Assembly (NCBI RefSeq): GCF_002197645.1
Contig: NZ_CP021874.1
Location: 62,001 to 126,000 of the forward strand
Source of the DNA: Enterococcus wangshanyuanii
GTDB lineage: Bacteria > Bacillota > Bacilli > Lactobacillales > Enterococcaceae
Reading direction: 5' to 3'
DNA length: 64,000 nt
Numbering within the stretch: the stretch's first letter is position 1; each line of letters starts with the position of its first letter. The notes below the pieces were generated by a model. That model was not told the origin of the DNA. It worked only from the letters and a program-made list of their open reading frames with translations, and made no database searches. Below are positions 1 through 64,000 of this stretch, in pieces. The position numbers and the translations under genes are program-made.

Positions 1-1057
1 AATGCTAAAAAATGGTGTTGTTTGTGCGAGTGCTGGCAATCATGCGCAAGGTGTTGCATATACATGTCGAGAAATGAACGTTCCAGCAACGATTTTTATG
101 CCGACAACAACACCCCAACAAAAAATTTCTCAAGTGAAGTTTTTTGGAGGCGATGAGGTAACTGTCCAATTGATTGGAGATACTTTTGATTCCTCAGCAG
201 CGGCGGCGAAAGAATTTGCAAAGGCTAATGATCAAGCTTTTATCGATCCATTTAATGATCTAAATATCATGGCTGGGCAAGGAACGGTTGCAGTTGAAGT
301 TTTTAAAGAAGCAAAAGAAGCAGAAGTTCAAGTTGATTATTTACTGTCAGCGATTGGCGGTGGCGGTTTAGTCAGTGGTGTCTCTACATATACAAAAGCT
401 GTAAGTCCAATGACTGAAGTGATCGGTGTAGAACCTCTCGGCGCTCAATCGATGAAAGCAGCCTTTGATAAAGGGGAGCCGGTCATGCTGGAACAAATCG
501 AAAAATTTGTTGATGGAGCGGCAGTAAAACAAGTAGGCGAACTGACCTATGCACATGCATTGGACTATGTAGATAGATTACTGGCTATCGATGAGGGACA
601 AGTTTGTACAACGATTTTAGAGCTATACACCAAACAAGCGATCGTAGTTGAACCAGCTGGCGCATTAAGTGTTTCTGCATTAGAACATATCAAAGAAGAA
701 ATCAAAGGAAAAACAGTGGTCTGTATTATCAGTGGCGGCAACAATGACATCAATCGCATGGAAGAAATCGAAGAGCGTTCATTGATTTTTGAAGGATTGA
801 AACATTATTTTGTCATTAACTTTCCTCAACGGCCTGGAGCATTAAGAGAGTTTGTAACGGATATTTTAGGTCCTGATGATGATATCACTCGTTTTGAGTA
901 TACAAAAAAGGTGAATCGTGGAACGGGGCCAGTAATTTTGGGTATTCTTTTAAAAGAAAAAGAAGAGTTACCTAATTTATTAAAGAAAATGGCTACCTTT
1001 GATCCGAATTACATTGATTTGAGTGATAATCCATCTTTATATGCACTACTTGTTTAG
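1..1057 (+). CDS. ilvA: Threonine dehydratase (threonine ammonia-lyase), 5' end missing
   Basis: PLP enzyme that deaminates threonine to 2-oxobutanoate, the first step of isoleucine synthesis. The window opens inside the gene: translation runs in frame from base 2, and the N-terminal part with the PLP lysine lies upstream. Visible motifs are the SAGNHAQG substrate/PLP loop right at the start, the glycine loop AIGGGGLVSG near residue 120 of the visible part, and SGGNND near residue 245. The last ~90 residues (from HYFVINFPQRPGALREF) form one ACT-like regulatory domain, as in the short biosynthetic IlvA of Firmicutes rather than the catabolic TdcB. A strong hairpin terminator follows the stop, so this is the end of its transcript. 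Confidence 0.95.
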   Translation, partial: MLKNGVVCASAGNHAQGVAYTCREMNVPATIFMPTTTPQQKISQVKFFGGDEVTVQLIGDTFDSSAAAAKEFAKANDQAFIDPFNDLNIMAGQGTVAVEVFKEAKEAEVQVDYLLSAIGGGGLVSGVSTYTKAVSPMTEVIGVEPLGAQSMKAAFDKGEPVMLEQIEKFVDGAAVKQVGELTYAHALDYVDRLLAIDEGQVCTTILELYTKQAIVVEPAGALSVSALEHIKEEIKGKTVVCIISGGNNDINRMEEIEERSLIFEGLKHYFVINFPQRPGALREFVTDILGPDDDITRFEYTKKVNRGTGPVILGILLKEKEELPNLLKKMATFDPNYIDLSDNPSLYALLV

Positions 1058-1141
1058 AAAAAATTGTTTTTATATTTGGAATATTTGTTATTTTATTTTG
1101 TGTTTTTAGTAAATAAATCCGAAAATAATATGAGTAGAAAT

Positions 1142-1190
1142 TGACATCATTTATCAGAACATAACCTGATAAATGAGTCATTTTTTTTTT
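1142..1190 (+). terminator. Rho-independent terminator of ilvA
   Basis: Stem TGAC(A)TCATTTATCAG at 1142-1157 pairs with CTGATAAATGAGTCA at 1166-1180, with one bulged base and an 8-nt loop. A run of ten T follows at 1181-1190. The rest of the 1058-1475 gap is AT-rich and should contain the oatA promoter, but I could not place one convincingly. Confidence 0.85.
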
Positions 1191-1475
1191 CAAAAATAAA
1201 TATCTAAAATTTGATTAAAAATGTAGAAAAATGAAGAGAGAGTCCTTGCCATTTCCTCCGAAAGAACGTATATTTAACTTACTACATTAAATCAGTCAAA
1301 AACATCGACTGTCAATGAGCATGAGCCAGATAGAAAATCATTTTCACTTCATTCGATCACCTTTTTGATCAAACCAGAATTATTTTTTCTATCATTCGTC
1401 ATTTTTATTATCATGTCTCTTTGTTAAACATTACTCGAAATACCAAAATAGAATATTAGTAAAGTTGGAATATAA

Positions 1476-3344
1476 ATGAATATTAATAAAAGGTTAGAAG
1501 ATCGCCGTTATATCACCGGATTTGATGGGATTCGGACACTAGCGGTTATTGGCGTGATTCTTTATCACTTGTTCCCAAATATAATGCATGGGGGCTATTT
1601 AGGTGTCCCTATTTTTTTTGCTGTCTCAGGTTATTTGATTACTGACCTGCTGAGGCAGGAATGGCTTCAGACCGATACGATCGATGTCAAGGGTTTTTAT
1701 ATTCGGCGGATGAAGCGGCTTTACCCGGGCTTGATTGCTATGTTGATCCTATCATCAGCCTATATCGTTCTTTTCCAAAAAGATTTACTGAATAATTTGC
1801 GCAGTGTTTTTGCCAGTAGCGTATTTTATTACAATAACTGGTGGCAGATTTTTAAAGGTTTTTCTTATTTTGATCGTTTTGCTACACAATCTCCTTTTAC
1901 CCACATTTGGTCATTAGCTGTTGAAGCACAGAATTATCTTGTTTGGCCGTTGTTATTTATTGTCTTAAAAAAGTACGTGAAACACAGCGGTAAGATTTTT
2001 GCGTTGATCATGGGTGCGACCGTTATTTCTGGTTTGTTGATGGCAGTTTTGTTCACACCAGGATCGGACCCGACAAGAGTTTATTACGGAACGGATACGC
2101 GATTATTTTCGATTTTAATGGGGAGTGGGTTGGCTTTCGTTTGGCCAAGCTATCGTCTGAAAGAAGAAATTCCTGCTAAAGCAAGGAATTTATTGAATGG
2201 CGTAGGGATTGCTTCATTAGTTGTTTTATCAGCTTCGTTTTTGTTTTTGGCAGATCGTTATTCTTTTGTCTATTACGGCGGGATGTTTATTGTCAGTATT
2301 TTTGCTACACTTTTAGTAGCAGTTACGGCTCATCCAGGAGCTGATGTCAATCGTTGGCTGACAAATCCGGTTTTTACTTGGATCGGTAAAAGAAGCTATG
2401 GAATCTACTTGTATCAGTTTCCAGTGATGATTTTTTACGAAGCAAAAATCAAAAATCTTAGTGACCATGTTTTATTGCACTCATTGATTGAGCTAGCATT
2501 GATTTTAGGTATCAGCGAGCTTTCTTATCGTTTTATCGAAAAACCTTTAGGCAAATTTTATTATAAGTATACGTGGTTTGCAATCAAAGATTTCTTTAAA
2601 AAACCTTGGTTTACATCAGCTAAAATCACAACGGTCATCTGTACAGTCTTCACTTGTTTTGCTTTATACGGATTGGCAATCGCACCGTCTAACGAAGTAA
2701 CTGCTGATCAAAAGCAGCTACAAAAAACGATTGAAGAAAATAAGAAAAAAGCAGAAGAACGTAAAGCAGCAGAGAAAGCGAAAAACGAAGGAAAAACAAC
2801 TGAGTCTACAGAGCAGTCAGCGAAAGCGCCAGAAATAAATGTCGATTTGACAGCGGAAGAAATCAAAAAAGCACAAGGGATGGAGATCACTGCTTTTGGG
2901 GATTCAGTCGTACTTGATGCGGCAGCTGGACTACAGGAAATTTTTCCCAAAATAATTGTTGACGGTGAAGTGGGAAGACAATTATATGAAAGTGCTCCGA
3001 CGATTCAAAAATTGGATAAAGATAAATTATTAAAAGACAATGTTTTGGTTGGGCTTGGGACGAATGGCTCCTTTACTGAAGCACAGTTTGATGAATTTAT
3101 GACAGCGATCGGTACGAAACGAAAAGTTTATTGGATCAATGTTCGCGTGCCAACACGTAGATGGCAAAACGAAGTCAATACGATGTTGGATAACATGAAA
3201 ACAAAATATAAGAATTTAACGGTTATCGATTGGTATAACTATAGTAACGCACATGAAGACTGGTTTTATGAAGACCGGGTTCATCCTAATGTTGATGGAC
3301 AAGTCAAATATTCAAACTTCATTGCAAAAGAAATTCTGAAATAA
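1476..3344 (+). CDS. oatA: Peptidoglycan O-acetyltransferase OatA
   Basis: Integral membrane enzyme that O-acetylates muramic acid in the wall and so confers lysozyme resistance. The N-terminal ~400 residues are an acyltransferase-3 membrane domain: it opens with the typical GFDGIRTLAVIGVILYH stretch and has about ten hydrophobic helices. A Lys/Glu-rich linker (about residues 405-450) leads to an extracellular SGNH esterase-like domain. Its catalytic Ser sits in GDS (S477), and the Asp/His pair is in DRVHPN (D600, H603). The 622-residue length is normal for OatA. The ribosome binding site is weak (TTGGAA, 1464-1469), but the start fits the family's N terminus. It stands alone, with terminators on both sides. 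Confidence 0.9.
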   Translation: MNINKRLEDRRYITGFDGIRTLAVIGVILYHLFPNIMHGGYLGVPIFFAVSGYLITDLLRQEWLQTDTIDVKGFYIRRMKRLYPGLIAMLILSSAYIVLFQKDLLNNLRSVFASSVFYYNNWWQIFKGFSYFDRFATQSPFTHIWSLAVEAQNYLVWPLLFIVLKKYVKHSGKIFALIMGATVISGLLMAVLFTPGSDPTRVYYGTDTRLFSILMGSGLAFVWPSYRLKEEIPAKARNLLNGVGIASLVVLSASFLFLADRYSFVYYGGMFIVSIFATLLVAVTAHPGADVNRWLTNPVFTWIGKRSYGIYLYQFPVMIFYEAKIKNLSDHVLLHSLIELALILGISELSYRFIEKPLGKFYYKYTWFAIKDFFKKPWFTSAKITTVICTVFTCFALYGLAIAPSNEVTADQKQLQKTIEENKKKAEERKAAEKAKNEGKTTESTEQSAKAPEINVDLTAEEIKKAQGMEITAFGDSVVLDAAAGLQEIFPKIIVDGEVGRQLYESAPTIQKLDKDKLLKDNVLVGLGTNGSFTEAQFDEFMTAIGTKRKVYWINVRVPTRRWQNEVNTMLDNMKTKYKNLTVIDWYNYSNAHEDWFYEDRVHPNVDGQVKYSNFIAKEILK

Positions 3345-3353
3345 TCTTAAAAG

Positions 3354-3402
3354 GATCTGGACGATGACGAAAAAGTCAATGTTCAGATTCTTTGCCATTT
3401 TT
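3354..3402 (+). terminator. Probable terminator of oatA
   Basis: GATCTGGACGATGAC (3354-3368) can pair with GTCAATGTTCAGATTC (3375-3390), with G-U pairs and a bulge. A short T-rich stretch follows. Weaker than the other terminators in the window. Confidence 0.45.
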
Positions 3403-3422
3403 CACTGTTTTCAATGTATAAT
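3392..3422 (+). promoter_or_regulatory. Candidate promoter of GNAT gene at 3454
   Basis: A -10 hexamer TATAAT at 3417-3422, with TTGCCA at 3392-3397 as -35 (19-bp spacing, slightly long). It is followed by an AAGGAGG ribosome binding site before the ATG at 3454. Confidence 0.45.
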
Positions 3423-3453
3423 ATAAAAGAGGACAGAATGAAGGAGGAAAAAA

Positions 3454-3873
3454 ATGATGTTGTGGTCAATTAAAACAGAGATTCCTAAAGTTCAAGAATA
3501 CTTAAATTTACGTAAAAATGGAGGTCTATCCCCTCGAGGAGAGCAAGCAAGTGAACTAGGATTAAAGAATAGCTTGTTTTCAATTTGTATTAGAGAAGAC
3601 GAAACTGGACAGTTAGTTGGTATGGGCCGAATCGTAGGTGATGGTGGGACAAGCTATCAGATTGTTGATATTGTTGTCCATCCTAAATATCAGAAACAAG
3701 GTTTGGGAAAACGGATCATGGAAAATCTGATGGTTTATATAAACGAAAAATGCGATCCGCTAGCCTATGTCAATTTAATTGCGGACGTACCAGCCAATAA
3801 ATTATATGAACAATTTGGATTTGTTGAAACAAGCCCGTCAAGTGTGGGTATGTATTTAAAACGAAAAAAGTGA
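3454..3873 (+). CDS. GNAT family N-acetyltransferase
   Basis: A 139-residue acetyl-CoA-dependent acetyltransferase of unknown substrate. The acetyl-CoA-binding motif is plain: VVHPKYQKQGLGKRIME at residues ~74-90 (the Q/R-x-x-G-x-G/A signature). The family's C-terminal YEQFGF segment follows. The start has an excellent AAGGAGGAAAAAA leader. The gene is a single transcription unit that converges on another, unrelated GNAT gene at 4013, with a 23-bp perfect hairpin between them. The sequence does not allow a substrate to be named. Confidence 0.85.
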   Translation: MMLWSIKTEIPKVQEYLNLRKNGGLSPRGEQASELGLKNSLFSICIREDETGQLVGMGRIVGDGGTSYQIVDIVVHPKYQKQGLGKRIMENLMVYINEKCDPLAYVNLIADVPANKLYEQFGFVETSPSSVGMYLKRKK

Positions 3874-3963
3874 AAAGTTGAATTACGAATAAAAAGATGA
3901 TATTCATTTTAGGCCATTACTGATATGTGAGCAGCTGAGAATTATAGTGAAAAGAAAGTGTAA

Positions 3964-4014
3964 AAATAAAGAGATGAAACGAACTGTCGATCAGTTCGTT
4001 TCATCTCTTTATTT
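3964..4014. terminator. Bidirectional terminator hairpin between convergent GNAT genes
   Basis: Perfect 23-bp stem: 3964-3986 pairs with 3992-4014 around a 5-nt loop (TCGAT). The core starts GAGATG and ends CATCTC, with AACTG/CAGTT next to the loop, so it may be a diverged member of the GAG...CTC repeat family. It touches the stop codon of the minus-strand gene. Confidence 0.85.
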
Positions 4015-4534
4015 ATGATAAGACTAATTGATAGGCGAAACGTTCTCCATTAGGTGCTGCTAATAGAATATCACCCTGGTATGAGAAACCAGCTTTTTTT
4101 ATTAGCTGCTGCATGGCTTGATTTTTAGGATGGGTATCGATTCTAATATCTAGGTGGCCATCCAATCTTGCTGCAGAAATCAGCAGATTCATCAAGGTCA
4201 ATGCCAAACCTCTTCCTTGATAATCTTGATGGAGAGCTACTCGATGGATAGTGGCATAAGCTGGTGTGATATCCTGCCAGCTACCGTTTCTTATTTGTTC
4301 ATATGGAAGTTCTTTATCTGTAGATATAACTCCTAGACCGACAATCATTTGATCGACGATCAGGACATAACATTGACCTAAAGAAATATCTAAAGTCAAT
4401 TGCTTTTCATTTGGGCCTTCGCCGTTTTGCCATTGCGGAATTTCTTGTTCTGCTAAAAGCTGCCTTGCACCTGCAATGATTTTCATAAGCTCAGGCAAAT
4501 CAGCAGACTGCGCATATCTTAGATACGTCGTCAT
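4013..4534 (-). CDS. GNAT family N-acetyltransferase
   Basis: A 173-residue acetyltransferase with the acetyl-CoA loop HQDYQGRGLALTLMN (residues ~98-112) and a C-terminal LIKKAGF segment typical of GNAT enzymes. Substrate unknown. It begins 24 bases downstream of the Nudix/winged-helix gene on the same strand and so is probably its operon partner. Its stop codon lies within the bidirectional hairpin shared with the neighbouring plus-strand GNAT gene. Confidence 0.85.
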   Translation of the reverse strand: MTTYLRYAQSADLPELMKIIAGARQLLAEQEIPQWQNGEGPNEKQLTLDISLGQCYVLIVDQMIVGLGVISTDKELPYEQIRNGSWQDITPAYATIHRVALHQDYQGRGLALTLMNLLISAARLDGHLDIRIDTHPKNQAMQQLIKKAGFSYQGDILLAAPNGERFAYQLVLS

Positions 4535-4558
4535 AGTCTCAGCCTTTCTTTATAAATT

Positions 4559-5398
4559 TCAGCGGATCTTCAAAGAATTTTCAGGTTTCAGCTGGTAAAT
4601 TTTTGAAGGGCGTCCAATTCCTACAGGACGCTCGCCAATTTCCTCAAAATGATGAAGCATCGCTTTTTTAAAGTTTGAGTGATCGATCGTTTTATAATCA
4701 ACTCCGGAAAATTTGGCGAATACTTTACGTGCTTCAGTAATTGTAAAATCTTTTCCCAGCACTTGTAAAACTTGCGGATCGTGTTCCATTTTATTTGAGA
4801 CACGATTAAATGCTTTCAAAATAATGTCACTATGGTCAAAAGCTAGTGTATCTTTGCCATTTGAAGCACCTGTTTTCAGATCTAGAATAATTTCTACACT
4901 GCCATTCGTCAATGAAAGAAGATCTGCACTACGCTCCATTGTAAACCAGCGTACTTCTTTTGCATCATCCCCTGCAATCAATGGTTCTTCTCCAATAAAT
5001 GCTAAATAGCTGACAGTGACGACCCAACCGCGTGGATCACGATCGGGTCTGCTGAAACTATGGAGCTGCTCAATATTTTCTTTAGAGATGACAACTCCTG
5101 TTTCCTCAGTCGTTTCACGCAGTACACTTTCACCTGTAGACTCATTTCGATTAACAAATCCTCCAGGCAGTGCCCATGAATTTCGGTAAGGGTGGCCTTT
5201 TCTTTTTATCAGCAATATTTTTAATTGATCTTCTTCTTTGTTATAACACATCAAAACAATATCTACAGTCAGAGAAGGCTTTTCATATTCAGGAAGTTCT
5301 TGTTGATGATACCAATTTAAAAATTCAGCCTCACTAGCGTGTTGCTCATAGTATTGTTTTTCTTCTTCCCTAGAATTAAATTGCGCCAAATCACTCAT
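4559..5398 (-). CDS. Nudix hydrolase with C-terminal winged helix (NrtR-like regulator)
   Basis: A 279-residue two-domain protein. Residues ~40-175 are a Nudix domain with a complete Nudix box, GX5EX7REUXEEXGU (starts GGFVNRNE, ends RETTEETGV), so hydrolysis may be retained. Residues ~190-279 look like the winged-helix DNA-binding domain of the Nudix-related transcriptional regulators (NrtR), which sense ADP-ribose or related NAD metabolites and control NAD genes. The box is intact, while many NrtR regulators have degenerate ones, so an active ADP-ribose/sugar-nucleotide pyrophosphatase is also possible. A near-palindrome lies between its promoter and start codon, suggesting autoregulation. 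The downstream gene is a GNAT enzyme. Confidence 0.75.
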   Translation of the reverse strand: MSDLAQFNSREEEKQYYEQHASEAEFLNWYHQQELPEYEKPSLTVDIVLMCYNKEEDQLKILLIKRKGHPYRNSWALPGGFVNRNESTGESVLRETTEETGVVISKENIEQLHSFSRPDRDPRGWVVTVSYLAFIGEEPLIAGDDAKEVRWFTMERSADLLSLTNGSVEIILDLKTGASNGKDTLAFDHSDIILKAFNRVSNKMEHDPQVLQVLGKDFTITEARKVFAKFSGVDYKTIDHSNFKKAMLHHFEEIGERPVGIGRPSKIYQLKPENSLKIR

Positions 5399-5410
5399 CC
5401 TCTCTAAATT

Positions 5411-5430
5411 AGATAAAAGTACTTTTTACT
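5411..5430. promoter_or_regulatory. Candidate NrtR-type operator palindrome
   Basis: A 20-bp inverted repeat with 8 of 10 base pairs matched, centred on a perfect AAAAGTACTTTT (5415-5426). It lies between the minus-strand promoter and the start codon of the Nudix/winged-helix gene, where an autoregulator would bind. Confidence 0.4.
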
Positions 5431-5432
5431 TT

Positions 5433-5460
5433 ATTGTATCATTATCAACAAGAAAAACAA
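5433..5460 (-). promoter_or_regulatory. Candidate promoter of the Nudix/winged-helix gene
   Basis: On the minus strand, -35 TTGTTT (5455-5460) and -10 TACAAT (5433-5438) are separated by 16 bp. Confidence 0.5.
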
Positions 5461-5560
5461 CTAAAGACTGGTGATTGATAAAAAATAAAGTGCTTAAATT
5501 TTTGCGTATCTTTATCAAGAAGAAAAAAATGAGAATTAAGAAGGCGAAGGAGTAAAAAGA

Positions 5561-6409
5561 ATGCATAACGAACAAGGACTTAAAACAACGATTACCAAAT
5601 TTCAGACCATCGAATTAGAAGAAAAAATGCTGCATTTAAATAAGGAGTTAACACTGCTATTGGTTGTTTCAGGACAGATTGAGCTAATTTTATTAGATCA
5701 GTATATTGTACTGAAAAAAGGAGAAATCTATCTTTTAAATAAAAACGAAGTGATGAGTATTTTTTCAAGCACCAACAATCAGGTAATCAGTGTAGAGTTG
5801 AATCTTACCCCGGAAAAGTGGATGCATTGTCAGTTTAAACAATCCAGACCGTTAACAATTTCTAATGAAAAAATATATCAAGAAATTATAAGATGTGTAC
5901 TTTATAAAGAAAATCCCCAGCGTTTGATGAAGCTCTTGTTGAGAAATCAGATTGTATTTATTGAGAACGCTTTGAGAGATGATAGTAGCTCTTTCAAGGA
6001 TTTTTCTGAGATTTTGGAGTACATCCATAAAAACTATACGGAGGAATGCTGCTTAGAAAAATTGACTGAATATTTCATGTTGGATAAATATACTCTTTTT
6101 CAAAAATTTAGAAAGAATACAGGTTTAACTATGCAAATCTATTTACGGGAAGTCAGACTCTTTTATAGTGTTTGTCTTCTAAAGGAGACAAATACCAAAA
6201 TCATGGATATTGCTTTGGATACAGGATTTTCTAGCCTTAGAGCATTTAATAAATCATTTAAGGAGAAATTTGGTTTACCGCCATTGTCATTTAGAAAACA
6301 ACATAAATTGTGCCAAAAAAATAGAGAAAGAGAAGGTGATTTTGAACAAATTGAACAGTTCTTAAAAAGAAAAGCGATTAAAATACCTGAAAGAGTAAAA
6401 AAAATGTGA
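5561..6409 (+). CDS. AraC family transcriptional regulator
   Basis: A 282-residue regulator. The first ~110 residues resemble a cupin-type sensor domain (beta-rich, LVVSGQIELILL...LKKGEIYLLNKNE). Residues ~165-265 form the double helix-turn-helix of the AraC family: YIHKNYTEECCLEKLTEYF... then IMDIALDTGFSSLRAFNKSFKEKFGLPPLSFR, which I quote only by its hallmark DTGFSS and FGLPP. A strong GAAGGAG ribosome binding site precedes the ATG. The ligand and target are unknown. The next gene, bioY, has its own promoter, so the AraC protein need not regulate it. It diverges from the Nudix/winged-helix gene. Confidence 0.85.
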   Translation: MHNEQGLKTTITKFQTIELEEKMLHLNKELTLLLVVSGQIELILLDQYIVLKKGEIYLLNKNEVMSIFSSTNNQVISVELNLTPEKWMHCQFKQSRPLTISNEKIYQEIIRCVLYKENPQRLMKLLLRNQIVFIENALRDDSSSFKDFSEILEYIHKNYTEECCLEKLTEYFMLDKYTLFQKFRKNTGLTMQIYLREVRLFYSVCLLKETNTKIMDIALDTGFSSLRAFNKSFKEKFGLPPLSFRKQHKLCQKNREREGDFEQIEQFLKRKAIKIPERVKKM

Positions 6410-6444
6410 AATCAGATTGATACGCAATTTTAAATTAGATTTTT

Positions 6445-6475
6445 TTGTTAACCTTTATTTGTATGTGGTTGACAA
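6445..6475. promoter_or_regulatory. BirA (biotin repressor) operator of bioY
   Basis: Half sites TTGTTAAC (6445-6452) and GTTGACAA (6468-6475) are separated by 15 bp. This matches the known Firmicute BirA operator TTGTTAAC-N14/15-GTTAACAA with one mismatch. It overlaps the -35 box of the bioY promoter, so biotin-loaded BirA would block transcription. Confidence 0.85.
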
Positions 6476-6497
6476 AAGAGGGGAGAAATAGTATTTT
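6469..6497 (+). promoter_or_regulatory. bioY promoter
   Basis: A consensus -35 TTGACA (6469-6474) and -10 TATTTT (6492-6497) are separated by exactly 17 bp, embedded in the BirA operator. Confidence 0.75.
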
Positions 6498-6534
6498 AAA
6501 GAGGCAATAAATACTAACAGTTTGGAGCGAATCT

Positions 6535-7080
6535 ATGAAGACAAAAGATATTACGAAAATTGCTATTATGATGAGCATTATTATTGTGTTAGGTTTTTTT
6601 CCACCGATTCCAATTAGTTTGTTACCTGTACCGATCGTTATTCAAAATGCTGGATTCATGTTGAGTGGATTACTTTTAGGGAAAAAGAATGGAACGATTG
6701 CCACGCTGCTCTTTTTACTCCTCGCAGCAATTGGATTTCCGATTTTGGCAGGCGGACGTGGGGGGATCGCTGTATTTTTAGGTATTACGGCAGGGTATCT
6801 TTTTGCCTATCCTTTCGCGACTTTTTTGATTGGCTGGCTAACGGAAACATTTAATCCCAATAATCAAAAGCTGATATATGCATTTGTAATTACCTTTCTC
6901 TTTGGTGCAGTTTTCATTGATTTTTGTGGGGCTGTCGGCGTAAGTCTATTATCGGATGTTTCTCTTTCAAAAAGTTTAGTTGCAAGTCTGGCATTTATCC
7001 CAGGTGATACAATCAAGGCTTTTCTAACTGCTTTTATTGCTAAGAGGCTTTCAAGAGCACTTCTAAAAAAAGGAGAATAA
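6535..7080 (+). CDS. bioY: Biotin transporter substrate-binding protein BioY
   Basis: A 181-residue membrane S component for biotin uptake. It works alone or with the shared ECF energizing module EcfA1A2T, which is not in this window. It shows about six hydrophobic segments and the BioY hallmark GGRGGIAVFLGITAGY (residues ~76-91), plus QNAGFMLSGLLLG in the N-terminal part. Its operon is preceded by a BirA operator, which independently supports biotin rather than another vitamin. The next gene begins two bases after its stop. Confidence 0.92.
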   Translation: MKTKDITKIAIMMSIIIVLGFFPPIPISLLPVPIVIQNAGFMLSGLLLGKKNGTIATLLFLLLAAIGFPILAGGRGGIAVFLGITAGYLFAYPFATFLIGWLTETFNPNNQKLIYAFVITFLFGAVFIDFCGAVGVSLLSDVSLSKSLVASLAFIPGDTIKAFLTAFIAKRLSRALLKKGE

Positions 7081-7082
7081 AG

Positions 7083-7397
7083 ATGAAGGTGATCAGTGGT
7101 CTCAGTGTTGATGAACAGGGCAGATGTATTCATTATGCTTCTGAGTATGATGTCGTTGCTAATCAGTGTTACGAGTGTCGGACATATTATGCATGTTATC
7201 GTTGTCACGATGAGTTGGAAACGCACGTATTCAAGGCCTGGCCAGTCAGTAAAGATCCTCAGGTCAAAGTGATTCTTTGCGGAGTCTGCTCTAATGAAAT
7301 GAATCATTATCAATATAAAAAGAACGGTACCTGTCCACATTGTAATCAGCGATTCAATTCCAAATGTATAAATCATGAAGAGATTTATTTTTGCTAA
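7083..7397 (+). CDS. CHY zinc finger protein
   Basis: A 104-residue cytoplasmic Cys/His-rich protein of the CHY zinc-finger family. The Cys and His pairs are at C15/H17, C29/C32 (CYEC), C38/C41/H42 (CYRCH), CGVC around residue 66, CPHC around residue 84, then CINH near the end, enough ligands for several zinc ions. The function of bacterial CHY proteins is not established. It begins two bases after bioY, with AAAAGGAG inside the bioY end, so it is translationally coupled and should share BirA control. That is unexpected for a protein with no known link to biotin. Confidence 0.8.
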   Translation: MKVISGLSVDEQGRCIHYASEYDVVANQCYECRTYYACYRCHDELETHVFKAWPVSKDPQVKVILCGVCSNEMNHYQYKKNGTCPHCNQRFNSKCINHEEIYFC

Positions 7398-7422
7398 AGG
7401 TAGCCCGCCGTTATTAAGAAAA

Positions 7423-7465
7423 AGAGTCCGCATCAAAACTAAACAATAGTTTTGATGCGGACTCT
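7423..7465. terminator. Bidirectional terminator; palindromic repeat family member
   Basis: Perfect 18-bp stem: 7423-7440 pairs with 7448-7465 around a 7-nt loop. The arms read GAGTCCG...AAAACT and AGTTTT...CGGACTC, closely like the hairpins at 24006 and 42149. It separates the convergent CHY and telA genes. Confidence 0.88.
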
Positions 7466-7472
7466 GTGATTT

Positions 7473-8660
7473 TTATTGAGTCAATTCCAATAATTTATTT
7501 TTCAAATCTTCTTCCATGTGACCTAATTCGATTTCAGCAGCTCTACGTTTTTCTTTTCCTTCTTTTTGAATACGTAGTGTTTCTTGGATCGTTTCTACTA
7601 AATCATTTTGTGTTTTTTGTAAGGTTTCAATATCAACGATGCCACGTTCATTTTCTTTTGCTGTTTCAATCGCTGAGATTTTCAACATTTCAGAATTTTT
7701 CTTCAATAGATCATTGGTTGTTTCAGAGACTTGACGCTGTGCTGTTACTGCATCTTTTTGACGTAAAAGTGTCAAAGCAATGACCACCTGGTTTTTCCAA
7801 AGTGGAATCGCAGTATTGATCGAAGCCTGAATTTTTTCAGCCAATGCTTGATTCGTATTTTGAATCAGACGAATCTGCGGAGCTTGCTGAATCGTGATTT
7901 GACGCGCTAAGCGTAAATCATGGGTCCGTTTATCCAAACGATCTAAAAATTGTGTATAGTCGTTAGCAATTTGTACGTCCATCTGATCCCCGGATTCTTC
8001 GGCTTTTTTCATTGCTTCTGGGATAATCGTTGTTTGCAATTCTTCAATCTTTAATTCTCCTGCAGCAATATAGATATTCAATGCATCAAAATAATCTTTG
8101 TTTTTATTATAAAGCTGTTCCAGCATTAAATTATCTTTTAGCAAGCCATTTTTTTCTTTATCAAGTTTGATAGCGATCTTGTCGATTTGAGCGCCGATTT
8201 TTTGATATTTTGCGGTGATTTCAAATATTGATTGTTTCACTTTTCCAAACATTTTTTGGAAAATATTTCCTTCACCTGCACGCAATTCATCAGGATTTGC
8301 TTCATTCAAACGGTACATCAAGTCAGTCAATGAATCACCAAGAGGGCCGATATCTTGTGCCTGCACATGGTTTAGCATGGATTGAGAGAACTCTCCTAAT
8401 TTTGTTTGAGCAGCAGCTCCGTAAGTAATCACGGCTTGCGCATCTTGTACGTCGATTTTTGAAGCTAGTTCGCGTGCTTGTGCTTGACGTTCCTCTGGTA
8501 ATTTATCTACTAAACGGGCAGCGACTTGCTGATCTTTTAAAGCAGAAATCTCACTTTGTTGTGTGGCAGTCAGTGAATCGATAGGTGTTGAAAACGGATT
8601 ATTCAATAAATCATCTAAAGTATCGCTGACAGGTGTCACATCTTTTGGCTTATTTTCCAT
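7473..8660 (-). CDS. telA: TelA / toxic anion resistance family protein
   Basis: A 395-residue cytoplasmic, mostly alpha-helical protein of the TelA (KlaA) family. These are named for tellurite resistance but in Firmicutes are general stress proteins of unclear biochemistry. Long coiled-coil helices cover most of the length (e.g. residues ~165-390). I set the start at 8660 rather than an upstream in-frame codon because AGGAGGAAACTAT immediately precedes this ATG. It follows the XpaC-family gene by about 50 bases on the same strand, the usual partnership of these two families. Confidence 0.85.
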
Positions 8661-8711
8661 ATAGTTTCCTCCTCTGTGCGTAAACGAGCTCACATAGTGC
8701 TGCTAATGATA

Positions 8712-9377
8712 TTATTCTTGAGTTTCACTATGTTCATTATCTCTTTTTAAGCTGTTTTTAGCAACGGAAATCTCAATATCTAGATCATCTAAATCGTCTG
8801 CGACAAATTGTTCATAATCTTTTTTGATCAATTTTGAGACTTGATCGATAATTTGAGCACTTTCTTCTAATTTTTCGTAGGTTTGTTTATTTTTGATTTC
8901 ATGATCATCGATTTCTAAATACTTACTTGTTAAATCAACTAAGTTAGGCAAGTGTGTATAAAGAAAATGATTTGCCAAATGAAGCTTTTTAGGCTCTTTA
9001 ACTAATTCTTTAAACAAGGCCTTTGATACACGCAACGTATCATTACGTAAATCGATCGCTCTTAATTTTGTAGAAGCATTCATATTTTCTTGCAGCTTGA
9101 CGATTTGTTTTTTCGTTGTGTTCATCGTATCACGGAAAAAGTCGATTTCTTGATCTGTCATACCAAGTTTTGAATAATGCTCTTCTTTTGTCTTGGTCAA
9201 ACTAGGCAATTGTTCTTCTTTCTTGCCATTTTTTTTATTTGAACTTGTCAAAAGCAACACCAATAATAGTACGAAAGCCACGATAACGGCAGGTAGATGT
9301 ACGCCGGTAATAAAACGCAGAACGAAGCCAGCTAAAATTAAGTAGGCAATTATTTTAATAAGTTTCCCTGTTCTCAT
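8712..9377 (-). CDS. XpaC-family membrane protein (5-bromo-4-chloroindolyl phosphate hydrolysis family)
   Basis: A 221-residue protein. Two close hydrophobic segments within residues ~5-45 anchor it in the membrane, followed by a long charged helical cytoplasmic region. It belongs to the XpaC family, whose name comes from an indolyl-phosphate phenotype; no enzyme activity is visible here. The start at 9377 is chosen because GGAGGGAACTGTA precedes that ATG. It is the first gene of a two-gene operon with telA. Confidence 0.75.
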   Translation of the reverse strand: MRTGKLIKIIAYLILAGFVLRFITGVHLPAVIVAFVLLLVLLLTSSNKKNGKKEEQLPSLTKTKEEHYSKLGMTDQEIDFFRDTMNTTKKQIVKLQENMNASTKLRAIDLRNDTLRVSKALFKELVKEPKKLHLANHFLYTHLPNLVDLTSKYLEIDDHEIKNKQTYEKLEESAQIIDQVSKLIKKDYEQFVADDLDDLDIEISVAKNSLKRDNEHSETQE

Positions 9378-9653
9378 TACAGTTCCCTCCAATCATTTAT
9401 TCCATCGAAAGTTATTTATCCTTCGCTATATAAGCTATTTTATCACATTCTACTCAAGAAAGAATATCAGTCCAAAGATGGATTTTAATATTTAGAGAAA
9501 ATGTAAGAAATGGCAAGCGAAATCATCTGATTTTTCCTACTTAAGATGTAGGATGCAGGAGATCGTTCACAAAAAAGTCAAAAGAAATCTGAGAAAAAAG
9601 CAAAATCATAAGGTATAATAGATAATAATCATTTGATTAAAAGGAGAAGCATA

Positions 9654-10343
9654 GTGAAGATAAGAAATTTCATACCGCTTTTATTTGTTGGAGTTATGCT
9701 CACGGGTTGTTTTGGGCGTAAAGCTGAGCTAGAAATAATAGAGGACGCATATAAAGAGGATTCTAGCTCAAGCATAGAGGAATCTGTTTCTTTTGAAGGA
9801 AACGAAGTATTTTATGAGCCTAGGGATGGTTCTGAAACAAGTAGTACAATAGATGAAAATAAGCAAGCCACAGAGACAACAACAGAATCTACAACTGAAA
9901 GTAAAGGCAAAGTAGAAGTGATCAAGACTAACAACGGTGACTTCAAAGTTGAGCTTCCAGCTAATTGGGAAACGGTCGATACGAAAGAATTAAGTGATAA
10001 TGCAGATATTAGTATTAAAAATCCAAATACAGAAACTTACTATATTGTGTTAAGCGAAGCCAAAAAAGATTTTGAGAATTTTGATTCATTTAAAAAATCA
10101 GTCGATCTTTCTGACTTAGGTGAGATATCGAATGAGAAAAAGGAATCGATCAAATACAATAACATCAAAGGTGAACGGCGTAAGTTTACTGCAACGAAAG
10201 ATGGTGTAGAGGTTTACTACATTTATGATTTAATGGAGAGTGAAGATCACTACCTTCAGTGTATCAGTTGGACTTTAGAAAGCACAAAGAAGGATAATGA
10301 GCCTGATATGATCAAGCTTATGAAATCATTGACAGAACTATAA
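9654..10343 (+). CDS. Putative lipoprotein
   Basis: A 229-residue exported lipoprotein of unknown function. The signal peptide carries the lipobox LTGC, giving lipidated Cys19. A Ser/Thr/Glu-rich linker follows (about residues 25-85). The last ~140 residues form a compact alpha/beta domain beginning DFKVELPANWE, which resembles the PsbP/DcrB-like fold of other Gram-positive lipoproteins; that is inference from the pattern only. The start is a GTG because AAAAGGAG lies directly upstream and the upstream in-frame TTG would overlap it. A TATAAT lies at 9614-9619. A terminator follows. Confidence 0.7.
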   Translation: MKIRNFIPLLFVGVMLTGCFGRKAELEIIEDAYKEDSSSSIEESVSFEGNEVFYEPRDGSETSSTIDENKQATETTTESTTESKGKVEVIKTNNGDFKVELPANWETVDTKELSDNADISIKNPNTETYYIVLSEAKKDFENFDSFKKSVDLSDLGEISNEKKESIKYNNIKGERRKFTATKDGVEVYYIYDLMESEDHYLQCISWTLESTKKDNEPDMIKLMKSLTEL

Positions 10344-10358
10344 AATAGTTTTTATCGT

Positions 10359-10398
10359 AAAGAAGGGAAGCACTTGACTTGTTTCTCCTTCTTTTTTT
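10359..10398 (+). terminator. Terminator after the lipoprotein gene
   Basis: AAAGAAGGGAAG (from 10359) pairs with CTCCTTCTTT (to about 10394), with a run of seven T inside and after the right arm. Confidence 0.65.
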
Positions 10399-10611
10399 GT
10401 CTTTTGATAAGTAAACATACAAAAAAAGTTTGTTCAGACCATTTACTGGTATAATTGAAGTTGACAGGAAAAGTTCTAAGTTATTGTTAATAAATCATGT
10501 GATTTGCGCATAAATGAGCAATAAATGGGGAGAAAGGATTCACAAAAAGAAGCATAAGTGATAAAATTTCAAAATTAAGGTATGATATCGATAGAAAGAT
10601 TGGTGAACAGT

Positions 10612-11184
10612 ATGATGCGTTTTGAAGATTTTGAAGAAAAAACGATTTCCAGAAATGAAATTTTTAAAGGTCATATTATTGAGGTCGTCGTCGATGACGT
10701 TCAGCTCCCTGATGGAGGAACAGGGAAACGTGAATTAGTTTTTCATCCAGGGGCTGTTGCAGTTATTCCGATTACAGCGGATAATAAAATGATCATGGTC
10801 AAACAATATCGAAAACCACTGGAAAAAGTTACTTTGGAGATTCCTGCTGGTAAAATCGATCCAGGAGAGCAAAATAATCCTAAAGAAACAGCTGAACGGG
10901 AATTGGAAGAAGAAACAGGCTATCGTGCAAACAAGTTTTCTTTCGTAAACTCTATGTATGTTTCACCAGGATTTGCTAATGAACTGCTGCATATTTATTT
11001 TGCTGAACAACTTGAAAAAGTTCCTAATCCTCGTCCGTTAGATGATGATGAAGTGATAGAATTGTATACATTAACATTAGCTGAGGCAAAGGCTGAAATC
11101 GCCAGCGGATTGATTTGTGATGCTAAAACAATCTTTGCTGTGCAGTATTGGGAGTTGCAGCAGCTAAAGGAGGATAAACGATGA
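10612..11184 (+). CDS. nudF: ADP-ribose pyrophosphatase (Nudix)
   Basis: A 190-residue Nudix hydrolase cleaving ADP-ribose to AMP and ribose 5-phosphate. The Nudix box lies in GKIDPGEQ...RELEEETGY, and the protein has the ADPRase features EIPAGK upstream of it and the proline-rich SMYVSPGFANE loop downstream. I start at the ATG ATG pair at 10612: an upstream start at 10582 overlaps a likely -10 box (TATGAT, 10581-10586). The gene overlaps the next by four bases (ATGA) and begins an operon with the MacP-like gene, mtnN and pncA. Confidence 0.88.
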   Translation: MMRFEDFEEKTISRNEIFKGHIIEVVVDDVQLPDGGTGKRELVFHPGAVAVIPITADNKMIMVKQYRKPLEKVTLEIPAGKIDPGEQNNPKETAERELEEETGYRANKFSFVNSMYVSPGFANELLHIYFAEQLEKVPNPRPLDDDEVIELYTLTLAEAKAEIASGLICDAKTIFAVQYWELQQLKEDKR

Positions 11185-11477
11185 GCAAAAGTCCGCTGGT
11201 CACTCGGACAGAATTACGAAAGCGAAAAGAAGAGGCTGAAAGAGAAGAACAGAAATATTTGGAACAACAAAAAAAAGAAGCGGATAAAGAATACCGCAAA
11301 AAGGAAAAAGAAATTTCCAGCTTTTACCGCAAAGAACATAAGAAGCAAAAGGAGATCACAAAAAGCCGATCAAATGAACAAACAAAAATTCGCGAGCGTA
11401 GTAGTACCTTGACGAAAGCTATTATCGTTGTCGCTATCTTACTCGCGATCGTTATATTTATTGTATTGAATTTATAG
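11181..11477 (+). CDS. Small membrane protein, MacP-like
   Basis: A 98-residue bitopic protein. Residues 1-73 are extremely charged (Lys/Glu/Arg repeats, probably helical), and residues ~75-97 form a single transmembrane helix ending at the C terminus. Size, topology and position between a nudix gene and mtnN match MacP, the phosphorylated activator of the class A penicillin-binding protein PBP2a in Streptococcus pneumoniae. The assignment rests on recalled synteny and topology rather than on a sequence motif. Its start overlaps the nudF stop, so translation is coupled. Confidence 0.6.
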   Translation: MSKSPLVTRTELRKRKEEAEREEQKYLEQQKKEADKEYRKKEKEISSFYRKEHKKQKEITKSRSNEQTKIRERSSTLTKAIIVVAILLAIVIFIVLNL

Positions 11478-11493
11478 AAAAGAGGTAATCAGC

Positions 11494-12186
11494 ATGAAAA
11501 TCGGTATTATCGGTGCGATGGATCAGGAAGTAAAAATCTTAAAGGAAAAATTATCAGATACTCGGTCATGGGAAAGAGCAGGAGCACTATTTGTCTCAGG
11601 TTCTTTAGGACGTCATGAAGTGATCGTGGTTCGTTCTGGGATCGGGAAAGTATTGTCAGCAGTTACGACAACACTTTTGATCCATCAATATGGAGTGAAT
11701 ATGGTCATCAATACTGGTTCAGCAGGTGGAATCGGTGCTGGCTTAAAGGTTGGGGATGTAGTGATTTCTGATAAGCTAGCATATTTCGATGTGGATGTAA
11801 CAGGCTTTGGTTATGCTCCTGGACAGCTTCCGGGGATGCCATTGTATTATGAATGCAGTGAATACTTGAAGTTGGAAATGAAAAAAGCCGCTGAAAAAAC
11901 TGGGATGTCTGTTCAACATGGACTGATCGTTACAGGTGATTCATTTGTCAATGATAAAGTAAAAGTACAAAAAATTCTTCAAGAATTTCCAGATGCATTG
12001 GCTTGTGAAATGGAAGGGGCATCTATCGCTCAAGCTGCGGCTCAATTCAAGATTCCGTTCCTAGTTATTCGGGCAATCAGTGATACAGCCGATCATGAGG
12101 CAAGTCAAACGTTTGATGAGTTCATTGAAGAAGCAGGCGAGAAATCTGCTCAAATGGTGATTCATTTTGTAGAACATCTTGTCTAA
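11494..12186 (+). CDS. mtnN: 5'-methylthioadenosine/S-adenosylhomocysteine nucleosidase
   Basis: A 230-residue cytoplasmic nucleosidase that splits adenine from methylthioadenosine and S-adenosylhomocysteine, recycling methyl-transfer by-products and feeding AI-2 synthesis. Family landmarks are MKIGIIGAMDQEV at the N terminus, INTGSAGGIG (residues ~71-80), the catalytic-acid segment CEMEGASIAQ (residues ~170-180) and IRAISDTAD (residues ~194-202). AAAGAGG precedes the ATG. Third gene of the nudF operon, 16 bases after the MacP-like gene. Confidence 0.95.
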   Translation: MKIGIIGAMDQEVKILKEKLSDTRSWERAGALFVSGSLGRHEVIVVRSGIGKVLSAVTTTLLIHQYGVNMVINTGSAGGIGAGLKVGDVVISDKLAYFDVDVTGFGYAPGQLPGMPLYYECSEYLKLEMKKAAEKTGMSVQHGLIVTGDSFVNDKVKVQKILQEFPDALACEMEGASIAQAAAQFKIPFLVIRAISDTADHEASQTFDEFIEEAGEKSAQMVIHFVEHLV

Positions 12187-12201
12187 ATTGGAGGGATAGC
12201 G

Positions 12202-12750
12202 ATGAAAGCACTGATTTCTATTGATTATACAAATGATTTTGTAGCGGATAATGGCGCTTTAACAACAGGTGCTGCCGGTCAAGCAATTGAACAGGCTATA
12301 GTCGATTTAACGAAGAGCTTTACTGAAAAGAATGAGTTTGTTGTTTATGCGATTGATCGCCATGAAAAAGAAGATCGCTACCATCCTGAAAATAGATTAT
12401 TTCCTCCTCACAATCTTAATGGTACAACAGGTAGAGCATTGTACGGAGGATTGGCTGATGTTTACAAGGAAAGCAGTGAACTGCCAACTGTTTATTGGAT
12501 CGATAAGCGACATTATTCTGCATTCAGTGGCACGGATTTAGACATCCGACTGCGTGAAAGAAACATTACCGAAATTCATTTGTCAGGTGTTTGTACAGAT
12601 ATCTGTGTCCTGCATACAGCAATAGATGCATATAATCTAGGGTATCAAATTGTTGTGCATAAATCAGCTGTCGCAAGTTTTGATCCAGTTGGTCATGAGT
12701 GGGCGTTAAAACATTTTAAACAAACATTAGGTGCTCAAATAATTGAATAA
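12202..12750 (+). CDS. pncA: Nicotinamidase / isochorismatase family hydrolase
   Basis: A 182-residue cysteine hydrolase. Residues SIDYTNDF give the catalytic Asp and GVCTDICV the nucleophilic Cys, with the catalytic Lys in DKRHYSAF and the cis-peptide region before the Cys. Nicotinamidase, which feeds the NAD salvage pathway, is the best call in Gram-positive cocci, but other isochorismatase-like hydrolases share these motifs. Last gene of the nudF operon, with GGAGGG before the start and a strong terminator after it. Confidence 0.75.
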   Translation: MKALISIDYTNDFVADNGALTTGAAGQAIEQAIVDLTKSFTEKNEFVVYAIDRHEKEDRYHPENRLFPPHNLNGTTGRALYGGLADVYKESSELPTVYWIDKRHYSAFSGTDLDIRLRERNITEIHLSGVCTDICVLHTAIDAYNLGYQIVVHKSAVASFDPVGHEWALKHFKQTLGAQIIE

Positions 12751-12751
12751 G

Positions 12752-12801
12752 AAAAACGGTTATGAAACGATAGAAAGAAGTTTCATAACCGTTTTTTTTT
12801 T
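12752..12801 (+). terminator. Terminator of the nudF-mtnN-pncA operon
   Basis: AAAAACGGTTATGAAAC (12752-12768) pairs with GTTTCATAACCGTTTTT (12780-12796), followed by further T residues to 12801. Confidence 0.9.
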
Positions 12802-12817
12802 CTAAAGATCACTATTT

Positions 12818-12847
12818 TTGTATTAATAGCAAAGGAACTATTATAAT
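12818..12847 (+). promoter_or_regulatory. Candidate promoter of the LtrA-family gene
   Basis: TTGTAT (12818-12823) and TATAAT (12842-12847) with 18-bp spacing. Confidence 0.55.
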
Positions 12848-12891
12848 AATAAAGAACAGGAGAACTTATTAATCAGAGTGGATGTGATCAA

Positions 12892-14004
12892 ATGCAGATA
12901 CTGAAAAAAGAAGTGACTGAGTTTGAACTGTTTTATGATTTGATTTTTGCTTATGCTATTAGTAGAATTGCCTCTATTTTACTTGTCGGTACAGATCACC
13001 TGTTGTCTTTTAAAAGTATTGGAGAATTTTTGATGCTGACGCTTGTTTTCTGGACTATTTGGACGTACCAAACTGTTTTTGCAAATCGTTTTTCGATCAA
13101 AAATAAGCTTAGCGCTCTATTTCTATTTTTTGATATGTTTTGGGTCATTGTTTTAGCACAGTCGATCAATGTTGATTTCGAACGAACACATTTTACATTT
13201 GCTGGAGCAACTTCTATTTTATTTTTTAGCATTGCGTTACAATATTACCTGAAGATGAAAAGTACGGATAATGAAATTATTAGAAAATTGTGTATTCAAT
13301 TGGCTGCCGTTTTAGTCGTAAGTGGAGTGATCGGGTTCATTTCAATTCTTCCTTTTGGAAACTATTGGCTTCGTTTCTCTATCTATGTATGTTCAATTTT
13401 TATCACCGCTTTTTTTCCCATCGTGACGAAAAAAGCATTATTGGATTTTCCTACGAATTTTGAACACTTGACCGAGCGTTACAGTTTGTTTACCTTACTG
13501 TTGTTTGGTGAAGCTGTGATTGCTATTGCTAGTACGATTTTGTTTAATGACATTCAGCTGAGCAGTGTTTTGTTCTTTTTATTGATCGTTGTGATGTTTC
13601 TATTTTATAATACAATCTATAAATCAGGAATCGATCGGCAAAAAACAACGGCTGGTTTGGTCTTGATTCATTCTCATTATTTTGTCTTTGCCGGGTTGGA
13701 GTTGTCGATCGTTTTGTATGAAAGTTATGTAAAGAGTGAAATCGATCCGCTATTTTTTGTGCTCTGTTTAGCTGGCAGTCTAATCTGTTTTTTAGGGGGT
13801 ACGCTTGTTAATATGGTCATCTACACGAAAAAAGAATACAACTATCTCCCTTTTATCAGTAAAAATGTTCTTTATTTTGTTGGCTGGGTAGTGATTGGAT
13901 TGCTCCTACAAGATTATGTAGCTCCTTTCTTGTTTGTGAATATCATTTTCTTACTATTCTTCCTTTATAAAGTGAAGCAAGAGCTGAAAATTCAAGCTGA
14001 ATAA
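12892..14004 (+). CDS. Low temperature requirement protein A (LtrA) family membrane protein
   Basis: A 370-residue polytopic membrane protein with about ten hydrophobic helices. The N terminus (FELFYDLIFAYAISRIA) carries the E-x-F-x-D-L-x-F hallmark of the LtrA family, and FGEAVIAIAS at residues ~203-212 is another typical segment. The family was named from a Listeria cold-growth mutant; its molecular role is unknown. The ribosome binding site is poor (GTGGATGTG). It is a single gene that converges with the GIY-YIG gene at a 22-bp hairpin. Confidence 0.8.
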   Translation: MQILKKEVTEFELFYDLIFAYAISRIASILLVGTDHLLSFKSIGEFLMLTLVFWTIWTYQTVFANRFSIKNKLSALFLFFDMFWVIVLAQSINVDFERTHFTFAGATSILFFSIALQYYLKMKSTDNEIIRKLCIQLAAVLVVSGVIGFISILPFGNYWLRFSIYVCSIFITAFFPIVTKKALLDFPTNFEHLTERYSLFTLLLFGEAVIAIASTILFNDIQLSSVLFFLLIVVMFLFYNTIYKSGIDRQKTTAGLVLIHSHYFVFAGLELSIVLYESYVKSEIDPLFFVLCLAGSLICFLGGTLVNMVIYTKKEYNYLPFISKNVLYFVGWVVIGLLLQDYVAPFLFVNIIFLLFFLYKVKQELKIQAE

Positions 14005-14054
14005 ACAAGAACCATCTTTGATCATCTTTTTCGATCAAGGATGGTTCTTGTTTA
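14002..14054. terminator. Bidirectional terminator
   Basis: Perfect 22-bp stem (14002-14023 with 14033-14054). It overlaps the ends of both convergent genes. Confidence 0.85.
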
Positions 14055-14298
14055 AATAGGCTATTTTTTGTTTGCGTGTTAGTTTTTTAAAAGCATACTC
14101 CGCCTTGGTTGCGTCACTGCGGCTGGTAAATTTTTCGATGTGGATCATTTGTGCGGGTAAACGGGAAGCAAGCCGCGTGTATTTTGCCCCAGTTCCGCTA
14201 TTATGTTCTTTCAGGCGGCGATCAGGGTCAGTTGTGTAACCGCCATAGTAAGTATCATCTTTACAATGAAGAACGTAAAAGTAATGCTCAGTTTCCAT
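14035..14298 (-). CDS. GIY-YIG nuclease-domain protein (UPF0213/YazA-like)
   Basis: An 87-residue single-domain GIY-YIG protein. The hallmark here reads YVLHCKDDTYYGGYTTD (YYG...GYT in place of GIY/YIG), and a conserved Arg and the C-terminal EYAFKKLTRKQK follow. In Bacillus the homologue YazA sits directly after yabB, the same arrangement as here: the gene overlaps the methyltransferase by 11 bases. Nuclease activity of this branch is not established. Confidence 0.85.
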   Translation of the reverse strand: METEHYFYVLHCKDDTYYGGYTTDPDRRLKEHNSGTGAKYTRLASRLPAQMIHIEKFTSRSDATKAEYAFKKLTRKQKIAYLNKNHP

Positions 14299-15022
14299 AT
14301 AACATCGCCTTCATTTCTGGTAAATAATTATTTTCTTCATTATAAGTAAATAGAGGAGAAAGAACACGAAAACCATCTTTCTTTCCTTGTTTGATTCCTT
14401 CGATCAACAATGCATTTGCTTCTTTTCCAACTTTGGGATAGACAAACCGAACGCGTTTAGGAGCAATATCGGCTGCTTCCATCGCATGTAAAATATCTAA
14501 AAAGCGATCAGGACGGTGAACCATCGCTAAACGCCCATTAGTCTTTAATAGTTTTGAGGAGACCTCAACGACTTCAGTTAACGTCGTGTGAATTTCATGA
14601 CGGGCGATCGCTAGATGAGGATTGGGATTTTTCTGACTGGTTGGTAACTCCTTAAAATAAGGCGGGTTGCATAAAATAAGATCGACAGAGTCTGGCTTGA
14701 TCGCAGTGGTTGCTTTTTTTAAATCTAGTTCGATCATAGTCATCTGCTGTTCTAGCTGATTAAGCTGAATGCTGCGCTGCCCCATATCTGCCAAGCGTTT
14801 TTGAAGTTCGATCTGTACGATCGTAGCGTTTGTTTTCCTGCTAGCAAATAAACCCACAGCGCCATTACCAGCACACAAATCTACGACTAATCCTTTTTTG
14901 GGCAGTTTCGGAAAATTTGCCAGTAAGACAGCATCGATCGAAAAAGAAAACACCTCTTTACTTTGGATAATCTGAATATCATCAGCAAATAATTGATCGA
15001 TTCGTTCACCGGGTAATAACAT
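14288..15022 (-). CDS. tRNA1(Val) (adenine(37)-N6)-methyltransferase family (YabB/TrmN6)
   Basis: A 244-residue SAM-dependent methyltransferase. Motif I is VVDLCAGNGAVGLF (residues ~45-58) and the amino-methylating motif IV is LILCNPPYF (residues ~115-123). The NPPY motif marks N6-adenine methylation, and the family modifies A37 of tRNA-Val in E. coli. The exact tRNA target in Firmicutes is inference. Middle gene of a three-gene minus-strand operon: GNAT, methyltransferase, GIY-YIG. Confidence 0.8.
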   Translation of the reverse strand: MLLPGERIDQLFADDIQIIQSKEVFSFSIDAVLLANFPKLPKKGLVVDLCAGNGAVGLFASRKTNATIVQIELQKRLADMGQRSIQLNQLEQQMTMIELDLKKATTAIKPDSVDLILCNPPYFKELPTSQKNPNPHLAIARHEIHTTLTEVVEVSSKLLKTNGRLAMVHRPDRFLDILHAMEAADIAPKRVRFVYPKVGKEANALLIEGIKQGKKDGFRVLSPLFTYNEENNYLPEMKAMLYGN

Positions 15023-15052
15023 GTATTGTTCATTCCTTTATATGTATTCTAA

Positions 15053-15469
15053 TTAGATTTTTTTCATTAAATAGAACTTTGTTGTTCCTTCAAATGGAAC
15101 ATCATCTAGTTTTCCAAAAACGGAATAACCAAATTGTTCATAAAATGTTTTTGCTTGGTAATCCTGTGTATGGATCGTAATGATCGCTGCCCCTTTTTTT
15201 GCAGCAAATGCTTCGGCTTTCTTTAAAAGCTGAGTCCCATAACCTTTGCCGCGAGCACTGTTGACAAGAGCTAGCAAAGAAATATGTGTGATGTTCATCC
15301 ATTTATTTGCGGTGACTCCGCCAAGATAATGGCCATCGTCATAAAGGGCCAATGAAAAATCACTATTTGATTCAGAAGGAATTTGCTTCTCTTCAAGTTG
15401 ATGTTCAGAAAGCAGTTCGATCAGTTTCGCTTCATTTTCGCTAAGTGCGAGTTGTTTGAATTCAACCAT
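15053..15469 (-). CDS. GNAT family N-acetyltransferase
   Basis: A 138-residue acetyltransferase with the acetyl-CoA motif NSARGKGYGTQLLKKAEAFA at residues ~72-91 and YEQFGYSVFGKL near the C terminus. GGAGGTTATCTT lies upstream of the ATG. It is first in the minus-strand operon with the tRNA methyltransferase (30-base gap). Substrate unknown. Confidence 0.82.
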   Translation of the reverse strand: MVEFKQLALSENEAKLIELLSEHQLEEKQIPSESNSDFSLALYDDGHYLGGVTANKWMNITHISLLALVNSARGKGYGTQLLKKAEAFAAKKGAAIITIHTQDYQAKTFYEQFGYSVFGKLDDVPFEGTTKFYLMKKI

Positions 15470-15554
15470 AAGATAACCTCCAGTTTTCTTAGATTATATA
15501 GTAATTGTGCGAAAATAGAAAGACCTGGCAATGATTCTTAGTGTAAAAGACACT

Positions 15555-15584
15555 TTGATGGAATCACTGAAATCCTTGTATTAT
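15555..15584 (+). promoter_or_regulatory. Candidate plsC promoter
   Basis: TTGATG (15555-15560) and TATTAT (15579-15584) with 18-bp spacing, about 100 bases upstream of the start codon. Confidence 0.45.
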
Positions 15585-15681
15585 ACTACGATTAAGAATC
15601 ATAAGAAACTAACTAAAAAGACTTGTCAAACGCCAAAGCTTTCGGCATACTTATAACTAGTGAAAAGAAAGGAAGAAAATT

Positions 15682-16302
15682 ATGTTTTTTACATTTATGC
15701 GCGGTGTTGTACGCGTTGTGCTATTTATTATCAATGGCAATGCACATTATGAAAAAAAAGACCGTATTCCTCAAAATGAAAATTATATTTTAGTTGCACC
15801 TCATAGAACGTGGTGGGAGCCGCTTTATTTGGCTGTTGGCGGTTCACCTAAAAAGTTTAGCTTTATGGCTAAGAAAGAACTATTTAAAAATGGTATTTTA
15901 AGCTTTATCTTGCGTCACGCCAATGCTTTTCCAGTCGATAGGGATAAGCCAGGACCAAGTGCGATCAAAACGCCGGTCAAAAGTTTGAAAAGCACAGATT
16001 TGAGTTTGATCATGTTTCCGAGCGGGACGAGACATTCTTCTGAACTAAAAGGCGGTGTTGCTTTGATCGCCAAAATGGCGAAAGTCAAAATCGTTCCAGC
16101 AGTTTATCAAGGACCATTAACATTAAAAGATTTGTTCAAACGTCGTCGTGTCACTGTGCGTTTTGGAGAACCGATCGATATCAGTGATGTTCCAAAAATG
16201 GATAAAGAGGGTATTGCTGAAGTTGAGCGAAGAATGCAAAACGCATTTGACAGTTTAGATAAGGAAATCGATCCGAACTTCAAATATGAAATCAAAGAGT
16301 AA
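15682..16302 (+). CDS. plsC: 1-acyl-sn-glycerol-3-phosphate acyltransferase
   Basis: A 206-residue membrane-associated acyltransferase that adds the second acyl chain to make phosphatidic acid. Block I reads APHRTWWE, i.e. H-X4-E rather than the canonical H-X4-D, and block III is FPSGTRHS, close to FPEGTRS. The N-terminal hydrophobic stretch (residues ~1-20) anchors it. AAGGAAG precedes the ATG. It is a single transcription unit followed by a terminator. Confidence 0.85.
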   Translation: MFFTFMRGVVRVVLFIINGNAHYEKKDRIPQNENYILVAPHRTWWEPLYLAVGGSPKKFSFMAKKELFKNGILSFILRHANAFPVDRDKPGPSAIKTPVKSLKSTDLSLIMFPSGTRHSSELKGGVALIAKMAKVKIVPAVYQGPLTLKDLFKRRRVTVRFGEPIDISDVPKMDKEGIAEVERRMQNAFDSLDKEIDPNFKYEIKE

Positions 16303-16310
16303 ATCAAGCG

Positions 16311-16344
16311 GACTAAAACCTAAATAGGTTTTGGTTCTTTTTTT
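16311..16344 (+). terminator. plsC terminator
   Basis: GACTAAAACCT (16311-16321) pairs with AGGTTTTGGTTC (16325-16336), followed by a run of eight T. Confidence 0.75.
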
Positions 16345-16438
16345 GATGCAATTTTAATAATTACGATACATTTGAATGACCTCTTTTTCCATAAATTTGG
16401 TATAATAGTGAGAAGGACTTTTTTTAGGTGGTGAAGTA

Positions 16439-17578
16439 ATGCGTTTTTTACATACAGCTGATTGGCATATTGGCAAGAAACTGCATGGATTTGATTTACT
16501 AGAGGATCAAAAAGCAGCATTTAAACAAATTCTACAAATCGCAAAAACAGAAAAAGTTGATGCGATCGTTATTGCAGGTGACTTGTATGACCGTTCTGTA
16601 CCAGCGGTGGAGGCAATCGAACTTTTCAATCAAATGGTCATTGAAATGAATTTGCAGGAAAAGTTTCCACTTTTAACAATTTCGGGTAATCACGATAGTA
16701 GTACTCGTCTAGAGACCGGTGGCCCTTGGTTTGCGCAGTCTGATTTTTATTTGCATACACGCTTGGAACAGGCATTTCAGCCAATCGACATGGGAGATAC
16801 TCAATTTTTTTTATTGCCATATTTTGAGCCGATTTCTGCTCGTCTATATTTTGAAAATGATGAAATCAGAACGATCGAGCAGGCAATGAAGGAAGTCGTC
16901 AAAGAAATGGTATTACATTTTGATCCGGAGAAGGCGCATGTTTTAGTCAGTCACTTTTTTGTGGCCGGCAGTGAAAAAACAGATTCAGAAACCAAATTGA
17001 TGGTTGGCGGACTAGATACGGTGCCACTAGCAACACTGGATGTTTTTGACTACGTCGCATTAGGTCATCTTCATGGGAAAAATGCTCTTAAATCAGAAAA
17101 AGCTAGATACAGTGGCTCGCCATTGAAGTTTTCATTGTCTGAGCTGAATCAGACAAAAGGGGTTTGGCTCGTAGAGGTCGACGCTCAAAAGCTAGCACTT
17201 GAATTCAAAGAAATTCAGCCGTTAAGAGATATCGTTCAGATTGAGGGGAGCTTCAAGGAACTGATCGCACCTGAATTTTATGAAACGATTCAAAAAGAGG
17301 ATTATCTTCATGTACAATTGACAGATCGCGCGGTTATCCCAAACATGATGAATCAATTAAGGCAAGTATATCCTAGAATCATTGGTGTTGAACGACCATA
17401 TGGAAGAGAAGATCAAACGTTAAAGAAAACGGTGAAAGCGGAATTTAAAAAATTAGCACCAAATCAATTGGTCGAACAGTTTTTTTCAGAAGTCACGGGC
17501 GAAGAACCTACTGGTCAACAGCAAAAATGGATCAAAGAGCAATTAGCTGAAATTCATCAAACAGAAAGAGGGAAGTAA
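16439..17578 (+). CDS. sbcD: Exonuclease SbcD (Mre11-like nuclease subunit)
   Basis: A 379-residue metallophosphoesterase subunit of the SbcCD complex, which cleaves hairpins and DNA ends during repair and replication. Metal-ligand motifs are all present: DWHIG (D8, H10), GDLYDRS, SGNHDS and, further on, SHFFV and GHLHG. The C-terminal ~100 residues are the capping/SbcC-interaction region. An extended -10 element TGGTATAAT ends at 16406. The sbcC start lies two bases after its stop, so the two are coupled. Confidence 0.95.
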   Translation: MRFLHTADWHIGKKLHGFDLLEDQKAAFKQILQIAKTEKVDAIVIAGDLYDRSVPAVEAIELFNQMVIEMNLQEKFPLLTISGNHDSSTRLETGGPWFAQSDFYLHTRLEQAFQPIDMGDTQFFLLPYFEPISARLYFENDEIRTIEQAMKEVVKEMVLHFDPEKAHVLVSHFFVAGSEKTDSETKLMVGGLDTVPLATLDVFDYVALGHLHGKNALKSEKARYSGSPLKFSLSELNQTKGVWLVEVDAQKLALEFKEIQPLRDIVQIEGSFKELIAPEFYETIQKEDYLHVQLTDRAVIPNMMNQLRQVYPRIIGVERPYGREDQTLKKTVKAEFKKLAPNQLVEQFFSEVTGEEPTGQQQKWIKEQLAEIHQTERGK

Positions 17579-17579
17579 G

Positions 17580-20500
17580 TTGAAACCATTAACACTAACA
17601 TTGAAAAACTTTGGCCCTTTTATTGATGAAACAATCGATTTCAGTCAATTTGAAGATTCCTCATTATTCTTGATCAGTGGTAAAACAGGATCTGGAAAAA
17701 CAACGATCTTTGATGGCTTAAGCTATGCCTTGTTTGGCGAAAGTTCTGGCAAGCTGCGGCAAGGAAAAGAGATGCGTTCAACTTTTGCGGATCCTTCTGA
17801 ACCAACGGAAGTTCATTTGTCTTTTTCACACGGAGACCATTTATATGACGTTATAAGAAAGCCTGAACAGGAACTATTTAAAAAACGTGGGGATGGTACC
17901 AGAGTGCAGAGTGCCAAGATTTCATTGGTCGTTAAAGACCATAAGGGCAAAGAGCTTAGAGAGTATACCAAACGGCGTGAAGTCGATACTTTTATACAAG
18001 ACTTGCTCCATTTAGATGCGAATCAATTTGCCCAGATCGTACTTTTACCCCAAGGTGAATTTCGTACGTTTTTGATTGCTAATAGTAGTGACAAAGAAAA
18101 GGTTCTAAGAAATCTTTTTGGCACTCGTTTATATCAGACCTTGAATGAACAGCTTAAACTACAGCTAAAGGAAGTCAATAAAGGGATCGAAGCAACACAA
18201 CAAACCATTGAAGCTAAGCTGGATCAATTATATTGGCAGACGGACATAGAAGCCGAACAAACGGTGGAACAGCAGTTGGCCCTAATGAATCTACAGCAAA
18301 AAGAAATGCAGGAACACCAAAAAATGAATAAAACTGATTTGTCTGTTCTTAAAAAGCAAAAACAGGCGAAAGAACAAGAAAAATTTCAGTTGGAAGAACT
18401 GATCAATGATTTTGCTAAGCAGGCACAATTAGAAAAACAAAAGACTGAGTTAGATGAAACAGCTGAATTGATCGAAAAACTACGTGTAGAAGAGCAGCAA
18501 CTGAAGTGGGTCAAAGATCATCAAAGCTTGATCGAAAAAATCGATGAAAAAAATCGGGCGGTTTTATCCTATACTGAGCAAATAAAGTCCAATCAATTAG
18601 AACAAGAGAAGCAGCAGGAATTAGAACAATACTGGAAAAAAAAACATGAGACCAGTCAAAGTCAAACTGAAGCAATGGCTCACATGAAAGAAAAGATCAC
18701 TAAATTACAATTTCAAATTCCTTTATACGAGGAAAAAGAGAAAGTGACTGAAACCATTCAGCAAAATCAACATATTTTAGAAAAAATCAATGATCGATTA
18801 GCAGAAATCAAAGAACAGCAAGTCATCACGAAAAAAGCATATCAGGAACAACTGTTGATCGTCGAACAGCAATCAACGATCGAAAAAGATCAGTTGACAC
18901 TAGAACGAAATAAGGAACAGTGGGCAATTTTTCTAGAGAATTGGGAAAATAAAAAACTTCTGGAACAAAAAAAAGAGCGGTTAGTCAAAGAAATGGCCAA
19001 TCAAAAAACAACATTAGCAGAAGCTGAACAAATGAAGGCAACTATTTACGATCAAGTCAAAAAACAAAAAAGTCAGTGGGCAAAAATGCAGATCAGTCGC
19101 CTAAGTCTACTTTTGGTTGAGGGAGAACCTTGTCCTGTTTGCGGATCTATTGAGCATCCTACGCAAAATGAACACCAAGAATTTTCGCTAGAGGAAATCC
19201 AGACGATGGAACGTCAATTAGATGAGCTGGAAAAAAAGGCACAAAAGCAAGAAGCACTTACAGCAACACTTCAATCGGAGCTCACTCAGTCGCAAACAAG
19301 TGAAGTGGAGCTGGCTAGTGAGCTACAAAAACAAAAGAAGAAGCTGGATGTATCTAGTGAAACCCTAAATAAGATCTCCTTCTTGACGCTAATAGAGCCA
19401 ATAAATGAAGAGAGTATCAAAAAAGGGATCGACGAATTTGAAAAAGCAGCTCATGATTTGAACCAAGCTTTAGAACAAGTTGAATCAGCTAAGTTGAAGC
19501 TCATTGAATTAGCATCGGCTGTTGATCAGCAAATGGAAATGCTTAGCGAGCAAGAAAGACAATGGAATGAAAAAAATCAAGAGCAGATTTCAGCTAAGAC
19601 AAAATTAAAAACTATCTCAGAACAATTACAAGATCAAGAGACTTCTTTAGCTGATGTGTTAAGTGAAAAGGAACAGTTGGAACAACAATATACCCAGTGG
19701 GAAGAACAGAAACAAACAATCGAAGAGCAATGGTCAAAAGTAAAAGAAACACATTTGATTTTAAAAAATACAGCGACTCATCTTTTAAACGAAAAAGAAA
19801 CCAATTCTGCAGAACAAGTAAAGTTACAAGAGCAGCTCAAACAGGCGATCAGCGACTCAAAGTTTCGTTTTGAGGAACAAAGCTTGCGATTATTAGTGCA
19901 GGAAGTTCCTAAATTGGAAAGAATCACAGAAGAATTAACAGCTTTTGATAAGAAAAAAGATCAATTGATTTTCCAACTCGCTGAGCTAAATCAGAAATTA
20001 GAAGATAAAGAACAACCTGAAATCACTGCGATCATAGCTGAAATTACTTCTTTATCTAATGAAATTCAATCAAAAGAAGAAGCTTACTACCAACAACAAG
20101 AAAGAATCCAATCAAATGAAAATATAGCGAAACAAATCAAAGAATTGATTGCTTCTGTTGAACAAAAATGGGAAGAAGTCACAGCTTTGCATCAATTATC
20201 AGCAACGATCAATGGCGATAATCCAAGAAAAACCAGTTTAGAACGATATGTCCTTCAAACGTATTTGGAAGAAGTATTGACTGTTGCAAATCAACGCTTA
20301 GGTTTGCTGACGAATAACCGATATCAGTTCGAGCTGAACCAAGATTCAGGTAGTTATAAAAATCAAACAGGACTTGAAATCAATGTGTATGATGACAATG
20401 CCGGAACAAGCCGGAGTGCCCATACTCTTTCAGGTGGAGAAAGTTTTATTGCTGCGTTAGCATTGGCTTTGTCTTTAGCAGAAGTCATCCAGGAACAAGC

Positions 20501-20723
20501 TGGTGGTGTTTTGATCGAGGCACTTTTTATAGATGAAGGGTTTGGGTCTTTAGATGAAGAAGCGCTGGAAATGGCAATGGAGGCCTTGGAAACAATTGAA
20601 AATGAAGGAAGAATGATCGGTATTATCAGTCATGTAAGTGAATTAAAAGCAAGAATTCCGCAACAGCTACAAATTAAAACAAACGGTAATGGTCAAAGTA
20701 AAGTAACATATCAAATAGCATAG
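17580..20723 (+). CDS. sbcC: Exonuclease SbcC (Rad50-like ATPase)
   Basis: A 1047-residue SMC-like ATPase partner of SbcD. The N-terminal lobe has Walker A GKTGSGKTT (residues 34-42). Long Gln/Glu/Lys-rich coiled coils run to a zinc hook CPVC (C518, C521) almost exactly in the middle and back to the C-terminal lobe, with signature LSGGESF and Walker B LFIDEGFGSLD. It starts with TTG (17580), preceded by AGAGGGAAG at the end of sbcD. That rare start may set the ratio of the two subunits. The SNF2 helicase gene follows 11 bases after its stop. Confidence 0.95.
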   Translation: MKPLTLTLKNFGPFIDETIDFSQFEDSSLFLISGKTGSGKTTIFDGLSYALFGESSGKLRQGKEMRSTFADPSEPTEVHLSFSHGDHLYDVIRKPEQELFKKRGDGTRVQSAKISLVVKDHKGKELREYTKRREVDTFIQDLLHLDANQFAQIVLLPQGEFRTFLIANSSDKEKVLRNLFGTRLYQTLNEQLKLQLKEVNKGIEATQQTIEAKLDQLYWQTDIEAEQTVEQQLALMNLQQKEMQEHQKMNKTDLSVLKKQKQAKEQEKFQLEELINDFAKQAQLEKQKTELDETAELIEKLRVEEQQLKWVKDHQSLIEKIDEKNRAVLSYTEQIKSNQLEQEKQQELEQYWKKKHETSQSQTEAMAHMKEKITKLQFQIPLYEEKEKVTETIQQNQHILEKINDRLAEIKEQQVITKKAYQEQLLIVEQQSTIEKDQLTLERNKEQWAIFLENWENKKLLEQKKERLVKEMANQKTTLAEAEQMKATIYDQVKKQKSQWAKMQISRLSLLLVEGEPCPVCGSIEHPTQNEHQEFSLEEIQTMERQLDELEKKAQKQEALTATLQSELTQSQTSEVELASELQKQKKKLDVSSETLNKISFLTLIEPINEESIKKGIDEFEKAAHDLNQALEQVESAKLKLIELASAVDQQMEMLSEQERQWNEKNQEQISAKTKLKTISEQLQDQETSLADVLSEKEQLEQQYTQWEEQKQTIEEQWSKVKETHLILKNTATHLLNEKETNSAEQVKLQEQLKQAISDSKFRFEEQSLRLLVQEVPKLERITEELTAFDKKKDQLIFQLAELNQKLEDKEQPEITAIIAEITSLSNEIQSKEEAYYQQQERIQSNENIAKQIKELIASVEQKWEEVTALHQLSATINGDNPRKTSLERYVLQTYLEEVLTVANQRLGLLTNNRYQFELNQDSGSYKNQTGLEINVYDDNAGTSRSAHTLSGGESFIAALALALSLAEVIQEQAGGVLIEALFIDEGFGSLDEEALEMAMEALETIENEGRMIGIISHVSELKARIPQQLQIKTNGNGQSKVTYQIA

Positions 20724-20734
20724 GAGGTGAGCAT

Positions 20735-23700
20735 ATGAAGTGGAGTATACCAGAGCGTATTGTAGAGCGCGGTAGAGATTATATGAAAGAAGGACGTGTT
20801 TTGTCGATCGTCCAAGATTCTGAAAGAAAACTATGGCATGCTGAAGTGTTAGGCAATGAACTATACCACGTACAATTAGATGGTTCAGCAAAAGAAAACG
20901 ACATCTGTGAATGTCCTTATTGGATGGATCATGGGTACTGTAAACATACTGTAGCTGTCGAGTTATCTTTACGACAAAAAGGAACCTCAAGGATCATCAA
21001 AGAGGATCAGCCTCAGGTATTTGAAAAGCGTTCTGTATCTATGTCTGAAATGTTTACAAAAGGTTTTGCTAAGCTAAATCAAACAACTGAAACAGAAAAA
21101 ATAGTTCCATTAGTTGTTGAAGTAGTCATTGATGTGATCGAGACTAATAATTATTATCCTGAACTGGCTGTTTTAGGAGTCTCTCTTCGATTAGGGTATC
21201 AAGGAGTCAAACCGAAGACTTATATTATCAAAAATATTGGCGAATTTTTACAAACCTTTCAAAAAGAAGGTACTTTTTTAGTCAATAAACAGCACTACTT
21301 TGACTTAAAAAAAGAGGCATTTTCGATCGAAGTACAAGAATTATTGACGCAATTGGCTGCTGTTTATCAAACAAGTCAGCTGCTTGGTGCCAACGGTGTC
21401 CAAGTGAAAGGGAAAATCGATAAGCGTTATCTCATTTTGCCGATTGATCAAGGGCAGCAGTTAATTGAAAAAATGATCCACATTCCCTATTTTCAGCTGA
21501 ATGATGGAGAGAAAAAGTATCGTCATCTGACATTTACTAAAGGCGCGTTGCCGATTCTATTTGATGTTAGTAAGCAAAATGACGGTACATATAAATTAAT
21601 GATCGAAGATCGAATCACTACGTTTTTAGCACACTATCAGTGGGGGATCAGTGACAATCAAGTTTATCTGTTTACGTCAGAGCAAGAATCGATTTATACG
21701 ACCTTGCTTCAATTGTTGAAACGGATCGAAAAGCCTGAAATCATTTATGAGAAACACGAACTATCAGATCTATTTGGTTCCGTTGTGCCATTATTAGAAA
21801 AAATTGGAACGGTTTCTGTAAGTGATGAAGTCTCTGGAGAAGTTGTTTATCATTCATTAGAAACAATCTTTATTTTTCGGAAAATCAAAGGAATGATCAA
21901 AGTTCGAGTTGACTTTACCTATGGTGATGTTGTTTTTTCAACTGATGAAATGCATTCGGTCGCTTCGGGGGCAAATCAAGAAGTGATTCGTGACGGCAAA
22001 AAAGAACAAGAAATCCTTGAGCAGCTTAGCACATTCGGTTATCAAAAAAGCGTTGATGCCTATGAAAAACCATTACCAGCCGGTGAACGTTTGTATTACT
22101 TTTTTAAAGCAGAGATCCCTGCTTTCAGACAACTAGGCGAGGTTCGTATGGGAAAAAAACTGCGGGAATTATTCTTGGATGCTCAACATCATCAGCCAAT
22201 GATCGAAGTTTCTGATTCTGATTCTTGGTTGGATGTTCGTTTTGACATCAGTGGTATTCGTGAACAGGAAATCGATGAAGTTTTATCAAGTTTATTACGG
22301 AATGATCGTTTTTATACCTTAGAATCAGGAGAGATTTTGTCGTTTGATTCAGAAGAATTTCAACAAACCAGTGAAATACTAACGTTGTTGAGACAAAACA
22401 TGAAAAATGTTCAAGGAACGATTCAAGTTCCTAGAAACCAAGGCTTGATGATCGAAAATATGCTGGAGAATAATTCACGGGCGCATTTTTCAGAATCATT
22501 CAAAGAAATGGTCGCAAACCTGACGCACCCAGAAGAGTTCGAAGCGAAACTACCTGAAAATATTCAAGCGACGCTCAGAAATTATCAAGAGGATGGATTT
22601 AAATGGCTCAAGATGCTAAGTTATTATCAGTTTGGCGGTATTTTAGCAGATGAAATGGGTCTCGGGAAAACGTTGCAGACGATTACTTATTTGCTTTCTG
22701 AAAAAGAAGAAAATAGAATCAAAGGCAAAGCATTGATCGTTGCACCAGCAAGTTTGATTTACAACTGGGCAGCAGAAATCAAAAAATTTGCACCAGACCT
22801 AGAAGCAGCTGTTATTGCAGGTAATAAGGCAGAGCGGGAAGTCATTGCCGCTCAAGCAGATCTGGATATTTTGATCACCTCATATGCGAGCTTGAGACAA
22901 GATATCGATATGTACCAGAAATTTGGTTTAGGCTATCTGATTTTGGATGAAGCCCAAATGGTCAAAAATAGTGGGACAAAAACAGCTCAAGCGCTAAAAA
23001 GCTTAGTTGTGCCTCAACGTTTTGCATTGAGCGGGACGCCGATCGAAAATAATTTAGATGAATTATGGTCGATTTTTCAAATGATTTTACCTGGTTTATT
23101 CCCAACACGCACATTGTTTAGAGCGATGAAACCGGAAGAAATCGCCAAGATGATCCAACCATTCATCTTGCGTCGGGATAAACAGACAGTACTTAAGGAC
23201 TTACCTGAAAAAATTGAAAGTAATTTGTATAGTGTATTGACGGAGGAACAAAAAACAGTTTATCTAGCCTATCTAAAACAAATGCAGGAAGATGTCAGTC
23301 AGATGGATCAAGATACGTTCAAGAAAAATCGTTTAAGTATTTTAGCTGGTTTGACAAGATTGCGTCAGATTTGCTGTGACCCTCGATTGTTTATCGACGA
23401 TTATTCTGGTGGTTCTGGTAAACTGGACCAAGTGAAAGACCTATTGATCGCAGCTAAAGAAAATAACCGCCGCGTCTTGCTTTTCTCTCAATTTACCAGC
23501 ATGCTGTCTATTATTGAAAAAGAATTACATGAATTAGGGCTGTCGACCTTTTATCTAAGAGGGAGTACGAAACCCAAAGAACGGATGGAAATGGCAGATG
23601 CTTTCAATGCAGGTGAGAAAGATGTTTTCTTGATCTCATTGAAGGCTGGCGGTACAGGACTTAATTTAACAGGAGCAGATACGGTTATTTTGTACGATCT

Positions 23701-23935
23701 ATGGTGGAATCCCGCTGTAGAAGAACAGGCAGCTGGACGCGCACATCGTATTGGGCAAAAGAATGTCGTTGAGGTCTGGCGAATGATCGCCGAAGGAACA
23801 GTTGAGGAAAAAATGAATTCTCTGCAACAGGAGAAACGGGAGCTATTCCAAAAAGTGATCCAAGGGAATGAAGAGCAGCTAGCCAAAATGACCGAAGATG
23901 ATATTCGGGCAATTTTGAGCATTGGAGAGTTGTAA
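20735..23935 (+). CDS. SNF2-family helicase with N-terminal SWIM zinc finger
   Basis: A 1066-residue Swi2/Snf2 ATPase. The SWIM finger is at residues 58-71 (C58, C60, C69, H71), and a long middle region of unknown fold follows. The ATPase lies in the last ~450 residues: motif I DEMGLGKTLQ, motif II LDEAQ (DEAQ instead of DEAH), motif III SGTPIENN and motif VI AAGRAHRIGQ. It should move along duplex DNA and remodel DNA-protein complexes, a role inferred from eukaryotic relatives. It is the third gene of the sbcD-sbcC operon with a strong AGGAGGTGA site, which suggests a function in DNA repair. Confidence 0.9.
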   Translation: MKWSIPERIVERGRDYMKEGRVLSIVQDSERKLWHAEVLGNELYHVQLDGSAKENDICECPYWMDHGYCKHTVAVELSLRQKGTSRIIKEDQPQVFEKRSVSMSEMFTKGFAKLNQTTETEKIVPLVVEVVIDVIETNNYYPELAVLGVSLRLGYQGVKPKTYIIKNIGEFLQTFQKEGTFLVNKQHYFDLKKEAFSIEVQELLTQLAAVYQTSQLLGANGVQVKGKIDKRYLILPIDQGQQLIEKMIHIPYFQLNDGEKKYRHLTFTKGALPILFDVSKQNDGTYKLMIEDRITTFLAHYQWGISDNQVYLFTSEQESIYTTLLQLLKRIEKPEIIYEKHELSDLFGSVVPLLEKIGTVSVSDEVSGEVVYHSLETIFIFRKIKGMIKVRVDFTYGDVVFSTDEMHSVASGANQEVIRDGKKEQEILEQLSTFGYQKSVDAYEKPLPAGERLYYFFKAEIPAFRQLGEVRMGKKLRELFLDAQHHQPMIEVSDSDSWLDVRFDISGIREQEIDEVLSSLLRNDRFYTLESGEILSFDSEEFQQTSEILTLLRQNMKNVQGTIQVPRNQGLMIENMLENNSRAHFSESFKEMVANLTHPEEFEAKLPENIQATLRNYQEDGFKWLKMLSYYQFGGILADEMGLGKTLQTITYLLSEKEENRIKGKALIVAPASLIYNWAAEIKKFAPDLEAAVIAGNKAEREVIAAQADLDILITSYASLRQDIDMYQKFGLGYLILDEAQMVKNSGTKTAQALKSLVVPQRFALSGTPIENNLDELWSIFQMILPGLFPTRTLFRAMKPEEIAKMIQPFILRRDKQTVLKDLPEKIESNLYSVLTEEQKTVYLAYLKQMQEDVSQMDQDTFKKNRLSILAGLTRLRQICCDPRLFIDDYSGGSGKLDQVKDLLIAAKENNRRVLLFSQFTSMLSIIEKELHELGLSTFYLRGSTKPKERMEMADAFNAGEKDVFLISLKAGGTGLNLTGADTVILYDLWWNPAVEEQAAGRAHRIGQKNVVEVWRMIAEGTVEEKMNSLQQEKRELFQKVIQGNEEQLAKMTEDDIRAILSIGEL

Positions 23936-24005
23936 AAAAGGAAACAATAGTGAAGTTGTATGCGCTAGCTGATGTGTTCAGAGCGCAGCAGCTTATTCGT
24001 AATTA

Positions 24006-24056
24006 GAGCCCGACACAAAACTGATTTTTTAGTTTTGTGCCGGGCTCGGTTTTTAT
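24006..24056. terminator. Bidirectional terminator; palindromic repeat family member
   Basis: A 17-bp stem (24006-24022 with 24031-24047, one G-U pair), with an eight-base T-rich loop and tail. Arms read GAGCCCG...AAAACT and AGTTTT...CGGGCTC. It lies between the convergent SNF2 and HAD genes. Confidence 0.88.
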
Positions 24057-24060
24057 TTCT

Positions 24061-24771
24061 TTATGAAAATATCGATTGAATGACTGGCAGCAATTCATCA
24101 AACGATGTTACTTCATGAAGATGTGTTGGTGTTTCATTTTCAGGGAGAGCTCTTAAACGGTGATTGAACCAAAGAGAGTGCCAGCCGCCATTTTTAGCAC
24201 CAGCAATATCATTTTCAAAGCTGTCACCGACATAAAGTGTATGTTCAGCGTCCATAGAAAATTCTTTTGCAGCTAAGTCAAAAATCTCTTTTTCTGGTTT
24301 TTGAAAGCCAGTACTTTGAGAAATAATGATATTATCAGTAGGCACCCATTGTTCAAGCTGGAGTTGTTTTACCTTTTTATATTGATGGTCTGTCGGACCA
24401 TTTGTAATGATTCCCATTGGAATATTTTTGTTTTTTAAGAAGTCAAAGACTTTTTTTAATTCAGGATGCATGACGATATTGTCTAATTCCTTCTCATATA
24501 TTTTTTGAAAAGTGAGGCCATCTTCTTTTGTGACGGAAGAGTATCCTAAATCTTTCAATGATTCGTCGATTCGATAAAAACGCATAAAATCTAATGTCCA
24601 TTCATTGGACATTACTTTTGGAAATGTTTCATCGCTATGAAAGCGAAAACGAATGTAAAGCTCATGCATATCATCTGGTTTCACAGTAGGAAAAACTGTA
24701 TTGATCGCATTTCTAAAAGGTTGTTGCTGGTCATAAATCGTATCATCCACATCAAAAACAATAGTTTTCAT
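24061..24771 (-). CDS. HAD superfamily hydrolase (YjjG-like phosphatase)
   Basis: A 236-residue class IA haloacid-dehalogenase-type phosphatase. Motif I FDVDDTIYD gives nucleophile D7 and D9. Motif II is IITNGP, the motif III lysine is in SQSTGFQKPE, and motif IV is YVGDSFENDIAG. A helical cap domain lies between motifs I and II. The closest characterised relatives (YjjG) hydrolyse pyrimidine nucleotides, but substrate cannot be read from sequence. Good AAGGAG site; minus-strand single gene. Confidence 0.85.
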   Translation of the reverse strand: MKTIVFDVDDTIYDQQQPFRNAINTVFPTVKPDDMHELYIRFRFHSDETFPKVMSNEWTLDFMRFYRIDESLKDLGYSSVTKEDGLTFQKIYEKELDNIVMHPELKKVFDFLKNKNIPMGIITNGPTDHQYKKVKQLQLEQWVPTDNIIISQSTGFQKPEKEIFDLAAKEFSMDAEHTLYVGDSFENDIAGAKNGGWHSLWFNHRLRALPENETPTHLHEVTSFDELLPVIQSIFS

Positions 24772-24964
24772 TAAAAAAATTGCACTCCTTAATATTTTTC
24801 AGAAATTTTTTCAATCTCATTTTCATTGTAGCGAACTTCACGAAAAAAGAACAGAAAGAAATTTTTAATGTTAAAGGTAAATTTTCTTGAAACAGGAGGC
24901 TAAATACTATTGAATGTTAACTAGATTGTTTAGAATAAGGCTTTAAAAAAAAATATACATTTAG

Positions 24965-25033
24965 TATAATATAAACAGAAACACCGATTAGGCCTATCTT
25001 CCCCAAGATATAAGCAACTTATCGGTGTTTTTT
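24965..25033 (+). ncRNA. Candidate small RNA with own promoter and terminator
   Basis: A -10 TATAAT (24965-24970; -35 weak) is followed within about 60 bases by a terminator: ACACCGAT (24981-24988) pairs with ATCGGTGT (25021-25028), then a run of T. Inside the loop a second hairpin TATCTT-CCCC-AAGATA is perfect (24995-25010). There is no ribosome binding site or ORF within. This compact layout resembles antitoxin RNAs of the Fst/par type, but I found no toxin ORF converging on it, so the role is unknown. Confidence 0.55.
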
Positions 25034-25035
25034 AA

Positions 25036-25490
25036 TGATGTACATGTATGTATATAATTTAACAAATACTGATCGTCTTTTCAAGTATTTGAAATAACAG
25101 AGGTCAAAATGTATAAAAAACTAAAACTAAAGTTAATTATAAGAATTACAAAGTAGTTATCTGATATTTTTACTAATTATATCTGAAAATCCTACCGATG
25201 GATTTATTAAAAAATTTTCATAATAGTGTTGTCTATTTAAAGAAATAACTATCTATTTCAACGGATTTGATTACCACAAAAGTTATTTTTTATTATATTA
25301 AAAATTAATATATATTAATTAGATAATATATTATTCGGAAATAGAATTATCATTTTCTATGTTTAAAAAATAACGATTTTTCATTTTTTTATGTCTTAAA
25401 AATAAATTTTTCCCTCTTTTTTTGCTTATCATGTGATTTTTTTTTCAAGTATTTTTACTTTGTTTTTTGTAGTATGAATTATTTTTTTTG
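25036..25490. other. AT-rich intergenic stretch without recognisable gene
   Basis: About 450 bases of very AT-rich sequence between the candidate small RNA and the ABC transporter promoter. The only peptides I could find are 12-33 codons, lysine-rich and without convincing ribosome binding sites. One 15-codon frame at 25110 has an AGAGGT site four bases upstream, but its product is not recognisable. Confidence 0.5.
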
Positions 25491-25496
25491 CAAGCT

Positions 25497-25525
25497 TTGC
25501 ATCAATGCTTTTCTTTGCGTATAAT
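25497..25525 (+). promoter_or_regulatory. Promoter of the ABC exporter, with palindrome over the -35
   Basis: TTGCAT (25497-25502) and TATAAT (25520-25525) with 17-bp spacing. The inverted repeat TGCAA-GCT-TTGCA (25489-25501) overlaps the -35 box and may be an operator. Confidence 0.65.
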
Positions 25526-25557
25526 ATATAAGAGTCAAAAAAAGAAAGAGGGAGTTT

Positions 25558-27273
25558 ATGTTAAAACGTTTTTTTAGCTATTATCGACCGTATAAGCATC
25601 TATTTATCTTAGATTTTTCCTGTGCTGTTATTGCAGGTCTATTAGAATTATCATTTCCTGTTGTTGTCAATCAAGTGATTGACAAAATCATGCCCAAAGG
25701 CGATTTTCGTTTGATCGGATTGGCTTGTGTAGGGTTACTGTTTTTTTATATTTTAAACACGGTTTTACAGTATATTGTTGTATTTTTTGGTCACAAGTTA
25801 GGGGTCAATATTGAAACGGATATGCGCAGGGAATTATATGAGCATTTGCAGACTCAGCCGTTCGAATATTATGACAATCAAAAAACAGGGAAGTTGATGA
25901 GCCGTTTAACGACTGATTTATTTGAAATTTCGGAAGTTGCTCATCATGGTCCAGAGGATGTTTTTATTACTGTGATGACATTATTGGGTTCGTTTTATTT
26001 AATGCTTCGTATCCATGTTCAGTTGGCATTGGCAACTTTTGTGCTTTTGCCATTCATTACGATTGCACTGGTCTTTTTCAATAAAAAAATGACAAAAGTC
26101 AATACTAAGATTTATGATAATCTAGGGGAATTCAACGCAGGTGTTGAAGCTTCTGTCAGCGGAATAAGAGTGACACAATCTTTCGCAAATGAACCTTTTG
26201 AACGTAAACGTTTTGAAGGCTTAAATCAGGCCTATCGTCAATCAAAGATCATGTTTTATAAATTGATGGGGGTCAGCTCTGCATACAATTATTTTCTCAT
26301 TCGTCTGATCAATTTATTTACATTGATTTTTGGCGCGTATTACACGATCAATGGCGAGATCACTAATGGCGATTTTGTTGGATTTATATTGTTGGCAAAC
26401 GTTTTTGTACGTCCGATCGAGAAAGTCAATAACATGATCGAAAGTTATCCTAAAGGGATCGCTGGATTTAAACGCTTTACTGAAGAGATCGACAAGAAGC
26501 CGGCAATCAAGGATCGACCGAATGCTGTGGCTGTTGAGCATCTGACTGGGGATATTATTTATGATGATGTCTCATTTTCATATGCAGATTCCACAAAAGT
26601 ACTGAATCATATCGATTTGCATATCATTCCTGGCGAAACGGTCGCGTTTGTAGGACAAAGCGGCTCTGGTAAAACAACACTATGCAATTTACTGCCGCGG
26701 TTTTATGAAGTAAGCGAGGGAAACATCACGATCGATGGAATCAACATTCAAGATATGACCTTAGCTTCATTAAGAAGCCAAATCGGGATCGTTCAGCAAG
26801 ATGTATTTTTATTCCCGGGGACGATTCGAGAGAATATTGCTTATGGGAAATTAGATGCGACAGAAGAAGAAATCCAAACAGCTGTTAAATTAGCTCATTT
26901 AGAAAAAGTCATTGATCAGATGTCTGAAGGCTTGGATACATTGATTGGTGAAAGAGGAGTCAAGCTTTCAGGAGGTCAAAAACAACGGGTAGCAATTGCT
27001 CGGATGTTTTTGAAAAATCCGCCGATCTTGATTTTAGATGAAGCCACTTCTGCACTTGATACAGAAACAGAGCAGGTCATCCAAGAATCACTAAATTCTT
27101 TAGCTGAAGGTAGAACAACAATGATCATTGCCCATCGTTTAGCTACGATCAAGCATGCAACACGCATCATCGTTGTCAGTGATCAAGGAATCCTTGAAGA
27201 AGGAACACATGAAGAACTGTTGGCAAAAGGCGGACATTACCGTCGCTTGCACGATGCACAGTTTAGAGATTGA
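25558..27273 (+). CDS. ABC transporter, fused permease and ATP-binding half-transporter
   Basis: A 571-residue type IV ABC exporter half. Six transmembrane helices occupy residues ~15-310. The nucleotide-binding domain has Walker A GQSGSGKTT, Q-loop IVQQD, signature LSGGQKQR, Walker B ILILDEATSALD and H-loop AHRLA. It is a single gene and so probably works as a homodimer of the multidrug/lipid type; no neighbouring partner is present. The substrate is unknown. A clear promoter and an AGAGGGAG ribosome binding site precede it. Confidence 0.88.
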   Translation: MLKRFFSYYRPYKHLFILDFSCAVIAGLLELSFPVVVNQVIDKIMPKGDFRLIGLACVGLLFFYILNTVLQYIVVFFGHKLGVNIETDMRRELYEHLQTQPFEYYDNQKTGKLMSRLTTDLFEISEVAHHGPEDVFITVMTLLGSFYLMLRIHVQLALATFVLLPFITIALVFFNKKMTKVNTKIYDNLGEFNAGVEASVSGIRVTQSFANEPFERKRFEGLNQAYRQSKIMFYKLMGVSSAYNYFLIRLINLFTLIFGAYYTINGEITNGDFVGFILLANVFVRPIEKVNNMIESYPKGIAGFKRFTEEIDKKPAIKDRPNAVAVEHLTGDIIYDDVSFSYADSTKVLNHIDLHIIPGETVAFVGQSGSGKTTLCNLLPRFYEVSEGNITIDGINIQDMTLASLRSQIGIVQQDVFLFPGTIRENIAYGKLDATEEEIQTAVKLAHLEKVIDQMSEGLDTLIGERGVKLSGGQKQRVAIARMFLKNPPILILDEATSALDTETEQVIQESLNSLAEGRTTMIIAHRLATIKHATRIIVVSDQGILEEGTHEELLAKGGHYRRLHDAQFRD

Positions 27274-27282
27274 TAAACAAAA

Positions 27283-27326
27283 AGGGTGTAAACCAAAAGT
27301 GTCTTTGTACTTTTGGTTTACACCCT
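27283..27326. terminator. Bidirectional terminator between ABC exporter and trpS
   Basis: Perfect 18-bp stem (27283-27300 with 27309-27326). The T-run is better on the minus strand, so it chiefly ends trpS. Confidence 0.82.
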
Positions 27327-27382
27327 AAATTTATATCAGCCAAGTTCTTAATTATGGAAGCGATCGTACTTGGACCAAGGTT

Positions 27383-28405
<1,023 letters not shown>

Positions 28406-28690
28406 TTAATCAATTAATAAACGTTATTGTTTATTATTATACAGCTAAAAGAAAAAAAAAACAGGGAAACAAAGAAAAAAACTAAATTGTTACAATTTCT
28501 GGACTAATACAGATTGAATAATAGGTCAAACTGTATCATTTTTTGTTTGAATGAAAACGCTACATTTTTTCGTGACGTAGAGGTAATTTATCTTTGCTTA
28601 TTAAAAAAAAAACGTAAAATAACGAAAAAACTATGCTTTTTTTCAAAAAAAGACCTAGTATTTTTATTAGAAATTGGGTATACTTACATT

Positions 28691-28740
28691 AAACAGGTAA
28701 ACAGTTTGATTTCCTGTTTTAAAAGAGTGATACTAATCAC
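28691..28740 (+). promoter_or_regulatory. Two small hairpins in the spx leader
   Basis: AAACAGG (28691-28697) with CCTGTTT (28713-28719), and GTGAT-ACTA-ATCAC (28727-28740) immediately upstream of the ribosome binding site. They may be operators or 5' UTR structures. Upstream, 28394-28690 is AT-rich and I cannot place the spx promoter with confidence. Confidence 0.35.
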
Positions 28741-28756
28741 AAAAGGAGTGATGCAC

Positions 28757-29155
28757 ATGTTGACACTTTATACTTCCCCAAGTTGTACGTCTTGCCGTAA
28801 GGCTCGTGCGTGGTTGCAAGAACACGAGATTCCATTCAAGGAAAGAAATATTTTCTCTGAACCACTGAATATTTCTGAATTGAAAGCAATCTTGCGAATG
28901 ACAGAAGATGGAACTGAAGAGATTATTTCTACTCGTTCTAAGGTTTTCCAAAAACTTAATATGGATTTGGATGAGCTGCCATTGCAAGATTTACTAGAAC
29001 TAGTAAAAGAGAATCCAGGATTGTTGCGTCGGCCAATAATGATTGATGAAAAAAGATTACAGGTTGGTTTTAATGAGGATGAAATTCGACGTTTCTTGCC
29101 AAGAGGTGTTCGGCAGTTAGAATTACGTCAAGCGCAACTGATGGCAGGTTTATAA
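28757..29155 (+). CDS. spx: Transcriptional regulator Spx
   Basis: A 132-residue ArsC-like protein that binds the RNA polymerase alpha C-terminal domain and redirects transcription during thiol-oxidative stress. The redox switch CTSC lies near the N terminus (SPSCTSCRK, residues 8-16). The RPI motif that inhibits ArsC-type catalysis is in [11 protein letters not shown] start at 28757 because AAAAGGAG sits eight bases upstream; frames extending to 28514 lack family similarity there. It is kept low by ClpXP with the adaptor SpxH, whose gene lies 4 kb downstream. Confidence 0.95.
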
Positions 29156-29165
29156 AAAATTTGAG

Positions 29166-29202
29166 GAGAACCTTTGTCCTTGTGACAGAGGTTTTCTTTT
29201 TT
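29166..29202 (+). terminator. spx terminator
   Basis: GAGAACCTTTGTC (29166-29178) pairs with GACAGAGGTTTTC (29184-29196), with G-U pairs and a T run. Confidence 0.8.
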
Positions 29203-29316
29203 GACTATTTTTACATAGAACAATGAAACTATTTATGGAAAAGTCTACATATATGCTGTGAGAGTTAATGAAAGTAATAAGAGAACAGTTTATTTACAAA
29301 TATTGTTACTTTTCCC

Positions 29317-29344
29317 TTTACATTTGGCGTGATTCCGCTACAAT
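29317..29344 (+). promoter_or_regulatory. mecA promoter
   Basis: TTTACA (29317-29322) and TACAAT (29339-29344), 16-bp spacing. Confidence 0.6.
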
Positions 29345-29391
29345 GTACGTAAGAATAAGTTTCCTGATAAGCAAAAGTGAGGTGTAGCGAC

Positions 29392-30042
29392 ATGGAAATG
29401 GAACATATCAATGAAAATACCATACGGGTATTGATTGGCAACGAAGATCTAGCTGACCGAGGAATTACGTTTTTAGATTTACTTGGCAATCACAAAGAGG
29501 TAGAAAATTTTTTCTACAGCATTCTAGAAGAAGTTGATGTGGAAGATGAATTTCAAGGCAGTGAAGCTGTTACCTTTCAGGTTCTGCCAAAAAGCGATGG
29601 GTTAGAACTATTTATTAGTAAAAATGCTTCGATGGATGATGTTTCTAATTTTGAAAATTTTAATGATTTGAGCTCAGAAGAAGTGAGTAATATTATTCGA
29701 AAACAAATTGAAGATGATTTTGCTGATGACACACAAGAATTTTCTGATAATACAGTAAAAAATTTAGTGTTTGAACTTAGCGATTTTGAAACAATGATTC
29801 AATTAGCAAATGAAGTTTATCTACAGTCTGTGATAGCGAATTTATATACATTTAAAGGAACCTACTATCTACAAGTCATTTTCTTGCTGGATGAGTTAGG
29901 GAAAAATGATGTGGAAAATGAGTTAGCCCAATTATTGGAATTTACTCGTTTGTCAACGGTCACTCCTGAAACATTAAATGAATATGGTACGTGTATTATG
30001 GAACGAAATGCATTGGAATTAACTAGATATTACTTTGAATAG
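29392..30042 (+). CDS. mecA: Adaptor protein MecA
   Basis: A 216-residue ClpC adaptor that delivers proteins such as ComK/ComX-type regulators to ClpCP and assembles the ClpC hexamer. The N-terminal substrate-binding part starts MEMEHINENTIRVLI, and an acidic linker (residues ~85-125) leads to the C-terminal ClpC-binding domain. The start at 29392 has a GAGGTG site seven bases upstream. It sits in the conserved order spx-mecA-coiA-pepF of Bacillales and Lactobacillales. A terminator separates it from coiA. Confidence 0.93.
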   Translation: MEMEHINENTIRVLIGNEDLADRGITFLDLLGNHKEVENFFYSILEEVDVEDEFQGSEAVTFQVLPKSDGLELFISKNASMDDVSNFENFNDLSSEEVSNIIRKQIEDDFADDTQEFSDNTVKNLVFELSDFETMIQLANEVYLQSVIANLYTFKGTYYLQVIFLLDELGKNDVENELAQLLEFTRLSTVTPETLNEYGTCIMERNALELTRYYFE

Positions 30043-30050
30043 ACTCTATG

Positions 30051-30092
30051 AAACTGAAACAGCACCCAATAGGTGTGTTGTTTCAGTTTTTT
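30051..30092 (+). terminator. mecA terminator
   Basis: AAACTGAAACAGCACC (from 30051) pairs with GGTGTGTTGTTTCAGTTT (30072-30089), with G-U pairs and a T run. It makes the upstream in-frame ATG at 30048 unusable as the coiA start. Confidence 0.78.
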
Positions 30093-30131
30093 CGTATATC
30101 ATTGAAAAGATTGCGTATATTAGTAATAGAG

Positions 30132-31331
30132 GTGATTACTATATTAAATGCATATACGAAAGACAAAGCGCTCATTACACTACTCCATAAAACTAGAGAA
30201 GAGATCGATCAGCTTAAAGAAGTCCAATATTTTTGCCCAATCTGTGAATCTGTTGTTCAAATCAAGAATGGACGTGTAAAAATTCCTCATTTTGCGCATT
30301 ATAGTCGGAGTGATTGTTCATTTGGCACGACTGGGGAAACACAAGAGCATCTTTCCTTGAAAGAAATGTTTGCTACTTGGTGTGAATCTGAAGGGCTCGC
30401 CTATGAATTGGAGAAATATTTGCCGGAAATCAATCAGCGGCCAGATCTGTTGATAGGTAAGGTCGCCGTGGAATTTCAGTGCAGCTCGTTACCTTTATCT
30501 AGATTGATCGAAAGAAGCAAAACCTATCGAGAGAGTGGGTATCAGCCAGTTTGGATCTGTGGAAAAAAGATATTTAGCAATTTAACGAAGTTAACAGAGT
30601 TGACGAGAAATTTGTGTTACTATTCTGAAAACATTGGTTTCTATTTATGGGCAGCAGATTGGCAGAAAAAGGAGCTTTTACTGTACTTTCATATAGAAGA
30701 GGACTGGAAAAAAAGAGTGTACTTTGCTAAAAGAACTTGGTCGATTTATACAGATCATCTTCTTAAAATTATTGATTTTCCCATGACTGCAGAGCTTCAT
30801 CACTACAGAGAATATCAGGTTGGCTCATTGATTTCAGCTTATTATGATGAACTGAACAAAAAGTTACTTAAAAGAGAAGAGCAGGTACGATCGATTCAAT
30901 CTCAATTATATAACAACTATTTTCATATCCTCCAACTGCCGTACTGGTTTTATTATCCAGGGCTACATATTTTTTGCTGTTGTGGATCAGATATGCTGTT
31001 AAAATTAAACGTTTGGAAATGGGTACAGTTTTTTGATCAGAATGTTTTTTCACCGGATGAACTAAAAACCTCTTTGATAGCAGAATTAGCAAAATCAACA
31101 GAATTATTTTATGATTTTCCCAATATTTCATTAGCATCAATTCAAGAGTATTGTTTCGAACAATTGCTTCGTCGTTTGATCTATTTTCAGCATTTGATCA
31201 AAACGTCAAAAGGTTGGAAGGTAAATGCTGGAAAAAATGAATATTTTGTTACTGATATCCACGAATGGCTGAAAAGTATTGAAAAGAAACGCGTAATCAG
31301 TGCTACTCCGCATCAAAATATGATACTATAA
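30132..31331 (+). CDS. coiA: Competence protein CoiA
   Basis: A homologue of CoiA, a cytoplasmic protein needed for recombination of incoming DNA during transformation, with a nuclease-like core. It has a zinc-finger-like CPIC near the N terminus, the PHFAHY motif, then PDLLIGKVAVEFQCS, a restriction-endonuclease-like D...ExQ motif. About 399 residues. Start codon: the best Shine-Dalgarno (AGAGGTG, 30128-30134) is six bases before an ATA codon at 30141, where relatives begin with MLxAY. The nearest canonical start is GTG 30132, which lies within that site. True start uncertain; the gene may be poorly translated. Confidence 0.8.
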   Translation: MITILNAYTKDKALITLLHKTREEIDQLKEVQYFCPICESVVQIKNGRVKIPHFAHYSRSDCSFGTTGETQEHLSLKEMFATWCESEGLAYELEKYLPEINQRPDLLIGKVAVEFQCSSLPLSRLIERSKTYRESGYQPVWICGKKIFSNLTKLTELTRNLCYYSENIGFYLWAADWQKKELLLYFHIEEDWKKRVYFAKRTWSIYTDHLLKIIDFPMTAELHHYREYQVGSLISAYYDELNKKLLKREEQVRSIQSQLYNNYFHILQLPYWFYYPGLHIFCCCGSDMLLKLNVWKWVQFFDQNVFSPDELKTSLIAELAKSTELFYDFPNISLASIQEYCFEQLLRRLIYFQHLIKTSKGWKVNAGKNEYFVTDIHEWLKSIEKKRVISATPHQNMIL

Positions 31332-31366
31332 ATTTATGAAAAATAATTCTTAAAGGAGTAGATCTA

Positions 31367-33181
31367 ATGAGCGGAGCAAAACAATTACCAGAACGTTCCA
31401 CATTGCCTATTGAAATGACTTGGGATCTAACTAAAGTTTTTAAAGACGATCAGGCATTTGACGATGCTTACCAAGTGTTGACGAAAGAATTACAAGAAGT
31501 AGAAAAATATAAAGGGACGCTGGATCAGGGCAGTACAGCTTTTTTTAATAGTATTGAGATGCTGCTCAACGTATATCGTCAAATCGAAGTAATCTATGTG
31601 TATGCTCATTTAAAAAATGATCAAGATACAGCGAATGCGACATATCAAGCATTATATGCTAGAGCAAGCTCATTGTTTGCACAAGTCAGTGAGGCAGTTG
31701 CTTGGTTTGAACCAGAATTATTATCTTTAAATGATGATCTGATTTGGGGCTATTTTGCTGAGAAGCCAGAATTGGAAATTTATAGGCATTTTGTCGAAAA
31801 TATACTAAATGAACGTCCTCATATTTTATCTGCAGAGCAAGAAGCACTGCTAGCTGGCGCTAGTGAAATTTTTGGCGCGTCAAGTGATACATTTTCAATT
31901 TTGAACAATGCAGATTTGAAATTTCCTGTGATCGAGGATGAAAATGGTGAGAAAATTCAATTGACTCATGGTGTTTATGGCCAGTTGATGGAGAATATCG
32001 ATAGAGATGTTCGTGAAAAGGCATTTAAAGCACTGTATTCAGTGTATGATCAGTTCCAAAATACATTTGCGCAAACGTTAAGTTCTCATGTCAAAGCGCA
32101 TAATTATAAAGCCAAGGTTCGAAACTATCCATCGGCTAGAGCAGCAGCATTAAGTAGTAACCATATACCCGAAAGTGTCTACGATACGTTGTTAGATGTC
32201 GTGAATAAGCATTTACCGTTGCTTCATCGATATGTTGCATTACGGAAACGTTTACTGAACTTAGAAGAACTGCATATGTATGATATGTATACGCCGATTT
32301 TAGGAGAAGCCTCAATCAAATACTCTTATGAAGAAGCAAAAGAAAAAGCGCTGACAGCCTTAAAACCAATGGGAGAGGAATATCTTACCGTTGTTAAAAC
32401 TGCGTTTAATGATCGTTGGATCGATGTCATTGAAAATCAAGGAAAACGAAGCGGTGCATATTCATCAGGAGCATATGACACAGCACCGTATATTTTGATG
32501 AATTGGCATGATAGTCTAGATCAACTCTATACATTAGTACATGAGATGGGCCATAGCGTGCACAGCTATTTTACTCGTAACAATCAACCTTATGTTTATG
32601 GGGATTATTCGATTTTCTTAGCTGAGATTGCATCTACCACAAATGAAAATATTTTAACAGAGCATCTGTTAGAGACAGAAACGGATCCACGTATCAGAGC
32701 CTACGTGCTGAATCATTATTTAGATGGATTTAAAGGAACGATTTTCCGTCAAACACAGTTTGCTGAATTTGAGCATTTTATCCATACAGAAGATGCCAAA
32801 GGAACGCCTTTGACTAGTGAGTATTTAAGTGAATACTATGAGCAATTGAATGCAAAATTCTACGGACCAGATGTTGTAAAAGATCCAGAAATCATGTTGG
32901 AATGGACACGAATTCCACATTTTTACTATAATTACTATGTTTATCAATACGCAACAGGCTTTTCAGCGGCTTCTGCTTTAGCAAATAAAATTTTGGGCGA
33001 AGAACCGCGCGCTCTAGAGAATTATTTGACCTACTTGAAATCAGGAAGCAGTGATTATCCGATCGAAGTCATGAAAAAGGCTGGTGTGGATATGACTAAA
33101 CCACAATATATAGAAGATGCAATGAAGGTTTTTGAAGCGCGTTTGAATGAATTGGAGAAACTTGTAGAATCAATTGGATAA
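31367..33181 (+). CDS. pepF: Oligoendopeptidase F
   Basis: A 604-residue cytoplasmic M3 metallopeptidase that degrades peptides of about 7-17 residues. The zinc motif HEMGH is in TLVHEMGHSVHS (residues ~387-398), with the third ligand in IFLAEIASTTNE. AAAGGAG precedes the ATG. The gene follows coiA by 35 bases, as in the conserved Bacillus order. Full length for the family. Confidence 0.96.
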   Translation: MSGAKQLPERSTLPIEMTWDLTKVFKDDQAFDDAYQVLTKELQEVEKYKGTLDQGSTAFFNSIEMLLNVYRQIEVIYVYAHLKNDQDTANATYQALYARASSLFAQVSEAVAWFEPELLSLNDDLIWGYFAEKPELEIYRHFVENILNERPHILSAEQEALLAGASEIFGASSDTFSILNNADLKFPVIEDENGEKIQLTHGVYGQLMENIDRDVREKAFKALYSVYDQFQNTFAQTLSSHVKAHNYKAKVRNYPSARAAALSSNHIPESVYDTLLDVVNKHLPLLHRYVALRKRLLNLEELHMYDMYTPILGEASIKYSYEEAKEKALTALKPMGEEYLTVVKTAFNDRWIDVIENQGKRSGAYSSGAYDTAPYILMNWHDSLDQLYTLVHEMGHSVHSYFTRNNQPYVYGDYSIFLAEIASTTNENILTEHLLETETDPRIRAYVLNHYLDGFKGTIFRQTQFAEFEHFIHTEDAKGTPLTSEYLSEYYEQLNAKFYGPDVVKDPEIMLEWTRIPHFYYNYYVYQYATGFSAASALANKILGEEPRALENYLTYLKSGSSDYPIEVMKKAGVDMTKPQYIEDAMKVFEARLNELEKLVESIG

Positions 33182-33188
33182 AACAAAA

Positions 33189-33227
33189 AAACAACTTCCT
33201 TTTGGGTAAGGAGGTTGTTTTTTGTTT
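33189..33227. terminator. Bidirectional terminator between pepF and spxH
   Basis: AACAACTTCCTT (33190-33201) pairs with AAGGAGGTTGTT (33208-33219) with T runs on both strands. Confidence 0.8.
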
Positions 33228-33876
33228 AAAGTAAATGTAAATGACCATGAGGAACTCTTGAATCATTGAAATGGTTCAATTCGAATTTTTCATGGAAATA
33301 TTGTAAGTTATCTTCCGAAGTTTCACAAAGACTTTTGATTTCATCCATAGATTCACAATCTTCAACAAGTACGCCAAAATCACGATCACAAGCGTAATTG
33401 TAAACAACTGCAGATGGATGCTTAGTAATACCCATCTCTCGAGCGATCTGCTGATCTGTTTGGAATGATTCCTTAACAAAATCAGAAGCACGATCAGCAT
33501 GGAACATCTCTAAATCACCACCAGCTTCTACAACTAGTTTTTCAACTAGCTCTGATGAGTAAGGTTGATTATCAACTGCTACAGCTTGTTGAAGACCAAG
33601 AAGCAAATGACGACCTTTCTTTTTTCCTTGTAACTGTGCAGCCTTGTAATCAAGAGCAGCGGAATAGATATCTTCAAACAATTGATTTCGTTGTTCAATA
33701 TCATGTGCGGGGATATCAAATAACTTTATCAGGTGATTAATTGTCTTCATATTAACTAATGGAATGAAACGAAACTGAATTTTTTTATTCTCCGTTTCAA
33801 CTAATTTTAAAATATCCTTTTCTATGTTGAGACAAATGCCCCCCAAAGGATTAACGAACAGATAGATTTCAATCAT
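33226..33876 (-). CDS. spxH: ClpXP adaptor SpxH (YjbH), DsbA-like fold
   Basis: A 216-residue thioredoxin/DsbA-fold protein that presents Spx to ClpXP. The N-terminal beta strand YLFVNPLGGICLNIEKD corresponds to the region where Bacillus YjbH carries a CxxC-type pair; here there is only one Cys (in GGIC), so a disulfide exchange role is unlikely. CDRDFG in the middle is another visible Cys. It belongs to the spx-mecA-coiA-pepF-spxH block. AGGAAG-type ribosome binding site. The family call rests on the N-terminal motif, length and gene order. Confidence 0.85.
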   Translation of the reverse strand: MIEIYLFVNPLGGICLNIEKDILKLVETENKKIQFRFIPLVNMKTINHLIKLFDIPAHDIEQRNQLFEDIYSAALDYKAAQLQGKKKGRHLLLGLQQAVAVDNQPYSSELVEKLVVEAGGDLEMFHADRASDFVKESFQTDQQIAREMGITKHPSAVVYNYACDRDFGVLVEDCESMDEIKSLCETSEDNLQYFHEKFELNHFNDSRVPHGHLHLL

Positions 33877-33985
33877 TCATACTTCCTCCAATTTGACTCT
33901 TTTTTTGCAACTAGACATCATTTCTCAACTAAGTGACCCTAATTTATCAGAAAACTTGGGAAAATTGAAATGATATGTTTTACCA

Positions 33986-34594
33986 TTATAACTTCTTAAT
34001 CTTTTTGCTGGAGCTTTGCATCATTCGTTGAATTTTATTTAGTGAGGGTTTTTCTTTGATATTCAAAGTATCTAATAAACCAAGAAAATCCTTTTTACCA
34101 ATGATTGCATCACTAACTTCTAACTCTAACTCAAAATCATGCTGCTCGTTGTACCAACTTTCATCTAGCGCGAGTAAACCTTGGGGAAGTTTTTTTTCTG
34201 CTCGTTTAGTTGTTAAGCTGCCGATTAAACGTAAATCGTCTTTGGGAATGCCTAAGGTGATCAATTTATTGTAGACAGCTCCTGAATTAGGGAGTATGCC
34301 TGAGTCAATAATTGCTTGTGCTTGCGCAGTGGAAAGCGAGTCATTGATCTCTAATAAACCGACTTTGTCAGGTACTTTCAAAGTGATTTCTGCATTTTTC
34401 GATAGTGTTCGAACTCTTAAACCAATGTGCTTTTCTTTTAACTGGAAATCAGCTGTATCAAAATAGTCATTGGTTTGTGTAAAAAAGTGGTTTTCTTCTA
34501 ATTGAAAAAATTTAGCGGTGTGCAAAAATTCTTCTTTAGATAATAAGGTTTTAAATTCTATTTCTAAATTTTCACTCACTACTTTTTGACCCAC
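33986..34594 (-). CDS. CYTH domain protein (YjbK-like)
   Basis: A 202-residue CYTH-fold (CyaB/thiamine triphosphatase-like) phosphohydrolase that binds triphosphates in a beta tunnel. The hallmark ExExK is in LEIEFKTLL. Further basic and acidic tunnel residues include RVRTL, TLKVP and LALDESWY. In Bacillus the homologue yjbK lies between yjbH and the alarmone synthetase gene, as here. The start is a GTG; a second GTG five codons downstream is equally possible because neither has a good ribosome binding site. Confidence 0.82.
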   Translation of the reverse strand: MGQKVVSENLEIEFKTLLSKEEFLHTAKFFQLEENHFFTQTNDYFDTADFQLKEKHIGLRVRTLSKNAEITLKVPDKVGLLEINDSLSTAQAQAIIDSGILPNSGAVYNKLITLGIPKDDLRLIGSLTTKRAEKKLPQGLLALDESWYNEQHDFELELEVSDAIIGKKDFLGLLDTLNIKEKPSLNKIQRMMQSSSKKIKKL

Positions 34595-34613
34595 TTTCTT
34601 TAATTTAATTCAA

Positions 34614-34642
34614 TTTTTACATACTTTACCCATTTACGTCAA
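34614..34642 (-). promoter_or_regulatory. Candidate promoter of the CYTH gene
   Basis: On the minus strand, TTGACG (34637-34642) and TAAAAA (34614-34619), 17-bp spacing. This intergenic region also serves relQ (TAAAAT at 34731-34736). Confidence 0.5.
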
Positions 34643-34774
34643 GAAAAGTGAACTAGAAGTTAAAAAGTTTACGAAAGTCTAAAAAAAACAGACAATTTCT
34701 CAAAATGTCCTATTTTTCTCAGCTCTATGGTAAAATAAGCTGTGAATCAAATTCAAGGAAATAGAGGGATTAGG

Positions 34775-35452
34775 ATGGAGAAAGAGTGGGAGCTTTTTCT
34801 GGCACCTTATGAACAGGCTGTTGGAGAAATGAAAGTAAAGCTGCGTGGTATTCGTAAGCAGTTTCGAGAACAAAACAAACATACGCCTATTGAGTTTGTA
34901 ACTGGACGTGTGAAACCAGTCGATAGTATTTTAACCAAAGCAGCTCTGCGGAATATTCCAGTAGAGCGAATTGAAGAAGAGATGCAGGATATAGCTGGTC
35001 TTAGGATCATGTGTCAATTTGTGGAAGACATTCGTCAAGTGGTGGATATCATTCGCAACAGAAAAGATTTACGGATCATTCAAGAACGAGATTATATCAC
35101 AAATAAGAAAGAAAGCGGCTATCGTTCCTATCATTTAGTGATCGAATATCCTGTCCAATTGATTACAGGTGAAAAGAAAATTTTAGCTGAGATCCAGATT
35201 CGGACATTAGCAATGAATTTTTGGGCGACGATTGAGCATTCATTAAACTATAAATATCAAGGGGTTTTTCCCGAAGAGATGAAAGAGCGTCTACAAAGAG
35301 CAGCAGAAGCGGCCTATCAATTGGATGAAGAAATGTCGACGATTCGTGAAGAAATTCAAGAAGCACAGCATTTATTCTCTCATGGACGGGGGAAATTTCA
35401 GGATGATTATTATCAACGATTATCCGAGAAGAAAGAGAAACTAGATCAATAG
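34775..35452 (+). CDS. relQ: Small alarmone synthetase RelQ (GTP pyrophosphokinase)
   Basis: A 225-residue single-domain synthetase making (p)ppGpp from ATP and GTP/GDP, without the hydrolase and TGS/ACT domains of Rel. Conserved elements include the GRVKPVDSILTK substrate region, DIAGLRIMC (metal Asp) and GYRSYHLVIE followed by EIQIRTLAMNFWATIEH. The C-terminal helix mediates tetramer formation in RelQ. The start at 34775 is preferred because GAGGGATTAGG precedes it. First gene of the operon relQ-nadK-rluD-like-mgtE (gaps 10, 6 and 19 bases). Confidence 0.95.
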   Translation: MEKEWELFLAPYEQAVGEMKVKLRGIRKQFREQNKHTPIEFVTGRVKPVDSILTKAALRNIPVERIEEEMQDIAGLRIMCQFVEDIRQVVDIIRNRKDLRIIQERDYITNKKESGYRSYHLVIEYPVQLITGEKKILAEIQIRTLAMNFWATIEHSLNYKYQGVFPEEMKERLQRAAEAAYQLDEEMSTIREEIQEAQHLFSHGRGKFQDDYYQRLSEKKEKLDQ

Positions 35453-35462
35453 GAGGCATCAG

Positions 35463-36260
35463 ATGAAAGTAGCAATTGTTCATAATCCTGAGCATCTGTC
35501 AAAAGAAGTGACAGGGCGTCTGCTTTTGCTGTTAAAGCAAAATAACATTGAAATCGATGAACAACAGCCGGAACTGGTGATTTCTGTAGGTGGAGACGGG
35601 ACTTTATTATCGGCCTTTCACCGCTTCAACCATCGCTTGGATGAGGTTAGTTTTTTAGGTGTCCATACAGGACATCTAGGATTTTATACGGATTGGCGGG
35701 ACTATGAACTTGAAGAATTAGTGCAAAGCTTGTTAGTTCATCAGGAAAAAAGCATTAGTTATCCATTATTAGATGTAAAAATCAGTTTCCATGGGAATAA
35801 GCCAGACAAGCATTTTTTAGCTTTGAATGAGTCAACGATCAAGCGTGCTAATCGGACGATGGTGGCGGATGTATTTATTAAAGATGAGCTGTTTGAACGC
35901 TTTCGGGGGGATGGCTTGTCCGTTTCTACACCGACGGGCTCAACAGCTTATAACAAGAGTATCGGCGGAGCAGTACTACATCCCAGCATCAATGCGTTTC
36001 AATTAGCTGAGATCGCCTCATTGAACAATCGCGTCTTTCGAACGCTAGGATCTCCGATCGTGATCGCTCATACCGAATGGGTAGAGATCAAACTGCAGGA
36101 AAGTAATGACTATTTGATTACAGTCGATCAGTTGGATATTTATCAAGATGATATTAAATCGATTTATTATCGTATTGCTGATGAACGAATTCATTTTGCG
36201 TCATATCGGCATATGCATTTTTGGCATCGAGTGAAAGATGCATTTATTAGTGAGGATTAA
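35463..36260 (+). CDS. nadK: NAD kinase
   Basis: A 265-residue enzyme making NADP+ from NAD+ and ATP. The GGDGT motif is in SVGGDGTLLSAFH (residues ~42-54), NES in LNEST, and the substrate-binding STPTGSTAYN at residues ~156-165. AGGAGGCATCAG precedes the ATG. Second gene in the relQ operon, matching Bacillus yjbM-yjbN order. Confidence 0.96.
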   Translation: MKVAIVHNPEHLSKEVTGRLLLLLKQNNIEIDEQQPELVISVGGDGTLLSAFHRFNHRLDEVSFLGVHTGHLGFYTDWRDYELEELVQSLLVHQEKSISYPLLDVKISFHGNKPDKHFLALNESTIKRANRTMVADVFIKDELFERFRGDGLSVSTPTGSTAYNKSIGGAVLHPSINAFQLAEIASLNNRVFRTLGSPIVIAHTEWVEIKLQESNDYLITVDQLDIYQDDIKSIYYRIADERIHFASYRHMHFWHRVKDAFISED

Positions 36261-36266
36261 GGGAAA

Positions 36267-37160
36267 ATGGAATTTAGTTGGATTGTAGATAAAGAAGAAC
36301 CGCAGCAAGTAAAATATTTTTTAAAAGAGCAGGGAGTATCTAGAGGTCTTCTAGCTAAAATCAAGTTTCAAGGTGGTAAGATCGAAGTCAATGATTCAGT
36401 CGAAAATGTTTTATTTAAGCTGTCCTTAGGCGATCGAGTCAAAGTGACGATTCCGGATGAGCTGGAGCATGAGACGTTGCTGGTTGATGATAAGCCTTTA
36501 GAAATTTTATTTGAAGATGAGCACTATTTAGTAGTCGATAAGCCAGCAGGAGTTGCGTCTATTCCATCGCAGTATCATCCGAATGGTACGATGGCTAATC
36601 GTGTTAAAGCGTATTATAAAGCTCAGGGGTATAAAAATCAGGTGATTCACGTAGTTACTCGTTTGGATCGTGATACTACGGGTTTGATGTTATTTGCAAA
36701 GCATGGTTTTGCTCATGCGATGCTGGATCAGGAGCTGCGGCAAAAAAAAGTCGTAAAAATCTACCAGGCATTGGTTGGCGGACATGTAGAGTCTTTAGCT
36801 GAACATGGGAAAATCGACCAGCCAATAGGAAGAGATTTATCGTCTATATTGAAGCGAATGGTCGTTGATACAGGACAACAGGCAGAAACAGAATACTGGT
36901 TGTTAAAGCGTCAGGAAAAACAAGCCTTAGTAAATATCCAGCTGCATACTGGAAGAACACATCAAATCAGAGTACACTTTGAATCGATCGGTTGTTCGTT
37001 ATTAGGGGACGAGATGTATGGCGGTAATATGGATCAGGGAATTGAACGTCAGGCGCTGCATTGTTGTCAGTTGAATTTCGTTCATCCTTTTTCAAAAGAG
37101 TATATGGAATTAAGGTCTCCTTTAGCAGACGATATGAAAAAAATTGCAGCACAACTATAG
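36267..37160 (+). CDS. RluD/RluA-family pseudouridine synthase
   Basis: A 297-residue synthase. The catalytic aspartate lies in VVTRLDRDTTGLMLFAK (residues ~130-146), with KPAGVASIPS upstream and LHTGRTHQIRVHF downstream. The first ~70 residues are an S4-like region with weak similarity. It is the YjbO-type enzyme of Firmicutes; whether it modifies 23S rRNA (RluD-like) or tRNA cannot be told from sequence. It starts six bases after nadK. Confidence 0.9.
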   Translation: MEFSWIVDKEEPQQVKYFLKEQGVSRGLLAKIKFQGGKIEVNDSVENVLFKLSLGDRVKVTIPDELEHETLLVDDKPLEILFEDEHYLVVDKPAGVASIPSQYHPNGTMANRVKAYYKAQGYKNQVIHVVTRLDRDTTGLMLFAKHGFAHAMLDQELRQKKVVKIYQALVGGHVESLAEHGKIDQPIGRDLSSILKRMVVDTGQQAETEYWLLKRQEKQALVNIQLHTGRTHQIRVHFESIGCSLLGDEMYGGNMDQGIERQALHCCQLNFVHPFSKEYMELRSPLADDMKKIAAQL

Positions 37161-37179
37161 CTAGAAAGGAGCGGTATAT

Positions 37180-38541
37180 GTGAATGAAGGACAGGAAATG
37201 GAAGAGCATTTCTCGCTGCTGCTAGAGACGCTGCAGAAACAGGAAATGACTGAGTTTCGCGAATTGTTTTTAGCACTTCACATTTATGAACAAGGACAAT
37301 TTTATCAATCGATCGATGAAGCAGATCGCAAACAAATCTATAGCTACTTATCACCAAAAGAGCTGGCGGATATGTTTGATGTGATCGAAGAAGATAATGA
37401 AAACATGAAAGATTATATCGCTGAGATGCGTCCAAGCTATGCAGCTGAAATGTTATCAGAGATGTATACAGATAATGCGGTCGACTTATTGAATAAGCTG
37501 GATAAAAGCCAAAAGGCTAAATATCTGAGCTTAATGAGTTCAGAAGATGCCGGTGAGATCAAAGAGCTGCTTCATTATGAAGATGACACGGCTGGGGCGA
37601 TCATGACCACTGAATTTGTTTCGATCGTGGCTAATCAAACGGTACGTTCAGCCATGTATGTGTTGAAAAATCAAGCAGATGTTGCGGAAACTATCTATTA
37701 TGTGTATGTTGTCGATCAGGAAAATCATTTAGTCGGAGTTATTTCTTTGCGTGATTTGATCGTGAATGATGATGATACAATGATTTCTGATGTTTTAAGT
37801 GAGCGGGTAATTTCGGTTCATGTGGGAGACGACCAAGAAGATGTGGCACAAACGATTCGTGACTATGACTTTCTGGCACTGCCGGTCACAGATTATGATG
37901 ATCATTTATTAGGGATCGTTACCGTTGATGATATCATTGACGTTATCGATGATGAGGCTGCCAGTGATTACTCTGGTTTGGCAGGGGTCAACGTAGAAGA
38001 AGTCAGTGAAAATCCATTTAAAGCTGCCTCAAAACGTCTCCCATGGTTGATTACACTATTATTTTTGGGAATGTCTACAGCAACATTGATCAGCCATTAT
38101 GAAGAATTAGTTAGTGAAGCAAGTATTTTGGCTGTATTCATTTCATTGATCACAGGAACGGCAGGTAATGCTGGCACGCAATCATTGGCGGTTGCCGTTA
38201 GGCGGCTTGCAGTTTCAGATGAAAAAGATAATAGCTTTACACGTTTGATCATCAGTGAAGTATTAACTGGTTTAGTGACAGGTGCTGTAACTGGGGTTTC
38301 AATTTTTGTTGTTGTGGGCATTTGGCAGCATAATTTTCCACTTGGCTTTGTGATTGGCATGGCAATGCTTTGTGCGATCACTGTTGCGAATTTAGCTGGA
38401 AGCTTGATTCCTATGCTGATGGATAAATTGGGTTTCGATCCTGCAGTTGCCAGCGGTCCATTTATTACGACCTTGAGTGATTTGACTAGTGTACTGATTT
38501 ATTTTAATATAGCAAGTTTGTTCATGCAGTATTTTGTCTAA
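37180..38541 (+). CDS. mgtE: Magnesium transporter MgtE
   Basis: A 453-residue Mg2+ channel/transporter. The N-terminal helical domain (residues ~15-130) and two CBS domains (~135-255) form the Mg2+ sensor, and five transmembrane helices (~285-450) form the pore, with the conserved TGTAGNAGTQS loop and a final PF(I)TT segment. The start is GTG at 37180 with AAAGGAG eight bases upstream; the ATG two bases earlier runs straight into TGA. Last gene of the relQ operon. A nearby terminator ends the transcript. Confidence 0.93.
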   Translation: MNEGQEMEEHFSLLLETLQKQEMTEFRELFLALHIYEQGQFYQSIDEADRKQIYSYLSPKELADMFDVIEEDNENMKDYIAEMRPSYAAEMLSEMYTDNAVDLLNKLDKSQKAKYLSLMSSEDAGEIKELLHYEDDTAGAIMTTEFVSIVANQTVRSAMYVLKNQADVAETIYYVYVVDQENHLVGVISLRDLIVNDDDTMISDVLSERVISVHVGDDQEDVAQTIRDYDFLALPVTDYDDHLLGIVTVDDIIDVIDDEAASDYSGLAGVNVEEVSENPFKAASKRLPWLITLLFLGMSTATLISHYEELVSEASILAVFISLITGTAGNAGTQSLAVAVRRLAVSDEKDNSFTRLIISEVLTGLVTGAVTGVSIFVVVGIWQHNFPLGFVIGMAMLCAITVANLAGSLIPMLMDKLGFDPAVASGPFITTLSDLTSVLIYFNIASLFMQYFV

Positions 38542-38580
38542 AGAAGATTCAATCATTTGATATAAGATTTATTAGTTAAA

Positions 38581-38608
38581 ACATACTCAAAAATGGGTGT
38601 GTTTTTTT
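38581..38608 (+). terminator. mgtE operon terminator
   Basis: ACATACTC (38581-38588) pairs with GGGTGTGT (38595-38602) through G-U pairs, followed by seven T. Confidence 0.65.
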
Positions 38609-38615
38609 GATTGAT

Positions 38616-38663
38616 TTGACAAAAAAATTGGGATACAGTAAGATACATACTAACGGTATGTAT
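38616..38663 (+). promoter_or_regulatory. tetR promoter and operator
   Basis: TTGACA (38616-38621) and TAAGAT (38639-38644), 17-bp spacing. The inverted repeat ATACATAC-TAACG-GTATGTAT (38643-38663) overlaps the -10 and start site. An almost identical copy precedes the next gene. Confidence 0.8.
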
Positions 38664-38675
38664 AGGAGTGAATAA

Positions 38676-39314
38676 ATGGCACGGAATAAATATCCTGAAG
38701 AAACAGTGAAAAAAATTTTGGATGTATCAGAACAACTTTTTATAGAAAAGGGATATGATCATACCACTGTTCAAGATATTGTTGATAACTTGGGAGGCTT
38801 GACTAAAGGGGTAATTTACCATCATTTTAAATCTAAAGAAGAGATCTTCAATACGATCTTAGAAAAACGATATACTGTCGATATCAATAAGCAAATTCAA
38901 TCACTAGAAGGAATCAGCGGGTTTGAAAAAATCAAACAAATCAATAGAATCAGTCTACGATCCTTGGAACATCAAAAATTAGCCTTCTCGGCGAAATCTT
39001 TGATCACAGATCCTAGGGTGATTGGAGAGTTGTATATAGAAGCATTTAAAAAAACGATCCCTTACCTTCGAGGAGTCATTGAAGAAGGGATTCAAGATGG
39101 TTCTATCTCAACTCAATATCCTCAAGAAACCGCTGAGCTGATCGTTCTTTCAACGAATATGTGGTTAGCGCCTTCTTTTTATAAAATGGATGAAGAAGAA
39201 CTTTTAAACAAATTGAACTTTTTTAAACAGCTATATGAAGGGGTCAATTTTCCGTTGATCGATGATGAATATATTCAAGATGTCGTTACTATGTTTAGAG
39301 TAGTTAAAGAATAA
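38676..39314 (+). CDS. TetR family transcriptional regulator
   Basis: A 212-residue repressor. The helix-turn-helix covers residues ~25-55, with the family's GLTKGVIYHHFKSKEEIF segment. The rest is a helical ligand domain with no recognisable ligand. It should bind the perfect 8+5+8 inverted repeat at its own promoter and the copy upstream of the following small membrane protein. AGGAGTG ribosome binding site. Confidence 0.88.
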   Translation: MARNKYPEETVKKILDVSEQLFIEKGYDHTTVQDIVDNLGGLTKGVIYHHFKSKEEIFNTILEKRYTVDINKQIQSLEGISGFEKIKQINRISLRSLEHQKLAFSAKSLITDPRVIGELYIEAFKKTIPYLRGVIEEGIQDGSISTQYPQETAELIVLSTNMWLAPSFYKMDEEELLNKLNFFKQLYEGVNFPLIDDEYIQDVVTMFRVVKE

Positions 39315-39344
39315 AGATGCCAGGAGCATTTTTATTTTTAATAT

Positions 39345-39365
39345 ATACATACTAATAGTATGTAT
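39345..39365. promoter_or_regulatory. Second TetR operator
   Basis: ATACATAC-TAATA-GTATGTAT: both 8-bp arms are identical to those of the tetR operator, and only three of five spacer bases are shared by position. It lies 47 bases upstream of the small membrane protein gene. Confidence 0.8.
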
Positions 39366-39411
39366 GAGAACTTATTTTTTAGAGTAGGATAAAAATGAAG
39401 GAGGAAAAAGA

Positions 39412-39660
39412 ATGATCAATGAAGTAAACAGAAAAATCAACCAATTAAATAAAAAAGTGGGCAGTCAAATTCGAATCCCCGAATTGACTAAGCGAAGAAT
39501 GAATCAGAGTGCCTTGACAAATTTAGTGGCTGGTGGATTAATAGCAAGTGCAGGTATCATTTTTGAAAGAAAAGAACTATTTTTTTTAGGTGGTCTAGGA
39601 CTGGTAGGAAGTCTTGTGATGAGTATGGAAGCTAGTAACATCAAGAGTGATGAAGAGTAA
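39412..39660 (+). CDS. Small membrane protein, TetR-controlled, unknown function
   Basis: An 82-residue protein I do not recognise. The N-terminal ~30 residues are polar and basic, and two short hydrophobic segments (about residues 35-50 and 55-71) probably form a membrane hairpin, ending in an acidic tail. AAGGAGGAAAAAGA gives it one of the strongest ribosome binding sites in the window. A TetR operator precedes it and it directly follows tetR, so it is probably the main output of that repressor, perhaps in response to membrane stress (inference). Confidence 0.75.
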   Translation: MINEVNRKINQLNKKVGSQIRIPELTKRRMNQSALTNLVAGGLIASAGIIFERKELFFLGGLGLVGSLVMSMEASNIKSDEE

Positions 39661-39666
39661 AAGAGA

Positions 39667-39708
39667 AGAGACTGGAACAAACCTAAAAATCAGTTTGTTC
39701 CAGTCTCT
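39667..39708. terminator. Bidirectional terminator; palindromic repeat family member
   Basis: Perfect 16-bp stem (39667-39682 with 39693-39708); arms GAGACTGG...AAAC and GTTT...CCAGTCTC. No strong T-tract on the plus side. Confidence 0.75.
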
Positions 39709-39726
39709 AATCTCGAATGATCATAG

Positions 39727-39762
39727 AAAAAAAGCAGTGTATTCAGAAATAAACTGCTTTTG
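39727..39762 (-). terminator. cutC terminator
   Basis: AAAAGCAGT (39730-39738) pairs with ACTGCTTTT (39753-39761); on the minus strand it is followed by a T run. Confidence 0.75.
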
Positions 39763-39779
39763 TCTTATCTTTTTTTGGT

Positions 39780-40421
39780 TCATCCTACAATTTTTGTTCC
39801 GTGAGCTTCATTTACTTGCAGCGCATTGACAACAGTGTCTAAATTTTTATCTGAAATACCTCCGCCAGGGAGAATAATGATTCGATCATTTGCGTAGGCG
39901 ATCAATTCTTTTAAATGAGCAAAATTGTCTTCAATTGGTGTTCCGCTAGGACCGCCATGCGTTAAGATTCGATGAACCTCATGATCCGCTAGCCAATCGA
40001 TAGCTTTGAATTGTTTTTCTTTCGGTAAGGCATCGAAAGCCATATGGAAGGTTATTTGTAAGCCTTCTGCAGTTTCGATCAACAGCTCCAAAGCATCCTC
40101 ATCAAGCCAGCCATCCTCTGTTAAACAGCCTAAAACGACACCGTCAGTGCCTATTTTTTTTGCTTCGATCAAGTCTGTATGCATGATCTTTAATTCGATA
40201 TCATTATAGACAAAATCCCCTCCGCGCGGTCTGATGATTGTCATCACAGGAACAGAATGTTCACCAGCATAAGCAATTACTTCTTCAATCACGCCTGTAC
40301 TTGGTGTTGTTCCGCCAACAGCAAGATTATCGCATAATTCGATACGGTTAGCACCGTTTCGGATAGCCATTGGGATATTTGTAAAATTCTCAGCACAAAA
40401 TTCTTTGATCATTGGTTCCAC
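39780..40421 (-). CDS. cutC: CutC family protein (copper homeostasis)
   Basis: A 213-residue TIM-barrel protein. Family motifs are KEFCAENF at the N terminus, ANRIELCDNLAVGGTTPS (residues ~23-40), VMTIIRPRGGDFVY (~60-73) and RILTHGGPSG (~151-160). CutC is linked to copper tolerance in E. faecalis and E. coli, though its enzymatic role is debated. It is a minus-strand single gene with its own promoter. Confidence 0.93.
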   Translation of the reverse strand: MEPMIKEFCAENFTNIPMAIRNGANRIELCDNLAVGGTTPSTGVIEEVIAYAGEHSVPVMTIIRPRGGDFVYNDIELKIMHTDLIEAKKIGTDGVVLGCLTEDGWLDEDALELLIETAEGLQITFHMAFDALPKEKQFKAIDWLADHEVHRILTHGGPSGTPIEDNFAHLKELIAYANDRIIILPGGGISDKNLDTVVNALQVNEAHGTKIVG

Positions 40422-40443
40422 TCCTCATTTTTGCTTCACAGGC

Positions 40444-40471
40444 ATTGTACCATAGTTCAGCGAGTTGCCAA
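40444..40471 (-). promoter_or_regulatory. cutC promoter
   Basis: On the minus strand, TTGGCA (40466-40471) and TACAAT (40444-40449), 16-bp spacing. Confidence 0.55.
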
Positions 40472-40551
40472 AGTGTTGTTCTCGTTGTAAGATGAGTAAC
40501 GAGAGTTTATGAAAGTGTAGTAGAACTTTTTGAAAGAATAGGAAGAAGTGT

Positions 40552-41397
40552 ATGTTAAAAAAAATTGAGGTAGCACGTAACTTTTTAGAAGAACATCAAC
40601 AACAATTTCTTTGTCCAGTTTGTCATGGACAGGTTCAGTTAAACGAATATAGCTTAACCTGTAAAATAGGGCATCGATTTGATCTTTCGAAAAAAGGAAC
40701 GATTTATTTTCTTTCTCATAGTATTCAAACAGAATACAGTAAAGAAATGTTAGAACCTCGTGGACGTATGATCAAAAGTGGAATGTATCGTCCGTTATTG
40801 GAAGAAATCAGTGAGCATATCGAGCCAACTGCCAGTGTGTTGGATGTGGGCTGCGGTGAAGGTAGTTTCTTATCGGAACTTAGTCGATTAGGTGTACATG
40901 GGTCGAAATTTGGCTTTGATATTTCTAAAGAGGGGATCTATTTAGCTAGTAGTCAAGTCGTTGATGCTTTTTGGTGTGTTGCTGATTTAACGAACTTGCC
41001 CTTTGCAGATCATTCAATGGATACGATCTTGAATATTTTTTCTCCGTCACACTACCAGGAATTTCAACGAGTCTTAACAAAGGATGGAGTCTTGGTCAAG
41101 GTGATACCAGAAGCGGATTATCTGAAAGAATTACGGGCTGCATTTTATCCAGAGGATGAACGGAAACAAACTTATTCAAATGAAAAAGTGTTAGCAAAAT
41201 TTACTAACGAAATGGATGTTTTGGTGAATGAAAGAATACGGTATACATTTGAAATACCGGAGGAAAATCGTTTGGATCTATTAGAGATGTCTCCTTTGGA
41301 ATGGGGCGCATCAGAACAAGTCAAAGAACAATTAAAAAAAGACCCGCTAAAAGAAATTACAATTGACGTCCGGATGTTAAAAGGGAAGGTGAAATAG
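40552..41397 (+). CDS. rlmA: 23S rRNA (guanine-N1)-methyltransferase RlmA-type
   Basis: A 281-residue methyltransferase for N1 of a guanine in 23S rRNA (G745 or G748). An N-terminal zinc ribbon, CPVC plus a later C and H (residues ~21-42), recognises the RNA. The SAM domain has motif I VLDVGCGEGSF (residues ~95-105) and GFDISKEGI. RlmA(II) relatives (TlrB) give tylosin resistance; which position is modified here cannot be told. It diverges from cutC. Confidence 0.85.
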   Translation: MLKKIEVARNFLEEHQQQFLCPVCHGQVQLNEYSLTCKIGHRFDLSKKGTIYFLSHSIQTEYSKEMLEPRGRMIKSGMYRPLLEEISEHIEPTASVLDVGCGEGSFLSELSRLGVHGSKFGFDISKEGIYLASSQVVDAFWCVADLTNLPFADHSMDTILNIFSPSHYQEFQRVLTKDGVLVKVIPEADYLKELRAAFYPEDERKQTYSNEKVLAKFTNEMDVLVNERIRYTFEIPEENRLDLLEMSPLEWGASEQVKEQLKKDPLKEITIDVRMLKGKVK

Positions 41398-41428
41398 CGC
41401 TTACATTTAGTTAATTTGCGAAAAGGTA

Positions 41429-41457
41429 TTGCAAAGCTCTAATATTGGTGTTATATT
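41429..41457 (+). promoter_or_regulatory. trmL promoter
   Basis: TTGCAA (41429-41434) and TATATT (41452-41457), 17-bp spacing. Transcription would start near 41464, giving a leader of about 175 bases. Confidence 0.7.
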
Positions 41458-41482
41458 ACATACAAGTTGTTTTTTCATTGGT

Positions 41483-41577
41483 TTTTATCAGGTTCCTGTT
41501 CTGATAAAAGTTAGTGAGAAGAGCTTCACTAACGTAACGACTCGCAGTGATTGACACCGAGGCGGTACGTTTTTTTT
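41483..41577 (+). ncRNA. Structured attenuator leader of trmL (resembles the 23S-methyl RNA motif)
   Basis: Three consecutive hairpins: P1 TTTTATCAG (41483-41491) with CTGATAAAA (41501-41509); P2 GTTAGTGA (41510-41517) with TCACTAAC (41526-41533); and P3, an imperfect terminator stem (41532-41544 with 41558-41570, inner GTG/CAC) followed by eight T. A terminator inside the leader means trmL expression requires readthrough. From memory, the '23S-methyl' RNA motif of Lactobacillales precedes genes annotated as rRNA methylases and ends in such a terminator; I could not check the alignment. Confidence 0.6.
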
Positions 41578-41638
41578 ATGCCGATAATTAATAAAAAAAG
41601 TAAAATTTATGTCATTCAATTGAAAGGAAATTGTAATT

Positions 41639-42145
41639 ATGACCAACCATATTGTCTTATTTGAACCACAAATTCCGGCAAATACTGGAAATATTGCTCG
41701 GACATGTGCCGCAACGAACTCTCCTTTACATCTCATCGAGCCGTTAGGTTTCTCAACAGATGACAAACACCTGAAACGTGCAGGATTAGATTATTGGAAT
41801 GATGTGAATATTATGTACCATAAAGATTTGGCTGCATTTTTGAATCACTTAGGAGAACAACCGCTGCATTTGATCACAAAATTTGCGAATCGGACGTATA
41901 GCGAAGTGGATTACACAGATGAAAAAGATCATTATTTTATGTTTGGGAAAGAAACTACAGGATTGCCTGAAGAATTTATGCGGGAGAATACAGAAAAATG
42001 TTTACGTATTCCGATGAATGATGAGCATGTCCGTTCATTAAACTTGTCCAATACGGTAGCATTAGTCGTTTATGAAGCACTGCGGCAGCAAAATTTTCCT
42101 CAATTGGAATTACAGCATCATTATGAGAATGATAAGATCGATTAA
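41639..42145 (+). CDS. trmL: tRNA (cytidine(34)-2'-O)-methyltransferase TrmL
   Basis: A 168-residue SPOUT (trefoil-knot) methyltransferase that methylates the wobble ribose of tRNA-Leu isoacceptors; older annotation calls it rRNA methylase CspR. Motif 1 is [16 protein letters not shown] (residues ~9-24), motif 2 FGKETTGLP (~100-108) and motif 3 [20 protein letters not shown], quoted by its core RSLNLSN. GAAAGGAAA precedes the ATG. It is preceded by the structured leader and followed by a bidirectional hairpin. Confidence 0.92.
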
Positions 42146-42148
42146 CAT

Positions 42149-42187
42149 GAGTCCGGAAAAAACTATTTTCTAGTTTTTTCCGGACTC
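42149..42187. terminator. Bidirectional terminator; palindromic repeat family member
   Basis: Perfect 16-bp stem (42149-42164 with 42172-42187); arms GAGTCCGG...AAACT and AGTTT...CCGGACTC. Confidence 0.88.
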
Positions 42188-42239
42188 TAATTCTTAATAA
42201 ACGGTGTTCGAGCCTAAGCGATTTTTATCGCATCTTGGA

Positions 42240-42620
42240 TTATTCATGAAGCTCTAATGGCAAGCCATCAGGATCAAAGAAAAAGGTCATTTTTTCTCCA
42301 GTAAAAGTGTCTGTTCGAATGGGTTCACAGTCGATCTCTTTGCTTTTCAAATCTGCGATAACTTCTTCAATATTCGTCACTTTAAACGCTAGGTGTCTTA
42401 AGCCTAATGCTTCTGGGTAAGAGGGACGTTTTGGATAGTCTGAAGAAATAAATAACTCCAGTTCATATACGCCTAATTTTAAATCAAGCTTGATATCGTT
42501 TTTATCTTCTCTATGGTTTTCGCGAATGATCTGAAAACCCAGTTTGTTTACATAGAATTCGATCGTCTGCTCATAATTTGAACAGTTGATCGCAATATGA
42601 TGAATGGTTGTTAAAAACAA
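42240..42620 (-). CDS. VOC family protein (glyoxalase/bleomycin-resistance fold)
   Basis: A 126-residue VOC-superfamily protein with two beta-alpha-beta-beta-beta modules. Metal ligands probably include the His in IHHIAINCS near the N terminus, the His in GLRHLAFKV in the middle and the Glu in GLPLELHE at the C terminus, the pattern of metal-dependent lyases such as glyoxalase I. Substrate unknown. AAGGAGGCATTCCC ribosome binding site. Confidence 0.82.
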   Translation of the reverse strand: MFLTTIHHIAINCSNYEQTIEFYVNKLGFQIIRENHREDKNDIKLDLKLGVYELELFISSDYPKRPSYPEALGLRHLAFKVTNIEEVIADLKSKEIDCEPIRTDTFTGEKMTFFFDPDGLPLELHE

Positions 42621-42772
42621 GGGAATGCCTCCTTCAAATGGGTTGATCGTGCGTCTCTCATTATACGCTATTTTTCTAGAGAAAACCTTAGAGGTGAATG
42701 GAATTTTTATAATGAAAATGATACACTAGTTAAGATAATCAATATTATAGGATCAAGGGAGTAGTCAAAAGA

Positions 42773-43399
42773 ATGAAATTATACTTTACTCGGCATGGCA
42801 AAACAGAATGGAATCAGGAATTACGTTTTCAAGGTATGACAGGTGATTCGCCATTGTTGCCAACGAGTTATGAAGAGATAAAATTACTAGGTCAGCAAAT
42901 CAAAGATGTGCCGTTTGAAAAAATTTTTTCTAGTACATCTTTACGTGCCAGAAAAACAGCTGAAGGAATTCAAGAAGTATTAGCCTCTCCAGTTGAGATC
43001 GTCTATACTGATGAGCTGAAAGAGCTGGGGTTAGGTCAGCTTGAAGGTCAATTGATTGCTGAAATGCGAAAGAGGTACGCTGAACAAATGGATCACATGC
43101 GTTACCAATTAGATAAATATGATCCAAGTGTTTTTCAAGGAGAACCGATCGAACAGGCGATTTCAAGAATTTCATCTGTTGTCGAAAATGCAGTTGATTC
43201 GGGTGTTGGTCCTTATTTATTCGTAGGTCATGGGGCATCAATGACTGCGGCGATCCAATCTCTAGCAGGCAAAGAGTTAGCCGATTTACGTAGCATGGGC
43301 GGTTTAAAAAATAATAGTTTGTCGATTTTAGAAACTTCTGATTCTGAGGATCAAAGCTATCATTTGAAATTATGGAACGATGATTCCTTTTTACAATAA
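42773..43399 (+). CDS. Histidine phosphatase family protein
   Basis: A 208-residue phosphatase of the phosphoglycerate mutase-like family. The catalytic RHG is in FTRHGKTEWN (residues 4-13), and the second His is in FVGHGASM (residues ~149-156). Probably a cofactor-independent-size phosphatase rather than a glycolytic mutase because of length. GGGAG precedes the ATG. It ends 32 bases before recD2 and may be co-transcribed with it. Confidence 0.85.
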   Translation: MKLYFTRHGKTEWNQELRFQGMTGDSPLLPTSYEEIKLLGQQIKDVPFEKIFSSTSLRARKTAEGIQEVLASPVEIVYTDELKELGLGQLEGQLIAEMRKRYAEQMDHMRYQLDKYDPSVFQGEPIEQAISRISSVVENAVDSGVGPYLFVGHGASMTAAIQSLAGKELADLRSMGGLKNNSLSILETSDSEDQSYHLKLWNDDSFLQ

Positions 43400-43431
43400 C
43401 ATTATTTTTGAAAGAAAGCGGGGGCAAACCG

Positions 43432-46011
43432 ATGGAAACACTATTTGGAGAAGAAAAAGAATACGTTGTAGGGCATGTCCAAGCGATTTTTTTTCAAAAC
43501 CCCAGCAACTTTTATAAAGTATTATTAGTGAAGATCACGGATACAAATACCGATTATTTAGAAAAAGAAATTGTGACCACTGGCAGTTTTGGTCAGATAC
43601 AAGAAGAAGAAATCTATCGCTTTTTTGGCCATTTTGTCGATCATCCTAGATATGGTCGTCAATTTCAAGTAGATAACTATCAGCAGGAACGACCGACTTC
43701 AGCAAATGGTGTCGTCAATTATTTATCCAGTGAAAAATTTCCGGGGATCGGTAAACGCACCGCTGAAAAAATTGTCGAGATACTAGGTGAAGATGCCATT
43801 GATCGAATCATTGCAACACCGGATGTACTAGAGGAAGTTCCACAGTTGAACGAAAAAAAACGGCAGACGATCATTGAAACGATTCGGTTGAATCACGGGA
43901 TGGAGCAAGTGATCGTAGGCTTGAATCGCTATGGTTTCGGGAGTCAGCTGTCATTTTCAATTTATCAAACCTATAAAGAAGAAACGCTGGATATCATTCA
44001 TGAAAACCCCTATCAATTAGTTGAAGATATTGAAGGAATTGGGTTTAAACGTGCAGATACGATCGCGGAACAATTGGGGATCGAAGCCGATTCTGAAAAA
44101 CGTATTCGAGCGGCGATCACTCATGAGATTTTTCAACATTCAGTACGTTCTGGAAACACATATGTTGAAGCTGAAACATTATTGCAAGAAACGATCAATA
44201 CACTTGAATCCAGCCGTCCATTCGAGATTTCGATGGATGTAGTTGCGGAACAAATCATTCATTTAGTAGAGGAAAGTAAAATCCAGCAAGAAGGAACAAA
44301 GCTTTTTGAAAATAGTCTCTATTTTTCAGAATGGGGCATTGGGACATCTGTGCAACGATTGCTTTCACGCAAAAAAACGATCAAGTACGACAAGAAAGAT
44401 GTCGAAAAAAATATTCGGATGATCGAAAAACGTTTGGGGATCTCATATGGAGATTCTCAACAGGCAGCTATCGAAGAAGCGATCAAATCTCCTTTATTTA
44501 TTTTAACTGGAGGACCTGGGACTGGGAAAACAACGGTTATCAATGGGATCGTTTCATTGTTTGCGGAGTTGAATGGCTTGTCTTTAGATATCAAAGATTA
44601 CACGCAGGATATGTTTCCCATTTTACTTGCAGCACCTACAGGAAGAGCGGCTAAACGGATGAACGAGACGACAGGTCTGCCGGCAAGTACGATTCATCGT
44701 TTGCTTGGCTTGACTGGTCGGGAAAAAAATCCCAGCATGTCTGCTAAGGAGCTGGAAGGCGGGCTATTGATCATCGATGAAATGTCGATGGTCGATACTT
44801 GGTTAGCCAATACGTTGTTCAAAGCGATCCCAACGAATATGCAAGTTATTTTTGTAGGAGATAAAGATCAACTGCCTTCTGTTGGACCAGGTCAAGTCTT
44901 GCACGACTTATTACAGATCAATGAAATTCCTAAAACGGAGCTGACAGAAATCTATCGTCAAGGAGATGGCTCAAGTATCATCCCTTTAGCTCATGAAATC
45001 AAACAAGGAAAACTACCGCAAGATTTTACTGTGAATCAAAAGGATCGTTCCTTTTTCCCAAGTGATGTGTATCATATTGAAAATTATGTTCGGCAAATTG
45101 TGACCAAGGCAAAAGCTAAAGGTTTTTCGCCGCAGGATATTCAATTGTTAGCGCCGATGTATCGTGGCGCTGCAGGAATTGACGCATTGAATAAAATGAT
45201 GCAGGAAATATTCAATCCGAATGATGGTTCAAAAAAAGAAGTAAAATGGAATGAATCGGTGTACCGAATTGGTGATAAAGTACTGCATTTAGTCAATACT
45301 CCAGAATTAAATGTGTTTAATGGCGATATGGGTGAGATCGTTGGAATCATTTTGGCAAAAGATTCAGAAGACAAAGTAGACGAATTAGTGATTCAGTTTG
45401 ATAATAATGAAGTGAGCTACAAACGAAATGAATGGAATAAGATTACACTGTCGTATTGTTGTTCGATTCATAAAGCACAGGGTAGTGAATTTAAAATGGT
45501 CATTTTACCAATGGTGCATCAATATCATCGAATGCTCCAACGAAATCTGCTATATACTGCTGTCACCCGGAGTAAGGAAATTTTGATTTTGCTGGGTGAA
45601 GTTCAAGCTTTTTCGACCTGTGTCACACATGAATCAGCGAGTCGTTTGACGATGTTGAAAGAACGGATCACAAGCGCTGATGATATGACATTGACTGTCA
45701 GAATGCAGCTGGAAGCTTATGAAGAAGGACTAAGTGAGGAATCACCATTTTCAGACACTCATGAAAATAAATCTGTTGCCTACGAAGAAGTCAAAGAGAA
45801 AAAGGCCTCTGTTGTAGAAGAGAAAGTAGAACCGATCACCACGAAACCAAAAGTAGAAGAATTGTCTCTATTTGCCCAGCCTGATGAGGAAATAGAGGAA
45901 CAGGTGGCGTTAGAAATCGAACGTCTGTTAACGCCAGCATTAGTTCAAGAGCAATCGATCGATCCAATGATCGGTATGAAAAATACGACGCCGTATGATT
46001 TTATGAAATAA
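43432..46011 (+). CDS. recD2: ATP-dependent DNA helicase RecD2
   Basis: An 859-residue SF1B 5'-3' helicase of the stand-alone RecD2 type, acting in mismatch repair and fork restart. An OB-like N-terminal region and helix-hairpin-helix repeats (FPGIGKRTAEKI, IEGIGFKRADTIAEQ) precede the motor. The motor has Walker A GGPGTGKTT (residues ~360-368), motif II IIDEMSMVD, GDKDQLPSVGPG and the C-terminal YTAVTRS. The acidic C-terminal tail ends at 46011. I start at 43432 with GCGGGGG upstream rather than the TTG at 43408. Confidence 0.95.
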   Translation: METLFGEEKEYVVGHVQAIFFQNPSNFYKVLLVKITDTNTDYLEKEIVTTGSFGQIQEEEIYRFFGHFVDHPRYGRQFQVDNYQQERPTSANGVVNYLSSEKFPGIGKRTAEKIVEILGEDAIDRIIATPDVLEEVPQLNEKKRQTIIETIRLNHGMEQVIVGLNRYGFGSQLSFSIYQTYKEETLDIIHENPYQLVEDIEGIGFKRADTIAEQLGIEADSEKRIRAAITHEIFQHSVRSGNTYVEAETLLQETINTLESSRPFEISMDVVAEQIIHLVEESKIQQEGTKLFENSLYFSEWGIGTSVQRLLSRKKTIKYDKKDVEKNIRMIEKRLGISYGDSQQAAIEEAIKSPLFILTGGPGTGKTTVINGIVSLFAELNGLSLDIKDYTQDMFPILLAAPTGRAAKRMNETTGLPASTIHRLLGLTGREKNPSMSAKELEGGLLIIDEMSMVDTWLANTLFKAIPTNMQVIFVGDKDQLPSVGPGQVLHDLLQINEIPKTELTEIYRQGDGSSIIPLAHEIKQGKLPQDFTVNQKDRSFFPSDVYHIENYVRQIVTKAKAKGFSPQDIQLLAPMYRGAAGIDALNKMMQEIFNPNDGSKKEVKWNESVYRIGDKVLHLVNTPELNVFNGDMGEIVGIILAKDSEDKVDELVIQFDNNEVSYKRNEWNKITLSYCCSIHKAQGSEFKMVILPMVHQYHRMLQRNLLYTAVTRSKEILILLGEVQAFSTCVTHESASRLTMLKERITSADDMTLTVRMQLEAYEEGLSEESPFSDTHENKSVAYEEVKEKKASVVEEKVEPITTKPKVEELSLFAQPDEEIEEQVALEIERLLTPALVQEQSIDPMIGMKNTTPYDFMK

Positions 46012-46016
46012 TAAAA

Positions 46017-46062
46017 AATGAAATGCCCCTCAAAAATCTAATTTTTGAGGGGCATTTCATTT
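46017..46062. terminator. Bidirectional terminator after recD2
   Basis: A perfect stem of at least 17 bp (AAATGCCCCTCAAAAAT with its complement, 46021-46037 and 46041-46057). Confidence 0.85.
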
Positions 46063-46166
46063 GAAAGACTTAAAGGGAATACATCTTGTTAGTGGAACTA
46101 AATCATCCTAACAACAAATTTCCTAGTATTACATGCTTCAAATTTTTTAGATAGGATAATTCTATT

Positions 46167-46622
46167 CTAGATCAGTGAACAATACTTCTTATAGGAAATG
46201 ATCTCTCCGTATTTTTCTACATCTATTTTTTTGTCCAACATGACAAGATATTCAATCGAATGACCATTAGGGTCTGTTACATAAAAAGAGACCGCAGGCA
46301 TAAAAGTAAAAACGTATAGATCTCCTGAGTCGTCTCCGTAAAAGTTCTCTGTCCGGATTCCTTTAGCTTCTAGCTCCTCTCTGATAGAGAAGAGTTAATT
46401 TTCTTCTACTTCAAAGGCAAAATGCTGTCTTTGGATTTGTCTAGAAGGATAGTTTTCTCTGATCCCTAACATTCCTCTGCCTTTTCCCCCAACCCAAAAA
46501 AAGACCGATTTTCTGTGATGATCAACATGTAATGGTTCTATTCCCGGAAGCTGTTCATAAAATTTAGCACTTTCCAGATAATTTGCTACATTCAAATGCG
46601 TTTCAAAAATTCCTTTTACCAT
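46167..46622 (-). pseudogene. VOC family protein gene broken by a stop codon
   Basis: The 5' part (start 46622, AAAGGAGGATGTTAAAT upstream) encodes a VOC protein beginning MVKGIFETHLNVANY. It ends at TAA (46395-46397) after FAFEVEEN. Reading on in the same frame without interruption gives another 75 residues (LFSIREELEAKGIR..., PAVSFYVTDPNGHSIEYL) to a TAG at 46167-46169, with the typical DPNGHSIE metal-ligand end of VOC enzymes. One nonsense codon therefore splits an otherwise intact 151-residue gene. It could be a recent inactivation or a sequencing error. Confidence 0.8.
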
Positions 46623-46822
46623 ATTTAACATCCTCCTTTTTCTATCCAAGTTGCTCAAGGTATTTCTATAGTAAATCAAAAAAGATAGATAGTATAGTTA
46701 TTGGTTTCTTGATCAAACATAGTAAAAAATAAATGATGCAAATATACTTGTAATAATTATTGGACATCGTAATAAAAGAATGATAAACTTAACTTTATTT
46801 TTGGTAGAAATGAGGGAAGCAA

Positions 46823-47938
46823 ATGGGATATGAAAGGCAAAGAAACAACATTCAAACGGACACCTTTTTAGCACAAATCGGAAATCATCAAAATCCAATG
46901 ACAGGATCGATCAATACGCCGATTTATTTTTCAACGACGTATGAGCATCCAACTTTGGGTGAGTCGACGGGCTATGATTATACGAGAACGAAAAATCCAA
47001 CAAGAGAAGTTGTAGAAAATGCTTTAGCTGTGTTAGAAAATGGTTCCGTAGGTTTGGCAACGAGTTCAGGTATGAGTGCAGTTCAGTTAGTTTTTAGTCA
47101 ATTTCCTGTAGGCAGTCAAATTGTTGCTTCAAGAGATTTATATGGGGGCAGCTATCGTTATTTCAAAGAAATAGAAAAACTGGGAATGTATCAGTTCGTT
47201 TATGTGGAAGATGAGGCAGGTTTTGAAAAGGCAATTTCGGCTCAAACAGCAGCAGTCTTTATTGAAACGCCGACTAATCCATTGATGACTGAGGTATCTA
47301 TTGAAAAAATTGCTGCTGTTGCTAAGCGTTACAAAGCCCAAGTCATCGTGGATAACACATTTTATACGCCGCTGATTCAAAAGCCGCTAGATTTAGGAGC
47401 GGATGTCGTTATTCATAGTGCGACAAAATATCTTGGCGGTCATAATGATCTCTTGGCAGGTGCAGTGGTCGCTCGTTCGAAGGAAATAGGTGATCTATTA
47501 GCGTATCAGCTGAATACAACAGGAGCAGTACTCTCTCCTTTTGACAGTTGGTTGTTGATTCGTGGCTTGAAGACATTATCTTTACGCATGGAAAGGCATG
47601 AAAAAAATGCACAGGCAGTTGCAGATTACTTGATCCAGCAGCCTCTTGTTAAGGAAGTCATGTATCCAGGACGTGGCGGTATGCTGAGTTTCAAATTAAA
47701 AGACCACCAGGTGATCAAAGACTTTTTAAAGCAATTATTGATTTTTACTTTTGCTGAGAGTTTGGGTGGTGTTGAGAGTTTAATTACGTATCCCACAACA
47801 CAAACGCATGCAGATATTCCGCAGAATGTAAGAGAATCTTATGGGCTTACGCCGGATTTATTGCGGGTTTCAACTGGTATCGAAGCAAGTGAGGATTTGA
47901 TCAACGATTTAAGACAGGCTTTTGAAGCGATAAAATAA
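46823..47938 (+). CDS. Trans-sulfuration enzyme (cystathionine gamma-synthase / beta-lyase family)
   Basis: A 371-residue PLP enzyme of the Cys/Met metabolism family. The N-terminal YDYTRTKNPTR binds the PLP phosphate of the neighbouring subunit, SSGMSA is the phosphate loop, VDNTFYTP holds the Asp and HSATKYLGGH the Schiff-base lysine. Sequence cannot separate MetB (gamma-synthase) from MetC (beta-lyase) or gamma-lyase activity. It lies alone, converging on a lipid kinase. GAGGGAAGCAA ribosome binding site. Confidence 0.88.
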   Translation: MGYERQRNNIQTDTFLAQIGNHQNPMTGSINTPIYFSTTYEHPTLGESTGYDYTRTKNPTREVVENALAVLENGSVGLATSSGMSAVQLVFSQFPVGSQIVASRDLYGGSYRYFKEIEKLGMYQFVYVEDEAGFEKAISAQTAAVFIETPTNPLMTEVSIEKIAAVAKRYKAQVIVDNTFYTPLIQKPLDLGADVVIHSATKYLGGHNDLLAGAVVARSKEIGDLLAYQLNTTGAVLSPFDSWLLIRGLKTLSLRMERHEKNAQAVADYLIQQPLVKEVMYPGRGGMLSFKLKDHQVIKDFLKQLLIFTFAESLGGVESLITYPTTQTHADIPQNVRESYGLTPDLLRVSTGIEASEDLINDLRQAFEAIK

Positions 47939-47995
47939 AAGAAGAACATTAAACAAAAGTGGATGCATACTTTCGTTTAATGTTCTTCTTTTTTG
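47937..47995. terminator. Bidirectional terminator
   Basis: AAAAGAAGAACATTAAAC pairs with GTTTAATGTTCTTCTTTT, with an internal AAAGT/ACTTT extension and T runs on both strands. Confidence 0.85.
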
Positions 47996-48955
47996 TTAAA
48001 ACCAAAATAATCTTGGTTCTGTAGCGAATGAAAAGTCTGTTCCTCGTTTGCCCAAAATTTCACCATCTGCATGAATATACTGAGGAACGGTCGAAACGAT
48101 TCTTAACTTACTTGATTGAAAATGATGAAAATACTTAGATTTCATGTGCTTTTTTTGGATCAATAAAATAATCAACCAAAAAATTTTAAAGAGATTTACT
48201 CGCTCGACCAAAACAAAATCTAAAACGTTTTTTCGAGGATCAGCCACAGGTGCAATCGCAACACCGCCGCCAAAATAAGGATGGTTTGTTACTGTGCATA
48301 AAAAGGCACGATCAAATTCCAGATCTTGACCATTTACTTCCACACGAACTGGAAAGCCCTTTTGGGTGAATAAGACTTTCAATATAGAAAAAATATAAGA
48401 AAGTGACCCTAAATTGAATTTATTCAATGTATGCTTTGAGGCTGATTCATTGGCCGCATTGACGATGGCCGCATCTAAACCAATACCAACATTATTGACA
48501 GCGATCCCAAGTTCTTCTTGGATCGATTCATTATAGGTGATGACTTGAAGTTCTTGTGGTCGTTCCGCCTTCAATAATTGAACGAATGCTTTCTCGGTTT
48601 GACGAGAAATCCCAGCACCGCGGGCAAAATCATTACCAGAGCCGCAGGGAATATACCCTAAAGGAATCTTTGGATCAAACCTTTGCAAGGCATTCATCAC
48701 ACTATGTAATGTTCCATCGCCGCCTAAAACGACGAGTAATGGAAATATTTCGATGTCCAAATCATCTGACCAAGGAAGCAGAGTATGTTCAACCAATTCT
48801 TGGACGATCACTTCTTCGTGACCTGCATATTCTGTATAAAAAACTGTATGATCGATTGCGACTGTTTGCAATTGATTAATGATTTTTTGAGCAGCCTTTT
48901 TCCCCGTTCCGCTGCCTGCATGTTCGTTGATGACAAGATAAAAATGCTTTTTCAT
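47996..48955 (-). CDS. Diacylglycerol/lipid kinase family protein
   Basis: A 319-residue DAGK-catalytic-domain kinase. It has VINEHAGSGTGKKA at the N terminus, the nucleotide motif VLGGDGTLHSV (residues ~73-83) and PCGSGNDFARG. Family members phosphorylate diacylglycerol (DgkB, recycling it during lipoteichoic acid synthesis) or other lipids. DgkB is essential in Bacillus and is usually linked to other genes; here the gene is solitary, so the substrate is left open. AAGGAGGAAACAC precedes the ATG. Confidence 0.85.
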   Translation of the reverse strand: MKKHFYLVINEHAGSGTGKKAAQKIINQLQTVAIDHTVFYTEYAGHEEVIVQELVEHTLLPWSDDLDIEIFPLLVVLGGDGTLHSVMNALQRFDPKIPLGYIPCGSGNDFARGAGISRQTEKAFVQLLKAERPQELQVITYNESIQEELGIAVNNVGIGLDAAIVNAANESASKHTLNKFNLGSLSYIFSILKVLFTQKGFPVRVEVNGQDLEFDRAFLCTVTNHPYFGGGVAIAPVADPRKNVLDFVLVERVNLFKIFWLIILLIQKKHMKSKYFHHFQSSKLRIVSTVPQYIHADGEILGKRGTDFSFATEPRLFWF

Positions 48956-49057
48956 GTGTTTCCTCCTTGTTCAAACTCTTATTATAACAGACAATGGAAA
49001 AATTAAGAATGTGGAATGCTTGAAAAGTATTCGAGAAAAAATAGTTATGATTTTCCA

Positions 49058-49086
49058 TTGTGAAAGAGCCCAATATAAGCTATAAT
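49058..49086 (+). promoter_or_regulatory. queT promoter
   Basis: TTGTGA (49058-49063) and TATAAT (49081-49086), 17-bp spacing. Confidence 0.7.
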
Positions 49087-49104
49087 GCCTAAGTATCATT
49101 TTTT

Positions 49105-49166
49105 GAGAACGAAAAGTTCTCGACAAGGTTCATCAACCATCCCTTGTAAAAAAACTCGGAGAAAGA
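49105..49166 (+). promoter_or_regulatory. preQ1-I-type riboswitch controlling queT
   Basis: The aptamer-like part is ACAAGG (49123-49128) pairing with CCTTGT (49142-49147) around TTCATCAACCATC, followed by the A-rich tail AAAAAAACT and a GGAG (49148-49161). This is the preQ1-I layout: one short hairpin whose A-rich tail folds back into the loop. An extra hairpin GAGAAC-GAAAA-GTTCTC (49105-49121) lies upstream. Its place directly before queT, a preQ1 transporter gene, supports the call. Pseudoknot formation would sequester the region upstream of the ribosome binding site. Confidence 0.8.
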
Positions 49167-49176
49167 AGGGGAAACT

Positions 49177-49683
49177 ATGCAAAAAACTGTTACAACAAAC
49201 AGTAGAGTCAAAGGAATCACCATGAATGGAATCGTGATGGCACTCTATCTTGCCTTGACGCTTTTAGTCGCACCTGTTTCGTCAGGACCGATCCAATTTA
49301 GAATCTCAGAAAGTCTAAATCACTTAGTCGTTTTCAACCGCAAGTTGATGTGGGGTGTTTTGGGCGGAGTAATTGTTTATAATTTCTTTTTTGGTTATGG
49401 TGCGATCGATGCGCTATATGGCGGAATGCAATCGTTTATTTCATTAGGATTAACTGCTTTACTCTATAAGAAAGTGCCAAATGTAATGCTTCGATTAGCA
49501 TTGAATACGGTCTTTTTCACAGCAACGATGTGCATCATCGCATATATGCTGGCACCAGAAGGAGGAGCAGCTTTTTGGGGCAACTATGCAACACTTGCGC
49601 TTAGTGAATTTGCAACGATGGCAGTAGCTGCACCGATCATGTACTGGATCAATAAATCGGTTCATTTTGAAAAAAGAGTGTAA
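49177..49683 (+). CDS. queT: Queuosine precursor (preQ1) transporter QueT
   Basis: A 168-residue membrane S component (ECF family) importing preQ1 for queuosine tRNA modification. Five or six hydrophobic helices. The family stretch GPIQFRISESLNHLVVFN (residues ~46-63) is clear, as is GVLGGVIVYNFFFGYGAIDALYGG. It is expressed from its own promoter behind a preQ1-I-like riboswitch, which supports the substrate. A terminator follows. Confidence 0.92.
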   Translation: MQKTVTTNSRVKGITMNGIVMALYLALTLLVAPVSSGPIQFRISESLNHLVVFNRKLMWGVLGGVIVYNFFFGYGAIDALYGGMQSFISLGLTALLYKKVPNVMLRLALNTVFFTATMCIIAYMLAPEGGAAFWGNYATLALSEFATMAVAAPIMYWINKSVHFEKRV

Positions 49684-49704
49684 GGAAAAATAGTGTATAT
49701 ATTG

Positions 49705-49742
49705 GACTGGTTTGAAACAGAAAATGTTTTGAGCCAGTTTTT
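49705..49742 (+). terminator. queT terminator
   Basis: ACTGGTTTGAAAC (49706-49718) pairs with GTTTTGAGCCAGT (49726-49738), using G-U pairs, with a T run. Confidence 0.75.
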
Positions 49743-49852
49743 CATTTTACGTATAAATTTTTTAATCTATTTTCTGAAAAACTTTACTGTTCCTGTTGGT
49801 AAAATTATGATATGGTAATACAGAAGCAAAAATGTAGAGGAGTTTTTAACCA

Positions 49853-51058
49853 ATGTTTGAATTTAAGATCGGAATTGACGAAAAAGAACACGATTCCTTT
49901 GTAGAAAACCATCCCTTATGCAATTTACTGCAATCGTCTGCTTGGGGAAAAGTAAAAGATAACTGGGGCTCAGAACTTGTCGGCGTTTATGAAAATGGGA
50001 CACTGGTTGCCTCTAGTTTAGTATTGATCAGACCGTTGCCTATGAAGTTTACCATGTTATATACACCACGTGGGCCGATCATGGATTATACAAATAAAGA
50101 GCTTGTCACTTTCTTTTTAAAAGAATTAAAAAAATTCGGGAAACAAAAAAAAGCATTATTTGTAAAAATGGACCCAACTGTTCATTATAAGGATTTTCAT
50201 TTAGGTGAAGAGCAAATAATCGATCCCAAAGCTCAAGTGATCATCGATAATTTAATTGCCAGTGGTGCAAAGCATCAAGGCTTGACAATGGCAATGGATG
50301 CAACGATTCAGCCGCGTTTTCAAGCTAATATCTATAAAGAAGACTTTAGTGAAGAACAGCTTTCTAAAAGCACAAAGAAAATGATGAAGCAAGCGCAGAA
50401 AAAAGGCGTGACGGTCAAAATGGGGCACACAGAGTTTGTTGAAGACTTTGCTAAGGTAATTGAATTGACCACAGAACGTCAGAATATTTCCTTAAGAAAT
50501 AGTGATTATTTCACTAAACTGATGCAAATTTATCCAGAGAACTCATTTATCATGCTGGCAGAGGTCAATTTGAAGGAACGCTATGAAGAAACTAAGCAAC
50601 GTTTCGATAAAAATAAAGAGGATCTGGCAAATTTGAAAGAAAATCAGGTCAAAAAACGCCATAATCTAGAAGAATTAGATTTTTCTTTGACTCGTGAAAT
50701 GATAGAATTAGAAGAAAATATCGCACATTCTGGGGATGTTGCTGTCGTTGCCGGTGCTTTGGCGATCACGTTCGGTTCAACGAGCGAAATTTTATATGCG
50801 GGCATGGATGACCGATACAAGCGCTATATGCCAGCGTATTTAACATGGTTCGATGCAATCGAAGAATGTTTTAAACGCGGATGTTCTTCATGCAATATGG
50901 GTGGACTTGAAGGAAGCTTGAATGATGGGTTGATCAAATTCAAATCTAACTTCAATCCAACAGTCAATGAATTTATTGGTGAGTTTGATTTACCTGTCAA
51001 TCACTTATTATTTAAAGCAAGTGAATATGCCTATAAATTAAGAAAACAGAAAAAATAA
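49853..51058 (+). CDS. FemAB/FemX-family peptidoglycan bridge aminoacyltransferase
   Basis: A 401-residue cytoplasmic enzyme of the Fem family, which uses aminoacyl-tRNA to add amino acids to the lipid II stem-peptide lysine. It has the two GNAT-like halves of the family and an inserted coiled-coil arm (residues ~240-290, the tRNA-binding arm by analogy). SAWGKVKDNWGSE near the N terminus and MGGLEGSLNDGLIKFKSNF near the C terminus are typical. In E. faecalis BppA1/BppA2 add L-Ala; which position this one adds is unknown. AGAGGAG ribosome binding site. Confidence 0.88.
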   Translation: MFEFKIGIDEKEHDSFVENHPLCNLLQSSAWGKVKDNWGSELVGVYENGTLVASSLVLIRPLPMKFTMLYTPRGPIMDYTNKELVTFFLKELKKFGKQKKALFVKMDPTVHYKDFHLGEEQIIDPKAQVIIDNLIASGAKHQGLTMAMDATIQPRFQANIYKEDFSEEQLSKSTKKMMKQAQKKGVTVKMGHTEFVEDFAKVIELTTERQNISLRNSDYFTKLMQIYPENSFIMLAEVNLKERYEETKQRFDKNKEDLANLKENQVKKRHNLEELDFSLTREMIELEENIAHSGDVAVVAGALAITFGSTSEILYAGMDDRYKRYMPAYLTWFDAIEECFKRGCSSCNMGGLEGSLNDGLIKFKSNFNPTVNEFIGEFDLPVNHLLFKASEYAYKLRKQKK

Positions 51059-51060
51059 AT

Positions 51061-51110
51061 AAAAAGATGTGATTTCGATGGAGAAAATTGAAGTCATATC
51101 TTTTTTTTAT
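51061..51110 (+). terminator. Terminator after the FemAB gene
   Basis: AAAGATGTGATTTC pairs with GAAGTCATATCTTT (G-U pairs), followed by eight T. Confidence 0.7.
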
Positions 51111-51177
51111 TGGGTTTACCTTCTACTGGAAAAATGAGATAATCAAATGGGAAAAAGTGAGTTTTGGAGGGAATAAA

Positions 51178-52437
51178 ATGGAAGAAACGTTAGTTCAGAA
51201 TCAATGTTCAGCTTGTGGGGGAGCAATCAATGATCCATCATTTAAAAATTGTCCGCATTGCGGTACGACGCTGGATATGATTCAAAAAGAAATCGATGAG
51301 AAAAACAAAAATATCGAGCTGTGTGCAAACTGCGGCTCACCAGTGACTTTTAATATCGAGAAGCAACAATTTGCTTGTGATTTTTGTCACTCGACTTTTA
51401 CAACAAAAGCAGAGCAGGATTTTGATAATTTGACCTATGAAGCGGATGACTTGATTCCGTTTCAAGTGCCAGAAGGCTTAGCAAAAAAGAAATTTTATGA
51501 ATGGTTGATCGCAGGGAAAAACGTTCCGCTAGATATTCTTGGAAAAGCAACGAGCATCCAATTAGAACAAGTGTATATCCCTTATTTGGGAGCAAGTGTT
51601 TCATATGAAGGTTCTTGGAGTGCTGATATTGGCTATAATCGTAATGAAACCTATACAGAATACGTAACTAAAGAAGACAAAAACGGCAATAAATATACAG
51701 AGCCTGTGACTAAAACGCGAACAGTCATTGATTGGAATCATTCAAGCGATATTTTTACAGGAACGGCTTATAAAAGTTATCTGATCAACAATGAATTGAC
51801 AGGAGCAGTTGCGGCGTTTGCGGAAAAAGCTTCTGGTCTAGCAATCATAAATGAAGTGAAGCCCTTTGATGAGCATTATACAGCTGGAACTCGCCAATTG
51901 AAAATTTCGTCAGATAAGGTTTCCGAAGCATTACGTTCTGTTCGTGGATTTGCCCATGATGAAGCGCGAGTGAAGATGAAGAGTCTCCTACCTGGTGATA
52001 AGAATAAAAATGAAAAAATTACTAAATTTTCGTACACATTGATCTCAAAATATACGTATGTCCCATTTTGGAAAGTCACGTATAAATATGAAGGAATCGA
52101 TCATATGGTACTGATGACTGCCTCTAAAAAGGAAAAGATTGAAATTGACGGCAGTCGTCCTGTGAGTCAGGAAGATTCTTCAATAGAAAACAGGATGAAA
52201 CGTAATGGACGTTATGGTCTACTTGCAAGTTTGGTATTTTTCTTAATCTTTGCGTTTGAGCTTCTTCCTAAGACTGTGGAACCCGTATTATCGTTCCTTG
52301 TGGTGGGCGGTATCGGTGTTTGGATATTTTTTGCAATAAAAAGACACAGCTTCCTCGGTGCAAATAAGAAAAGTTTGAAAAACAATTTGCAGGATCATCC
52401 TGAATATATGAGTTTACTAAAACAATATTCAGAATAA
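51178..52437 (+). CDS. Zinc-ribbon membrane protein, unknown function
   Basis: A 419-residue protein with two N-terminal zinc ribbons (C10, C13, C25, C28 and C49, C52, C67, C70, the second like a TFIIB-type ribbon). A middle domain of ~280 residues with no recognised motif follows, then two transmembrane helices at residues ~340-380 and a short cytoplasmic tail. Such proteins are common in Firmicutes but uncharacterised. The start at 51178 follows TTTGGAGGG. Single gene with a terminator just after it. Confidence 0.78.
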   Translation: MEETLVQNQCSACGGAINDPSFKNCPHCGTTLDMIQKEIDEKNKNIELCANCGSPVTFNIEKQQFACDFCHSTFTTKAEQDFDNLTYEADDLIPFQVPEGLAKKKFYEWLIAGKNVPLDILGKATSIQLEQVYIPYLGASVSYEGSWSADIGYNRNETYTEYVTKEDKNGNKYTEPVTKTRTVIDWNHSSDIFTGTAYKSYLINNELTGAVAAFAEKASGLAIINEVKPFDEHYTAGTRQLKISSDKVSEALRSVRGFAHDEARVKMKSLLPGDKNKNEKITKFSYTLISKYTYVPFWKVTYKYEGIDHMVLMTASKKEKIEIDGSRPVSQEDSSIENRMKRNGRYGLLASLVFFLIFAFELLPKTVEPVLSFLVVGGIGVWIFFAIKRHSFLGANKKSLKNNLQDHPEYMSLLKQYSE

Positions 52438-52461
52438 GTTTTGCACTAGGGATTGAAAACT

Positions 52462-52492
52462 AGAATGACGAATCCTCGTTGTTCTGTTTTTT
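52462..52492 (+). terminator. Terminator after the zinc-ribbon gene
   Basis: AGAATGACGA (52462-52471) pairs with TCGTTGTTCT (52476-52485), with two G-U pairs and six T. Confidence 0.72.
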
Positions 52493-52521
52493 CCCAGAAT
52501 ATGTTCAAGAGTATGTATTGA

Positions 52522-52679
52522 GGTGCGAACCCTAAGTGCACATGAAATCACTAATTGATTCGCACCATTTTTTTGATGGAAAATAGTGGAAAAACAGCTT
52601 TTTCTCATCGAATTCACATTTAATGGCAGGTAACTAAGGAAAATATGTCATTATCACTATAAAATGGTATGTTTTCACG
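52522..52679 (+). promoter_or_regulatory. Putative CRISPR leader with conserved hairpin
   Basis: GGTGCGAA (52522-52529) pairs with TTCGCACC (52559-52566), enclosing CCCTAAGTGCACATGAAA and followed by seven T. From memory, a GTGCGAACCC...CACATGAAA...TTCGCACC element stands upstream of type I-C arrays; a search is needed to confirm. The remaining 110 bases to the first repeat are AT-rich, with a TATAAA at 52658-52663. Confidence 0.5.
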
Positions 52680-52834
52680 GTCTCACTCTGTTTAGAGTGA
52701 GTGGATTGAAATACCACTTGATAAAAAATATTCAACGAACAAAAATGCGTCTCACTCTGTTTAGAGTGAGTGGGTTGAAATTTTTCAGTGACTGTCTCTG
52801 ATCGAGCATTTATGATGTCTCACTTTGTTTAGAG
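52680..52834 (+). CRISPR. Orphan CRISPR array, type I-C-like repeats (two full repeats plus a degenerate one)
   Basis: Two 33-base repeats at 52680-52712 and 52749-52781 differ by one base (GTGGATTG versus GTGGGTTG). Each has the palindrome CTCACTCT-GTTT-AGAGTGAG and ends ATTGAAAT or GTTGAAAT, the type I-C form. Spacers are 36 bases (52713-52748) and 35 bases (52782-52816). A third repeat starts at 52817, is degenerate after 18 bases and merges into a terminator hairpin. That marks the trailer end and a plus-strand orientation. No cas gene lies in the window, so the array is orphaned or served in trans. Confidence 0.9.
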
Positions 52835-52867
52835 GATAACTCAACCAGTTATCCTCTAAACTTTTTT
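52828..52867 (+). terminator. Terminator at the trailer end of the CRISPR array
   Basis: TTTAGAGGATAACT (52828-52841) pairs perfectly with AGTTATCCTCTAAA (52847-52860), followed by CTTTTTT. The first seven bases of the stem are also the remains of the last repeat. Confidence 0.85.
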
Positions 52868-52941
52868 ATTTAAAAATTTATTGTAGCCATCAAATTACCT
52901 ATATCAAATCAGATAAAGGTAAGAAATAGTAAAAATAATAA

Positions 52942-52969
52942 TTGACTTGTTGAAAGGATGTTTTATAAT
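52942..52969 (+). promoter_or_regulatory. Promoter of the mobA-fdh operon
   Basis: TTGACT (52942-52947) and TATAAT (52964-52969), 16-bp spacing. A cre-like sequence ATGAAAGTGCTTAAAA covers the likely start site (52977-52992). Confidence 0.7.
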
Positions 52970-53056
52970 AGAGTAAATGAAAGTGCTTAAAAATATTTAT
53001 GTTGGATAAAAAATATTTAGCTTTATTAGCTTACTCTGAATAAAAGGAGGAGTTCT

Positions 53057-53626
53057 GTGGGAATGATCAAAGAGGCTACAGCCGTCATTTTATGTGGGGG
53101 AAAGAGTACAAGAATGGGCTTTGATAAATCTTTGTTAAAAGTCAAGGGTGAGTTCGTCTTACTCAGAACAGTGAAGCAACTCCAAAAAATTTTTCCTAAA
53201 GTACTGCTTGTAGCGAATCAGAGAACAAAATTTCCAGCTGTTTTTTCTCAAGTGACGATCCTTGAAGATCATTACCATGAAAAAGGGCCTCTTGGTGGTT
53301 TAGCAACGGGACTGGAAGAGATAGAAACAGAATATCTATTTTTAGTTGCTTGTGACATCCCTAACTTGACCGTTGATTTGATTCGGATCATGAAAGAGCA
53401 TTTATCAACGTATCAAATTGTACTATGTCAGCAAAATGGTCGATTGGAACCCTTATTCGCTTTTTATCATCGTTCTTGTTTACCTGTTTTTCAACAGCAG
53501 CTTACATCAAAAAATTGGCGAATAGCAAAAGAATTCGATCGATTTTCAGTTAAGATCATTACATTAGACACGTCCACGACCATCAACAATGTGAACACAC
53601 CAAAAGAACTTGTCTTTTGGAATTAA
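53057..53626 (+). CDS. mobA: Molybdenum cofactor guanylyltransferase MobA
   Basis: A 189-residue enzyme adding GMP to molybdopterin to make the guanine dinucleotide cofactor that formate dehydrogenase needs. It has the nucleotidyltransferase motif LCGGKSTRMGFDKSLL (residues ~12-27), GPLGGLATGL (~74-83) and CDIPN (metal Asp). The start is GTG at 53057 with AAAGGAGG six bases upstream; an ATG six bases later is also possible. First gene of a seven-gene same-strand operon ending with moeA. Confidence 0.9.
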   Translation: MGMIKEATAVILCGGKSTRMGFDKSLLKVKGEFVLLRTVKQLQKIFPKVLLVANQRTKFPAVFSQVTILEDHYHEKGPLGGLATGLEEIETEYLFLVACDIPNLTVDLIRIMKEHLSTYQIVLCQQNGRLEPLFAFYHRSCLPVFQQQLTSKNWRIAKEFDRFSVKIITLDTSTTINNVNTPKELVFWN

Positions 53627-53653
53627 AATAAAGTGACATGAAAGGGGTACAGG

Positions 53654-54469
53654 ATGGATTTTGACAGCAGTCAGGAAGTCGTCAGTAGTTTAGGGGATAA
53701 AGCAAAGGCAAAAACGAAATTATCATTTGTTCGGTTGAGTATTTTAGGAATTATGGCAGGTTCTTTTATTGCACTGGGGTATTTATCGTTTATCAGAATT
53801 ACAGGAACTGTTCCTGAAGCGTGGGGCAGCTTTGCAACGTTTTTAGGAGGTTGTTTATTTCCAATCGGTTTGGTAGCGCTTACTTTCGTGGGTGGTGAGT
53901 TAGCGACTGGCAATATGATGGTGATGGCTTTAGGACTGATGCAAAAGAAAATTACGAAAAAAGATGTAATTTATAATTGGCTGATCGTATTGATCACAAA
54001 TTGTATTGGAGGTTTTTTAGTCGCTTTTTTCTTCGGTCATATCGTTGGTTTGACTGAAGGCGCATTTTTAGAAAAAACGCTCTCTGTGGCACAGGCAAAA
54101 ATCAATGATACGCCGCTTGTGGCATTTGTTTCAGGCATTGGCTGTAATATTTTTGTTTGTCTAGCTGTCTATTTAGGCGCGATGGGAAAAACTTATTTAG
54201 GCAAGATTTTTGGGCTATGGTTTCCTGTATTGGTTTTTGTTGTTTGCGGATTTCAGCACGTTGTAGCGAACGCATTTATCATTCCCGCAGCGATTTTTTC
54301 TAACGCAAGCAACATCCAATGGTCTGACTATTTAATCAACACAGTGATCGTCTTTTTCGGGAATGCAGTCGGCGGCAGTCTATTTTTAGCGGTACCTTTG
54401 ATGTTTGTCACAACTGAGAAAAAAGAAGCAGAAGAGCTAAGTGTAGGTGGCGTGTATGAAAAAACTTGA
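53654..54469 (+). CDS. fdhC: Formate/nitrite transporter family channel (FdhC-like)
   Basis: A 271-residue FNT-family membrane channel with six transmembrane helices. Family landmarks are the GGELATGNMMVM loop (helix 3), and GCNIFVCLAVYLG and GFQHVVANAF, which contain the central His (GFQHV) and the constriction regions. Beside fdhA it should import formate. It overlaps the downstream P-loop gene by 14 bases, so translation is coupled. Confidence 0.88.
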   Translation: MDFDSSQEVVSSLGDKAKAKTKLSFVRLSILGIMAGSFIALGYLSFIRITGTVPEAWGSFATFLGGCLFPIGLVALTFVGGELATGNMMVMALGLMQKKITKKDVIYNWLIVLITNCIGGFLVAFFFGHIVGLTEGAFLEKTLSVAQAKINDTPLVAFVSGIGCNIFVCLAVYLGAMGKTYLGKIFGLWFPVLVFVVCGFQHVVANAFIIPAAIFSNASNIQWSDYLINTVIVFFGNAVGGSLFLAVPLMFVTTEKKEAEELSVGGVYEKT

Positions 54470-55043
54470 AATGCCTATGATGGTCCAGATTGGTTCTACA
54501 GGTCGTAACAGTGGGAAGACAACGATTGCGAAAACTTTAATAGAAAAAGGACAACCATTTTTCCCTATCTATGGGCTAAAAGTCATTACGATCAGCGGGG
54601 CTAAAGGGAAATGTCAACGAGGAGAAACTGGCTGTGGGATATGTACAAGTATTGACGAAGGGTATGAATTGATCGAAGAAAAAAACGCCAGTGGTTCCAA
54701 AGATACGATGCAGCTATTAAGAGCAGGGTGTGAAAAGGTCTATTTACTAAAGGTTTTTTACGATCATTTATTGGAAGGTCTTTTAGCTTTTCAAGAAGTA
54801 GTTCCTGCAGATACAGTGGTTGTTTGTGAATCAAATTCTGTTCGTGAGGTCGTTGAACCTGGATTATTTATCATGATGAATAATCAAAAAGGAATGAAGA
54901 AAACGGCAGCAAAAGTGATCGACCAAGCGGATTTGATTTTAAATTCTCCAGAATTGCCCAATCATTTCGGTCTCATCAAAACAAATTCGGGTATTTATTA
55001 TAACAAAAAGGATAAGGATAGGAGAGCAAAAATATGGGGTTAA
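54456..55043 (+). CDS. P-loop NTPase, MobB-like, with Cys cluster
   Basis: A 195-residue soluble protein. The N terminus has the P-loop GSTGRNSGKTT (G13-T23), as in MobB, which binds GTP and helps MobA. The rest does not show classic MobB features; KCQRGETGCGICTS (four Cys in the segment around residues 52-65) could bind a metal or Fe-S cluster. The operon position between fdhC and the dehydrogenase subunits suggests a role in cofactor or metal insertion. The start at 54456 has AGGTGG upstream. It overlaps the nuoE-like gene by ten bases. Confidence 0.65.
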   Translation: MKKLEMPMMVQIGSTGRNSGKTTIAKTLIEKGQPFFPIYGLKVITISGAKGKCQRGETGCGICTSIDEGYELIEEKNASGSKDTMQLLRAGCEKVYLLKVFYDHLLEGLLAFQEVVPADTVVVCESNSVREVVEPGLFIMMNNQKGMKKTAAKVIDQADLILNSPELPNHFGLIKTNSGIYYNKKDKDRRAKIWG

Positions 55044-55519
55044 GTTTGAAAGAGAAAGAAGCAATTATTTTTGAAAATGATTCTGATCCACAACGCATAT
55101 TAAATATTTTCCTCGACATTCAATTTGCGTCAGAAGAAGGATATATCGATGAAGAAACAGCAAAGCTGGTTGGCAGTCATTTGGGTTTATCTGAAGCGCG
55201 TGTTTATGAGCTGTTAAGTTTTTACGCTATTTTAAAGACAGAACCACAAGCAAAATATGTCCTTAAAATTTGTAATAGCACTCCTTGTTTGTATACAGGA
55301 GGAGACATGCTGGCGGAAGTATTAGAAACGATTCTAGAGGTTCCGATCGATCAGGCAACGCCGGATGGGTTATTTATGTATCATAGTATTCCTTGTATTG
55401 GTGCATGTGATCAAGGTCCAGTCATTAAAATCAAAGATACAGTATTTAGTGATTTGACAGAAGAAAAAGTATATCAGCTGATCGACGACTTACGCAATGG
55501 CCGCTATCAGGATCTATAG
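55034..55519 (+). CDS. NuoE-like [2Fe-2S] subunit of NAD-dependent formate dehydrogenase
   Basis: A 161-residue thioredoxin-like ferredoxin subunit homologous to the 24-kDa subunit of complex I and FdsG. The [2Fe-2S] ligands are C80, C85 (CNSTPC) and C121, C125 (CIGAC), the standard C-x4-C...C-x3-C spacing. It passes electrons between the NuoF-like subunit and the rest. It overlaps the upstream gene and precedes the NuoF-like gene by 11 bases. Confidence 0.9.
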   Translation: MGLSLKEKEAIIFENDSDPQRILNIFLDIQFASEEGYIDEETAKLVGSHLGLSEARVYELLSFYAILKTEPQAKYVLKICNSTPCLYTGGDMLAEVLETILEVPIDQATPDGLFMYHSIPCIGACDQGPVIKIKDTVFSDLTEEKVYQLIDDLRNGRYQDL

Positions 55520-55530
55520 GAGGAAAAGAG

Positions 55531-56829
55531 ATGATCAAACGAAATCAACCTGTTTTGCTGGAACGAGTCAACAAGATGAAACATGCGACGGATGTGGCAG
55601 AATATGAACGTTATCAAGGCTTTGAAGGACTGAAAAAGGCAATAGAAATGGATAAAGAAACCATTTTAGATGAACTGGATATTGCTCATTTACGCGGCAG
55701 AGGCGGAGCTGCTTTTCCTTTAGGCAAAAAGTGGCGACACTTGTACGGCTCCAAAGGAGATACAAAATATATCGTATGTAATGCTGACGAAGGTGAGCCG
55801 GGAACATTTAAAGATAAAGCATTGCTGGAACATGATCCACTTAGCGTGATCGAAGGAATGGTTATTGCAGGATACTTATTTTCTGCTAAGGCTGGCTATA
55901 TCTATATGCGGGGAGAGTATCGACGCATTCAAAAGATTTTTCAAGAAGCATTGGATCATGCAGAAGCAGCAGGTTTTTTAGGTGATGATATCTTAGGTAT
56001 CGAAGGCTTCAATTATAAAATTACGATTATTTCAGGAGCAGGGGCTTATGTATGTGGTGAAAATTCAGCTCTACTAAATTCAATTGAAGGTAAAACGGGG
56101 CGACCAAGAGTAAAACCGCCTCATTTAGCAGATGTGGGGTTGTATTTAAAACCTACATTAGTCAATAATGTTGAATCTTTTGCGGGGATTCCTGTGATTT
56201 TGCGAGAAGGCGGACAGGCCTATCGTGATTTAGGCACCGAAGATGGCGGTGGAACAAAATTGATTTGTTTATCTGGTCATGTGAAAAATCGAGGATTGTA
56301 TGAAGTAAACTTAGGGACTCCTTTACATGAAATCATCTATTCAGAAGAGTATGGGGGCGGATCATCTACAGGGAATCCATTGAAATTTATTCATTTTGGC
56401 GGACAATCTGGACCGATCGGTGCTGTTAAAAATTTAGATGACTGTATCTATTCATACGAAGGGCTCTGGGAGAAGAATTTGTCGATCGGCTCAGGGGCTA
56501 TCGTTGTTATGGATGATCAGGTCAGTATTGTTGATTACTTGGTACAAGTAGCAGGCTTTTTTGCACATGAATCTTGTGGAAAATGCACGCCCTGTCGTTT
56601 AGGAACAACGAGAATCTTAGAATTATTGACGAAATTCAATAAGAAACAGGCGGAATCAGGTGATCTTGAACGTCTTGAACATATGCTGACACATGTCACG
56701 AATCTTTCAGCGTGCGGCTTAGGTCAATCTGTAGCGAATCCGATGAGAAGCGGTTTAGACTATTTTCCAGAAGAATTTGAAGCTGGACTGAAAGAAGCTG
56801 CTATACCAGTTAAAGGGGGGCTTTGGTAA
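55531..56829 (+). CDS. NuoF-like NADH-binding subunit of formate dehydrogenase
   Basis: A 432-residue flavoprotein like NuoF/FdsB. It has the NADH site GRGGAAFPLGKKW (residues ~56-68), FMN site CNADEGEPGTFKDK (~83-96) and SGAGAYVCGENSALLNSIEG (168-187, GAGAYVCGE core). The [4Fe-4S] ligands are C349, C352, C355 and C395. It would reduce NAD+ with electrons from formate. AGGAGG ribosome binding site. Unlike FdsB, no extra N-terminal thioredoxin domain is visible; that role is played by the separate NuoE-like gene. Confidence 0.92.
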   Translation: MIKRNQPVLLERVNKMKHATDVAEYERYQGFEGLKKAIEMDKETILDELDIAHLRGRGGAAFPLGKKWRHLYGSKGDTKYIVCNADEGEPGTFKDKALLEHDPLSVIEGMVIAGYLFSAKAGYIYMRGEYRRIQKIFQEALDHAEAAGFLGDDILGIEGFNYKITIISGAGAYVCGENSALLNSIEGKTGRPRVKPPHLADVGLYLKPTLVNNVESFAGIPVILREGGQAYRDLGTEDGGGTKLICLSGHVKNRGLYEVNLGTPLHEIIYSEEYGGGSSTGNPLKFIHFGGQSGPIGAVKNLDDCIYSYEGLWEKNLSIGSGAIVVMDDQVSIVDYLVQVAGFFAHESCGKCTPCRLGTTRILELLTKFNKKQAESGDLERLEHMLTHVTNLSACGLGQSVANPMRSGLDYFPEEFEAGLKEAAIPVKGGLW

Positions 56830-56830
56830 T

Positions 56831-59551
56831 ATGGAAACGATAATCAAAACACAAACAGTGACCATGTCTATCGATGGGCAACAGGTTACTGTACCGAAGG
56901 GAACAACAGTATTAGAAGCTGCAAAGACGCTTGGTATCGATATTCCTACATTGTGTCACTTAAAAGAACTGGCTCCGGATGGCTCTTGCCGCATGTGTGT
57001 GGTAGAGGTTGAAGGCGGAAGAAAAGGTGGACTGAATACGGCTTGTACAGCACATTGCCAAGAAGGTATGGTAGTTCATACAGGATCACCAAGAGTCAAT
57101 GATTCCCGTCGTTTCATCTTAGATCTATTATTGAGCAATCATAAGTTAGAATGCTTTTCTTGCGGGAAAAACGGCGATTGTAAATTACAGGACTACTGTA
57201 TGGAATACGGTATTGATGATACTACCTTTACAGAAGGAAAAAGAATGCCGTGTCACCAAGAGGACACCAGTAACCCTTTCTTTACCTATGATCCTGAAAA
57301 ATGCATCATGTGCCGTAAGTGTTCGAGAGTGTGCCAATTACGTCAAGGTAGAGATGTGATCAGTATTGCTAAACGCGGATTTGATACAAAAATGACACCA
57401 AGCTATGAAGCTTCCTTTGATCAATCTTTATGTGAATCTTGTGGAAATTGCGTGTCAGTTTGTCCAACAGGTGCATTAGTGGCGAAAGAGCGCAAAACCC
57501 ATAGAGCATGGGAAACGAAAAAAATTCCAACGACCTGCCCGCATTGTGGAACTGGGTGCCAAATGAATTTAGTAGTCAAAGGAAACAAGCTGGTTGGTGT
57601 TGAACCGATCAATGGTGCAGCAAATAAAAATCTTTTATGCGTAAAAGGGAAATTTGCTTGCTACAAATTTGTCGGCTCAGGGGATCGATTGACTGAACCT
57701 TTGATCAAGCGTAATGGTGTTTTTGAACCTGCGACTTGGGATGAAGCATTGACTTTAGTGGCAGATAAATTCAAACAAATCAAAGCGAATGACGGACCAG
57801 ATGCTCTTGCAGGTTTTTCTTGCTCCCGCTCGATCAATGAAGATAATTATGTGTTTCAAAAAATGGTTCGAGCAGCGTTTGGTACGAATAATGTCGATAA
57901 CTGCGCCCGAGTGTGTCACTCAGCCTCTGTTCACGGGTTAGCACATACCTTAGGTTCTGGTGCAATGACAAATCCAATTGCCGATATTACGACAGATGTC
58001 GATGTGATTTTACTCGTGGGCTCTAATCCAGAAGAAGCTCATCCTGTGATCGGCGCTCAAATTCGTCAAGCGATGCAGCGTGGTACCAAAGTGATCGTTG
58101 TTGATCCAAGAAAGATCGATCTAGTTAAAAACAGTGAATTACATTTGCAGATCCAAGCAGGGACCAATGTCGCTTTTGCAAACGGTATGATGCATGTGAT
58201 CTTGAAAGAAGGCTTAGCAGATCGTAAATTTATCGAGGAAAAAACAGAAGGTTTTGAAGCATTAGAGCAACTAGTCGCAGAATACACACCGGAAAAAGTA
58301 GCCGAAATTTGTCATATCGAAGCAGATGATCTAATCAAAGCAGCCAGACTATATGCTACAGCTGAAAAAGCACCGATTATTTACTGTTTAGGTGTAACTG
58401 AGCATTCTACCGGAACCGAAGGCGTTATGAGTATGTCTAATATGGCAATGTTAGTCGGAAAAATCGGGAAGCCCGGCTGTGGTGTCAATCCTTTACGTGG
58501 TCAAAACAATGTACAAGGAGCTTGTGATATGGGCTGTATGCCATTTGATTTCCCTGGGTATCAAAAAGTCGCGAATCCGGAAGTCATCGAAAAATTTGAA
58601 AAAGCTTGGAATGTTAAGCTGAATCGAACTGTCGGAATGACCTCTACTCAAGTATTGCCGGAAGCTTCTGAAGGGAAAGTAAAGGGATTGTATATCTTTG
58701 GTGAAGATCCGATCGTGACAGATCCTGATACGAATCATGTTCGCCATGCGTTGGAAAGTCTAGAGTTTTTAGTTGTTCAGGAGTTATTTATGACAGAAAC
58801 TGCAGCGTATGCGGATGTTGTATTACCGGGCATCAGTTATGCTGAAAAAGATGGGACGTTCACAAATACTGAGCGGAGAGTTCAAAGAGTTAGAAAAGCA
58901 GTTGAACCAAAAGGAAGCGCGCGTCAAGATTTTGAGATTTTCTGTGAGGTGATGACTCGCCTAGGCTATCCTTGTCATTATGATTCAGCTAAAGAAATCA
59001 TGGAAGAAATTGCTGCAGTAACACCAACTTTTGGTGGTATCACTTATGAGCGTCTGGAAGAAACCGGAGGACTGCAATGGCCTTGTCGTACCTTAGATGA
59101 TCCTGGAACGCCAATTATGCACGTAGGTAATTTTACGCGTGGTAAAGGTCTATTTATGGCTATCCCATACAAAAAAGCAAGAGAGTTGCCGGATGAACAG
59201 TATCCATATTTAATGTCGACTGGTAGAATGCTTTATCACTATAATACGAGAGCGATGACGGGTCGAACAGAAGGAATCAATCAAATTGCTGGTCGTTCAT
59301 ACATTGAGATCAATAGTGTCGATGCTGGTCGTCTTGGAATTCAAGAAGGGGATAAAGTCAAAGTGAGATCAAGACGTGGGACGATCGAAACTTATGCGGC
59401 AGTAGGAAATCGTGTGTTCCCGCAAGAAGTCTTTATGACCTTCCATTTTCCAGATGGAAATGTCAATGAACTGACAAATGCTGTGTTTGATGATATTGCG
59501 ATCATCCCTGAATATAAGGTTTGTGCGGTAGATATCGTTCCAATCAAATAA
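56831..59551 (+). CDS. fdhA: Formate dehydrogenase catalytic subunit (molybdopterin, Cys type)
   Basis: A 906-residue catalytic subunit oxidising formate to CO2. A NuoG-like N-terminal domain has a [2Fe-2S] (C42, C53, C56, C72), a His/Cys [4Fe-4S] (H104, C108, C111, C117) and two ferredoxin-type [4Fe-4S] sites (C158-C168 and C201-C211). The molybdopterin domain starts with C236-P-H-C239...C243 and C270. The active-site CH pair is C362-H363 in ARVCHSAS, encoded by TGT, so this is the Cys, not selenocysteine, form. With the NuoE/NuoF-like subunits it forms an NAD+-dependent complex. It starts one base after the NuoF-like stop. Confidence 0.94.
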   Translation: METIIKTQTVTMSIDGQQVTVPKGTTVLEAAKTLGIDIPTLCHLKELAPDGSCRMCVVEVEGGRKGGLNTACTAHCQEGMVVHTGSPRVNDSRRFILDLLLSNHKLECFSCGKNGDCKLQDYCMEYGIDDTTFTEGKRMPCHQEDTSNPFFTYDPEKCIMCRKCSRVCQLRQGRDVISIAKRGFDTKMTPSYEASFDQSLCESCGNCVSVCPTGALVAKERKTHRAWETKKIPTTCPHCGTGCQMNLVVKGNKLVGVEPINGAANKNLLCVKGKFACYKFVGSGDRLTEPLIKRNGVFEPATWDEALTLVADKFKQIKANDGPDALAGFSCSRSINEDNYVFQKMVRAAFGTNNVDNCARVCHSASVHGLAHTLGSGAMTNPIADITTDVDVILLVGSNPEEAHPVIGAQIRQAMQRGTKVIVVDPRKIDLVKNSELHLQIQAGTNVAFANGMMHVILKEGLADRKFIEEKTEGFEALEQLVAEYTPEKVAEICHIEADDLIKAARLYATAEKAPIIYCLGVTEHSTGTEGVMSMSNMAMLVGKIGKPGCGVNPLRGQNNVQGACDMGCMPFDFPGYQKVANPEVIEKFEKAWNVKLNRTVGMTSTQVLPEASEGKVKGLYIFGEDPIVTDPDTNHVRHALESLEFLVVQELFMTETAAYADVVLPGISYAEKDGTFTNTERRVQRVRKAVEPKGSARQDFEIFCEVMTRLGYPCHYDSAKEIMEEIAAVTPTFGGITYERLEETGGLQWPCRTLDDPGTPIMHVGNFTRGKGLFMAIPYKKARELPDEQYPYLMSTGRMLYHYNTRAMTGRTEGINQIAGRSYIEINSVDAGRLGIQEGDKVKVRSRRGTIETYAAVGNRVFPQEVFMTFHFPDGNVNELTNAVFDDIAIIPEYKVCAVDIVPIK

Positions 59552-59565
59552 GAGGAGGGGCGTCA

Positions 59566-60768
59566 ATGATCGAAGTAGAAGCAGCACAGGAAAAAATTCG
59601 ACAAGCTTTTCCTCGTCAAAATAATAGTGAATCTGTTTCGATTTTAGAAGCTACTGGTCGAGTGTGCGCAGAAGATATTTACGCTAGAGTAGCTGTACCT
59701 ACATTTTCCAGAGCGGGGATGGACGGTTACGCAGTGATTGCCGCCGAAACAGTAGGAGCTAGTGAAGAGCAACCTGTTTGTTTGGCCGTTGTAGGAACCA
59801 TTTATGCAGGGGATCAAGAAATCCAAACAACGGAAAAAAAAGGTGTTGCATATAAGATCATGACTGGAGCACCAATTCCAACAGGTTTTGATGCAGTGAT
59901 CAGGCAAGAATGGACAGACTACGGCATAGAGAAGGTTGAGCTTTATCGTGAGGTAAACAAAGGATTGAATTATGGAGGAATCGGTGAGGATGTTTTTGAA
60001 GGTCAAAAGATTATTTCCAAGGGACAACTGATCAATAGTCGAACGATTGGGATTTTGGCAGCTCAGGGAATGGAAACGGTCTCTGTTTTTCAACCGTTAA
60101 AAGTAGGACTTATCGTAACTGGAACAGAACTTGTTTCAATTGGTGTTCCTCTGACATCTGGAAAAATCTATGACAGCAATCTTTACACGCTCGCTTCTTT
60201 TATCCAATCAGGCAATAGTCAGTTACTCTTCAAGGAACGTTGTCCAGATGATATAAAACAGCTCTCTGAAAGGATCAAAGAAAAAATTTCATCTGTTGAT
60301 GTACTGATTACGACTGGCGGTGTCTCAGTGGGCGAAAAGGATTATTTGCCGGAAGTCATTGATAAAATCGGCGGTCAGCAGCTCTTTCATTGTGTGAATA
60401 TGAAGCCAGGCACACCGGTCATGGCTAGTTGTTATGCTGATTGTTTGATTTTAAGTTTATCAGGGAATCTTTTTGCATCTGTGGTCAATTTACATTTATT
60501 TTATTGGTCATTTTTAGCTCATGCGATGGATTGTGCGGAATTGAACATCCAGACTCGAAAGGTGCGACTTGCTTCTGATTTAAAGTATTCAGGTATTCGC
60601 CGATTTATTCGAGCGTATGAAAAAGATGGAGTAGTTTCACTTATTTCAGACCAGCATTTTTCGTCTGTCTTTCACAATACACTGGAGACGAACTGCTTAA
60701 TCGATCAGCCGGCAAAAACATCTTTAAAACAAGGGGAGAATGTGACTGTTTATTATTGGAAGCTTTGA
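59566..60768 (+). CDS. moeA: Molybdopterin molybdenumtransferase MoeA
   Basis: A 400-residue enzyme that inserts molybdate into adenylated molybdopterin. Landmarks: SRAGMDGYAV (residues ~47-56), MTGAPIPTGFDAVI (~101-114), TGTELV, ITTGGVSVGEKDYLP (catalytic region, ~246-260) and LSGNLFAS. AGAGGAGGGG precedes the ATG; the in-frame upstream codons overlap fdhA. Last gene of the mobA-fdh operon; further cofactor genes (moaC onward) follow after the M60 gene. Confidence 0.92.
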   Translation: MIEVEAAQEKIRQAFPRQNNSESVSILEATGRVCAEDIYARVAVPTFSRAGMDGYAVIAAETVGASEEQPVCLAVVGTIYAGDQEIQTTEKKGVAYKIMTGAPIPTGFDAVIRQEWTDYGIEKVELYREVNKGLNYGGIGEDVFEGQKIISKGQLINSRTIGILAAQGMETVSVFQPLKVGLIVTGTELVSIGVPLTSGKIYDSNLYTLASFIQSGNSQLLFKERCPDDIKQLSERIKEKISSVDVLITTGGVSVGEKDYLPEVIDKIGGQQLFHCVNMKPGTPVMASCYADCLILSLSGNLFASVVNLHLFYWSFLAHAMDCAELNIQTRKVRLASDLKYSGIRRFIRAYEKDGVVSLISDQHFSSVFHNTLETNCLIDQPAKTSLKQGENVTVYYWKL

Positions 60769-60801
60769 AAAAAATTTTGGCAGAACAATTTAATGATAAA
60801 A

Positions 60802-60845
60802 AAAGAAAGTACTCCCAAGCATTATCGGGAATACTTTCTTTTTTA
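60802..60845. terminator. Bidirectional terminator between moeA and the M60 gene
   Basis: AAAGAAAGTACTCCC (60802-60816) pairs with GGGAATACTTTCTTT (60827-60841), with one G-U pair and flanking A/T runs for both strands. Confidence 0.85.
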
Positions 60846-60869
60846 GTGCAGCTTTTCATTCATTAGAAG

Positions 60870-63290
60870 CTATTTTTTGATTCTGTAATTGCCGCTGGAA
60901 TGTCTTATCTCTAGCTCATAAGAATTTTCTGCTGTGCTAGTTTTGCTGGTAACAAATACATTATTGATTAATTGCCCGTAATAAGGTTTTCCGTTTGTTA
61001 CTTCTGCCAAATATTTACTATTTTCAATGATAACAATTTTGTAATTTTTGAAAAGATCATTTGCAAAAGTAACCGTCACTTTATTATTGTCCAAGTTTAT
61101 TTCAGCAATCATTGATTCAAAAAACAATTGTTGTGCCGCGTTAAGTTTTTGAGTCAATGTTTCTTTTACTCTGCCCGTCGTTTGTCCGACTTGGGCACGT
61201 AAGCTGTCTAGTTTTTCTTGTGTGACACTTGGATCCAGCTGATTGTCTGCAGTGACCAATGCGTTTATTTCATTTTTTAATAGAAGCTCTGATTTCTTGA
61301 TTTCTGTTACAGTGTAAGTTTTATGTGGAAGACGGAATTGTACGGCGAAACTGTCTTGATCCATCTTATTAGCCATACGTAAGCTGTTTCCAGATAAACT
61401 ACTGTAATACGGATTTCCTTTAGCAACTTCTGCAATATATTTATTATTGCCTAAGATGACGATTTTATTATAAGCTTTAAATCTATTATCAAAGAAATCG
61501 ACCTGAAGAACACCCTGTTCATTTAAAGTGATATCATCAATCAAATAGTCTAAATATCTTTCCTCTAAAGTTTCTAACAAGGATAACAGTTCCTCTTTGA
61601 TTATAGTATCTGTAACAGTATTTATTTTCCCTCTCAGATCATCCAACTTAGCTTGATCAATCGTCTTAATTATTTCGCCGCCTAAATGAAGGTATTCAGT
61701 AAGCTGTTTTTTTAACTGATCAGTGACGATAGAACCTCTGTAAAGTTGGAATGTGCCATCTGCATTTCTTGTTTCGATACGGATAACATCGGTTGCTTCC
61801 AATTGAATATTTCTTGCCCAGGTATTTTGGTTTAAATAGCTGTAGGCAGGTTTTTTATTCGTCAGTTCTGCAATATACTGATCATTTTTGATTAATACCA
61901 TTTTTTGCCCTTCAAAAATATCATTTTGATAAGTTGTAAGAGCAATATTTATTCTATAATCAGAAAGAGAAATCGCATTAAACAAACGCATAGGTAATTT
62001 TTTATTTGTCTTATTATCATTTAACCAAATCTGCTCTGGTAATTTATTCAATTGTTCATTTTTTTCTCTTGTGGCGTCATCGATGCTAAATCCCCATTGC
62101 TCAAAATAAGGTGTCATATCATAACCAGTGATTGTGGAAACAGTTGTCATAAAATTCTGTATGCGCTCAGCGTCAGTTGAATAAGACAGCTGATTTTCAC
62201 GATAATATTGGTGTAAAATAGGATAAAACTGATCACCAAATGTGTTTGATAATTGTCCAAAAAAGACCATTTTTAACTCGTTGCTTTGTTTTTCAAAGTC
62301 TTTGTCTTTTGAATTTAGATAGGAATGCATTTGCGGATAATGTTTATCTAGAGCACCTATTTTTCCAGTGACTTCTTTTTCAGCAGCCATTGAATAGATA
62401 TTTACAGTGGATTCTGTTACTGATCCCCATTTCCAAGGACTTTGTTGTCTCTGATGGCCACTTTCATGCCAAATCCCCCAACCATTATTGGTTTGCAGTA
62501 ATCTACTTATTGCTGCATCGCCATTAAAGCCCAGATATTCATTCGTTGCATACATATACATTTTAGATACTTCAATAAAATGTTGAAAATGTCGATCAGT
62601 ATAATTCAGAGGATTGCCAGTATCACTAATTCCCGAAACACGATCTTGTGCTAATAAAAATTTGTCAAAATACTCCATCAGCTGTTTAGGATCTTTAAGA
62701 TATTTTTTTGCTCGGGCATAGCTAACAGTGATCATTGCTTTATTACTCACTAGCTGTACGTCAGCAGCATCTGTTTGTTCTTCCATTTGTTTTTGAAAGT
62801 CACTGACACTCGTCGCGTTTAAATCAAAATAAGGCATCGAGCCTGTTGCTCCTGAAATCGTTACTAATGCGCTGCCGCTATCATTTGGATTTGTGATGTA
62901 GATAGCCCCGTCATTTTCTACAGCAATGACATTTTCCCCACGGTTTAAACGAACACGTTTTTCTGTGTTACGTGCAGGTGTTCCTATCACTAATTCAAGA
63001 GAATCTTGATCGCTCACATTGACGTGTAACATATCGCCTTTTTTTCCATATAATCCCGAAGCTTCTAAGCTAGAATAGCGTAGTGTTCGTAGCTGTCGTT
63101 TTTGTTCATTTGCAGCGTTTCCTCGACCTAAAAACACTTTACGTACTTCTTTTCGCTCAGAAGTCTGCAACGTTTTTGATTGAGTTTCAGCTGTTGCTTC
63201 TTTTGTTTCGTTTGACTCTTCTGCATATGTTTCGCTGTTTCCTAAAATGGCCAGAGAAAATAGCAGACAAACAGGTATCCATTTTTTCAT
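60870..63290 (-). CDS. Secreted M60-family metallopeptidase (mucinase/enhancin-like)
   Basis: An 806-residue exported zinc peptidase. The signal peptide MKKWIPVCLLFSLAILG is probably cleaved near ETYA-EES. The M60 core contains HESGH (residues 275-279), with the distal Glu in SVTEST. After residue ~430, three copies of a ~60-residue module recur, each with (K/Q)YIAEV/L or KYLAEV followed by a PYY/PAY...L motif. They resemble mucin/carbohydrate-binding repeats and are separated by helical linkers. Enzymes of this family cleave O-glycosylated mucins. No LPXTG, so it is released. The start at 63290 has AAGAAGGAAG upstream. It sits against the direction of the molybdenum genes. Confidence 0.82.
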   Translation of the reverse strand: MKKWIPVCLLFSLAILGNSETYAEESNETKEATAETQSKTLQTSERKEVRKVFLGRGNAANEQKRQLRTLRYSSLEASGLYGKKGDMLHVNVSDQDSLELVIGTPARNTEKRVRLNRGENVIAVENDGAIYITNPNDSGSALVTISGATGSMPYFDLNATSVSDFQKQMEEQTDAADVQLVSNKAMITVSYARAKKYLKDPKQLMEYFDKFLLAQDRVSGISDTGNPLNYTDRHFQHFIEVSKMYMYATNEYLGFNGDAAISRLLQTNNGWGIWHESGHQRQQSPWKWGSVTESTVNIYSMAAEKEVTGKIGALDKHYPQMHSYLNSKDKDFEKQSNELKMVFFGQLSNTFGDQFYPILHQYYRENQLSYSTDAERIQNFMTTVSTITGYDMTPYFEQWGFSIDDATREKNEQLNKLPEQIWLNDNKTNKKLPMRLFNAISLSDYRINIALTTYQNDIFEGQKMVLIKNDQYIAELTNKKPAYSYLNQNTWARNIQLEATDVIRIETRNADGTFQLYRGSIVTDQLKKQLTEYLHLGGEIIKTIDQAKLDDLRGKINTVTDTIIKEELLSLLETLEERYLDYLIDDITLNEQGVLQVDFFDNRFKAYNKIVILGNNKYIAEVAKGNPYYSSLSGNSLRMANKMDQDSFAVQFRLPHKTYTVTEIKKSELLLKNEINALVTADNQLDPSVTQEKLDSLRAQVGQTTGRVKETLTQKLNAAQQLFFESMIAEINLDNNKVTVTFANDLFKNYKIVIIENSKYLAEVTNGKPYYGQLINNVFVTSKTSTAENSYELEIRHSSGNYRIKK

Positions 63291-63317
63291 TTTCTTCCTT
63301 CTTTCGTTTTTATTAAA

Positions 63318-63346
63318 GGGAATATTGTTCCCCAAAAAGCATCATA
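63318..63346 (-). promoter_or_regulatory. Candidate promoter and palindrome of the M60 gene
   Basis: TATGAT on the minus strand (63341-63346) is a likely -10; the -35 is weak. GGGAA-CAATA-TTCCC (63318-63332, minus strand) is an inverted repeat near the start site. Confidence 0.35.
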
Positions 63347-63555
63347 CAGCAAAAAAAGAAAAAATAAAAGTATATATTGATAAATAATTATTTCTTTTAG
63401 AATTTTATTTTTATTTTTATATTATTTTCATGTTAAAAAATTAAACTTAAAATTATTTTGAAAGGAATGATAGATGACTGAAAAAAAGAGAGCTGAAAAA
63501 AATTATTTATCGCAGATTGTTTTTTTTTAGCCATAGTGATACACTTGTGATAAAG

Positions 63556-63596
63556 AGAACAAATTGTTCTTTAAATAGGAATGAAAGCGTTTTAAA
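63556..63596 (+). promoter_or_regulatory. Regulatory region of moaC: palindrome and cre-like site
   Basis: The perfect 15-base palindrome AGAACAA-A-TTGTTCT (63556-63570) is followed by ATGAAAGCGTTTTAAA (63581-63596), one mismatch from the CcpA cre consensus. The rest of the 63291-63608 gap is AT-rich with no other recognisable element. Confidence 0.5.
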
Positions 63597-63608
63597 AGAG
63601 GTGCGGAA

Positions 63609-64000
63609 ATGGTCAATAACTTGCAGTTCACTCATATCAATGAGCAAGGGCAAGCACAAATGGTGGATGTTGGAGGAAAGCCTTCAACTGAAAGAACTGC
63701 GCGTGCTTATGGTGAGATCCATATGAAAAAAGAGACAGCTGAAGCAATTAAAAATCAGAACGTAAAAAAAGGAGAAGTACTTCAAGTAGCTAGAATTGCA
63801 GGAATCATGGCAGCGAAAAAGACGTTTGAGCTGATTCCGCTTTGTCATGTGCTTGCATTAACGAAATGTGAAATTGATTTTCAATGGAAATCAAAAGAGA
63901 TTTTAGCTGTTGAATGTTTAGCTAAAACTGTTGGTATTACAGGTGTTGAGATGGAAGCATTAACTGGGCTTAATGTTACTCTGTTGACGATCTATGATAT
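63609..64000 (+). CDS. moaC: Cyclic pyranopterin monophosphate synthase MoaC, 3' end cut by window
   Basis: The first 130 residues of MoaC, which rearranges the GTP-derived 3',8-cyclo intermediate made by MoaA into cyclic pyranopterin phosphate. Family stretches are MVDVGGKPSTERTARAYG (residues ~15-32), RIAGIMAAKKTFELIPLCH (quoted by its IPLCH, with the catalytic Lys region upstream) and GITGVEMEALTG, all in place. AGAGGTG ribosome binding site. The gene runs off the end. More cofactor genes (moaA, moaE, modABC or similar) are expected beyond. Confidence 0.93.
   Translation, partial: MVNNLQFTHINEQGQAQMVDVGGKPSTERTARAYGEIHMKKETAEAIKNQNVKKGEVLQVARIAGIMAAKKTFELIPLCHVLALTKCEIDFQWKSKEILAVECLAKTVGITGVEMEALTGLNVTLLTIYD

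Follow-up and report, generated by a model that had tools for sequence, protein, structure and literature searches.

The 64,000-nucleotide stretch of the Enterococcus wangshanyuanii genome analysed here (the window) carries a genuine type I-C CRISPR array between two genes. Very probably it is a remote array whose Cas proteins were once supplied in trans from an I-C cas operon elsewhere on the chromosome. Loss of that operon in this lineage would have left three leader-bearing arrays behind. An earlier note, made from the sequence of the window, had offered two explanations: either the array is the remnant of a lost I-C locus, or it is an orphan that Cas proteins from elsewhere serve. Both need correcting. 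Relatives with I-C systems have an array at this position and their single Csd1 and I-C-type Cas1 matches elsewhere, while in the genome itself (G000) Csd1/Cas8c and Cas1 have no match and the usual operon site is empty. Together these results point to a satellite array stranded by loss of a distant operon.

Structure of the array

The coordinates and identities of the features (Table 1) confirm the two 33-nt repeats, the spacers of 36 and 35 nt and the degenerate third repeat described in the earlier note, which was also right that the neighbours are housekeeping genes and that no cas genes lie nearby. The two full repeats are identical at 32 of 33 positions, and their palindrome folds as CTCACTCT-GTTT-AGAGTGAG. 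The leader is A+T-rich up to position 52679. At the other end GTTTAGAG is common to the degenerate repeat and the terminator, where it forms part of the first arm; the terminator (52827 to 52861 plus the T-run) folds with a z-score of -7.95. Terminal half-repeats are common among the arrays that were compared. A terminator-like hairpin is also found at 52461 to 52486, 3' of the upstream gene, which ends at 52437. An Rfam scan of the window gave nothing CRISPR-like; the only match above threshold was the 23S-methyl RNA motif RF01065 at 41472 to 41576 (88.2 bits).

Table 1. Positions of the array and its flanking genes in the window, and loci of relatives with a solitary repeat-like element
Feature	Position	Strand	Remarks
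Upstream gene, left synteny marker	51088..52437	+	no Pfam hit
Leader hairpin element, type I-C (45 nt)	52522..52566	+	same element upstream of other I-C arrays in the genus
Remaining leader, with TTTTTCTCAT, ATTCACATTT, and TTTTCACG abutting repeat 1	52567..52679	+	conserved blocks in leader alignment
Repeat 1, type I-C class, 33 nt	52680..52712	+	
Spacer 1, 36 nt	52713..52748	+	match to Rep_trans replication-initiator gene
Repeat 2, 33 nt	52749..52781	+	GGGTTGAAAT replaces GGATTGAAAT
Spacer 2, 35 nt	52782..52816	+	matches SRAP gene on own contig C3 and sites in three relatives
Degenerate terminal (third) repeat	52817..52834	+	17/18 over first 18 nt, divergent thereafter
Intrinsic terminator closing the array	52827..52867	+	15-bp perfect stem, 5-nt loop, T6
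mobA-like gene (NTP_transf_3), right synteny marker	53057..53626	+	
Solitary elements in loci L119, L120, L121, L122, L123, L125, L127, L128, L134 and L135	5' of cas3		

Type I-C identity of the repeat and leader

The window repeat is present, at up to three mismatches, in 15 of the 22 genomes of the genus (its own counted), and the reversed control pattern is found in none of the 22 at the same threshold, so the repeat is not a chance occurrence. A related repeat class with the stem CTAGCTC/GAGCTAG was found in 17 of 22 genomes at up to two mismatches. Two Enterococcus I-C repeats, DR10 and DR11, are listed in Table 2 of PMC10165109; their reverse complements supply one member each of the GTCTCACTC..GAGTGAG and GTCTAGCTC..GAGCTAG classes, and the exact window repeat is absent from that table. 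This distribution and the DR10/DR11 classes bear out the earlier assignment of the repeat to type I-C. The repeat classes were considered as markers of cas-adjacent as against remote arrays, and this was abandoned because the CTAGC class also occurs far from cas genes. In a genome of another family of the same order (G111), a long array (L065) has as its last listed repeat one identical to repeat 1 of the window, which suggests, from sequence identity, transfer of I-C between families.

The array has a palindromic repeat of the 32 to 33 nt class with a GTGGATTGAAAT end, and unique spacers of similar length with targets in mobile-type DNA. A 5'-TTC PAM accompanies the one good target of spacer 1 and five of five target places of spacer 2 in four genomes. 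Ahead of the first repeat lies a leader in common with cas-linked arrays. What would complete an I-C system, a cas8c/Csd1 gene and a cas1 gene in the same genome, gave zero matches each.

The upstream hairpin, taken in the earlier note for a possible I-C leader, proved to be just that. In 30 distinct array contexts from the genus, the present one included, the same element precedes the first repeat by 157 to 170 nt, and it lies at -192 in an array on a Paenibacillus plasmid (L004, about 2817 to 2861). The 35 contexts extracted are not a neutral sample, some loci having been fetched by leader similarity. Four were without a good leader hairpin: three interiors of longer arrays, and L023 of G007, a genome without Cas1 or Csd1, which has only a poor match. 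In the window the GGGG of the 3' arm is changed to AATT, and the predicted fold is -12.5 kcal/mol as against -24.2 kcal/mol for a hand-typed consensus-like sequence. Across the alignment 89% of cells pair, and 34 of 500 shuffles pair as often. The covariation score was reached by 59 of 500 shuffles, the pairs changed on both sides were matched by 111 of 500, and the number of such cells by 18 of 500. The element reads as a conserved sequence with a fold, in which covariation is no proof of selection on structure.

The same site in relatives

Eleven loci were compared at the site between the upstream gene and mobA. Repeats are present at this site in eight of them. Both flanking genes are on the stretch in four (G019, G010, G003 and G014), mobA alone in three (G005, G021 and G007), and the upstream gene alone in G008. 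No repeats were seen at the site in G001 and G015, viewed from the mobA side, or in E. plantarum, viewed from the upstream-gene side. The number of repeats at the site ranges from 1 to 18 across the relatives. The Csd1 matches of the site-bearing genomes, and the Cas1 matches where there are any, are always elsewhere and never at this site, which marks it, among the genomes seen, as a long-standing place for a satellite array and not for cas genes.

Absence of cas genes and the empty operon site

A profile search of the genome (4.16 Mb in five contigs, 100% complete) gave no match to Csd1/Cas8c or Cas1. The absence of cas genes rests on these two profiles and on the empty operon site. It concerns the one genome of the species that was searched, and other strains may keep the operon. 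Csd1 was found in 12 of the 22 genomes of the genus and in 22 of 105 in the family; Cas1 of any type was found in 15 of the 22.

The order of genes in the ten first-fetched loci is cas3-5-8c-7-4-1, read from ORF order and size, with Csd1 and Cas1 being the genes checked by profile within these operons. A PfpI-like gene is present upstream of cas on the fetched stretch in nine of the ten. In G000 the interval from the PfpI-like gene to a response-regulator/kinase pair is 1.3 kb; nothing in it resembles the cas proteins of G021 or G010, and it has no complete repeat. G014, G003 and G018 likewise show neither such cas similarity nor a complete repeat at this site, which spans a longer stretch in G014 and G003. 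Alignment to intact loci succeeds on both sides of the G000 site. Its left flank aligns with the G021 locus (L127) to about base 4596 and the alignment resumes at 13843, such that about 9.2 kb of the G021 locus correspond to about 0.33 kb in G000. In a different relative the Cas1 gene of the I-C operon lies in two overlapping pieces with a stop (G011:C12:3521-4458); adaptation may have been lost there although the operon remains.

Relic arrays and repeat totals

The search of the genome for further repeats, as advised in the earlier note, yielded two more relic arrays, and the window array is not the sole one. At G000:C1:239329-239505 (L138) a leader is followed by a 21-nt half repeat and zero spacers. 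At G000:C1:3706700-3706950 (L139) a leader precedes one repeat and one 33-nt spacer, and the array closes with a half repeat and then T7; no convincing target was found for this spacer among phages. The three leader-bearing arrays therefore hold two, one and zero spacers.

Repeat totals were obtained by counting copies near two patterns and summing both, so that slight overlap is possible and variants are undercounted on both sides. They range from 13 to 83 in the 12 genomes with Csd1. The totals without Csd1 are 3 in G000, 38 in G003, 3 in G007, 14 in G014, at least 4 in G018 and at least 8 in G020, which has variant repeats missed by both patterns; G002, G006, G016 and G017 have zero by the patterns. 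The difference, uncorrected for kinship, gives a Mann-Whitney p of 0.006 with the six repeat-bearing cas-less genomes and 0.0004 with the four zeros. Shrinkage is not uniform, as G003 has neither Csd1 nor Cas1 yet keeps its 38 repeats. Six of the seven Cas1-less genomes hold I-C-type repeats, the exception being G016.

Targets of the spacers

Spacer 1 has one good target, a 31/36 match with 5'-TTC in OR846589.1 (E = 2e-4). The mismatches are at positions 1, 7, 22, 25 and 34, and all five fall on third codon positions of a gene encoding a Rep_trans/Rol_Rep_N replication initiator. TcpC, an AAA_10 ATPase and an FtsK-like gene are encoded nearby (L148, 90000-116000). These conjugation-type genes indicate that OR846589.1 carries an element of integrative-conjugative type. 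The record is labelled Enterococcus phage Efs 1-1-1, and it may be host DNA with such an element rather than a phage. Spacer 1 was not found in the other genomes of the genus (22 searched, up to three mismatches), nor in viral_contigs as a pattern with wobble positions left free.

Spacer 2 matches at 35/35 in G011:C8 and G019:C5, at 34/35 at two places of the genome's own 206-kb contig C3, and at 32/35 in G010, each time with 5'-TTC. The other 99 of 103 family genomes searched have no match at up to three mismatches. The target gene, checked in G011 and G000, encodes a SRAP protein (PF02586). In C3 it lies near a ParA-type gene, and on this ground C3 is probably a plasmid. The region of C3 with par, SRAP and LXG genes (L104, L105) is present twice, 89 kb apart, and the second copy has split reading frames; this is possibly a duplication or an assembly artefact.

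The single mismatch to C3 is at position 12 of the spacer, a third codon position. In type I-E structures every sixth guide base is unpaired, and by analogy the mismatch may be tolerated. Matches of spacer 2 in Pseudomonas (the best listed, several to SOS response-associated peptidase) were set aside because they cover only 57 to 69% of the spacer at an E of 0.3, and its first 23 nt as a pattern had no match in viral_contigs. Neither spacer has a convincing target among the named plasmids. In the type II array CRISPR2, as described in PMC5491264, a degenerate terminal repeat can shield the last spacer from loss by repeat recombination, and such a last spacer can be inactive. Spacer 2 is terminal, and with its non-consensus handle and broken 3' repeat it might act weakly even if Cas proteins were supplied.

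How the array was probably stranded

In I-C systems the repeat is cleaved by a Cas5d-type protein, and Cascade and Cas3 act on TTC-flanked DNA. The window array would have worked in trans in this manner: a transcript driven from the leader would be cleaved in the repeats and would direct Cascade and Cas3 to flanked targets. New spacers are added by Cas4-Cas1-Cas2, according to PMC6519985. Once the operon was lost the arrays would have been unable to gain spacers, and recombination between repeats can delete those present; the arrays are now small. The window array keeps its leader and terminator, and any transcript would be inert without Cas5d, Cascade and Cas3. Loss of Cas would also have removed the barrier that spacer 2 set against the resident C3 element, and may have let it enter or stay.

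The earlier note chose the orphan CRISPR2 of E. faecalis as an analogue, and the analogy is sound. As described in PMC5491264, that array, like the window array, is cas-less and has few spacers; it sits at a conserved position on the chromosome, its terminal repeat is degenerate, and it is found in strains without a cas locus. It differs in CRISPR type, being II-A; in the present genome there are three arrays, and one spacer matches a resident element. CRISPR2 is served by CRISPR1-Cas9, and the window array could in the same way still have Cas proteins made from distant genes acting on it in trans. Such service is likely in relatives, where G010, G005, G021 and G019 have the array and a distant Csd1 gene. 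For the genome analysed here it is highly improbable, given the missing Csd1 and Cas1, the usual site without cas genes, and the maintenance of C3 despite its 34/35 match beside TTC. Scarcely likelier is that the array survives because it does something else, such as yielding a regulatory RNA or offering a place where a re-acquired cas operon could land; the leader and terminator largely survive, and repeats persist in G003 and in nearly all the Cas1-less genomes, but the leader hairpin is damaged, the terminal repeat is degenerate, and the two sister arrays are down to one and no spacers.

That the feature is not CRISPR at all, but an intergenic repeat, tandem or regulatory, that has been conserved, can practically be dismissed. 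There are only two full repeats, they occupy the same position in several species, and strong hairpins could regulate genes. Against this, the leader is the one found at cas-adjacent arrays, the number of repeats at the site varies, and both spacers match mobile-type genes beside TTC; the variable number and the protospacers in substance refute it. The findings that similar repeats occur in relatives, that their count is not fixed and that spacer 1 is in no other genome of the genus also answer the earlier note's own suggestions of what would count against CRISPR. A remote array stranded by the loss of its operon is the reading that we retain.

The I-C system of enterococci described in PMC10165109 (cas3-cas5-cas8c-cas7-cas4-cas1-cas2) has the same repeat class, a ATTGAAAT 3' end and TTC by its targets. 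The relatives share its gene order as far as the order and size of their ORFs show, and profiles confirm their Csd1 and Cas1, while the present genome differs from it in having arrays only and an empty operon site.

Candidate guard elements near cas3 in relatives

A solitary repeat-like sequence, with the GTGGATTGAAAT end or nearly so, was found 5' of cas3 in 10 of the 12 cas loci of the genus (Table 1), and none was found in the cas loci of G005 and G012. In eight of the ten elements the guide matches a site 113 to 610 nt 5' of cas3 beside TTC. Among 300 shuffled guides none did as well in six genomes, 10 did in G010 and 22 in G021. In G008 and G001 the guide matches beside CTC, which was admitted as a motif post hoc. 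Guides differ between genomes, and when seven representative guides and targets were permuted their own pairing was the single best of 5,040 (98 versus a mean of 55). Over the first 17 bases of the ten pairs the mismatches fall at position 6 in seven, 12 in three, 16 in three and 17 in five, with positions 9, 11 and 14 mismatched in one pair each; the search score ignored positions 6, 12 and 18, and that omission favours part of the pattern.

The elements of the relatives are crRNA-like, with a degenerate repeat near cas, and their guides match in part, beside a PAM, regions that are putative promoters as read by eye. In seven genomes the matched site lies just 5' of a hydrophobic ORF of 50 to 78 aa, in one of them, G013, overlapping the ORF start; three such ORFs were scanned and had no Pfam hit. 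In G010 and G021 the site has cas3 on one side and a divergent PemK gene (PF02452) on the other; this gene has a partner ORF without a Pfam hit, and the element could from this position act on either. No partner gene was identified at the matched site of G004.

Some cas-less genomes also have traces. In G014 both the element and the PemK pair are still present, but the PemK gene of the pair is interrupted by a stop at codon 26 and a second PemK paralogue is intact; no target was found for the guide. The scar in G000 (L130, about 5777; G000:C1:3235776) holds a fossil of the element, a repeat tail plus guide, whose first 11 guide bases are in common with G010, G021 and G014. No guide target and no PemK were found at the scar. 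A hydrophobic ORF comes next after the fossil. Cas-less G003 has a broken PemK-like gene, which was dropped as guard evidence because it more closely resembles a different PemK paralogue, one located further upstream in relatives, and no crRNA-like element was found in G003.

Ten I-C loci outside the genus were also scanned, with the motif relaxed to NTC and cas3 starts estimated. Comparable pairs were seen in G079 and G090 (0 of 200 shuffles), G095 (1) and G062 (5); the remaining six had none. The site in G079 lies about 19 nt before cas3, which suits cas autorepression (CreR) better than a toxin guard.

The elements are candidates for control of the CreTA/CrePA/CreR type. In the account given in PMC12737573, CreTA has an RNA toxin and belongs to type I-B, while CrePA has a protein toxin, typically with a KilA-N domain, that acts on FtsZ. 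The relatives resemble these systems in having a solitary degenerate repeat plus guide 5' of cas3, a partial match beside a PAM-like TTC near a putative promoter, and, in cas-less G014, a broken neighbouring PemK. They differ in being type I-C and in having as neighbours a hydrophobic ORF of roughly 50 to 78 aa or a PemK/MazF-type gene. We give about even odds to a model, built from these comparisons, in which the I-C Cascade of these enterococci protects itself by means of interchangeable toxins. A solitary crRNA-like RNA would direct Cascade to repress a small membrane peptide or a PemK/MazF-type toxin encoded beside cas3, loss of cas would free the toxin, and cas-less lineages, this one included, would have deleted or broken it; stranded arrays and the fossil would record that history. 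PMC12737573 also describes CreR as widespread in type I and states that loss of CRISPR does not itself trigger the CrePA toxin, both of which argue against such an addiction.

Implications

The guard-like module is a lead, and we make no claim that it is absent from print, open-licence PMC papers having been searched. In the relatives it bears on a question left open by the December 2025 review PMC12737573: whether types other than I-B also have CreTA-like guards, and whether such guards employ other toxins. The array by itself is one more orphan CRISPR, a common situation. The loss, its scar and a possible consequence are here readable in one genome, from the remote arrays, the empty site, a spacer against a resident plasmid-like contig and the crRNA-like fossil. 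The link of cas loss to plasmid carriage in enterococci thereby becomes directly testable.
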